DNA from: Kiloniella sp.
GTDB taxonomy: Bacteria > Pseudomonadota > Alphaproteobacteria > UBA7985
Length of the DNA: 36,305 bases
Direction of reading: 5' to 3'
Assembly (NCBI GenBank): GCA_002690455.1
Contig: NZET01000001.1
Span: 1-36,305, forward strand
Shown in pieces: positions 1 through 36,305 of the stretch (its first letter is position 1; each line of letters begins with the position of its first letter). The notes beneath the pieces were generated by a model. That model ran no database searches and had not been told where the DNA came from. It saw only the letters and a program-made list of their open reading frames with translations. Position numbers and translations under genes: made by a program.

Positions 1-13
1 GCAGTCAAACGGA

Positions 14-36
14 CACGGCGGACGGTGTCCGCCGTG
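14..36 (-). terminator. Perfect 10-bp hairpin, possible terminator of the one-carbon cluster
   Basis: Bases 14-23 and 27-36 form a perfect 10-bp GC-rich inverted repeat with a 3-nt loop. Read on the minus strand it lies downstream of the methyltransferase gene that stops at 277. The bases that follow on that strand contain only a short T-run (TCCGTTTG), so this is a weak intrinsic terminator at best. It could equally belong to a gene left of the window. Confidence 0.3.
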
Positions 37-130
37 ACGGTCTTTAGATCGGATTGCGCGACGCTTGACCCCGCCGCGCGACGCGCAGTCGGGGGCAAGT
101 CGGCGCAACCCTGTCGGTGGGAAGGTCCAG

Positions 131-202
131 CGCTCAAAGCGAAGCGTTTTGAGCGTGACCACAGCAGGTGCGTGGGGGAGGGCCGAAGGCCGCGAAGCGG
201 CC
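131..202. repeat. Two intergenic hairpins
   Basis: Bases 131-138 and 148-155 form an 8-bp inverted repeat (CGCTCAAA / TTTGAGCG). Bases 188-193 and 197-202 form GGCCGC-gaa-GCGGCC. Neither is followed by a T-tract on either strand. With the 14-36 hairpin they make the 1-276 gap hairpin-rich. No gene is supported there: the open frames covering 25-469 run antisense to the methyltransferase and have no family resemblance. Confidence 0.4.
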
Positions 203-276
203 AAGGCCCGAGCGCGCCACCAGCGGCTGCAGGCCAACAGGGCTGGCCACAAAAATGCTACAAACCGATACTCGGT

Positions 277-1206
277 TCAGGCAGCGCGCCGGCGCCCACC
301 ACCACGGCGACCGCGGGTCGTGCCATCAGCACCTTCCGGCGCTGGCTCGCGGTACTTGGCCATCCAGTTCATGCAGGAACTGTCGTGTCCCAACAGTGCG
401 TCGGCCGCACGTACCGACGTCATTTCTTCCGCATGCAGGGGGTTCATGATCGCTGAAGTCATCCCGTAGCCAGCAGCCATTGCCACAAAAATACCGTTCA
501 TCCAGTGTCGGTTCGGCAGGCCGAAGGACACATTTGAGAGGCCACAGGTTGTATTCGCACCCAACTCACGACGGATCTTGGCAACAATTTCAAATGCCTG
601 CTGACTGTAGGTCAGTACAGCGTCTGCAGGCGTTGCACCCAGTGGCATTACCAGCGGATCAATGACGATATCGTGCGCCTTAATACCGTGATCCGCCGCG
701 CGCTGAACAATCTTCTTTGCTACCGCAAAGCGCACCTCTGGGTCCGGCGAAATCCCAGTCTCATCATTACAAATCGCGACAACTGGACAATCATACTTTG
801 CGGCCAAAGGCAGTACGATCTCCAGCGATTCATCTTCACCAGTGACCGAATTAATCAGCGGACGACCGTTGGCCGCCTCGACACCAGCAACCAAAGCTGG
901 CTTGACTGAGCTGTCAACTGCCAACGGCAAATCGGTCAAAGACTGCACGAGGTTGATCATATCAACCAAAATCTTTACCTCATCGCCCATGTGAGGTGGA
1001 ATACCCGCGTTCACGTCGAGCATATGCGCGCCTGCCTCGGTTTGCGAGAGTGCATCACGCTCGACCCGCTCGTAGTTCCCCGACGCCAGTTCTTCGATAA
1101 ATGTTTTGCGGTTGGTTGGGTTCAGCCGCTCACCAATCACGGTAAAGGGCTTATCATCACCGATAACCCACTCGCGGGTTGCGGAAGCGACAATCGTGTG
1201 GGCCAT
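277..1206 (-). CDS. Methyltetrahydrofolate:corrinoid methyltransferase-like protein (pterin-binding family)
   Basis: A 309-residue TIM-barrel protein of the pterin-binding (DHPS-like) family, of the AcsE/MeTr type, which moves a methyl group between methyltetrahydrofolate and a corrinoid protein. Visible family motifs are VIGERLNPTNRK near the N-terminus, LDVNAG, AVDSS, the INSVTGE strand, and GLSNVSFGLPNR, which is highly characteristic of MeTr proteins. The start at 1206 is preceded by GGAG at a suitable distance. The last ~19 residues are an Arg/Gly-rich tail absent from the classical acetogen enzyme. It is the last gene of a minus-strand set with a MetF-like reductase and a PF13769-type protein. 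No corrinoid protein or activating ATPase is visible here, so the methyl donor or acceptor is unknown. Family assignment is firm; direction of the reaction is inference. Confidence 0.88.
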   Translation of the reverse strand: MAHTIVASATREWVIGDDKPFTVIGERLNPTNRKTFIEELASGNYERVERDALSQTEAGAHMLDVNAGIPPHMGDEVKILVDMINLVQSLTDLPLAVDSSVKPALVAGVEAANGRPLINSVTGEDESLEIVLPLAAKYDCPVVAICNDETGISPDPEVRFAVAKKIVQRAADHGIKAHDIVIDPLVMPLGATPADAVLTYSQQAFEIVAKIRRELGANTTCGLSNVSFGLPNRHWMNGIFVAMAAGYGMTSAIMNPLHAEEMTSVRAADALLGHDSSCMNWMAKYREPAPEGADGTTRGRRGGGRRRAA

Positions 1207-1312
1207 GGCAGGGCACTCCGGTAAGGGGGTCGGTCCATTTGTGTGTGGAACTTGGGCTTGGATATTGGCGGTGACAGCTCTTGCCGCTGGCCTGTCGGCG
1301 ACGCCTTATGGC

Positions 1313-2218
1313 TTAGCCGAGGTCAACACTGACCTTCAGCTGATCTTTGCCTGTTACCTCAAAGAGACCATCTTTGAGCGCGTAGGACCATGCTGAGGTT
1401 CGCTTCAGTCCACCGATGGCATACATATGCACGCCACAGATGCCAGCAGTAGGTTCTTCTGTAGCATAGCGGGCAAGTTCAATGACCTGCTTGTCGGGGG
1501 CGTTGATATTCATCAGCTTGGTAACGTCCGCCGCGCGTTTAACCAGAAACTTGATGGAATTGCCGACGCCCGCCGCACGGGAGAAGCCGAGCAGCGTCTT
1601 GATCGTTGCCAACCCTGGTAGGCCGATGCGGATCGGCAGTCGGTTACCTTCGGCGTTGATCCGCCGATCCCAGGCGATAATCGGCTCGGCTTCGAAGGCG
1701 AATTGCGTGACAATATCCAGCGCCGCACCGGTGCGCTCAGCAAAGCCGTTCTTCCAGGCCAGTGCATCCTTGATCAGTTCATCGGTGATGTCCGGTGAGC
1801 CCTCAGGGTGCCCAGCAACAGAAATACGATGAATGCCGGCCTTATCAATCAGGCCGCTTTCCAGAACTGCCATGGAGCTGTCGAAGGGACCCAGCGGATT
1901 ATCGACACCCCCGGCGATGGTCAGTACGTGCTCTACGCCGGCCTCACCAACGTAACGGTCCAAAATATCCCGTAGCATGTCCTCTGACTGGATCGAACGC
2001 GCAGCGATATGCGGGATCGGGCTAAATCCTTCGCTGCGCAGGCGCTTGGCCAGTGTCACGGTCTCATAGACGTCCGAACCGGGCAAAAAGGTTACGTAGA
2101 TCGGCGTGTCGTTGCGCAGACGGGCATTGTAGTCGGGGATCTTGGCCGCCGAATTGGGTGTGGTCTCCACGGTAAAATCGCCGAAGAGCTTCATCACTGC
2201 TGCTTTGGTGTCTGTCAT
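1313..2218 (-). CDS. Methylenetetrahydrofolate reductase-like protein (MetF family)
   Basis: About 301 residues, similar in length to bacterial MetF. MetF is an FAD-dependent enzyme that interconverts 5,10-methylene- and 5-methyl-tetrahydrofolate. Supporting segments are the strand YVTFLPGSD followed by an AKRLRSEGF helix, the HIAARSI strand, a nucleotide-like LTIAGGVDNPLG loop and the AGHPEGSP motif typical of MetF. The frame is open further upstream to 2284, but ATG at 2218 is preferred because AAGGAA lies about 9 bases before it and the longer form would overlap the upstream gene. Its position beside the methyltransferase suggests that it makes or uses the methyl-THF handled by that enzyme. 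The protein is divergent from the methionine-biosynthetic MetF, so a catabolic one-carbon role is likely but unproven. Confidence 0.82.
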   Translation of the reverse strand: MTDTKAAVMKLFGDFTVETTPNSAAKIPDYNARLRNDTPIYVTFLPGSDVYETVTLAKRLRSEGFSPIPHIAARSIQSEDMLRDILDRYVGEAGVEHVLTIAGGVDNPLGPFDSSMAVLESGLIDKAGIHRISVAGHPEGSPDITDELIKDALAWKNGFAERTGAALDIVTQFAFEAEPIIAWDRRINAEGNRLPIRIGLPGLATIKTLLGFSRAAGVGNSIKFLVKRAADVTKLMNINAPDKQVIELARYATEEPTAGICGVHMYAIGGLKRTSAWSYALKDGLFEVTGKDQLKVSVDLG

Positions 2219-2258
2219 GATCTGCGTTCCTTGAATAAGTGGGGGCTGTGCAACAGCT

Positions 2259-2567
2259 TCAAGCCGCACGACCACCGTTAGCAATCAGTGTACGAAGGCG
2301 CTCGGCGTCAAATTCCGCATCTAATGCGGCCGCCTTTGTATCCGCGAGCGCCTGCAACGCTGCGCCCTCTCCCTCGACCTCGACCGGATCAGTGCGCTTG
2401 AACTCAGCGAGATAGTCATCGGTGCTGGTTTCACCATCACGCATCGCCGCAGCATCGACCGCTTTTTCAAAGCGCTCGGGCAGATTTGCTGTGAAACGGG
2501 TCCGGCCCTGCCGGACCTGCACGGTGGTTGGAATATCGCGCCAATAGATGATTTGCATGCTGGCCAT
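2259..2567 (-). CDS. Small conserved protein, PF13769 ('virulence factor') type
   Basis: A 102-residue protein beginning MASMQIIYWRDIP. The IIYWRDIP opening, the LPERFEKAVD helix and the acidic DDYLAEF segment match the small family called 'Virulence_fact' in Pfam. The name is historical and the function is unknown. These proteins are commonly found beside methyl-THF methyltransferase and MetF-like genes, as here, so a role in one-carbon or corrinoid chemistry is more plausible than virulence. ATG at 2567 is chosen over the upstream ATG at 2588 because GAGG lies six bases before it. The gap to the next gene is 40 bp, consistent with one transcript. No signal peptide or membrane segment is present. 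Confidence 0.72.
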   Translation of the reverse strand: MASMQIIYWRDIPTTVQVRQGRTRFTANLPERFEKAVDAAAMRDGETSTDDYLAEFKRTDPVEVEGEGAALQALADTKAAALDAEFDAERLRTLIANGGRAA

Positions 2568-2659
2568 GGGGCACCTCGTATCAGCCATCGTGTGTGGTCT
2601 GGCTATGGAATGATGCAGTCCTGAACAGGAAACTACTGCAAAAACGACCCTTTCAGGTG

Positions 2660-3292
2660 TTATCGGCCCTGTGGGCCAGCAGACGCAGCCCAGTCAGGCG
2701 CGCCGGCCGACGTTTCTTTATGGGCCAGCAGGTCGTTGACATGCTCTTCAGCCTTGCGGGTGCGCTGATCGAAATCAGCACCCTCGATGACCGTATACCG
2801 CGCCCCGCGACGCTTTAGTTCAACGATGCAGCGAGCAAAGAAGGCTTCGCGCCGGGCCTGACGGGCATGCATTCGGATCACGTCTTGGACAAATGGCGTC
2901 TCTGGGGTCAGCAGCAGATAGAGGTCTGGCAGCGCCGCTCCATCCCAGTCATAACCCGGATCCCGGGTTTCGCACAGCAAATCTGACCAGATGGCGGTCT
3001 TGACGACATCCGTATCCTCTACCACCAACCGAGCACCACCCCGCGCCTCGATTTCGTCCCGCAGCATGTCATGCTGGCTGGCAATCTCAGCAAGTTGATG
3101 AGGTTGCCAGTCGGCTTCTTCTATACCAAGTGCATGGGTATAAACCCGCCCGAATTCAGGCATGTATAGGCCCCCAAACCGCCGCGAGAGATGGCGGGCA
3201 AGGGTGGTCTTGCCCGTGCTTTCAGGCCCAAAGACTGTTACCCTCAATAGGGGTGATGCCCCGGTTCCAGAGCCTCTTCCCGACTCAGACAT
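2660..3292 (-). CDS. NadR-like AAA/P-loop kinase (ribosylnicotinamide kinase-type domain)
   Basis: A 210-residue P-loop protein. The Walker A motif GPESTGKTTLARHL sits at about residues 22-35, and VVEDTDVVKTAIWSD resembles the DTD...T..W motif of the kinase domain of NadR, which phosphorylates nicotinamide riboside. There is no N-terminal adenylyltransferase or helix-turn-helix domain, so it is a stand-alone kinase-type protein. Its ATG overlaps the lpdA stop by 8 bases, which implies translational coupling. Coupling of an NAD-related kinase to an NAD-reducing enzyme gene is suggestive, but substrate specificity cannot be read from sequence. It could be another small-molecule kinase of the AAA_28 group. 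Confidence 0.72.
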   Translation of the reverse strand: MSESGRGSGTGASPLLRVTVFGPESTGKTTLARHLSRRFGGLYMPEFGRVYTHALGIEEADWQPHQLAEIASQHDMLRDEIEARGGARLVVEDTDVVKTAIWSDLLCETRDPGYDWDGAALPDLYLLLTPETPFVQDVIRMHARQARREAFFARCIVELKRRGARYTVIEGADFDQRTRKAEEHVNDLLAHKETSAGAPDWAASAGPQGR

Positions 3293-4718
3293 GAATGGCG
3301 CGCTTATCGATCGCCATCGCAGCTTCCTTGACCGCCTCGTTCAGGGTCGGGTGGCCGTGGATGATGTGGATCAGATCTTCATAAGAGCCACCGAATTCCA
3401 TGACTGCCCCCACTTCATGGATGAGCGTCCCTGCATCTTTACCCAGAATATGAGCCCCGAGGAGACGCCCGGTTTCTTTGTGAGCGAGCACTTTAACCAT
3501 GCCGTCGGTCTCACCCATGGCACGGGCCCGCGAATTGGCCTTGAATGGGAACTTACCGACCTTGTAGGGCACGCCAGCGTCTTTAAGGTCTTGTTCGGCA
3601 AAGCCGATATTGGCGACTTCAGGCGCCGTGTAGATGATCCCTGGCACAGTGCCGTAGTCGATACTGACGGCTTGACCTGCGATGATTTCGGCGACGGCCA
3701 CGCCCTCCTTCTCCGCCTTATGTGCCAGCATGGGGCCATCTATGACATCACCGATGGCATAGACTCCCGCGGCCTGCGTCTGAAACCCGCCATCGACGGG
3801 GATGGTTCCCCTCTGGTCCGTCTCAACACCCACGGTCTCCAGCCCTAATCCTGCTGTATAGGGCCGCCGACCAATGGCAACCAGAACCGCATCCGCGGTC
3901 AGGGTTTCGGAGGTTTCCCCCTCTGCAAGGCCTGTAGCGGGCTCGACGACTAGCTTCACCTTCTGGCCATTTGTCTTGGCCTCGATCACACGCTGGCCCA
4001 GACGGAAGCTCAGGCCCTGCCCCTCCAGCGTACGCCGGAACTGGCGCGCAATTTCGTTGTCTAGACCCGGACAAATACGATCGAGGTATTCGACAACCGT
4101 TACACGCGCGCCAAGCCGCTGCCAAACTGACCCCAGCTCAAGCCCGATGACCCCCGCGCCCACGACGATCAGGTGGTTGGGTACCTTCTCAAACTCGAGC
4201 GCCCCGGTCGAGGACACGATGCGTTTCTCGTCGATCTCCGCGCCCGGCAACGGCGTGACTTCGGAACCAGTAGCAATAATGATGTTCTTCGCGCTGACGT
4301 CCTGGTTGTCACCGTCAAGCCCGGCGACACGGATACGCCCTGGGCCGGCAAGGCTGGCCCAGCCTCGGATATAACTGACCTTGTTCTTGGCAAGCAGCAT
4401 TTCGATGCCAGAAGTCAGGCCTTCAACAACCTCATCCTTCTTGGCCATCATCTGCGCCAGGTCGACCGAAATCTTACTCAACCGAATGCCCCAGTCGGCA
4501 AAACTATGATGGGCCTGCGCGACCTGCTCCGAGGCATGAAGCATCGCCTTGGACGGAATGCAGCCAACGTTAAGGCAGGTCCCGCCCAGCGAACCCCGGC
4601 CTTCGATACAAGCTGTCTTCAGGCCCAATTGAGCAGCGCGAATGGCGGCAACATAACCGCCCGGACCTCCACCAATGACGGCAACATCGAAGCTATCTGG
4701 GATTGAAGGGCTGGACAT
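3285..4718 (-). CDS. lpdA: Dihydrolipoyl dehydrogenase (E3)
   Basis: A 477-residue flavoprotein disulfide reductase that reoxidises dihydrolipoyl groups of 2-oxo acid dehydrogenase or glycine cleavage complexes with NAD+. The FAD-binding GGGPGGYVAA is at residues 16-25. The redox-active pair Cys48/Cys53 lies in GGTCLNVGCIPSK. The NAD-binding VVGAGVIGLELGSVW is central, and the C-terminal HGHPTLNE contains the His456/Glu461 catalytic dyad. Length and motif order are complete. ATG at 4718 has AGGAG eight bases upstream. No E1 or E2 genes are adjacent, so it probably serves complexes encoded elsewhere. It is followed by the overlapping NadR-like kinase and may be co-transcribed with the one-carbon genes after a 92-bp gap. 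Confidence 0.96.
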   Translation of the reverse strand: MSSPSIPDSFDVAVIGGGPGGYVAAIRAAQLGLKTACIEGRGSLGGTCLNVGCIPSKAMLHASEQVAQAHHSFADWGIRLSKISVDLAQMMAKKDEVVEGLTSGIEMLLAKNKVSYIRGWASLAGPGRIRVAGLDGDNQDVSAKNIIIATGSEVTPLPGAEIDEKRIVSSTGALEFEKVPNHLIVVGAGVIGLELGSVWQRLGARVTVVEYLDRICPGLDNEIARQFRRTLEGQGLSFRLGQRVIEAKTNGQKVKLVVEPATGLAEGETSETLTADAVLVAIGRRPYTAGLGLETVGVETDQRGTIPVDGGFQTQAAGVYAIGDVIDGPMLAHKAEKEGVAVAEIIAGQAVSIDYGTVPGIIYTAPEVANIGFAEQDLKDAGVPYKVGKFPFKANSRARAMGETDGMVKVLAHKETGRLLGAHILGKDAGTLIHEVGAVMEFGGSYEDLIHIIHGHPTLNEAVKEAAMAIDKRAIHV

Positions 4719-4811
4719 GTGAGGGCTCCTGCAGGTCAGCGCGGGTCGTCTTTAAGGTGCTCAGAGCCTTTAATATAAGCAGGGACAGTCCGGTGCGCGA
4801 TGCTCAATTTT

Positions 4812-4864
4812 GAGGAGGGACCCATCGCGTAGGCGCTTGCGACGCATCGCGGCGTCCCCTCCTC
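4812..4864. repeat. Imperfect inverted repeat upstream of lpdA
   Basis: Arms 4812-4821 (GAGGAGGGAC) and 4854-4864 (GTCCCCTCCTC, one extra C) enclose a GC-rich centre that itself holds partly complementary ATCGCGT and ACGCATCGCG stretches. It lies in the 161-bp gap between two minus-strand genes. No T-tract follows on either strand, so it is not a typical intrinsic terminator. It may be a transcript-stabilising hairpin or a regulatory site. Confidence 0.45.
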
Positions 4865-4879
4865 CACTGGCAGGTTCGA

Positions 4880-5722
4880 TCAATAGCAACCAATCTTGAA
4901 CACCCTTTTGGTGTCATCGCGATAAACCACGTTCAACCGTGTGGGGATCAGATCCATGGTCACCATGGCCGATTCCGGGAAGACGCGATCTGTTGGCTCG
5001 ATCAGGGCGGCTGGAATTTGGAAATATTTCTTGCCCATATAGGGCAAGACGGCAGTCTTTCCGCACGTGTCATCGGGGTCGACTGCGGGTTCGTTATCGT
5101 TCATCAGGGCATTAAGCAAAAGTAACCCACCGAGGACGAGGCCGCCGGTAACAATCTGCTCTTCGAGGCTTGCACCACCACCATCCGATCCAGCACCACT
5201 GCCGGGATCAGCCTCTGGTTCTTCTTCTAGCACAGTGACTTCATCGCCACTGTCGGCTGGAACGCCAGTTGCATCTCCAGCGCCAGCGCCAGCCAAGGCT
5301 GCAACCTCTGCCTCGCTCATACGAGCAAAAATCAGCGTCGAAGAGACGACTTCATCGATCGAGTCGAACTCTCCGAGATAGTCGATCAGGACCTCCCCAT
5401 TAATCAGGTAGGCATCGAATTCGTGAAAATCGTCACTGACTTCCAAGTATGCTTGCCAGCGCACAACCTGACCATCGGCGTCATAGAGCAACTCGGCCCG
5501 GGTTGCACCCCAACTGCATAGCCCTTCGCCGCAGCCCCCAACGACTTCGAGGATTGGGAATTCTGCCGTACCGCGCAGGTTAAGGTAGCGGGGTGCGTTG
5601 TTCTGTTGTCCCAACAGTTTCCAGAACCCAGCCGCGTTGGCGAATTCAGCCGCTGCCGGCGGAGCCAACAGCATCAACAAAGTCAGACAGAGATAGAAAA
5701 CACTGATCAAAAATGCACGCAT
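4880..5722 (-). CDS. Secreted protein with C-terminal I78-like (protease inhibitor) domain
   Basis: A 280-residue exported protein. Residues 1-25 are a clear signal peptide ending PPAAAEF. Residues about 26-140 form an unrecognised domain that opens FWKLLGQQNN and contains a closely spaced Cys pair (GGCGEGLCSW). Residues ~150-190 are Gly/Ala/acidic and low-complexity, and LVLGGLLLLNAL near 193-204 is a short hydrophobic stretch. Residues ~217-280 resemble peptidase inhibitor family I78: Cys220, a hydrophobic stretch, DRVFPESAMVTMD, PTRLNVVYRDD and a final Cys279. That matches the family's R-x-I-x-P, T-x-D-x-x-P-x-R-L-N and terminal Cys pattern. The start has GGGAG about seven bases upstream. 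Inhibitor function is inference from this pattern; the N-terminal part has no assignment. Confidence 0.68.
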   Translation of the reverse strand: MRAFLISVFYLCLTLLMLLAPPAAAEFANAAGFWKLLGQQNNAPRYLNLRGTAEFPILEVVGGCGEGLCSWGATRAELLYDADGQVVRWQAYLEVSDDFHEFDAYLINGEVLIDYLGEFDSIDEVVSSTLIFARMSEAEVAALAGAGAGDATGVPADSGDEVTVLEEEPEADPGSGAGSDGGGASLEEQIVTGGLVLGGLLLLNALMNDNEPAVDPDDTCGKTAVLPYMGKKYFQIPAALIEPTDRVFPESAMVTMDLIPTRLNVVYRDDTKRVFKIGCY

Positions 5723-5913
5723 GGTTATCTCCCCAGAGGTTGAAGGCCGGTAAACGCGCCCGTTTGTGTGGCAGAGTGCGCTGTGGTTTCTGTGCCTGGC
5801 ACAGGCCTTTACGACGTGGCCCCAATGGCGTGCATGATACCGTTTGTTGAACCGTTGGCGATACCTTTAGCGTGGCGAGGCGGGCGACAGCGGCTCGAAA
5901 GGTCGGTCAGCAG

Positions 5914-8900
5914 TCAAAGAATTTCATAGCTCGTATAGTTGTCGTATTCACGAATGATCACTGTTTTCCAGCCGTCGATATCGAAATAGCGGGTAAAATA
6001 AACGCCACCTTCCCGACCGGACGTTGCCTCCCAACCGCAATACGCTTGGTTCTCGTAACCATCATTGTCTAAACCGACCGTGACGGTAACCGGTGCCCCC
6101 GTTGCAGGATTGATCGCGCCCGTAAAAATCCGGCCCGTGCCATTGTCCATAATGGTCACTGTGCCCGTTGGATTCACACTAAGGGTAAAAACTTCACCGT
6201 TGTCTCTCTCATCATCTCGTTCCTCGATGATTGTCGTCCGAACCAGCATTTCACCAACATCGTTCAGCTGGGTCGAACCAGCGACAAAGTCCTCCCACGT
6301 GCTGTTTGCGAAGTCGTAGACCTTCATATCAAAGTTCTGAATAACGGTATCTCCTGAGCCCAAAACACTGAGGTTGTTGAGAACAAGATTGTTCGGCCCC
6401 GCCACCGAATTGATCGCATAGTCGGAGGCTTCATTAACAATGACATCATCGATGAACAGCAGGTCGGTGTCGTTGTCGAGGTTCGTTGCATCTGTATCAG
6501 GGGCGTTCGCGGTCACGGTGCCGGGATACTTTACGCTGGTCCCATCGTCCTTGATGGTTCCGGTACCGACAACGCCGACGCCACTGGCCGGGGTTACGGT
6601 CAACCGAAACTGTTCTGCATCATCAGCAAAGGTGTCCTGTTCATCGGTAATTGAAATGCGGAGGAGGAGCGTACCTGTCCCGTCAATGTTGATCGGGGTT
6701 GTATTATTGAAGACAAGCCAGCTGGCACCATCCCAGTACTCAACATCATTATCGGAAAGTCCGTTAGTAAGGTTCCCACCTGCTGCATCGCCGTCTGCAA
6801 TGGTAATGTCATTGATCTGGGCGTTGACCGCGCCCGTGACGGTGAAGACAGCATGGGAAGACCCCTCGTTGACACTGATATTTTGGATGGCCAACCCAGC
6901 CCCAGTATCATTGTCCTTCGCAGAAACATTGTCCGTCGCCGGAGTGGTGGAGTTGGTTGGGGCCAGATCAGGGTACAGCGTTCCAGTGCCGTCATCCTTG
7001 ATCGTTGCAGTCCCTGTCCCTGCGATGCCGCCGGTGTTGCTCGCCTGCAGCGTGAAGGTCTCGCCGTCATCCGCTATGCCGTCATTGACAACCGCCACGC
7101 GCACCAGCACGTCACCCCCGCCGTCCAGCGCAACTGTCGAACCACCGGCGTACGACGCCCAGGCTGCTCCGTTCCAATACTCAAGAGCGCTGCCATAGTC
7201 TGTACCGCCACCCGTCGCCGTTCCGACACCGGGTAAGCTCAGTGTCACCAACTGGCCTGCTGCTCCGCTGACCGTGAACACCGCATACGGTGAGCCTTCA
7301 TTCACCGTGATGTTGTTCACTGTGACCGCACGGTCATCATCCGGCGTCGTGGCATTGTCGACGGAACCATCGCCTAAGAAAATCGTCCCGGTGCCATCAT
7401 CGGAAATGGTTGCGGTGCCGTTGTCAGTTGTCGCAGTTCCCTGGATGGTCGCGCTGAGGATGAAGGTTTCATCACCTTCACTGGTGGCATCATTATTGAT
7501 CGCAGTCCGCGCGAGGATGGTGCCGGTTACTGACGCAGAGACAGCGGCGATGTAATCTTGCCAGTTCGCACCGCCATCCACTGAATACTGGATCGCAGCC
7601 CCTGAGGAGGCATAGTCGTTGCCGATACCAGCAGTCGCTGTCCCCGACTGTAACGCCAATTCGATGAGCGTGTTGCTCTGGGTCGTTACCTGAAAGACGG
7701 CGTAGCCAGAGGCCTCGTTGACGGAAATATCATTGACCGCAACCGAGGGACTCTGGATCGAAACCTCGTCGATGGATGAGTCTTGTAGCGTATAGCCGGT
7801 GCCGTCAGTGATAATCGCTTCGACGTCGTAGTCTGTCCCTTGAACCAGCGTCTTTCCTTCGGTGACGCCACCGGTAGAGGGGTCATCATTAAGATCGAGA
7901 GACCAGGTCCCGGTGCCATCACCACCGCTGTCAAAGGTAAGGGTCAGCTCTGAGTCATTTTCGTCAAAGAACTGACCGTCGACGGTTAAACTCAGCGTCT
8001 CGCTGTTGCTGCGGTCGATGTCAAAGGTACCCGTGATTACGGGCGTACTATCTGAGGCAATCGTCCCATCTACGGTGACGTAGCCATCCGGCGCATTTGC
8101 CTGCGTTACCGCTAGATATGCGTTAAGGTCATTAACATCGACCGGATCCGCCGACCCGCTGTTGTTATCCCCATCGGTATAGCTGAGACCATTGTTGATC
8201 TTTTCGAGACCGAAGTTTGAGATGCGTCCACTAGCGTGATTGGCGCCACGAATTATCCAATCTTCGCTGCCGGTAACATTTCCGGAATTGTCATAAGTGG
8301 GAATGGGGACAAATGCACCGTTGGCGTAGCGCACTGAGATATCGGTATCGTCGCCAGGCAGAAACCCAAAGGTCTCTGTCGTATTGCCCGTCTTATCCTG
8401 CCAGTTGATCGCGCCACTGATCGAATATGAAGTCCCGTCAGAAAGGACAATCTTGAGGAAACCCGGGATATCGTTGCCTTGCGAGCCACCGTCGACAAAC
8501 TGCCCCGTGTTAGAGTTCTGCTGAAAGAATGAAATTTGGATGTTGAGCGTTGAGAAATTCGTCAGCGCCAATGTTTTGTTTGGGTTTGTGCCCTGATCTC
8601 CGACGATCCCGTTTTCAAACGGAACGCTGAGTGTGGCCATCAGGTGATTGAGCCCCGGCACAGGATCGGCTTCATAACCGGGCAAGTCACGGTCAAGAAA
8701 GGGGCAATATCCGAAATCCAGAAAGTAGGTTCCGCCTAACCGCGAAGGGCCGACAGGCCGCGAACTGGCGAAGACCCTGACGCCGAGAGCCTGAGCGAGA
8801 CGACGGACAAATTGCCGCCCAGAGCCAGCCGCTACGCGGCAGCTGATCAGTTCCAACGCGTCGGCATCCTTCAGCGCTTCGCGAGCTAGCGCGAGCTGAT

Positions 8901-9000
8901 CCGGATTTTGAAGAGAGGACACATCGAGCTTTTTGCCCTTAAAGCAAAGCTCTCCTGGTCGCCCATGGACAACCCAGCGGACCGTTCGGAATTGAATCAT
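5914..9000 (-). CDS. Large repeat protein: DUF4347-like head, Ig-like segment, four Calx-beta-like repeats
   Basis: A 1028-residue acidic, Thr/Asp/Gly-rich protein of surface or secreted type. Residues 1-~95 match the second half of DUF4347: the VVHGRPGELCF strand-loop with His12, LISCRVAAGSG with Cys54, FVRRLAQALGVRVFAS, and a GGTYFLDFG end. The usual first half is missing. Residues ~120-300 are unrecognised. Residues ~305-420 look like a bacterial Ig-like unit (VITGTF...GTWSLDL...YDVEAIITD). From ~425 to ~960 four units recur, each opening with (I/V)xVNE(A/G)SxYAVFxV and closing with a T(I)xDDGTG turn, in the style of Calx-beta domains. No RTX nonapeptides, signal peptide or LPXTG motif are visible, so the export route is unknown. 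The ATG at 9000 has no convincing ribosome-binding site and an in-frame stop lies 12-15 bases upstream, so a true start elsewhere or a truncated gene is possible. Confidence 0.75.
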   Translation of the reverse strand: MIQFRTVRWVVHGRPGELCFKGKKLDVSSLQNPDQLALAREALKDADALELISCRVAAGSGRQFVRRLAQALGVRVFASSRPVGPSRLGGTYFLDFGYCPFLDRDLPGYEADPVPGLNHLMATLSVPFENGIVGDQGTNPNKTLALTNFSTLNIQISFFQQNSNTGQFVDGGSQGNDIPGFLKIVLSDGTSYSISGAINWQDKTGNTTETFGFLPGDDTDISVRYANGAFVPIPTYDNSGNVTGSEDWIIRGANHASGRISNFGLEKINNGLSYTDGDNNSGSADPVDVNDLNAYLAVTQANAPDGYVTVDGTIASDSTPVITGTFDIDRSNSETLSLTVDGQFFDENDSELTLTFDSGGDGTGTWSLDLNDDPSTGGVTEGKTLVQGTDYDVEAIITDGTGYTLQDSSIDEVSIQSPSVAVNDISVNEASGYAVFQVTTQSNTLIELALQSGTATAGIGNDYASSGAAIQYSVDGGANWQDYIAAVSASVTGTILARTAINNDATSEGDETFILSATIQGTATTDNGTATISDDGTGTIFLGDGSVDNATTPDDDRAVTVNNITVNEGSPYAVFTVSGAAGQLVTLSLPGVGTATGGGTDYGSALEYWNGAAWASYAGGSTVALDGGGDVLVRVAVVNDGIADDGETFTLQASNTGGIAGTGTATIKDDGTGTLYPDLAPTNSTTPATDNVSAKDNDTGAGLAIQNISVNEGSSHAVFTVTGAVNAQINDITIADGDAAGGNLTNGLSDNDVEYWDGASWLVFNNTTPINIDGTGTLLLRISITDEQDTFADDAEQFRLTVTPASGVGVVGTGTIKDDGTSVKYPGTVTANAPDTDATNLDNDTDLLFIDDVIVNEASDYAINSVAGPNNLVLNNLSVLGSGDTVIQNFDMKVYDFANSTWEDFVAGSTQLNDVGEMLVRTTIIEERDDERDNGEVFTLSVNPTGTVTIMDNGTGRIFTGAINPATGAPVTVTVGLDNDGYENQAYCGWEATSGREGGVYFTRYFDIDGWKTVIIREYDNYTSYEIL

Positions 9001-9428
9001 ATGGGCTAAATATCAACCAAGTAACATATGTAATTATTTATAGACTTGAGGGGGGCCAAAGCGTATCGGTAACTCAGTATTATTGCGTTTGAATCGCGTA
9101 ATGATTGATGATTCTCGTTATCGAATAGAGCCATTGAGCTACATTCACGTTATGGATGTCTTCCCTGGCCGAATCAGAAACACAGGCGGGCTCGCGCTGC
9201 TCCCCTCTGACGACTCACGACAACCGCCCTTGGAATGCATGACTCAAATTGGCAATCAGCTTGTCTGTCCCGCAGGCAGTTGGAATAGTGATGAAGCACT
9301 ATTTCCTTGACTGGTCTCGAAGACGAGCGGCGGAGTGACGTGAAGCAGACCTTTGAGCCATCGAGTGAGCACAATCATCCCTTGATCTAGCCGCTCTGGC
9401 TCGCTACGTCAGGGTCTGCAGTCAACGT
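9001..9428. other. 428-bp intergenic region with a GANTC cluster
   Basis: No gene is supported here. A 75-codon plus-strand frame at 9083-9310 lacks a ribosome-binding site and family similarity. Five GANTC sites fall in 155 bp, at 9091, 9110, 9171, 9212 and 9241. The left part is AT-rich and must hold the promoter of the large minus-strand repeat gene. The right part must hold the promoter of tRNA-Pro; TTGATC at 9382 with a 17-bp spacer to TACGTC is a weak candidate. Confidence 0.6.
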
Positions 9429-9505
9429 CGGGCTGTAGCGCAGCCTGGTAGCGCGTTCGTCTGGGGGACGAGAGGTCGCGGGTTCGAACCCCGCCAGCCC
9501 GACCA
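9429..9505 (+). tRNA. tRNA-Pro (anticodon GGG)
   Basis: A complete 77-nt cloverleaf. The acceptor stem is CGGGCTG/CAGCCCG, the D arm GCGC...GCGC with the AGCCTGGTA loop, and the anticodon stem TTCGT/ACGAG around CTGGGGG, giving anticodon GGG at 9463-9465. The T arm is GCGGG-TTCGAAC-CCCGC, and CCA is encoded at 9503-9505. A run of five T follows at once (9506-9510). Confidence 0.97.
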
Positions 9506-9578
9506 TTTTTCCGTTCACATCATCAGTCTGTTCTAACCATCCACCTCAACACCAGTTTTACCAGCAGGATTGAGTCCC

Positions 9579-10886
9579 ATGGCCAGAGCCAGCCTGATGT
9601 CTTCACTGATTTCATCGATCCTCGACGCCCCGAACAAATGGCTGGGTGTCGGCAACGGATCGGCAACGACTGCGGAACGCCTGATTGAGCAATGCCAGCG
9701 ACTGATCGGCTCGGCGGGTGAGGCCTCCGGCGTCGCACTGGCGCAGGACGTTCTCGCTTCCTACGCGGCGCTGGATCCAGCCTTCCGGCTCGAATTCTTT
9801 ACCCGGTTGGCCATCGATTTCGACCCAGCGCCCGGTGACGTGCTGGACGCAGCAAATCAGTTTGCCGCCGACAATTCACCCCGCGCGCTCAAGACCTTGA
9901 TGGAGACAGTCGAACCTCGGCGTCGCAGTCTGCTGCGCAAGCTCAATCAGGCGCCGGGCGGAACACAAGCGCTGGTGCGGATGCGGGAAGCATTGCTGCC
10001 CCTGCTCCGGGAAAACCCGGAACTCAAGCGCGTTGATGCTGATTTCGAGTTTCTCTTCAGCGCTTGGTTCAACCGTGGCTTTCTGGTGCTTTACGCCATC
10101 GACTGGTCGTTTCCGGCAAACGTACTGGAAAAGCTGCTCGAGTATGAAGCCGTGCACGAAATCCAAAGCTGGGAGGACTTGAAGAGCCGGGTTCAACCGC
10201 AGGATCGGCGCTGCTTTTCCTTCTTTCACCCGGCTATGCCCGATGAGCCGCTGATATTCGTTCAAGTGGCACTGATGAAAGCGATGCCCGCCGCGATCGA
10301 CGAGGTGTTCGACCCAAGGCGTGAACCGGTCAAGGCTGAAGAAGCCAACACAGCCGTGTTCTATTCGATCACCAACTGTCAGGTCGGGCTTCGGGGGGTC
10401 TCTTTTGGTAACTTCCTGATTAAGCAAGTGGCCAGCGACCTTTCTCGCGAATTACCGGGACTGAAGGCCTTCTGCACGCTCTCTCCGGTGCCCGGATTTG
10501 GCCGCTGGGTGCGCGACGACGCAGAGGCAGCACCAGCCCTCGCCCGGCTAGAGGTCATTCGGAACACACCGGGTTGGCAGGATGACAAGGCGCTTTCAAC
10601 CGAGAACCGAAACCTGCTCGAACCGCTGGCCGCGCGCTATTTCCTGCGCGAACTGCGCCCCGACGGCCAGCCCATCGACCCGGTCGCGCGCTTCCACCTA
10701 GGAAATGGTGCCATTCTCGACCGGCTTAATCCGACTGGGAACCTGTCTGCCCGCGGATTGGATGAGGCGCTGGGGTTGATGGTCAACTACCGCTACGATC
10801 TCGCCAAGGTCGAAGAGAACCATGAGGCCTACGTCAATGACGGATTGGTCACGGCCTCCAAATCAATCACTGATCTGGCAAAATGA
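9579..10886 (+). CDS. Malonyl-CoA decarboxylase
   Basis: A 435-residue member of the malonyl-CoA decarboxylase family (PF05292), which converts malonyl-CoA to acetyl-CoA and CO2. The helical N-terminal half is followed by the acyltransferase-like C-terminal domain. Conserved blocks are FFHPAMPDEPLIFVQVAL, FYSITNCQVGLRGVSFGNFL with its family Ser, FCTLSPVPGFGRWV and FHLGNGAILDRLNP, which carries a conserved His. Length is normal for bacterial forms. ATG at 9579 is chosen because AGGA lies nine bases before it; a TTG at 9570 would abut that site. No malonyl-CoA synthetase (MatB) or malonate transporter is adjacent, unlike rhizobial mat operons, so it may clear excess malonyl-CoA. Its last 20 bases overlap the end of the convergent hydrolase gene. 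Confidence 0.93.
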   Translation: MARASLMSSLISSILDAPNKWLGVGNGSATTAERLIEQCQRLIGSAGEASGVALAQDVLASYAALDPAFRLEFFTRLAIDFDPAPGDVLDAANQFAADNSPRALKTLMETVEPRRRSLLRKLNQAPGGTQALVRMREALLPLLRENPELKRVDADFEFLFSAWFNRGFLVLYAIDWSFPANVLEKLLEYEAVHEIQSWEDLKSRVQPQDRRCFSFFHPAMPDEPLIFVQVALMKAMPAAIDEVFDPRREPVKAEEANTAVFYSITNCQVGLRGVSFGNFLIKQVASDLSRELPGLKAFCTLSPVPGFGRWVRDDAEAAPALARLEVIRNTPGWQDDKALSTENRNLLEPLAARYFLRELRPDGQPIDPVARFHLGNGAILDRLNPTGNLSARGLDEALGLMVNYRYDLAKVEENHEAYVNDGLVTASKSITDLAK

Positions 10887-11688
10887 GGGCCGCCACTGCT
10901 TCGGCGACCAGCTCTGGCCGCTCCATGACCAGATCGTGACTGGTGTCTTCAAAAATCTTGATGCTGGCGCGCGGGATCAATTCGGCTAGTACCTCTGCTG
11001 ATTCCGCCGGAATGAGTGGATCGTTGAGGCTGAACAACGCCCGGACGGGTGTGCCCTGAATGCTCAAGGTTTCGAAACTCGCCCCCATGCCGTCGAGCGG
11101 GAAGTGCCGCAGCGTACTCAGAAGCGCGGCGTAGTAACCCGGTATTTGTGCCTGTTGCCTGACGGCGGCATTGGCCATGTCCCGAACCACAGGGTCCGAC
11201 GAATGGGAAATCGTGATATCAGGCCCCATCCAACGCCAGATCAAATCACCGATCAATGGTACTGAGAACCAGCCCAGGCTCAAGGGACGGGAGAGCCTTA
11301 GCCCAGTCGTTGCAACCAGCACAACACCCCGCACCTGACCCGGATAGTGCGCAGCAAAGTCCACCGCAATCGCCCCACCCATCGAATTCCCCACAAGTGT
11401 TGCTGGACCCTCCACCCCAACCGCATCGAGAAACTCGGCAAGCATCTGGTTGTAGAGCGCTGCGTCATGACGCACCGCTGGGCGGTCACTGAACCCGCGA
11501 CCATAAAGATCAGGCGCAAACACGCGATACCCCGCGTCTTCAAGCAGAGGCCCCAGATAATTGAAACACCAGCTACCAAAGGAAAAGCCGTGGATTAGCA
11601 CCACCACCGGACCATCGTGCGGACCGGCAGCACGATAGTGAACACGTCCTTGAGATAGGTGAACAAACTGCTGGGGTTCCTGAACCAT
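10867..11688 (-). CDS. Alpha/beta hydrolase
   Basis: A 273-residue alpha/beta-fold hydrolase. HGFSFG at about residues 33-38 forms the oxyanion region. The nucleophile is Ser102 in GNSMGG, an acid residue is in SLNDPLIP, and the catalytic His is in TSHDLVMERPE, so the triad is complete. A cap-like segment rich in Trp and Pro lies between about residues 130 and 190. There is no signal peptide. AAGG sits about six bases before the ATG. It converges on the decarboxylase gene with a 20-base 3' overlap and is divergent from the sigma-factor gene. The substrate is unknown; family members include esterases, C-C bond hydrolases and haloperoxidase-like enzymes. Confidence 0.88.
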   Translation of the reverse strand: MVQEPQQFVHLSQGRVHYRAAGPHDGPVVVLIHGFSFGSWCFNYLGPLLEDAGYRVFAPDLYGRGFSDRPAVRHDAALYNQMLAEFLDAVGVEGPATLVGNSMGGAIAVDFAAHYPGQVRGVVLVATTGLRLSRPLSLGWFSVPLIGDLIWRWMGPDITISHSSDPVVRDMANAAVRQQAQIPGYYAALLSTLRHFPLDGMGASFETLSIQGTPVRALFSLNDPLIPAESAEVLAELIPRASIKIFEDTSHDLVMERPELVAEAVAALILPDQ

Positions 11689-11791
11689 TCGGCACCTTGC
11701 AAGATTTTTGGAAAAAATTTGAATCCGGCGTAAACGCTATGCCAGTCTGCCTGTGTAAGGCTTTTGAAACAACGAACTTTCGTGTGCTGGA

Positions 11792-12418
11792 ATGGATCTG
11801 GATCAAACCGATTTCTCAGCCCTACTTGATAGGGAAGAACGCGCTTGGAGCCGTTTCATTCTAAATGCACGACCCGTTTTGGAGGCCGCTGTGCAGCGAA
11901 CCTTTGCCAGACAAGGACTTAAGCCGGACGCCGGGCTGTTTCAGGACGCAATCAGTGCGTCGCTGGAGCGACTGGCGAACGACGATTTTGCCTTGCTGCG
12001 TCGGTTCGATCCTGACCGTGGCTCGATCCGCGCCTTCCTTGCAGTGGTGGCCGGATCGACCGCATCAAACAGCTTGCGCGCTGCGCGAAGGCACAGCGGC
12101 GCAGACCTGAGTACAATCGAAGAGAGCGTTGCCTCAACCGCACCAGTCGACGGGCAGAGGCTGGCTGACTTGGTTCCAGAGGGTCTGCTGTCTGAGCGCG
12201 AAGCACTGGTCCTGCGACTTGTGTTCGAACGCGACTTGCAGGGACCGGATATCGCACGCGTCTTGGATATTTCGGAGAACACCGTACGGGTGCTCAAGGC
12301 ACGCGCGCTTAAGAAGTTGCGCGAAGCAGGCCTGCAGCCTGACGGTTCTTTTGCAGACGAGGATACACAGCCTCAGCGCCGGGTACGACCTGAACAGCCT
12401 GAAGGGGACAGGCCATGA
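11792..12418 (+). CDS. ECF-like RNA polymerase sigma factor
   Basis: A 208-residue sigma-70 family protein. Residues ~25-105 form region 2: FQDAISASLERL corresponds to the helix that binds core enzyme, and RFDPDRGSIRAFLAVVAGSTASNSLRAARR is the promoter-melting part. After a short linker, region 4 spans ~130-185: LLSEREALVLRLVFERDLQGPDIARVLDISENTVRVLKARALKKLR is a sigma helix-turn-helix. There are no regions 1 or 3. The C-terminal 20 residues are charged. The next gene overlaps its stop by four bases (ATGA), the usual arrangement for sigma and anti-sigma partners. The ATG has only a weak ribosome-binding site. The target promoter is not identified. Confidence 0.88.
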   Translation: MDLDQTDFSALLDREERAWSRFILNARPVLEAAVQRTFARQGLKPDAGLFQDAISASLERLANDDFALLRRFDPDRGSIRAFLAVVAGSTASNSLRAARRHSGADLSTIEESVASTAPVDGQRLADLVPEGLLSEREALVLRLVFERDLQGPDIARVLDISENTVRVLKARALKKLREAGLQPDGSFADEDTQPQRRVRPEQPEGDRP

Positions 12419-12840
12419 TAAACCATCGTAATCACGAAAACGACAACGATATTCTGGTGCTGATCGCCCGCCGTGCCGGTGGCGATCGCCTGAACCGGGC
12501 CGAACAGGCGACGCTGGAGCGTGCGATGCTCAGCGACACGGACCTCGCCCTGCTGCTGCTGGACGCGACCGAGGTTGCGGCGGCACCGGTCCGCCCACAG
12601 ACGATTGGCGATGGCCGGGCCGCGACCAGAGGGCGGGTGCGGTTGGCCGCACTCGTGATGGGACTCGCAGCTTGCTTTGGCGTAGGCGCAACAGCTGGGG
12701 CGCAGCTGGCCACGGGTCTACTTACAAGTGGCGTTGGCGCCGGCACCCCGAGCCACAATCAACCTCTCACCAACGTCGAGTTTCGTGGGGTCGGTGATGC
12801 ACTTAACCTGAAGCTTCGCATTGAGAGCCGGGAGAAATAG
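12415..12840 (+). CDS. Probable anti-sigma factor, single membrane segment
   Basis: A 141-residue protein with an ~80-residue Arg- and Leu-rich cytoplasmic N-terminus, one hydrophobic segment at about 81-105 (AALVMGLAACFGVGATAGAQ) and a short periplasmic tail. It has no recognised anti-sigma domain signature such as a zinc-finger HxxxCxxC. The call rests on topology, on the ATGA overlap with the sigma gene and on the membrane-anchored partner that follows, as in the CnrY/CnrX/CnrH arrangement. AAGGGG lies seven bases before its ATG. It could instead be a structural membrane protein unrelated to sigma control. Confidence 0.6.
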   Translation: MINHRNHENDNDILVLIARRAGGDRLNRAEQATLERAMLSDTDLALLLLDATEVAAAPVRPQTIGDGRAATRGRVRLAALVMGLAACFGVGATAGAQLATGLLTSGVGAGTPSHNQPLTNVEFRGVGDALNLKLRIESREK

Positions 12841-12843
12841 GCC

Positions 12844-13293
12844 ATGAAAAACCCGCTTATTCTGTGGATCGCCCTCGGCTCCTTATTCCTGAACATCGGT
12901 GTCGTCAGCGCTGCGGGCTTTGTCATCTGGCAGAACTGGGGCAACCCGACCGAGGCTGACACCCCCTGGGCCGCGCTTGAAGCCGCCGGCTTTGACGACG
13001 ATAACTGGGCCGACCTCGACACCCTGCTTGAAGGTCGCAATCTGAGTATCGACGAGCTGGTCGAACGCATGGATGAACAGACCGATTTCGCTCTCGATCA
13101 GCTGTGGCAGGAGACTATCGATCCAGAGGTTCTGTTCGATACCTTCAACCAGATTGAAGACGAACGTACGGCCCTTTCGCGCGCTTTGTTCGAAGACTTT
13201 GTCAGCTATCTAGCCACCCTGCCACTGGACCAGCGGGGCGCGCTGATGGAGCTATTGTTTGAAGGGGAGGACTTTGCCCTATGGCCTCTCTGA
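12844..13293 (+). CDS. Membrane-anchored periplasmic protein, CnrX/Spy-like sensor candidate
   Basis: A 149-residue protein with an uncleaved-looking N-terminal anchor (ILWIALGSLFLNIGVVSAAGFVIW) and a strongly acidic, helical periplasmic domain. The closing motif LPLDQRGALMELLF resembles the LPxxQRxxLxxL hallmark of Spy/CnrX-like helical-hairpin proteins. CnrX binds metals through His and Met residues. This protein contains no His at all, so a metal-sensing role by that route is unlikely. It starts three bases after the previous stop, with GGGAG upstream. By position it is the third member of a sigma/anti-sigma/sensor operon. A DUF of unknown function is the alternative. Confidence 0.55.
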   Translation: MKNPLILWIALGSLFLNIGVVSAAGFVIWQNWGNPTEADTPWAALEAAGFDDDNWADLDTLLEGRNLSIDELVERMDEQTDFALDQLWQETIDPEVLFDTFNQIEDERTALSRALFEDFVSYLATLPLDQRGALMELLFEGEDFALWPL

Positions 13294-13412
13294 CGACCTA
13301 TCGGCGGGTTGACGGGACCCAACATACCGGCACCGTTCCGACCTAAAAACCACCGCATACCACCACCCCACACACCGAACCGAACACCACCTCATCTTCA
13401 AGGAGACGAATG

Positions 13413-15689
13413 ATGAAAACCCTGAACCGTGCCTGCCGTCTGGCGGGCGCTGCTATCCGCGCGCTAGGAACAGCCCTGGGGACAACGTTGGTCGCGGCGC
13501 TCTCCCCCGCCGCCCTCGCCCAGACCAACAGCGCCGACCTGAGCCAGCCGTTGACCGCTGCGGATGTCCGGCATGCGCTGACCCGCACCAGTTTCGCCGC
13601 CACACCGAGCGACCTGAGTGCCTTTCTCGGCCAGCCACGCACCTCGCTGGTTGCCAGCATCCTCGACGATGTGCAGGCGCCAGACACCCAGCCCCTGCCC
13701 CAGTACCTTTACAATTGGCCGATCCCCGTCGAACTGCTTTATGCAAAGAACGAAACTTTGGGCGAGCTGGCACTGGGCCAGCAGTTCCTGAACCTCCAGG
13801 CGCTGCAGGGTTGGTGGTCGGTCGAGATGATCAGCTCAACCAACCCGTTCAAGGAGCAGATGACTCTGTTCTGGATGGATCACTTCGTCACCTCTTTCGA
13901 GAGCCACGAAGACGCGCAGCTGACGGCGAGCCAGTTCCTCACGATCCGCAATAGCCTCAACGGCTCGTTCCGGGACATGCTGGCACTGCAGCTGCGTGAC
14001 CCGTCGATGCTGCTCTATCTCAGCAACGTCGAGAACGTCAAAGCCACCCCAAATGAAAATTTAGCCCGAGAACTTCTTGAGCTGTTTACGCTTGGACAGG
14101 GGCGTGGCTACACCGAGGCGGACATCCGCGAGGTTGCCCGCGCGCTGACCGGCTACGGCATTGACCAATCCGGCCAGTTCCGCTTCTGGGCAGATCAGCA
14201 TGATCCCGGCAAAAAAACGATCTTTGGAAGGTCTGGCCGTTTCACTGCCGATGACCTACCCGCACTGATCCTATCTCAGCCTGCCTTTGGCCCATACATC
14301 GCCGAGCAGCTGTGGCGATACTTCATCTCTGAAACCCCCGACCCGCAGCAGATCGACGCGATGGTCACTCGCTGGCGGGCGGCAGACTGGGATCTACCAA
14401 CGCTCTATCGTGCTTTGCTGGAAACACCGGCATTCTGGGAGCCAAGCACCCACGGCACCCTGATCAAATCGCCAATCGAACTATTCGTAGGCTTCAACCG
14501 CACCTTTGGCACCGCACCTAACTATCTGGGCGAGATTGCCGATTGGAGCGAGCAGGCCGGGCAGGCTTTGTTCTTCCCACCCAACGTTGCCGGCTGGCAG
14601 GAAGGGCCAAATTGGATCAACGATTCCAGCCTGGCCCTGCGGTCAACCGCACTGCGGGACCTGGGTGACGTCTGGATGTACGATGCCTTTCAGGCCGGAT
14701 CAGATGGTGCAGTCTCAACCCACGGACAAGCGGCACAGAATTCAGAGACCGACGGCTTCAGGGTCGGTGAAATTGCACTGGGGTGGGCCTGGCAGAACAC
14801 CGAGGACGACTGGCGAGAAACCGGGTTCGAGCTACAGCTCTATGACGTTGGCTTCAGGGGCCAGACCTTCCGTGATTTTCGCTTCTTCGTTGGTCTGGAA
14901 CAGGAAGGCTTCAACCAGCAGGGTCAGAGCGAGATCTACCTCGGCGTCGGCAGTGAAAATTGCCACACCGGCTGCCCTTTGCAGGGCGTACTCGCCCGAA
15001 CCCTGCCCTATGAGGAGGCAGACTCTCAAGTCGAAGCCAATGAAGAAGGTATCGAGTTCTTCATTTCACCCGAAGACATGTCAGACGGCGTAAGTCGGCT
15101 GAGCACCAATGAAGCAGATTTCCTTGCCGCACTGGTCCGCGCCCTGCCGGAGATGGTCAGCGCCGTCCGTGAAGACCAGACCTGGGACTATCTGGCCGAG
15201 GATGCCGCCGAAGATGCCAGCCAGAGCTTGCCAACCTTTGACGAAATCCGTTCGGTAGCCGCTGGCATCAGCGAGCGCTTTGCCCGGCGCGGGGTCCTCG
15301 CCCGCGCGATGCGGCAGGCCCCTCGTCTCGAACGCGGTTTCAGTCGTTCTGGTAGCCTCGGTCTGGCGCCTGAGCTGATGGCTGTGGCCATGCCGACAGG
15401 GGCAGGCCAGGTCATCGCGGACGAAGACAGCGTAGAGGCGGTGTATGGCCTACTCTACGACCGGATTGACCAACGCTACCAGGGACGGCTGAGCGAAACC
15501 TTTGCCGGACCGGAAGATTGGAGGGCAGCCCTGCCGAACGACCTGCGCACCGCCGAAGCGATCGAGAGCTTGCTGCTGCCCGTGCGCAATCCAGACCTGG
15601 CGACGGCTTCTTTCGTGATCGAAGACGAAGAAAGCCTTGAGCAGCTACTGACTGCGCTGATCCTCGACCCGCGCTTTAACCTCAAATGA
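13413..15689 (+). CDS. Secreted DUF1800 protein with long C-terminal extension
   Basis: About 758 residues with an N-terminal signal peptide ending LSPAALAQ. The DUF1800 core occupies residues ~45-415. Its hallmarks are LTRTSFAAT, LFWMDHFVTSFE, NLARELLELFTLGQGRGYTEADIREVARALTGYGI (positions 14062-14163), LWRYFIS, SPIELFVGF and PNVAGWQEGPNWIND. The remaining ~340 residues exceed the usual DUF1800 length and hold a beta-rich stretch with a close Cys pair (NCHTGC, ~residue 515). Two ATGs occur at 13410 and 13413; the second is better spaced from AAGGAG. DUF1800 has no established function but is very often paired with DUF1501, encoded next here with only 35 bases between them. Confidence 0.87.
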   Translation: MKTLNRACRLAGAAIRALGTALGTTLVAALSPAALAQTNSADLSQPLTAADVRHALTRTSFAATPSDLSAFLGQPRTSLVASILDDVQAPDTQPLPQYLYNWPIPVELLYAKNETLGELALGQQFLNLQALQGWWSVEMISSTNPFKEQMTLFWMDHFVTSFESHEDAQLTASQFLTIRNSLNGSFRDMLALQLRDPSMLLYLSNVENVKATPNENLARELLELFTLGQGRGYTEADIREVARALTGYGIDQSGQFRFWADQHDPGKKTIFGRSGRFTADDLPALILSQPAFGPYIAEQLWRYFISETPDPQQIDAMVTRWRAADWDLPTLYRALLETPAFWEPSTHGTLIKSPIELFVGFNRTFGTAPNYLGEIADWSEQAGQALFFPPNVAGWQEGPNWINDSSLALRSTALRDLGDVWMYDAFQAGSDGAVSTHGQAAQNSETDGFRVGEIALGWAWQNTEDDWRETGFELQLYDVGFRGQTFRDFRFFVGLEQEGFNQQGQSEIYLGVGSENCHTGCPLQGVLARTLPYEEADSQVEANEEGIEFFISPEDMSDGVSRLSTNEADFLAALVRALPEMVSAVREDQTWDYLAEDAAEDASQSLPTFDEIRSVAAGISERFARRGVLARAMRQAPRLERGFSRSGSLGLAPELMAVAMPTGAGQVIADEDSVEAVYGLLYDRIDQRYQGRLSETFAGPEDWRAALPNDLRTAEAIESLLLPVRNPDLATASFVIEDEESLEQLLTALILDPRFNLK

Positions 15690-15724
15690 CAACTCAGCCG
15701 AGACAGCACGAAAGGAACAAGACA

Positions 15725-17035
15725 ATGACCACCACAAAACTTTCCATGAACCGGCGCAACTGGCTCCGTCTTCTGGGAGCCTCTGCCGCTGCTCTGCCCA
15801 TGCTGAGCACGCCAGCCTGGGCGGCCGGCGCAATGGCCGGGGGCAACCACTGCCTGATCCTGATAGAGCTCGAAGGGGGAAACGACGGGCTGAACACCTT
15901 GATCCCATTCCGTGACGACAACTATCATCGCGCTCGGCCAACGTTAGCGCTTTCCGGTTCGGACGTGCTGGGGTTGAACAGCGAGAGCGGCCTGCACCCC
16001 AGTCTTGGCGGGCTGGCGAAAGCGTGGGAACGGGGGGATCTGCGCCTGATCGAAGGCGTTGGCTATCCCGACCCTAACCGCAGCCACTTCCGCTCGATCG
16101 AAATCTGGAATGCCGGATTAGGTGCGCAGAGCAATGACACGCAGGGCTGGATTTCACGGCTGATGAACGGCGCGGACGGCGTGCAGGCCCTGGACACAGA
16201 CGGGATCCGGCTGGGCGGTGAAATGGGACCACTGCGCGGCCCAGGGCGCTTCACAGGGCTGGAGGAGATCGAAGGCTTCTTCGAGCAGACCGATGCCCTG
16301 CGCGCCGCCGGAGTTCTCGGCGAGTATGACGACGCGACGACCGGCAACACCATGAATGCCGGCGGCATGGCGGGCCTTATGGATACCAGCAATAGAGCGC
16401 ACGCGGTCCGGCCTGCGGGTGGGAACGCGGCGCTTGACCACGTACTGAGCGTGCACAGCAATGCGCTTGGTACGGCGGACCTGCTGGAACGGAAGATCCG
16501 CGCCTCTGCTCAGCGTGACTTCAACATGCCCGACAGCTTGCTGGGGCTTCAATTGACCGTTGCGCTGCAACTCCTGGATGCGGGCGTCACTACCCCGGTG
16601 TTCAAGGTCAGCCACGGGGGCTTTGACACCCACGCCAACCAGGAGGAGGAGCACGCTTTCCTGCTTTTGGAACTCGATGAAGCGCTGGCTGGCTTCGAGC
16701 GGGCTGCCCGCGACATGGGCCTGTGGGATCAGGTGACGCTGATGACCTACTCCGAGTTTGGTCGTCGGTTCTACGAAAACGGCTCAGCCGGTACAGACCA
16801 TGGCACGGCTGCCCCGGTGATCCTAGCCGGCGGCGCAGTCCGAGGCGGGCTGGGCGGTCAACGGCCATCGCTGGAAGCACGCGATCTGGTCGACCGCGAC
16901 ATGGTCCACACCACTGACTTCCGCAGCGTCTACGCGGGCCTCGCCCGGGACCTCTGGGGCCTCGATCCGACCCGCGCAGTTGGAGGTTTGGGAGCTGACG
17001 GAGCGGCGTTCTCCCCAGTCCGCATCCTTGGCTAG
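15725..17035 (+). CDS. DUF1501 protein with Tat signal
   Basis: A 436-residue member of DUF1501, a family related to the alkaline phosphatase/sulfatase superfamily. The N-terminus carries a twin-arginine motif (MNRRNWLRLLGA, Arg10-Arg11) and a hydrophobic stretch ending PAWAAG, so it is probably exported folded through Tat. Family blocks are LIELEGGNDGLNTLIPF, LHPSLGGLAKAWERGDLRLIEGVGYP, NRSHFRSIEIWNAG, GGFDTHANQ, TYSEFGRRFYENGSAGTDHGTAAPV (16747-16821) and DFRSVYAG, which include the Asp/His residues expected for metal binding. ATG at 15725 has AAAGGA eight bases upstream; the ATG at 15686 overlaps the previous stop but has no such site. The substrate is unknown. It is probably co-expressed with the DUF1800 gene. 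Confidence 0.9.
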   Translation: MTTTKLSMNRRNWLRLLGASAAALPMLSTPAWAAGAMAGGNHCLILIELEGGNDGLNTLIPFRDDNYHRARPTLALSGSDVLGLNSESGLHPSLGGLAKAWERGDLRLIEGVGYPDPNRSHFRSIEIWNAGLGAQSNDTQGWISRLMNGADGVQALDTDGIRLGGEMGPLRGPGRFTGLEEIEGFFEQTDALRAAGVLGEYDDATTGNTMNAGGMAGLMDTSNRAHAVRPAGGNAALDHVLSVHSNALGTADLLERKIRASAQRDFNMPDSLLGLQLTVALQLLDAGVTTPVFKVSHGGFDTHANQEEEHAFLLLELDEALAGFERAARDMGLWDQVTLMTYSEFGRRFYENGSAGTDHGTAAPVILAGGAVRGGLGGQRPSLEARDLVDRDMVHTTDFRSVYAGLARDLWGLDPTRAVGGLGADGAAFSPVRILG

Positions 17036-17046
17036 TTCTCATGGAA

Positions 17047-17065
17047 AGGGGGCTCCCTACCCCCT
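17047..17065 (+). terminator. Hairpin after the DUF1501 gene
   Basis: AGGGGG at 17047-17052 pairs with CCCCCT at 17060-17065 around a 7-nt loop, starting 12 bases after the DUF1501 stop. The following bases (CATCCATTTG) are poor in T, so termination strength is doubtful. Confidence 0.3.
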
Positions 17066-17249
17066 CATCCATTTGTATACCAAGACCCTTGACGAGCCGC
17101 TTTAAAACAACCGTGTCGCTTCTCCTATTCCCGCAGAGCAGGTGACAAATGGCGGCGAAGCGCGCAGACGTATGCCTGCGTCGTCAAAATGGTAACCGAC
17201 TGCCGCACGATAAGTCCGACAACCAGCCAGAGCAGGCCCAAACACTAGC

Positions 17250-18317
17250 ATGGCGATCCTTGCAACTTTCGCCCTTGGTGGGGCGGGCGGACTTATGTTT
17301 TTCGCCCTCAACCTGCCCGCGCCGTTCATGCTCGGCTCGGTGGTTGGCTGCTGGCTGATCGGTGGTTTGATCCGCCCCCTGTCCAGGCTGATGAACCCGG
17401 CTCCCCGCATTCGACAGGGCGCTCTGGCGCTGGTCGGCGTCGTGCTCGGCTCTTACGTCAGCCCTTCGCTGGTGCAGCAGATCCCGCAGTGGTGGCCCAG
17501 CCTGCTGCTGGTCTCAATCGTCTCGCTGGCCATGGTCTGGGGTGCCTATGGTTTCCTGCGCCTATGTGGCCTCGACCGTGCCACCGCATGGTTCTCCGCC
17601 CAGCCCGCAGGCTTGTCAGAGGTGATCGCCATCGCCCGGGATTACACCGAAAAAGACTATGTCGTTGCCCTGATTCACCTGATCCGCGTCTCAACTGTTT
17701 TCATCGCCTCGCCGCTGGTGGTCTGGCTGCTGGTCGAGGATTTCGACGGGCAAAGCCTGCCCGACGGGCAAACTCACTTGTGGCAGACTCATTGGCTGAC
17801 GTGGGTCCAGTACCCGGTGATTGCGGCTCTGGGCGTGGTCGCTGGTCGCGCACTGCGCTTCCCGCTCGCCTTCTTGCTTGGCCCTATGCTGCTAAGCACG
17901 CTTTGGGCGGCGTTGGGGGTGTTGCCCTTTGAGCGACCCTTTGAAGCGGTCGCCGTGTTGCAGGTCATTCTGGGAAGTTCGATTGGTGCGAGGATGGCAC
18001 AGGTGAGTTTCGCCAAGCTATGGCGCTTCGTGCCCATGGCTTACGGCGTTGCGCTGTTCATGCTGTTGTGCGCGGCGGCGGGCGCGTGGATCTTCAGCCT
18101 GCTGACCGGTCAGCCCTTTGCCCGTAGTTTCATTTCGGTCTCAGCGGGTGGAGCCTCGGAGCTGTCACTGCTTGCAGTTGCACTGGGCTACGAGGTTGCC
18201 TTTGTTACGCTGCACCACCTCTACCGCATGTTTTTTGTGCTGTGGATGATGCCACTAGGCAATCCGCCCAAGCGCGTTCCAGACGACGGGGGCGAACCGG
18301 GCGATAACGCCCCATAA
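17250..18317 (+). CDS. AbrB-family integral membrane protein (putative transporter/regulator)
   Basis: A 355-residue polytopic membrane protein of the AbrB/AmoA-like family (PF05145), with two homologous halves and about ten hydrophobic segments. Typical features are LNLPAPFMLGSVVGCWLIGG in the first half with its echo FPLAFLLGPMLLSTLWAALG in the second, the ATAWFSAQPAGLSEVIAIARDY loop (17579-17644) and its echo SVSAGGASELSLLAVALGYE (18140-18199). The PAG...E and SAGG.SE motifs are the family's duplicated signature. Proteins of this family were once annotated as ammonia monooxygenases without good evidence. The transported substrate is unknown. The ribosome-binding site before 17250 is weak, so the exact start is less certain than the family. 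Confidence 0.85.
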   Translation: MAILATFALGGAGGLMFFALNLPAPFMLGSVVGCWLIGGLIRPLSRLMNPAPRIRQGALALVGVVLGSYVSPSLVQQIPQWWPSLLLVSIVSLAMVWGAYGFLRLCGLDRATAWFSAQPAGLSEVIAIARDYTEKDYVVALIHLIRVSTVFIASPLVVWLLVEDFDGQSLPDGQTHLWQTHWLTWVQYPVIAALGVVAGRALRFPLAFLLGPMLLSTLWAALGVLPFERPFEAVAVLQVILGSSIGARMAQVSFAKLWRFVPMAYGVALFMLLCAAAGAWIFSLLTGQPFARSFISVSAGGASELSLLAVALGYEVAFVTLHHLYRMFFVLWMMPLGNPPKRVPDDGGEPGDNAP

Positions 18318-18448
18318 TCCCCGCCATCGCCCGCGTGCATGGCAAGTTCGCAACACAGAGGGCACTTATGACTTGATGGCCCGAGCGGGCCGGAGTAAAC
18401 CCGCTTGCACCGACGCAGACCGCCCCTGGCGCAACGCGAACCGGGAAT

Positions 18449-18524
18449 GGGCGATTAGCTCAGTTGGTAGAGCATCTCGTTTACACCGAGAGGGTCGGCA
18501 GTTCGAGCCTGTCATCGCCCACCA
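18449..18524 (+). tRNA. tRNA-Val (anticodon TAC)
   Basis: A complete 76-nt cloverleaf. The acceptor is GGGCGAT/ATCGCCC, the D arm GCTC...GAGC, the anticodon stem TCTCG/CGAGA around TTTACAC giving TAC, the T arm GGCAG-TTCGAGC-CTGTC, and CCA is encoded at 18522-18524. Confidence 0.97.
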
Positions 18525-18661
18525 TTCCCCCCTCTTCCTCACCCGCGGCTCCCACACTTCGCGCTAACGCAGATAGGCTGAGGTGAGTGGTGCCGCGCCG
18601 CAAAGCCCATGCTCATGCGCTGGTCTTTTGTCATTGGCCGCTTCGGGCTAGATTGCCGCTT

Positions 18662-19630
18662 ATGGAACTCAACAGCACCACCCCGCCCACGCTAGCAGAC
18701 GCAGCACAGAACGCAGACGGTGAACCCGACGCGGCATCCAAGCCCCTGGTAAACCCGCCGCGCATCTCCCGCGACAGCACCAATTTCAAGCGCCTGCATC
18801 GGCGTTTGGCGCGCGAAATGGGCAAGGCCATAGCCGACTACGGCATGATCAGCGACGGCGATCGGATCATGGTCTGTCTTAGCGGCGGGAAGGACAGCTA
18901 CACCTTGCTGACTCTGCTGAGCGAGTTGCAGCGCCGGGCGCCAGTGTCCTTTGAGCTGATTGCCATGAACCTCGATCAAAAGCAGCCAGGCTTTCCGGCC
19001 GACGTTCTGCCGCGTTATCTCGACCAGCTGGACGTAGAATACCGGATCATCGAAGCCGACACCTACGCCATAGTGAAGGAAAAGGTTCCCGCCGACCGCG
19101 TTGCCTGCTCTCTGTGCTCGCGACTGCGCCGGGGAGTGATCTACCGCACCGCGGAAGATCTGGGGGCAACGAAGATTGCACTGGGCCACCATCGCGACGA
19201 CATGGTGGAAACGCTTTTCCTCAACCTCTTCCACGCCGCCCGTCTCAAGAGTATGCCGCCTAAGCTGCTGACCGATGATCGCCGTCACGTGGTCATCCGC
19301 CCCTTGGCCTATTGTGCCGAAGCCGATATCGCAAAATTCGCCCGCGGCATGGAATACCCGATCATTCCCTGCAACCTTTGCGGCACCCAACCCCAGGCAC
19401 AGCGCGCCAAGATAAAGGCCATGCTACAGGACTGGGAGCGTGCCAATCCCGGTCGGCTCGATACAATTTTTCGTGCCACACAGGATATCCGCCCCTCGCA
19501 ACTAGGCGACACCAGCCTGTTTGACTTTGACGGACTGGAGGGGCAGCGCGATCCCATGCCCGAACGGGAGGACGAAGCGCCGGTGTTCGAGCACTACTCC
19601 AGCACCCACGCGCTGTTTTCTTTTGACTGA
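18662..19630 (+). CDS. ttcA: tRNA 2-thiocytidine(32) synthetase TtcA
   Basis: A 322-residue PP-loop ATPase that installs 2-thiocytidine at position 32 of certain tRNAs, using ATP and a [4Fe-4S] cluster. The PP-loop SGGKDS is at residues 74-79. Cys149/Cys152 (CSLC) and Cys237/Cys240 (CNLC) give the paired CxxC motifs of TtcA, and [18 protein letters not shown] is the family core. ATG at 18662 is preferred over GTG at 18587 because the conserved region begins well inside. The first ~40 residues are a low-similarity extension relative to the E. coli enzyme. No strong ribosome-binding site is seen. A tRNA-Val gene lies just upstream, with no evident functional link. Confidence 0.95.
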
Positions 19631-19806
19631 CCCGGGTTGAGAACGACTGAGGTCTAACGCAGTTCACCGAGGTTGGATCGGCCTGCTTCAGGTTGACCGA
19701 AATCAACTGATTGGAACGATCGAGTGCGTGATACGTGATAGAAGGCGTTTACTCGCTTTCCGATTGATGCATATTTTTTTCAACGCGCCTTTGTTGAGGT
19801 TAAACT

Positions 19807-20196
19807 ATGATTGAACGCAGAAAACTGCTCCGCACCGCAGTGTCAGCCAGTGCCATTTTTGTGCTGCCACTGATGGCCAGCCCGTTGGCCCTCGCCACCG
19901 ATACCAGCGGCGATGAGGCCTCGGATAAAACTAAGCTCACCGTGACCGAAGACGAGCTACGCGCTATGGGTTTTGACCCGGACTCGCTGGTGGAGTATCA
20001 GGCACTGGACCGGGAATACTACCCTTGCTGGGCCGTGGTTGATGCCGACCTTGCCAACGCATCGGTGACGCGCGGAGACAGCGCAGAGCTGCAGAAAGAT
20101 GGCGTGGTCGACCCCGACCTGCCACTGGCCATTGGTCACTACGTGATTTTCCGCTGGGATATGTCTGAAGTGATCGCTGTCGTCCGACCGGAATAA
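19807..20196 (+). CDS. Small secreted protein of unknown function
   Basis: A 129-residue protein with an N-terminal export signal. ERRKLLR followed by a hydrophobic core and an ALA-T cleavage-like end at residues ~4-31 looks Tat-like, although the twin-arginine consensus is imperfect. The mature part is about 98 residues, acidic, with one Cys (YYPCWAVV) and a final strand pair HYVIFRWDMSEVIAVVRPE. I recognise no family. GAGG seven bases before the ATG and a short AT-rich stretch (19771-19780) upstream support a real gene. It converges on the NlpC/P60-like gene with only 25 bases between stops. Confidence 0.62.
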   Translation: MIERRKLLRTAVSASAIFVLPLMASPLALATDTSGDEASDKTKLTVTEDELRAMGFDPDSLVEYQALDREYYPCWAVVDADLANASVTRGDSAELQKDGVVDPDLPLAIGHYVIFRWDMSEVIAVVRPE

Positions 20197-20221
20197 CGCC
20201 GAAACAGCGTCTATGACGATA

Positions 20222-21088
20222 TCAGGTCGGCCGTCGTAGCTGTGTCGGCCTGCCGCCACCACTGGATTCGATCCGCACCACGGCCTGGGCAATTGGCTCT
20301 ACGACCACAGCCATCGCCTGAGCGCTGGCGTGGATGATGTGCTGCGACCCAACCATGATGCCGGCATGACAGGCTGCGTCCCAGAATACCAGGTCGCCGC
20401 GTCGGCCTCCCTCCCAGTCACGCCCCGCACAGTCGTCCAGCCAGTCGAGCGGCTCGGCGGCCTGCAGGTCAGCCTCGCGGGGAAGGCTTCGGCCGCAGGC
20501 GGCAAAAGCAAGCTGCACCAGCCCTGCCCCGTCTAGCCCCAGCGATGATCGCCCCCCGTTCAGGAAAGGCGTGTGCAGAAACATCTCTGCCACTGCTACC
20601 GGATCACTGACGCGATGATCGATCGTCACCAGATGATCCATGAAGACCCATTCATCTGGGCCAATGCAACGAAACCCATCGACTTCGGCACCCGCAACCT
20701 GGATTTGTGCGCCCATTGACAGCGCAGCAGAGACCGATGATTCCGGATCGGGAGCAGCGTAGACAAAGCTACGAAGCGCTCCCACGCGATGGCTAGGCTC
20801 TACAACATCTGGGGACAGCGCAGCGGTGGGGATGTAGCCCACACTGCTGTCAGCCTGCACCTGGCACCATGAAAAGCCCTCGCGGTCCTCAAATACCATC
20901 ACCTGCTCTCCGAGTAGGACTTCACTGGCGCGCGCTGAGCGGGCATTGGGCTCGACGAAAAGAGGTACCACGGGCGCGATCACTTGCTCCAACGCGCCGT
21001 CGACCACCGGGTGATCATCAGGGAGAAGATTGGACAGGCGGCTGTCAGCTAAATCAGGACGAACGGCGTGGCGGCGGGGATCAAACAC
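20222..21088 (-). CDS. NlpC/P60 (C40)-family protein lacking the catalytic cysteine
   Basis: A 288-residue protein with the alphaproteobacterial SH3-SH3-C40 layout. It opens with FDPRRHAVRPDLAD, has two SH3-like segments (~35-95 and ~100-160) and a C-terminal NlpC/P60 domain (~165-285). NlpC/P60 cell-wall endopeptidases use Cys-His. The Cys motif normally reads ...GIDCSGLVQ; here it reads GLDGAGLVQ (codons GAC GGG GCA GGG near 20530), so the nucleophile is Gly. The His motif CHAGIMVG is kept, and the usual Trp before the GG pair is Asn (FLNGG). It is therefore probably a pseudoenzyme or binding protein, or the base is a sequencing or assembly change. GTG at 21088 is the start, directly after an in-frame TAA. 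It is the last gene after M19, RND and MFP. Confidence 0.82.
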   Translation of the reverse strand: MFDPRRHAVRPDLADSRLSNLLPDDHPVVDGALEQVIAPVVPLFVEPNARSARASEVLLGEQVMVFEDREGFSWCQVQADSSVGYIPTAALSPDVVEPSHRVGALRSFVYAAPDPESSVSAALSMGAQIQVAGAEVDGFRCIGPDEWVFMDHLVTIDHRVSDPVAVAEMFLHTPFLNGGRSSLGLDGAGLVQLAFAACGRSLPREADLQAAEPLDWLDDCAGRDWEGGRRGDLVFWDAACHAGIMVGSQHIIHASAQAMAVVVEPIAQAVVRIESSGGGRPTQLRRPT

Positions 21089-21157
21089 TTATAGATATCC
21101 GGTTTCAGGCGTAGTTTCCTGGCGCGTACAGTACAGAGACGGCAGGCGGGCGCAGTC

Positions 21158-22144
21158 CTAGCACCAAACCGCCGCTGCAACACGTCTCATATTTTCGCCC
21201 AGCACCTTGTCCGCGATGCGCGGGCCAAAGCGCGTATCGAGCAAGTCGGGCAACACGGACCACTGCTCGGGAGCAAGATATCCTCCACCAATGGCTGAGC
21301 CGTTGTGATCGTAGCCGAAGGCTTCGGGCCACCAGTAATGGGGATCAAATCCCTGCCCGGTCACAGGATCGGGCGGCGGGGTCTCGTCTATGCCTGCCTG
21401 CGCGAACCACATGTCCGATCCCAGACCAACATGCTCCTCTCCCACCGTTGCCAATGCATGGTCGATATAGGGCAGCATATCCTGTGCAGTTGGTGCCCGG
21501 TCCAGCCCCATAAATTTGCCAACCCCGGTGGGGCAGACCACTCCGCCAGTCTCAGCAACAGCCCGCATCTGCGCGTCCGAGATGTTGCGTGCATGATTAT
21601 AGAGGGCTGAGGCGTTAGCGTGGCTAAACACCACCGGTGCGCTCGATGCGGCGATGATGTCAAACGACGATTGCGTCCCAGTGTGCGAAAGGTCGAGCAG
21701 CACGCCAATCCGGTTGGCCTCAGCGACCACCTCATGTCCCAACGCAGTCAGGGCCATGGGCGCATCGTGGCACCCCCCGGCGACCTTGTTGTTGCGGTTA
21801 TAGGCCAGGTGCATCATCCGCACGCCAAGCGCGTGGAATTCGGCAACGGCCTCGGCCCGCCCCTGCAGCGGACGGCCCCCTTCGAGGTCGAAGGCAACGC
21901 CGGTTACGCCAGGCTCCAGATCCGCTGTTGAGTCGACCAGCTTCAATCCTTCAGTCGTGCTGATCGCAGCGGCAAAATGCGAGATAACCGCACTGATTTG
22001 TGCCGGGGGGTTCATGCACATGCCGATGTTCAAAGAAATAAAATCGACCCCGGCCCGGCGGTAGGCCAACAGATCGGAAACGTCAGTATCGACCGAAAGC
22101 GGCAAGCAGACGTGAGCATCCCACTTGAACCGTGCAGCGCTCAT
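21158..22144 (-). CDS. Peptidase M19 (membrane dipeptidase-like) protein
   Basis: A 328-residue TIM-barrel amidohydrolase of family M19, whose members cleave dipeptides with a binuclear zinc centre. Likely ligands are His11 in WDAHVCLP, Glu in FDLEGGRPLQG, His in LDLSHTG and His in VFSHANASAL; GLGSDMWF fits the late Asp motif. The usual first motif is H-x-D, but here it is H-V-C, so one metal ligand is altered. There is no signal peptide, so it appears cytoplasmic. Its ATG begins one base after the RND stop (TGA-A-ATG), implying translational coupling to the pump. A dipeptide, lactone or beta-lactam-like substrate is possible; specificity is unknown. Confidence 0.85.
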   Translation of the reverse strand: MSAARFKWDAHVCLPLSVDTDVSDLLAYRRAGVDFISLNIGMCMNPPAQISAVISHFAAAISTTEGLKLVDSTADLEPGVTGVAFDLEGGRPLQGRAEAVAEFHALGVRMMHLAYNRNNKVAGGCHDAPMALTALGHEVVAEANRIGVLLDLSHTGTQSSFDIIAASSAPVVFSHANASALYNHARNISDAQMRAVAETGGVVCPTGVGKFMGLDRAPTAQDMLPYIDHALATVGEEHVGLGSDMWFAQAGIDETPPPDPVTGQGFDPHYWWPEAFGYDHNGSAIGGGYLAPEQWSVLPDLLDTRFGPRIADKVLGENMRRVAAAVWC

Positions 22145-22145
22145 T

Positions 22146-25100
22146 TCAGACGCTTTCGTCAGCCAGGGACGGCACGGCGGCGGCGGCGTTGGCTGTTGCT
22201 GTTGCTGTTGCTGTTGCTGTGATTGAGGATGAGGTTGAGGCGAAGCGCGGTCTGCGCTTGCTCAGCCTGCGGCTCATCACGATAGAGGCCGAGCGCAACG
22301 AAGACGCAACATCGTGCTGCACAGCAAACAACGCTGGCGCAAGCACCAGAACCACAATCGTACCCAGCCCCAGACCGTAGACGATTGTCAGCGAAGGCGG
22401 GATCAGGAACTGCGCCTGCACAGAGGTTTCAAACAACAGTGGCATTAGCCCGCCGATGGTCGTCAAAGAGGTGAGCAGCACCGGTCGTAACCGGTCAGCG
22501 GCCCCGTCGAGGATAGCGGTGCGGACGGGTTGCGTCTTTGCACGGCGCTCGATCGTGCTGATCAACACAATACTGTCATTGACGATGATTCCAGTCAGAC
22601 CAACGAAACCAATCAACGACAGAAAACTGAGCACTTGCCCATGGATTAGATGACCAAAAATCATTCCGACAAAACCCAGTGGGATGATCGCCATCACGAT
22701 CAGCGGCCGGAAGAACGACTGAAACACAAAAGCCAGTGTCAGGAAAATCAGCCCAATCGCAACCATCAGAACGTTGCGGAACCCGATCAAAAATTCGCGC
22801 TCTTCCTCGGCCTCGCCTTCAAAGGCAACCTGCACGCCAAAATCCCCCTCTAGCGCCCCAATGGCACCAATTTCACGCAGGCGGGCTTCCACGTCACCGA
22901 CGTTGCCCGTGTCTTCATTCAGTTCGGCCTGGACGGTGATCCGGCGCGCACCATCGCGCGACTGGATCAGCGAGAACCCGGCGACTTCGGTGAAGTCGAC
23001 AACCTGATTCAGTTTCACCGGCTTGCCAATTGGCGTGTAGAGGTCGAGCCCCGCAAGGAAGTTGGCCGTCTGCACGGCCTCGTCGACCTTGACGGTGACG
23101 GATATCTCGCCGTCATCGCGGATCAGGTTGACGGCGGTATCACCGCTGATCCAGGCCCGCAACTGCTGGCCAACACTAGCCGCGTCAAAGCCCAGCGCTG
23201 CACCGCGGTCTGAGACCTGTGCGACCAACTGTGTGGTGCCGTAGGGGGTATCGTCCTCTGCTTCAGAGACCCCTTCGATCCCATTGAGGAAGGCCGACAG
23301 CTGGAGCGCAGCCGCTTTGAGCTCTGCGGTTTCGCCACCGACAAGCGCCACTGAAATCGATGAGGCGTCACCCCCACCAAATGACCGGCGTGAGGCAAGA
23401 CCTTCGAGCATGGGGTGTTTGGGAATGGACTGTAACCCGAAGAACAGCGATCGCGTGCCGTAGATGCGCGTATCCTGCTCAACCAATTCGACCCGCACGT
23501 TGCCAATCAGATCAGGGTCAGCGACCGACCCAGTGCCGCCGAAGCCAAAGCCCCCACGAGCCCCGACTTGGCTGAAGATCACAACGACGTCGTCTTCGGG
23601 CGGAACAGTCTCAATCCGCTCTTCGAGCCTTTCAATCTTGGCGGCGAGCATGCGCCGGTCATATTGACGCTTGGGCCAAGCGTACCAGGCCCCTTGATCA
23701 ATGCCGTCGAGTTCGCGCTGCATCGAGGAGACCTGGCTATTGCGCGCGTCCTTGATCAGTTCAGGAATATGGGCCTCGGCCATCAGCAGCTGTTCTCGGG
23801 TATCTGCACGGGTCGCGCCATCAACCATGGTCAGGTTGATGTTCACTGTATTGTTTTCAGGTCGGATAAAGAATGACCAGCGGGGTGAACCCGTCATTAC
23901 CATTGCAATGGCGTAGACGAAGATCACGAGCACAGCTAACAGCAAGGGGTATCGCGCCCAAACGAAAAAGCCGACCATGGGGCGGAACAGGCGCAGGCGC
24001 ACGTGCTCAAACCCGGCGTCGAAACGCCTGCGGAACACTGCAATCCCGGCATTGATCGGCGTAGGGTAGCCATTGCCCGAGCGCAGACGACGCTCGGCGC
24101 GCTCGCGCTGCTTAAGGGCGTGGTACATATGCCCAGGCAGGACAAGGAAGCATTCGATCAGAGAGGCAATCAGCACCGCGACCACTGTCACTGGAATATC
24201 GCTGGCGATCGATCCCAGCCGCCCGGGCAAGAAGTAGAGCACACCGAAGGCAAAGATGGTGGTCACCGCCGCCGCGAACACCGGACCGATCATCCGCCGT
24301 GCGGCAACAATCGCGGCCTTAGCCGGCTTATAGCCCTGCTGGTGCAGAAAATCGGCGTATTCGCCCACCACAATGGCATCGTCGACAATGATCCCGAGCG
24401 ACAGGATCAGCGCAAACAAGGTGAACATATTGATCGACAGCCCCAGCGCCCACATCACGCCCAGCGTCGCGGCAATCGAAACCGGAATGCCAACGGCAAT
24501 CCAAAAGGCCGTTCGCATGTTGAGAAACAGGAACAGGAAGGCAAGCACGATCAGCACGCCGTAAAATGCATTGTCCCGCAACAGAAGCACCCGGCTAAGG
24601 ATGAGGTCCGCGCGCACGTCATAGTTTTTTATGGTGATATTGGCGGGCAGTGTGGGTTCAATCTCAGTGAGATAGTCGCGGATCACAGCTTGTTGGCGGA
24701 TCGCATCGCCCTTGGTTCCGCGCCGTATCTGCAGAGAGATGGCCGGTTCACCCTGATAGTAGATTGCGCGGCCGGTGTCGGGGACGGTTTCGATCACCTG
24801 CGCAACGTCCCCTACCCGGATCACGGTGCCATCTGGCTTCGCACGGATCTGCGACTGCCGCACGCTGTCTGCACTGGCATCGGTGCCAAGCGTCCTAACG
24901 GCACGCTCCCCCCCGAGCGTTCCGGCGGGCAAGTCACTGGCTCGGCGAGCGATGGCCGCAGAGACATCTCCCGGCGTTAGTCCCAGACGGCGCAGCGCAG
25001 CTTCGTTGACTTCGACCTCAATCTGCGGATCGCGCGCGCCCTGAATCTGAACTTCGAGAAGGCCACGATCAAGCAGGTCGTCACGCATTCGTTCGGCGAT

Positions 25101-25619
25101 GGATTTGAGCCCCGATTGCGACAACGGCCCGGCGATCAGGATCGAAGACACTGGGTCGCGGAAGGCGGAGACCCGGATGCGGGCATCGGCGGCATCTTCG
25201 GGGAATCTGCTCTCGACTGAATCCACGGCCGAAGTCACGTCGGCCAGCGCCTGCTCCATATCGGTGCCACTTTTGAACTCAAGCGAGAAAATCGCTGCAT
25301 TCTCGTTGGCAGACGCGAACACTGAATCGACGTTTTCAAGAAAACGCACTTCAGGTTCGAGCACCTGTACAATCGCTTCGTCAACCGAGGCAGCCGGGGC
25401 ATCCTGCCAGGTAACGTTGACCGTAATCCGCTCCCGCACGAAGTCGGGGAAGAATTGGGTGCGTAGGTTGAAAAAGGCCCATACGCCAGCAGCGATCATC
25501 AGCATCATCAAGATGTTGGCAGCTGTGCCGTGGCGGGCGAAGACAGCGATGAAGCCCTTGTCTACATCGGCATCACGAATGACTTCTGGGCGTTCGGGGC
25601 GATAAGCGGTCAGGGCCAT
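22146..25619 (-). CDS. RND efflux transporter, inner-membrane pump subunit
   Basis: A 1157-residue AcrB/MexB-superfamily proton antiporter. The first TM follows a short cytoplasmic lead (GTAANILMMLMIAAGVWAFF). Two large periplasmic loops (about residues 60-340 and 560-880) flank the TM bundles, as in the family. TM4 carries LGIIVDDAIVVGE with the paired Asp residues used for proton relay, and the C-terminal bundle has IGFVGLTGIIVNDSIVL. It is longer than AcrB (~1050), partly because of periplasmic insertions and a ~45-residue Ser/Arg/Ala/Thr-rich cytoplasmic tail coded by a hexanucleotide repeat. GGGAG lies ten bases before the ATG. The adaptor gene ends 18 bases upstream. No TolC-like channel gene is in the window. 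Substrate unknown. Confidence 0.93.
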   Translation of the reverse strand: MALTAYRPERPEVIRDADVDKGFIAVFARHGTAANILMMLMIAAGVWAFFNLRTQFFPDFVRERITVNVTWQDAPAASVDEAIVQVLEPEVRFLENVDSVFASANENAAIFSLEFKSGTDMEQALADVTSAVDSVESRFPEDAADARIRVSAFRDPVSSILIAGPLSQSGLKSIAERMRDDLLDRGLLEVQIQGARDPQIEVEVNEAALRRLGLTPGDVSAAIARRASDLPAGTLGGERAVRTLGTDASADSVRQSQIRAKPDGTVIRVGDVAQVIETVPDTGRAIYYQGEPAISLQIRRGTKGDAIRQQAVIRDYLTEIEPTLPANITIKNYDVRADLILSRVLLLRDNAFYGVLIVLAFLFLFLNMRTAFWIAVGIPVSIAATLGVMWALGLSINMFTLFALILSLGIIVDDAIVVGEYADFLHQQGYKPAKAAIVAARRMIGPVFAAAVTTIFAFGVLYFLPGRLGSIASDIPVTVVAVLIASLIECFLVLPGHMYHALKQRERAERRLRSGNGYPTPINAGIAVFRRRFDAGFEHVRLRLFRPMVGFFVWARYPLLLAVLVIFVYAIAMVMTGSPRWSFFIRPENNTVNINLTMVDGATRADTREQLLMAEAHIPELIKDARNSQVSSMQRELDGIDQGAWYAWPKRQYDRRMLAAKIERLEERIETVPPEDDVVVIFSQVGARGGFGFGGTGSVADPDLIGNVRVELVEQDTRIYGTRSLFFGLQSIPKHPMLEGLASRRSFGGGDASSISVALVGGETAELKAAALQLSAFLNGIEGVSEAEDDTPYGTTQLVAQVSDRGAALGFDAASVGQQLRAWISGDTAVNLIRDDGEISVTVKVDEAVQTANFLAGLDLYTPIGKPVKLNQVVDFTEVAGFSLIQSRDGARRITVQAELNEDTGNVGDVEARLREIGAIGALEGDFGVQVAFEGEAEEEREFLIGFRNVLMVAIGLIFLTLAFVFQSFFRPLIVMAIIPLGFVGMIFGHLIHGQVLSFLSLIGFVGLTGIIVNDSIVLISTIERRAKTQPVRTAILDGAADRLRPVLLTSLTTIGGLMPLLFETSVQAQFLIPPSLTIVYGLGLGTIVVLVLAPALFAVQHDVASSLRSASIVMSRRLSKRRPRFASTSSSITATATATATANAAAAVPSLADESV
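22192..22220. repeat. Hexanucleotide (GCTGTT) tandem repeat in the RND 3' end
   Basis: Nearly five copies of GCTGTT run without interruption. On the coding (minus) strand they encode alternating Ala-Thr in the last 30 residues of the RND pump. The period is a multiple of three, so changes in copy number would alter tail length but not frame. Confidence 0.85.
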
Positions 25620-25637
25620 GCGTCAGTTTTCTCCCTT

Positions 25638-27464
25638 TTACCCTGCAACCGGCAGAGAAGGCGGGAAGCAACTATCGAGATCGATGCCTGCGCGCTCCTT
25701 CAGCCCCGCCATCCGCGATGGATCTGAGATGGTGCCCCGCTCCAGCGCCGGGATGATGAAGCCCTTTGGCATATCGGGAAGACTGGAATTTTCCACCGCT
25801 TCGATCAGGCAGGCTTGCTGTTCGGGCGTTAGGTCGATCGGCCCGTCACCAGTTGGAAAACCACCGGGGTCGCCCATAGGGGCCGCCGCCGCGACAGTCG
25901 GCGCAGGGAAGCAGGAATCGATGTCCAGTCCAGTACGCGACTGCATGCCTTTCAATCGCTCGGGGTTTTCGATTGTGCCCTGATCGATGGCAGCGGCAAT
26001 TCTCTCTCTCGCCCCATCCGGCAAGCTGTCAGCACTGGCGATGAGGTTCCGCAGGCAGTTCTGCTGAGTGGCGTCCAGCGTCAGCGGGTCATCCTCGGGG
26101 ATTCCACCGGTCTGCCCTGCACCCGCACCTGCACCTGCAACCTCAGCTTCAGCTTCGGGCACTTCCGGGCGGTTAGGGTTTACCTTCGTACCTTCACCAA
26201 GCTGGATGAAACGGCGGGCAACGTAAGTTGCGCCCGGCTTAACGGCTTCCCCGGCAACCAGCGTTGTTTCACCAACCCGGCGCTCGATTTCAACTTTGAA
26301 CACGGTGATGCGGTTGTTCTCGTCGACGGCGAACATCTCGCCCGATGGGCTGACGGCTTCGGCGGGTACAGCAAATGCCCCCCTCACCTTTGGCTCCGAC
26401 AGGTTGTACGCCATGAACGCCCCCACCGGCGGAACGGTATCCGGTGTCACGCCTTGCAAGCGCGCAAATATATCGATCCCACCCTGATTCTCGGCGATCG
26501 CAACCGCCGTTCGATCAATTTTGGCAGCGTAGGTCAGCACTTGGCTTCCCACGTCCCACGACAGCGTTATGGGCAGGCCACGAAGCGCATCACGATTTCC
26601 GCTGGCACTAATCAGGCCGCCAAGCTGCTCGTCCGACAACTGGAAACGCAGCTCTAACTGTGAGAGGTCCACGAGGCGCGCGAGAATATCATTGCTGCTG
26701 ACCTGTCGACCAAGGGCGAAACTGACGTTCTGAGCAAGGCCATCGAAGGGGGCGGTCAGGGTGGTGTTCTGCAGATTTCTCTGGGCGCGCTCAAGGTTGA
26801 GGCTGGCGCGCTCCACCGCCAGCGTGGCGGTGGGAATCGCTGCCTCTGCGCGCGCCACCCCACCTCGACGAGCATCGACGCTGGAGCGAGCGGTCAAAGT
26901 AGCATTCTTGGCATTGTCAACGGCAGCAGCGGAGACGACTTCACGCTCCAGCAGTTGGCGCTGCCGGTTCAGATCGTCAAGCGATAACGCAAGCTGGTCC
27001 TCAGCCAGCGCTAGCGCGGCGACTTCGACCGACAGATCAGCCTGCGCGGTTTCCAGCCGCACACGGGCGTCACTAAGCGCGATTTCAGCCTCTTTAACAG
27101 CGAGTTCGAATTCGAAGGGATCAACAGTGAACAGCGGATCACCTTTGGCGATGAAAACGCCCTCGACCAGCGTCGGGGCGCTCGTCGCTAGCAAACCACT
27201 GACTCGGGGGCGCAATTCAGCAGTCCTGCCTGCTGTGATCAAGCCAAATCCAGTGATGATGGGGGTGAAATCCTGCGCCTCAAACACTTTCAAGTCGACA
27301 GTGTAAGAAGGCTCCTGTGAGCCGAAAAAACCACCACCGCGGCCACCGGCCGACTGATTGTTCTCGAAACGGGCGGAGATCAAAAAGAAGCCAACGGCTG
27401 CAATGGCGAGCGCCGCCCCGAGCAACAGAATAAAGCCAGCAACAGCTCGAGAAGTCGATCGCAT
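25638..27464 (-). CDS. RND efflux membrane fusion protein (HlyD/AcrA type) with duplicated C-terminal module
   Basis: A 608-residue periplasmic adaptor. An N-terminal anchor (VAGFILLLGAALAIAAVGFFLI) precedes the lipoyl half-motif LRPRVSGLLATSAPTLVEGVFIAKGDPLFTVD (27114-27209). A ~100-residue coiled-coil hairpin rich in Ala/Leu/Arg follows, then the second lipoyl half (APFDGLAQNVSFALGRQVS) and beta-barrel segments up to ~430. Typical adaptors end there. This one adds a Pro/Ala/Gly linker and two related ~60-residue modules, 461-519 and 543-601. Each starts D-x-T-x-x-QQ-x-C and ends (A/T)G(I/L)D-x-DSCF, with Cys pairs 470/518 and 552/599. It is first in the operon, 18 bases before the pump gene. 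The tail's role is unknown. Confidence 0.9.
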   Translation of the reverse strand: MRSTSRAVAGFILLLGAALAIAAVGFFLISARFENNQSAGGRGGGFFGSQEPSYTVDLKVFEAQDFTPIITGFGLITAGRTAELRPRVSGLLATSAPTLVEGVFIAKGDPLFTVDPFEFELAVKEAEIALSDARVRLETAQADLSVEVAALALAEDQLALSLDDLNRQRQLLEREVVSAAAVDNAKNATLTARSSVDARRGGVARAEAAIPTATLAVERASLNLERAQRNLQNTTLTAPFDGLAQNVSFALGRQVSSNDILARLVDLSQLELRFQLSDEQLGGLISASGNRDALRGLPITLSWDVGSQVLTYAAKIDRTAVAIAENQGGIDIFARLQGVTPDTVPPVGAFMAYNLSEPKVRGAFAVPAEAVSPSGEMFAVDENNRITVFKVEIERRVGETTLVAGEAVKPGATYVARRFIQLGEGTKVNPNRPEVPEAEAEVAGAGAGAGQTGGIPEDDPLTLDATQQNCLRNLIASADSLPDGARERIAAAIDQGTIENPERLKGMQSRTGLDIDSCFPAPTVAAAAPMGDPGGFPTGDGPIDLTPEQQACLIEAVENSSLPDMPKGFIIPALERGTISDPSRMAGLKERAGIDLDSCFPPSLPVAG

Positions 27465-27674
27465 GAAGGCCCCGTTACCTAAATTAGTGGTTGTTCAAGT
27501 CTGATTAACGAAATACGTCAAAGCGTCCTTGATTCATCCCCTCGTGCTGAAAAAAAGGCGTATCCGGACTGCAATTGAAGGGCTGTGAATGCTTTATTCC
27601 TGTTGCACGGCATTTTCACGGCTGCGATCCACAAATCTGTATAAGCTGCTGTGGCGTCTGAAGGAGCCATACCA
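27465..27674. promoter_or_regulatory. Divergent promoter region between the efflux operon and fabH
   Basis: This 210-bp gap separates two start codons facing away from each other, so it must hold both promoters. It is AT-richer than the flanking genes. A TATAAG at 27640-27645 could be a -10 for the plus-strand gene, but I see no well-spaced -35. One GANTC site lies at 27531. A clear operator palindrome was not found. Confidence 0.45.
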
Positions 27675-28655
27675 ATGTCTGTTGTAATCCGTGCCGTGGG
27701 GAGTGCTTTACCTGCGCGAGCCGTCCCAAACGACGACCTACCGGCTTCGCTGGAAACCAGTGACGAGTGGATCAAGTCACGAACCGGTATCGCTCAGCGG
27801 TATATCGCGGCTAACGATGAAACGACGTCGACGCTTGCCATCAACGCCGCGCGCTCCGCGCTGGATAACGCTGGCCTGAATCCAGAGGATATCGACGGCG
27901 TTATTGTGGCAACGACAACCCCGGATCTGACCTTTCCCGCCGTTGCGACGATGGTTCAACACGAATTGGGTGTGCCGCGTGGCACGCTCGCTTTTGATCT
28001 GCAGGCAGTTTGCGCGGGCTTCATCTATGCCCTCGGGGTTGCCGATGGCCTCCTGCAGGCCCGGCGGATGCGGCGTGCACTGGTCATTGGAGCGGAAACC
28101 ATGACCCGACTCCTCAACTGGGAGGACCGTACCACCTGTGTCTTGTTTGGCGACGGCGCTGGTGCCGTGGTTTTGGAAATCGAAGAGGGTCTGGACGCTC
28201 TGAGTGGCCCTGCACCACGCGGAATTATCGACCTGCAGATGAATGCGGACGGCAGCTTGATCGATATCCTGCACACCAAGGGTGGCCCAAGCCGCACGCA
28301 GGACGTGGGCCACTTGCATATGGCCGGCAAAGAAGTCTTCCGCCATGCGGTCGAGAAAATGTCCAGCGCGGTCCTGACGCTGCTAGACGCACATGGCTTC
28401 ACGCCAGAGGACGTCAAATGGTATGTCCCACATCAGGCCAATCAGCGCATTCTCGCAGCTGTCGCAGCCCGCATCGGCGCGCCTCCCGAACGTTTCATTT
28501 CGACCGTCGCAGCCCACGCCAATACCTCCGCAGCGTCCATTCCACTGGCCCTGCACGAGCTTGAGCGCAGCGGAGGCCTCCGCCGCGGCGATTTGATGGT
28601 TATGGCCGGCTTGGGTGGTGGACTGGCCTGGGGCGCTACACTGCTACGCTGGTAG
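27675..28655 (+). CDS. fabH: 3-oxoacyl-ACP synthase III (FabH-type ketoacyl synthase)
   Basis: A 326-residue thiolase-fold condensing enzyme that joins an acyl-CoA starter to malonyl-ACP. The complete triad is visible: Cys113 in DLQAVCAGF, His253 in YVPHQANQRI and Asn283 in HANTSAASIP. TSDEWIKSRTGI near the N-terminus and LFGDGAGAVVLE are further family marks. ATG at 27675 has AAGGAG eight bases upstream; the longer frame from 27651 is not needed. It is not in the usual plsX-fabH neighbourhood, so it may be a second FabH, or the organism's only one relocated. It is divergent from the efflux operon. The symbol reflects the family; the physiological starter unit is not known. Confidence 0.9.
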   Translation: MSVVIRAVGSALPARAVPNDDLPASLETSDEWIKSRTGIAQRYIAANDETTSTLAINAARSALDNAGLNPEDIDGVIVATTTPDLTFPAVATMVQHELGVPRGTLAFDLQAVCAGFIYALGVADGLLQARRMRRALVIGAETMTRLLNWEDRTTCVLFGDGAGAVVLEIEEGLDALSGPAPRGIIDLQMNADGSLIDILHTKGGPSRTQDVGHLHMAGKEVFRHAVEKMSSAVLTLLDAHGFTPEDVKWYVPHQANQRILAAVAARIGAPPERFISTVAAHANTSAASIPLALHELERSGGLRRGDLMVMAGLGGGLAWGATLLRW

Positions 28656-28890
28656 CAGGCGCAAGCACCCGTCCCGCCTGTCACACAACACCTTTGGTTC
28701 AGAACGGTTTAGCCTGCCCTTCCGGCTTTGGGACTTCGAGTCTTTTCCTATTGAGCAAAAAATACCGCCAGCGAGAGATCCCGAAAAGCGGACCCTCACC
28801 GGCGGCCTGATCGTGCCAAAGGACTCGGTTATGAAACGCCGTGATTTAAAAAGGCAACATACTGAAAAGCATGTCTTTCGTAAACTATTT

Positions 28891-28906
28891 TGGAGTCGCG
28901 ACTCCA
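28891..28906. repeat. 16-bp perfect palindrome with two GANTC sites
   Basis: TGGAGTCGCGACTCCA is a perfect palindrome with a GANTC site in each arm (28893-28897 and 28900-28904). A third GANTC follows at 28923. It could be a dimeric regulator's operator whose occupancy depends on adenine methylation. Confidence 0.6.
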
Positions 28907-29119
28907 GACAAAATTTTGCTGCGATTCTCCAAAATCGCCATAATAAATTTATTCGTTGTTTGTTCCACACAATCGCGTGAAGCCATGAGACCCCAGCTGC
29001 GTTTCGGTCCCCCAACCGTCGATCACACGCTGAACCCTGCGCTTCACCACTGCCGCAACAACTTGGAGCCTCCGGGTCATGCCTTGGTGAAATGCCAGAC
29101 GGGTCATGAACCACTAGTT

Positions 29120-29148
29120 TTGAAACGCGCGTTTCATCGAGCGGTAAT
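29120..29148 (+). promoter_or_regulatory. Candidate pckA-leader promoter overlapping a palindromic operator
   Basis: TGAAACGCGCGTTTCA at 29121-29136 is a perfect 16-bp palindrome with a CG centre, the general form of LacI/GntR-type operators. It overlaps a possible -35 TTGAAA (29120-29125), spaced 17 bp from GGTAAT (29143-29148). Transcription from here would run through the terminator at 29230-29261 before reaching pckA. The -10 is weak, so the promoter is tentative; the palindrome itself is certain. Confidence 0.4.
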
Positions 29149-29229
29149 TTCAACGATTTCAACCCAGCCTCCCACAGTCGTATATGCCGGGTGCGTTGAG
29201 CCTAACCCGCAATAGCGCTCAGGGTAAGC

Positions 29230-29261
29230 GGCCGCGCCGGGTCCAACCGCGCGGCCTTTTT
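29230..29261 (+). terminator. Intrinsic terminator upstream of pckA
   Basis: GGCCGCGC (29230-29237) pairs perfectly with GCGCGGCC (29249-29256) around an 11-nt loop, followed directly by TTTTT (29257-29261). It reads in the plus direction and ends 83 bases before the pckA start, with no gene upstream nearer than fabH. It therefore ends either a small RNA, the fabH transcript or an attenuated pckA leader. Confidence 0.72.
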
Positions 29262-29344
29262 AACCCCGCCGCCCGCGTGTTCCACAGCGCCGTGTCGGCA
29301 CAGTCAGCCCTTGGAACGGGCCGACTGTCTCTGGAGACTTGAGC

Positions 29345-30955
29345 ATGACCCACGCGGGTACCCCAATCCCAAAATCAGCACCGACACTTTCCATGGCTAC
29401 ATTAGCGAGCGAGGTTCATTGGAACCTGAATCGCGCCAATCTTATTGCCTGGTCCCTTCGCCTGAATGAAGGCAAATTAAGTGCGCAGGGCGCTCTGGTG
29501 ACAGGCACCGGAGAGTTTACTGGCCGCTCACCCAAGGACAAATTCACAGTCCGAGACGGCGTGACTGAAAACAAGGTGGACTGGGGGGTTATCAATCAGG
29601 CGATCTCGCCGGAGCATTACGAACGTCTCGTGGCCCTGATGCAGGCTGGCGCCACCGATAAACGTCTTTTTGTGCAGGATCTTATCGCCGGCGCTGATGC
29701 GGGCCTGCAGATCGGCGTACGTGTTGTCACTGCATACGCGTGGCACAATTTGTTCGCACAGAACATGTTTCTGCGCCCTTCTCCTGAAACGCGAGAGAAC
29801 TTCGAGCCTGACTGGACGGTGATCGATCTACCCCATGTTGTGGCGGACCCGACGCAACACGGCACCGCTTCGGGAACTTTTATTGTGGTTAACTTCAGCA
29901 CGCGCACAGTTCTGATTGGCGGCACGCAGTACGCAGGGGAAATAAAGAAGTCGATTTTTGGCGTGTTGAACTTCCTGCTTCCGGATAGTGGCGACCTGCC
30001 CATGCACTGTTCGGCCAATGTCGGTCCCGCGGGAGATGTCGCGCTGTTCTTCGGGCTCTCTGGTACGGGCAAGACGACACTATCAGCAGACCCAGAGCGG
30101 GCGTTGATCGGCGATGATGAACACGGTTGGGGGCCAGACGGCATCTTTAACTTCGAAGGCGGTTGTTACGCCAAGGCCATTAACCTTACTGCGCGCGCAG
30201 AGCCGCAGATCCATGCGGCCAGCAACCGTTTTGGTGCATTGCTTGAAAACGTGGTGCTGGACCCCGTCACGGCTGAGCCGGACTTCACAGACGTCAGCCT
30301 GACTGAGAACACGCGCTCGTCCTACCCTATCGATTTTATTCCCGGGCATGTCAAAACCGGTCGGGGGCGAGACCCTCGCGCGGTAATCATGCTGACGGCG
30401 GATGCCTATGGTGTAATGCCGCCACTGGCACGTCTGACCACGGATCAGGCGATGTATCATTTCCTTTCCGGCTATACAGCCAAGGTAGCTGGAACCGAAC
30501 GCGGCATGGGTAGTGAACCACAGGCAACGTTCTCGACCTGTTTCGGGGCACCCTTCATGCCGCGCCACCCAAGTGAATACGCCGACCTGCTGCGTCAGAA
30601 GGTAGAAGCCACCGGCGCGGAGTGTTGGCTGGTCAATACAGGCTGGACAGGCGGGAAGTTTGGCACTGGCCACAGGATCCCACTGGCCGCGACGCGTGCG
30701 ATGATCAGCGCAATTCTTAGTGGCGCCTTTAAAGATATCGAATTCCGGCAGGATCCATACTTTGGACTGATGGTACCAGAGGCCTGTCCCGCTGTGCCTT
30801 CGGATCTGCTGAATCCATCCACGACTTGGCAAAAACTTTCCGAATATGAGGATACAGCGGACGATCTTGCACAGCGCTTTGCACGCAACTTTGAGCGGTT
30901 TGTGGATACCGTACCACAGTCCGTCGTGGAATCTGGGATTCGCCCTCGAGTCTGA
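29345..30955 (+). CDS. pckA: Phosphoenolpyruvate carboxykinase (ATP)
   Basis: A 536-residue enzyme catalysing oxaloacetate + ATP to PEP + CO2 + ADP, the entry step of gluconeogenesis. Hallmarks are GEFTGRSPKDKF with RSPKDK at residues 61-66, the kinase-1a loop GLSGTGKTT at 237-245, GDDEHGW (kinase-2 metal site), FEGGCYAK and NTGWTGGKFGTG. Length is typical of the ATP-dependent class. ATG at 29345 is chosen since GGAG lies nine bases before it; a TTG at 29339 would be too close. The upstream region carries an operator-like palindrome and an intrinsic terminator, suggesting control of expression. hspQ follows in the same direction after 66 bases. Confidence 0.97.
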   Translation: MTHAGTPIPKSAPTLSMATLASEVHWNLNRANLIAWSLRLNEGKLSAQGALVTGTGEFTGRSPKDKFTVRDGVTENKVDWGVINQAISPEHYERLVALMQAGATDKRLFVQDLIAGADAGLQIGVRVVTAYAWHNLFAQNMFLRPSPETRENFEPDWTVIDLPHVVADPTQHGTASGTFIVVNFSTRTVLIGGTQYAGEIKKSIFGVLNFLLPDSGDLPMHCSANVGPAGDVALFFGLSGTGKTTLSADPERALIGDDEHGWGPDGIFNFEGGCYAKAINLTARAEPQIHAASNRFGALLENVVLDPVTAEPDFTDVSLTENTRSSYPIDFIPGHVKTGRGRDPRAVIMLTADAYGVMPPLARLTTDQAMYHFLSGYTAKVAGTERGMGSEPQATFSTCFGAPFMPRHPSEYADLLRQKVEATGAECWLVNTGWTGGKFGTGHRIPLAATRAMISAILSGAFKDIEFRQDPYFGLMVPEACPAVPSDLLNPSTTWQKLSEYEDTADDLAQRFARNFERFVDTVPQSVVESGIRPRV

Positions 30956-31021
30956 GAGGACTCAGTGAGGCGAGCAGCTTATTCCTGTTGTGTTTGGCCC
31001 AACTCATGCTTAGGTCAGGGT

Positions 31022-31351
31022 ATGAGTGAATTCCGTGCCAAGTTTAATATCGGACAGGTTGTCTTCCACCGGCTCTTCGGTTTCCGGGGAGTTATTTACG
31101 ACGTTGATCCGCAGTATGCCAATACAGAAGACTGGTACGAATCGATCCCAGCGGAGATCCGCCCAGCCAAGGATCAGCCCTTTTATCACCTGTTGGCGCA
31201 GAACGAGTCCGGCAGCTATGAGGCCTACGTGTCCGAGCAGAACCTTGTCATAGACGAGAGTGATAAGCCAATCGACCACCCGGGCATCCTCGAGTACTTC
31301 AACGAGCCGCAACCCGGATTCTACCAACTGCGTGACGTGCTCGCCCATTAA
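31022..31351 (+). CDS. hspQ: Heat shock protein HspQ (YccV/hemimethylated-DNA-binding family)
   Basis: A 109-residue protein starting MSEFRAKFNIGQVVFHRLFGFRGVIYDVDP, the typical opening of HspQ. The middle DQPFYHLLAQNESGSYEAYVSEQNL (31171-31245) and a late HPGILEYF segment also match. In E. coli HspQ is an adaptor and specificity factor for Lon protease and binds hemimethylated oriC DNA. The frame is open upstream to 30965, but the family starts at 31022, where AGG-type purines precede the ATG. It may be read from its own promoter or with pckA. There is no signal peptide. Confidence 0.92.
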   Translation: MSEFRAKFNIGQVVFHRLFGFRGVIYDVDPQYANTEDWYESIPAEIRPAKDQPFYHLLAQNESGSYEAYVSEQNLVIDESDKPIDHPGILEYFNEPQPGFYQLRDVLAH

Positions 31352-31720
31352 TTGGCGAGAAGAGTTCTCCCCGAAGCGGGGCGATCCCCCTCCCCCTTGT
31401 CTGCACTTGTAAATCCCTGCTCGGCGGTCATCACTCAACACCGTCCTGGCGGACCACTTGGGGCAAGTCGATCATAGCGCATCTTGGCACCGCTCTCGTC
31501 CAGCCTAACCTGTTAGGCCCTTTGGCCGAACCAGCCGCTCACGCGCGGTCACGGGCTTGAGCCTGCCAGCAACGATTCGGAATTAAACGTTTGTTTTCCG
31601 ACTCCTATTAGGTTAATAAATATTTTGTTTTTCGCATTATGCGCCTTTTGGTCGGGTGTGCGTGGGTTCTTGATAAGCGCCGGAGGATGGCGCCATGCAA
31701 GAGAAAAAAGCGGTGAGTTG
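31352..31720. other. 369-bp intergenic region between hspQ and the lipoprotein gene
   Basis: No full-length gene is seen. A short hairpin CCCC-gaagc-GGGG (31369-31381) follows hspQ but has no T-tract. A near-perfect palindrome GCCTAAC-ct-GTTAGGC lies at 31503-31518. The right half is AT-rich (31580-31640) and probably carries the lipoprotein promoter. A mini-ORF at 31695-31721 is described separately. Confidence 0.6.
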
Positions 31721-31721
31721 A
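31695..31721 (+). CDS. Eight-codon leader ORF overlapping the lipoprotein start
   Basis: ATG at 31695 is preceded by GGAGG at an eight-base distance, a stronger site than the one before the lipoprotein ATG. The frame reads MQEKKAVS and stops with TGA at 31719-31721, whose last base is the A of the lipoprotein ATG (TGATG). This layout is typical of translational coupling, in which ribosomes ending the short frame restart on the lipoprotein. Expression is not proven. Confidence 0.35.
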   Translation: MQEKKAVS

Positions 31722-32680
31722 TGCACAGGACAGTATTCACAAAGGCACTGAGTTTCAGTGTGGCGCTTGTAGCGCTTGGCCTGCTGAGTGCATGCGGTCA
31801 GTCGCGATATCAGCCTGTTATCGCAGAGAACGTTTTCGCACCTGCAACCCGGGTTGAAGATCCCGCAACTGCGGAGGTACAGAACCTGTTCGCCAATCAG
31901 CAGGCTGCGGCAGGTCCGACCTACTCACGCTCCAATCAACCATCTATTCCGCCGTCTCAAGCACCTGTGCCGGTCGTAACCCGCCCCCAAATGGTGCCAA
32001 TTACCGGAACACAGCAGCCAAGCTACAATTGTGCCGTCGCGCCAACCACACAGGCACAGTACGAGGCCTATCAGGCATACTGCGCCTATGCCGTTCGGCA
32101 GACGACTCGCCTTCAGTCTGAGCCAACCCCGATCGATGCGCCGTCTCGCCCGGTGTTCGTATCCCGCTCCTTCGATTGTACGATGGAGCTGAGCAATAAG
32201 GCTGAGTTGACTTTCTTCCGTGCGCACTGCCTCGCGGCGGTCGCGGCACCGATCAAGGTGCCAGTGAACACCCAAGTCGCGGCACAACCAAGCCCCGGCC
32301 CCATGATTGGCGTATCGACTGCAGCTCCGACCATCGTTCCTGCGAGGCAGCAACCCGTCGCGACAACCAGTGTGGGCAGCGCGCAAACAGCCGTCCCCCC
32401 TATGCCCGTCCCCAAGTCACGGCCGACAACCAGCCTTACGGCTTGGCGACCCGTCGTTCAAAGCCCGCAGCCAGCCGTTGTGCAGCCAATATCGCAGAGC
32501 GGCAACACTGCGGCGCAACAGCCGCTTCTGACGGGCAGTTTTCAACCCGCCAACCTAACGGAAGTGCAACGCCCGGCGACGGCTCCTGTGGCTGCGACAG
32601 CCGTTGTAGCCCCTTACGATTGCGATATCCTGCCCACAACTCGGAACGAATTGGCCCTCTATCAATCGTCATGCAGCTAA
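31721..32680 (+). CDS. Lipoprotein with three C-x16-C modules
   Basis: A 319-residue predicted lipoprotein. Signal peptide MHRTVFTKALSFSVALVALG is followed by lipobox LLSAC, with Cys25 as the lipidation site. The mature protein is Pro/Gln/Ala/Val-rich and probably largely unstructured, interrupted by three short modules with Cys104/Cys121, Cys153/Cys170 and Cys301/Cys318. Each is (Y/F)-(N/D)-C followed by 16 residues containing E/Q and an aromatic pair, then C. I recognise no family. The long frame from 31625 is rejected because the lipobox fixes the start at 31721. It converges on the L,D-transpeptidase gene, and both products would act at the envelope. Confidence 0.72.
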   Translation: MHRTVFTKALSFSVALVALGLLSACGQSRYQPVIAENVFAPATRVEDPATAEVQNLFANQQAAAGPTYSRSNQPSIPPSQAPVPVVTRPQMVPITGTQQPSYNCAVAPTTQAQYEAYQAYCAYAVRQTTRLQSEPTPIDAPSRPVFVSRSFDCTMELSNKAELTFFRAHCLAAVAAPIKVPVNTQVAAQPSPGPMIGVSTAAPTIVPARQQPVATTSVGSAQTAVPPMPVPKSRPTTSLTAWRPVVQSPQPAVVQPISQSGNTAAQQPLLTGSFQPANLTEVQRPATAPVAATAVVAPYDCDILPTTRNELALYQSSCS

Positions 32681-32744
32681 ACCGCGACAGCAGTCTGGCG
32701 TTTGGGGTCCGACCACAAAAGCAGTGATGCTTTGAGAGGGTTCG

Positions 32745-34406
32745 CTAGAGTAAATTCAGTCCGAGGAAACGCGCCAACTGAGCGTCTTCACCATAAATAT
32801 CCGGCTTGAAAAAGAGCCTTCCGTGTTCCGTCAGCCCGACGGTCGAGTAAATCATATTAACCGGAATTGGCCTTGGCAGGCGCTCGACTGTTGTCTTGCC
32901 ACTGGACATGGCGCGACTCACGTCTTCAGGCGTCCAAGCCTTTTGCTGTGCCATGATCCAAAGGGCTAGCAAGTGGGCATGGCCAACGCGGACACAGCCC
33001 GAGGAGAGGCTGCGAATACCGTCCCCATAGCGGGCGCTGTCCGGGCTGTCATGAAGAAAGATAGCTTGGTCATTGGTCAGAGAGAAGCGCACGCCGCCCA
33101 GCTGATTGTTGGGGTGGGAGGGCGACATGCGGAAGCGGAAGGGAATCTCGGAACGTTGGCCATAGGACGACCAGTTCACGGCGGTTGCCGGTATGGCCTG
33201 GCCGGCAAGATCGACGATCTCAATACCCATACCATGGATCTGCTCGGGATCACGTGCCAGGATAGGCAGTAGGTCTTGGCGGACGACCACTGGCGGCAGG
33301 GTCCATTCAGGGCTGAACTTCAAATCAATGATGTGGTCGATCATAATCGGCGTTTTCCGATCCGGGGTGCCAACGACGACCGGCAGTTCAAAGCTAAGCC
33401 GTCTCGCCTCGTAGACACGAAGCCGCTGCAGGCCAAGGTCGACCACCACGTGGTGCTCAGGGTGGATAAGCAACGGTGCACGCTCCCGGTGCATGGCAAG
33501 TGCAGCCTTAGAAGTCTGAAACGGCGTCAGACGGTTGGTAGCAAGTTCGGTCCGCAACGCCCGATAAAGGGGCGTCCGGGGACGGAAGCTATCGAGCCAA
33601 GCGCTTACGCTCCGAGAACGATAGGCCAATTTAAAACCATCATCAAAGTTTGCAGGTACTGCATCAGCCCGCAAGCCATCCCGCAAATGTATGGCAAATC
33701 TGAGGAGGCCAAGCGTCAGTGCAAAAACAACGGCAACCTCTGCTGCTCCTGCTCCCTGCCGCAGACCCTGTTCCATCCGATTGAGATAAGTTTCTCTGGG
33801 CAGGCCGTCTTCGACCGACCTAGCGAGCAGGCTATAGGCGCCATGCCCGAGGTCCGTCCAACCCGTGTCATAATGCCAGAGTGGACGGTAGTTTGCTTGC
33901 TGATAAAGCCGCGCAGCCCGAGCGACCATTGGATCAGGGTCGGTCAAAAATCCAGCGGCATAGTTAGAGAGCGCTCGGATTTCAGGAGCCTCTGGGCTCG
34001 ACTGCGACTCATGCTGTGGCTGTTGCTGTTCAAGCCCGAGATCTCTGGACAGCGCCTCGCCCTGGCGCACGGACGAGGACGTAGGGCGTGCAGGCTGCGA
34101 ACGACGCTGCGGTGTCTCATGCGACCCGCTGTATCGCGTTGACGTGGTAGCCTGGGGCTGACTGACGGGGCCGTATCCGTGAGAGGACAGCAGCGGTTGT
34201 GTGGTGAGAACCTGCCCATCGCTCCAACCTTGCGCGCTGGCGGCGCTGGCAAGGCTGCAAGCTGCGACCAAAGCACCGGCGACGAGTGCCTTTGCATCAC
34301 CAGTTCGGATCACCGGCGCGACCGTGGTCTGCAATCCGACACGATGTAGTCCCGAGACGGCCTTACGACCGATGCGGATGCCAACGCCTGCAAAAGAACC
34401 CCGCAT
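32745..34406 (-). CDS. L,D-transpeptidase, YcbB/LdtD type
   Basis: A 553-residue peptidoglycan L,D-transpeptidase, forming 3-3 cross-links between stem peptides in the periplasm. The N-terminus has an export signal (ALVAGALVAACSLASAASAQ) after a basic lead, then a Gln/Ser/Pro-rich linker (~70-140). A YcbB-type scaffold with LWHYDTGWTDLGHGAYSLL follows (33824-33880). The YkuD catalytic domain contains HDSPDSARYG and LSSGCVRVGHAH with nucleophile Cys471. The PEHHVVVDLGLQRLRVYE strand is the usual start of that domain. ATG at 34406 is preferred to a TTG at 34436; neither has a strong ribosome-binding site. A peptidoglycan-binding-like helical segment may lie between linker and catalytic part, as in E. 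coli YcbB. Confidence 0.88.
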   Translation of the reverse strand: MRGSFAGVGIRIGRKAVSGLHRVGLQTTVAPVIRTGDAKALVAGALVAACSLASAASAQGWSDGQVLTTQPLLSSHGYGPVSQPQATTSTRYSGSHETPQRRSQPARPTSSSVRQGEALSRDLGLEQQQPQHESQSSPEAPEIRALSNYAAGFLTDPDPMVARAARLYQQANYRPLWHYDTGWTDLGHGAYSLLARSVEDGLPRETYLNRMEQGLRQGAGAAEVAVVFALTLGLLRFAIHLRDGLRADAVPANFDDGFKLAYRSRSVSAWLDSFRPRTPLYRALRTELATNRLTPFQTSKAALAMHRERAPLLIHPEHHVVVDLGLQRLRVYEARRLSFELPVVVGTPDRKTPIMIDHIIDLKFSPEWTLPPVVVRQDLLPILARDPEQIHGMGIEIVDLAGQAIPATAVNWSSYGQRSEIPFRFRMSPSHPNNQLGGVRFSLTNDQAIFLHDSPDSARYGDGIRSLSSGCVRVGHAHLLALWIMAQQKAWTPEDVSRAMSSGKTTVERLPRPIPVNMIYSTVGLTEHGRLFFKPDIYGEDAQLARFLGLNLL

Positions 34407-34502
34407 CACCACACGAATTATTCCGATAATGTACAATTACAGAGGGTATATCATGCTTTGCATGCGAGGCGCAAAGCGCTCTATGCGGTCTGAAGTCGTC
34501 TT

Positions 34503-34530
34503 GGGTCTGTAAATTGCGGTTTGCAGACCC
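34503..34530. repeat. 11-bp-arm hairpin in the divergent ldt/FMN-reductase promoter region
   Basis: GGGTCTGTAAA (34503-34513) and TTTGCAGACCC (34520-34530) are inverted copies with one mismatch and a 6-nt loop. They lie between two divergently transcribed genes. No T-tract follows on either strand, so an operator or mRNA leader hairpin is more likely than a terminator. Confidence 0.6.
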
Positions 34531-34581
34531 CGCCGAGCGTACTACGTCATGCAAGTAGACCGTAATTCTGGGCGCGTTTTG

Positions 34582-35148
34582 ATGACTAAGTTTTCTCCAT
34601 TAATTGTCGGTGTTTGTGGTTCGGCCCGCCACGGGTCGTTTAACCACGTGGTTTTGGATCATGCCCTTGCCCATGCCGAGGCACTCGGCGCGCGGGTCAC
34701 AAAAATTGAGATGAAGGGCGATACCTTTCCCAATTTCTGTGAGGATCTGGAGACCCGAGATGGTCGCCCAAGCGCACTCAATGACATCCGGCGCCTGTGT
34801 GTCGAGGCAGACGGCTACATCATGGCATCGCCTGAATATAATGGCGGCCCAACGGGGATCCTGAAAAACTTCATCGACTGGGTGTCTCGCTCTTCTGATG
34901 AAGTGCCAGGCACGCCATTTCGCCATAAGCCAGTCGGCCTACTGTCGGCGTCGACAGGTCGCTTGGGTGGGATCAAAGGTCTGCAGTGCCTTCGCATGGT
35001 TCTCAGCCATCTTGGCATGCACATCTCCGGTAAGGAATTTGCCTTCTCCGGCGCGCGGGAGAACACCGCGGACGGCAAAGTCACAAATGAATTTATGGCC
35101 GGTGAAGTCGAAGCGGTCGCGGCACGCGTCTTTGAACTCAGCCGATGA
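34582..35148 (+). CDS. NADPH-dependent FMN reductase family flavoprotein
   Basis: A ~188-residue flavodoxin-like protein. GVCGSARHGSFNH near the N-terminus is the FMN phosphate-binding loop, and SPEYNGGPTGILKNFIDWVSR matches the family's PEYN-G-P-LKN-DW motif closely. Such enzymes reduce FMN, quinones, chromate or azo dyes with NAD(P)H; the substrate here is not known. ATG at 34582 (MTKFSPLIVG) fits family length better than the ATG at 34549, though both lack a strong ribosome-binding site. Its stop overlaps the next start by four bases (ATGA), so the two genes are one operon. Confidence 0.88.
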   Translation: MTKFSPLIVGVCGSARHGSFNHVVLDHALAHAEALGARVTKIEMKGDTFPNFCEDLETRDGRPSALNDIRRLCVEADGYIMASPEYNGGPTGILKNFIDWVSRSSDEVPGTPFRHKPVGLLSASTGRLGGIKGLQCLRMVLSHLGMHISGKEFAFSGARENTADGKVTNEFMAGEVEAVAARVFELSR

Positions 35149-36062
35149 ACCAAAAGTTCAGCGAGGCGCGCTGGGGTGCGCTCCAGACCTATGGTTATGG
35201 GCTGTCCGATGACGCCGATAAGACGGGTGATGGCGAAGATGCGGCGGCGCTGTTCTTTCATGGCAATGGCTTTTCTGCCCTGACCTATAACAGCTTGCTC
35301 AGCGAGCTTGCGCCAAGGCTCAGCTTGCGCGCTATTGACCTACAAGGGCATGGGCGCAGCGACGACATCCCTAACCTCGCCCAGCTGCGCAACTGGCAGA
35401 TTTACCGAAGCAATGTAGAGTACACGCTGAAACGCAATGGCCCTTCAATCCTGATGGGGCATTCAATGGGTGCGTTGTGCTCACTGTTCACTGCGATGAA
35501 ACGTCCAGAGGAAGTGCGCGGTCTCGTGCTGCTAGAGCCGGTTTTCTTTCCGACAGTTTTTATGCTCGGTCTGTCAGTAGCCCGCGTTCTGAATATCGAG
35601 GCCCGCGGTAACCGACTGATTCCACAGGCGCGGGAACGTCGGTCTTATTTCGACAGCGAAGAGCAAGCGGTTCAATATTTTCTCGGCCGCAAGGGCTTGA
35701 AGACCTGGCCCGAGCGAGCGGTTCGCGACTACAGCCGGTCGGTGCTGCGCCCGCGTCGCGATGGTCAGCCAGGGCTGGAATTGAAGCTACACCAAGAGAT
35801 CGAGGCCATGAACTTCGAAACGCTGCCTGCGGGGCTTTGGCCGGCCAAGCATTTGCCGATGCCAATTCTGGTGCTCCGCGGAGGTAGCAAGGGCAGTACA
35901 GTTACCGACAGCCGCCTGCGCTGGCTTGCGCGGCTGGCCCCACGTCTGAGTGTGCGCAGTCACGGTGGTACTGGGCATGCGCTGCCCGTGGATCAGGCGG
36001 AGTGGTGCGCAGAAGCCATCGCATCTTGGTACAGTGATCTGAGAGAGAGGTCTGTGGGCTGA
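35145..36062 (+). CDS. Alpha/beta hydrolase
   Basis: A 305-residue alpha/beta-fold hydrolase. HGNGFSALTY at ~39-48 is the oxyanion region, Ser107 in MGHSMGA is the nucleophile, and TGHALPVD near the C-terminus carries the catalytic His. IDLQGHGRSDDIP is the typical strand-4 loop, and an acid residue is expected before LVLRGGSKG. There is no signal peptide. It overlaps the FMN-reductase stop by four bases and is probably translationally coupled to it. A role in detoxification or catabolism with the reductase is conceivable but not shown. The substrate is unknown. Confidence 0.86.
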   Translation: MNQKFSEARWGALQTYGYGLSDDADKTGDGEDAAALFFHGNGFSALTYNSLLSELAPRLSLRAIDLQGHGRSDDIPNLAQLRNWQIYRSNVEYTLKRNGPSILMGHSMGALCSLFTAMKRPEEVRGLVLLEPVFFPTVFMLGLSVARVLNIEARGNRLIPQARERRSYFDSEEQAVQYFLGRKGLKTWPERAVRDYSRSVLRPRRDGQPGLELKLHQEIEAMNFETLPAGLWPAKHLPMPILVLRGGSKGSTVTDSRLRWLARLAPRLSVRSHGGTGHALPVDQAEWCAEAIASWYSDLRERSVG

Positions 36063-36152
36063 GGCCCTCGGGTTTCAACTCTGGCAAAGGAACGCGTTTG
36101 GGCGTCTCAGTGGAAGCGGAGCAGGGTCTAGAAAATGACCGTTCTAAGCCCC

Positions 36153-36181
36153 TTGCACGCGATCCCCACGATCAATATTAT
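36153..36181 (+). promoter_or_regulatory. Sigma-70 promoter for tRNA-Pro(TGG)
   Basis: TTGCAC (36153-36158) and TATTAT (36176-36181) are separated by exactly 17 bp and match the housekeeping consensus well. The tRNA begins 35 bases after the -10 box, a normal distance for a short processed 5' leader. Confidence 0.62.
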
Positions 36182-36216
36182 TGCGGAACTTTCAGGCCGT
36201 TGTGTTTGAGAGCGGT

Positions 36217-36293
36217 CGGGGCATGGCGCAGCCTGGTAGCGCACCTGTTTTGGGTACAGGGGGTCGCAAGTTCGAATCTTGCTGCCCCGACCA
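36217..36293 (+). tRNA. tRNA-Pro (anticodon TGG)
   Basis: A complete 77-nt cloverleaf. The acceptor is CGGGGCA/TGCCCCG, the D arm GCGC...GCGC with the AGCCTGGTA loop, and the anticodon stem CCTGT/ACAGG around TTTGGGT giving TGG. The T arm is GCAAG-TTCGAAT-CTTGC, and CCA is encoded at 36291-36293. The D arm is identical to that of the Pro-GGG gene at 9429. Confidence 0.97.
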
Positions 36294-36305
36294 TCTTCAC
36301 AAAAA

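Follow-up and report, generated by a model that had tools for sequence, protein, structure and literature searches.

The window analysed here is a stretch of 36,305 nucleotides from Kiloniella sp. (GenBank assembly GCA_002690455.1, contig NZET01000001.1), which belongs to a genome assembly of 1.69 Mb with a completeness of 63%. The initial annotation had described five genes on a single strand at positions 11792 to 17035, and the respective open reading frames, domains, and export signals were all confirmed on the plus strand. Together with the flanking elements that are relevant for their regulation, the locus comprises the following features:

10867 to 11688, minus strand: divergent cytoplasmic alpha/beta hydrolase, which has its upstream region in common with the sigma gene and stands beside it in 6/6 genus genomes
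11729 to 11759, plus strand: candidate sigma-dependent promoter, CGTAAACG-N14-CTGTGTAAG, 32 nt 5' of the sigma start codon, conserved in 6/6 genus genomes
11792 to 12418, plus strand: ECF-type sigma factor with sigma2 and sigma4 domains, P0001 (TIGR02937, Sigma70_r4)
12415 to 12840, plus strand: candidate membrane anti-sigma factor, P0002, with an ATGA overlap with the sigma gene and a transmembrane segment by hydropathy
12844 to 13293, plus strand: membrane-anchored periplasmic protein of the CnrX/Spy (Metal_resist) family, P0003 (PF13801), a candidate sensor without metal ligands
13294 to 13409, plus strand: intergenic gap in which neither a conserved promoter nor a terminator is seen and whose only conserved element is the ribosome-binding site before DUF1800
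13410 to 15689, plus strand: DUF1800 protein of 759 aa, P0004, with a signal peptide and predicted Sec export (Pfam DUF1800)
15686 to 17035, plus strand: DUF1501 protein, P0005, with predicted Tat export and an alkaline phosphatase/sulfatase fold (Pfam DUF1501)

The sigma gene and the gene of P0002 overlap by ATGA, 3 bases separate the latter from the gene of P0003, 116 bases follow before DUF1800, and DUF1800 and DUF1501 are again joined by an ATGA overlap. The divergent alpha/beta hydrolase is a conserved neighbor in the genus and at most a putative member of the five-gene system. The downstream AbrB and TtcA genes (17250 and 18587) were considered as members of the unit and discarded, as they are not directly adjacent in genomes G006 and G010. 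A large DUF4347-domain protein is encoded on the minus strand at window positions 5914 to 9000, flanking the five genes.

P0001 matched the NCBIfam sigma70-ECF profile TIGR02937 at 49.2 bits (cut-off 42.9) and Pfam Sigma70_r4 with an E value of 3.9e-11, while region 2 was recognized weakly (E value of 0.0026, below its own cut-off); with sigma2 and sigma4 as its only domains and a score above the family cut-off, it is classified as an ECF sigma factor. The product of the overlapping gene contains a single hydrophobic stretch at about residues 77 to 95, in agreement with the one-transmembrane protein that had been noted here, and its sequence suggests a candidate layout with a cytoplasmic N-terminal domain, a single transmembrane segment, and a short periplasmic tail. 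No family was matched in a Pfam profile search with P0002, and a search of the PDB with the anti-sigma profile retrieved no anti-sigma structure. P0002 can be aligned with its counterparts from families f67 and f69, which bear an anti-sigma-like 'AAYLDGxL...E...AxxPE' segment and show weak zf-HC2 matches below the cut-off. P0003 has an N-terminal transmembrane segment (residues 5 to 23) and scores above the cut-off of Pfam Metal_resist (PF13801; 30.8 versus 29.2 bits), so that the proposed membrane-anchored CnrX/Spy-like protein was recovered as well. The best PDB matches of a profile of DUF1800-linked CnrX-like proteins were CnrX (3.5e-7), Spy (5e-6), and NccX (5e-6), and the family profile of P0003 aligned with CnrX of pMOL28 at an E value of 3.8e-6 (hhalign). 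Phmmer searches of the PDB with P0003, P0004, and P0005 singly gave no useful match.

DUF1800 and DUF1501 co-occur across many bacteria and have had no function assigned. DUF1800 is present in about 31% of the sampled genomes of the phylum (397-genome sample), and DUF1501 adjoins it in 60/60 loci of the phylum sample. In the window, P0004 matched DUF1800 (PF08811) with an E value of 6.8e-96 (322 bits, cut-off 26.1) and P0005 matched DUF1501 (PF07394) with an E value of 3.4e-29 (102.6 bits, cut-off 27); the signal peptide of the former and the twin-arginine motif NRRNWL of the latter bear out the export routes that had been assigned to them. The structural model of P0005 (pLDDT 84.5) yielded 48 Foldseek matches in the PDB with E<1e-3, and among the matches listed are sulfatases, LtaS, YejM/PbgA, EptC, and alkaline phosphatase, i.e., the alkaline phosphatase superfamily, with modest TM-scores of 0.3 to 0.4. 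Residues D67, S133, H134, D314, H316, E357, D371, and H372 are invariant in the DUF1501 alignment, and this Asp/His/Ser set fits a metal site. By its predicted fold and these conserved putative metal-site residues, P0005 belongs to the alkaline phosphatase superfamily. With less confidence, DUF1501 may be regarded as a metal-dependent hydrolase or transferase of phosphate or sulfate esters, which together with DUF1800 would modify a surface polymer or lipid. The AlphaFold2 model of P0004 (pLDDT 85) contains a predicted beta-sandwich insertion at about residues 450 to 513 and had no match among PDB folds (best E value of 0.62); it may adopt a hitherto undescribed fold into which a beta-sandwich is inserted.

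The conservation of the gene order, whose survey had been suggested initially, extends far beyond this genome, so that the initial refuting condition of an order confined to it clearly does not apply. All five genes, their order, and their strand are kept in 6/6 genus genomes with the divergent alpha/beta hydrolase before them, and the order held while protein identity dropped to 45 to 86% (sigma factor, 66 to 76%; anti-sigma candidate, 45 to 63%; CnrX-like protein, 49 to 83%; DUF1800, 52 to 77%; DUF1501, 73 to 86%). The same order was found in a metagenome assembly of 'Geminicoccus sp.', the nearest named relative (Geminicoccales in the NCBI taxonomy). In the unrelated family f69, the sigma gene is present in 72/75 genomes, and the four following genes stand in order in 26/30 loci, the other 4 being cut by contig ends. 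DUF1800 loci were further sampled from the class (385 genomes) and the phylum (397 genomes), and 120 loci outside the genus were read. An ECF sigma gene and a CnrX-like gene are located upstream on the same strand in 16 of these 120 (class sample, L066, L068, L071, L073, L080, L081, L095, L102, L110, and L113; phylum sample, L244, L247, L279, L284, L286, and L291), with the sigma gene of L068 lying off the contig end. These 16 loci represent seven families beside that of the window (eight in all) and two classes, with L244 and L247 originating from the other class. All CnrX-like matches around the 120 loci (n = 16) lie upstream of DUF1800 and on its strand, 15 of them directly or, at L279, L284, and L286, within about 0.5 kb, and the one of L244 at a distance of 2 kb. 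The sigma unit is hence no chance neighbor of the DUF1800/DUF1501 pair, as its order is conserved across the genus, a second family, and further families.

Two further observations were made at these loci. EF-hand-type calcium-binding proteins are encoded directly 5' of the sigma gene at L102 (10438 to 11115) and L113 (10270 to 10686), which represent two families with the five-gene order, and at L279 and L284, the CnrX-like gene and DUF1800 are separated by the gene of a small secreted protein that contains the segment 'WGCGPGWHPN.WGRCVP'.

The alignment of the regions upstream of the sigma gene from the six genus genomes revealed an island of conservation, CGTAAACG-N14-CTGTGTAAG. A scan of these genomes with a pattern based on the sigma sites only detected a second site of equal spacing in 5/6, each time directly before one orthologous gene on the same strand that encodes a secreted prolyl-oligopeptidase-type (S9-like) hydrolase of about 350 aa; these five second sites are contained among about 50 matches, and the overall counts were not above the reversed-pattern control. 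A refined pattern added a sixth second site in G007, so that the hydrolase site is present in 6/6 genomes. With one mismatch at most, the refined pattern has 11 sites in the six genomes, all at these two places and with 0.59 expected, a count that is partly circular because both site classes were used to build the pattern. Upstream of the hydrolase gene, the aligned sequences have diverged except for the two boxes, which stand out as islands. A wider regulon based on matches with two to three mismatches was discarded, the counts being not above the reversed-pattern control, and the genus promoter motif was found neither before the DUF1800 paralogues nor before the sigma gene of a second switch near dnaN (see below). 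The hydrolase with the copy of the sigma site (L132, L134, L136, L137, and L163) shows a sub-cut-off resemblance to PHA depolymerase (NF050058, 30.5 bits).

The 116-bp gap before DUF1800 contains no terminator-like or sigma70-like site. A separate promoter of DUF1800 was considered and rejected, as the six-genome alignment of the gap shows no conserved block and the ribosome-binding site alone is kept. The likely sigma-dependent promoter is thus located before the sigma gene (11729 to 11759) instead of in the region upstream of 13410, which the initial annotation had put forward for testing. The sigma gene of family f69 is preceded by another conserved block, which occurs almost only before this operon and is at most a candidate for the sigma factor's own promoter there.

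Because the two-part site recurs before the hydrolase and no conserved promoter precedes DUF1800, the upstream sequences indicate that the five genes form a single autoregulated operon and that one additional target lies at a distance. We consider it probable that this is an autoregulated envelope-response operon whose output is the DUF1800/DUF1501 pair and, in the genus, the distant S9-type hydrolase. At rest, P0002 would act as an anti-sigma factor that holds the ECF sigma factor at the inner membrane, and P0003 would keep P0002 in this state. A nonmetal periplasmic signal, e.g., an envelope component or polymer that has misfolded or failed to assemble, would change P0003, whereupon P0002 would let go of the sigma factor. 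The freed sigma factor would read its own promoter at 11729 to 11759, and the single transcript would provide more of the switch proteins together with the exported pair; in the genus of the window, the sigma factor would also turn on the distant secreted hydrolase. Of the two roles that had been proposed for the pair, namely, that it is made in response to a periplasmic signal or that it feeds this signal to the sensor, the first is favored because of the conserved site upstream of the sigma gene, the promoterless gap, and the tight spacing.

The second role would place the pair on the input side, with DUF1800 and DUF1501 making, removing, or carrying the ligand of P0003 and cotranscription serving as feedback. 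The pair and the sensor are both periplasmic and are co-encoded in many families, and input and output roles fit the present evidence alike. However, the only other conserved target in the genus is a secreted hydrolase, as would be expected of an effector regulon. In addition, the sensor is missing beside most DUF1800/DUF1501 pairs, and most stand-alone triads of sigma, anti-sigma candidate, and CnrX-like genes lack the pair, so that we regard an input role as unlikely.

The distribution of the two halves bears on a further explanation, according to which a portable three-gene ECF switch merely stands beside an independently expressed DUF1800/DUF1501 pair. About 87% of the DUF1800 loci sampled outside the genus are devoid of the switch, and the genus genomes also carry other DUF1800-DUF1501 pairs that have no sigma gene next to them. 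The subfamily of the window's sigma factor is nearly always accompanied by the anti-sigma candidate and the CnrX-like gene, often without DUF1800, and such stand-alone triads are found beside unrelated genes, i.e., dnaN, lysyl-tRNA synthetase-like, or fumarase-like genes. The switch is thus absent from most of the sampled loci and often occurs by itself, so that neither half seems to need the other. In other DUF1800 loci, the sigma gene is of a classical, distantly related ECF type. The sigma-linked loci require six changes on the DUF1800 tree, at least two of which are forced by supported branches, and the DUF1800-linked lineages are set apart by strongly supported branches in the sigma trees. 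On these trees, two DUF1800 clades are associated with at least two sigma lineages that are unrelated to each other, and the simplest reading is that switch and pair were joined more than once. This repeated association speaks against mere adjacency, as do the uniform position of the 16 sensor genes upstream of DUF1800 and the absence of any conserved promoter or terminator from the gap; the stand-alone triads, the length of this gap, and the other genes between sensor and pair at L244, a locus outside the Alphaproteobacteria, are in favor of mere adjacency. Altogether, independent expression of the pair appears quite improbable.

The genome of the window harbors a second sigma/anti-sigma/CnrX-like triad just 5' of dnaN (G000:C26:28000-45000; loci L032 to L036). 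In five genus genomes, this triad is followed on its strand by a further DUF1800-DUF1501 pair, with dnaN-recF-gyrB and an open reading frame of about 614 aa in between, for which no Pfam match was found.

The operon with the exported pair as its probable output has a candidate sensor that is related to CnrX, and the nature of its signal can be judged from the ligand positions. P0003 contains zero His and zero Cys residues, and its periplasmic part is strongly acidic. In the alignment, the metal ligands His42, His46, His119, and Met123 of CnrX are matched by Pro, Leu, Asp, and Tyr, respectively. Signaling by CnrX requires Met123 (PMC7689651). Metal is an unlikely signal of P0003 because these positions are replaced and the protein has neither His nor Cys. 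The similarity of P0001 to CnrH is not significant (BLASTP E value of 0.44), and P0001 stands apart from CnrH in the sigma tree; the comparison of P0002 with CnrY (hhalign probability of 0.1%) has limited sensitivity because CnrY is short. A true Cnr-type nickel/cobalt sensing system, although the fold of P0003 is homologous to that of CnrX and NccX, is highly improbable and was rejected as largely refuted, given the four replaced ligand positions in a His- and Cys-free protein, the lack of significant similarity to CnrH or CnrY, and a unit without RND efflux genes. From the description of the locus as CnrYXH-like, the three-protein architecture and the fold of the X protein are retained, whereas the sigma factor and the anti-sigma candidate show no significant similarity to their Cnr counterparts and the metal ligands are absent.

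Our literature search, which did not cover the ECF classification survey PMC7826278 that may list this neighborhood, retrieved no paper tying DUF1800/DUF1501 to a sigma factor. The type of switch and the pair are known as such, but the literature searched contains no account of their joint operon, its spread across families, the putatively metal-free sensor, or the candidate promoter and its second target. The regulator, the promoter site, and the second regulon member provide the first direct handles on when and why the pair is made, and this widespread pair now appears to be the output of an envelope stress response, which is open to testing. The sensor fold of CnrX seems to have been put to use for other envelope signals in a form that lacks the metal site. 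It is tempting, if doubtful, to generalize that DUF1800/DUF1501 is an inducible surface-polymer remodeling machine, for which metal-free sensors of the CnrX/Spy fold report the state of polymer or assembly and ECF lineages have been recruited repeatedly.

The CnrYXH switch, encoded on pMOL28 of Cupriavidus metallidurans, is among the closest known systems. It combines an ECF sigma factor, a membrane anti-sigma factor, for which P0002 is the candidate counterpart, and a membrane-anchored periplasmic X protein of the same fold family as P0003, and the release mechanism of CnrX, CnrY, and CnrH has been covered previously (PMC7689651; PMC4598750). The gene order is Y-X-H there and sigma-anti-sigma-X in the window, and CnrYXH possesses the CnrX metal ligands and the CnrCBA efflux output, whereas the window unit lacks the ligands and has DUF1800/DUF1501 as its probable output; CnrH and CnrY show no significant similarity to the window's sigma factor and anti-sigma candidate. 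The periplasmic chaperone Spy belongs to a family whose structures are matched by the P0003 family profile (5e-6, see above), but unlike Spy, P0003 is membrane anchored and co-encoded with a sigma factor and a candidate anti-sigma factor, and a chaperone role is putative. Tandem DUF1800-DUF1501 genes have been reported near bacterial chitin synthases (PMC5122149); they show the same co-oriented arrangement with a Tat signal on DUF1501, while their neighbors are a chitin synthase and a sugar epimerase and no sigma switch was described. The tricistronic rpoE8 operon of Azospirillum brasilense, whose function was reported as unknown and for which DUF1800/DUF1501 were not reported, has been shown experimentally to be autoactivated (PMC12826043). 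It encodes an alphaproteobacterial ECF sigma factor, a hypothetical protein, and a 'periplasmic heavy metal sensor' and is, as judged by this description, the closest experimental parallel to the operon of the window.
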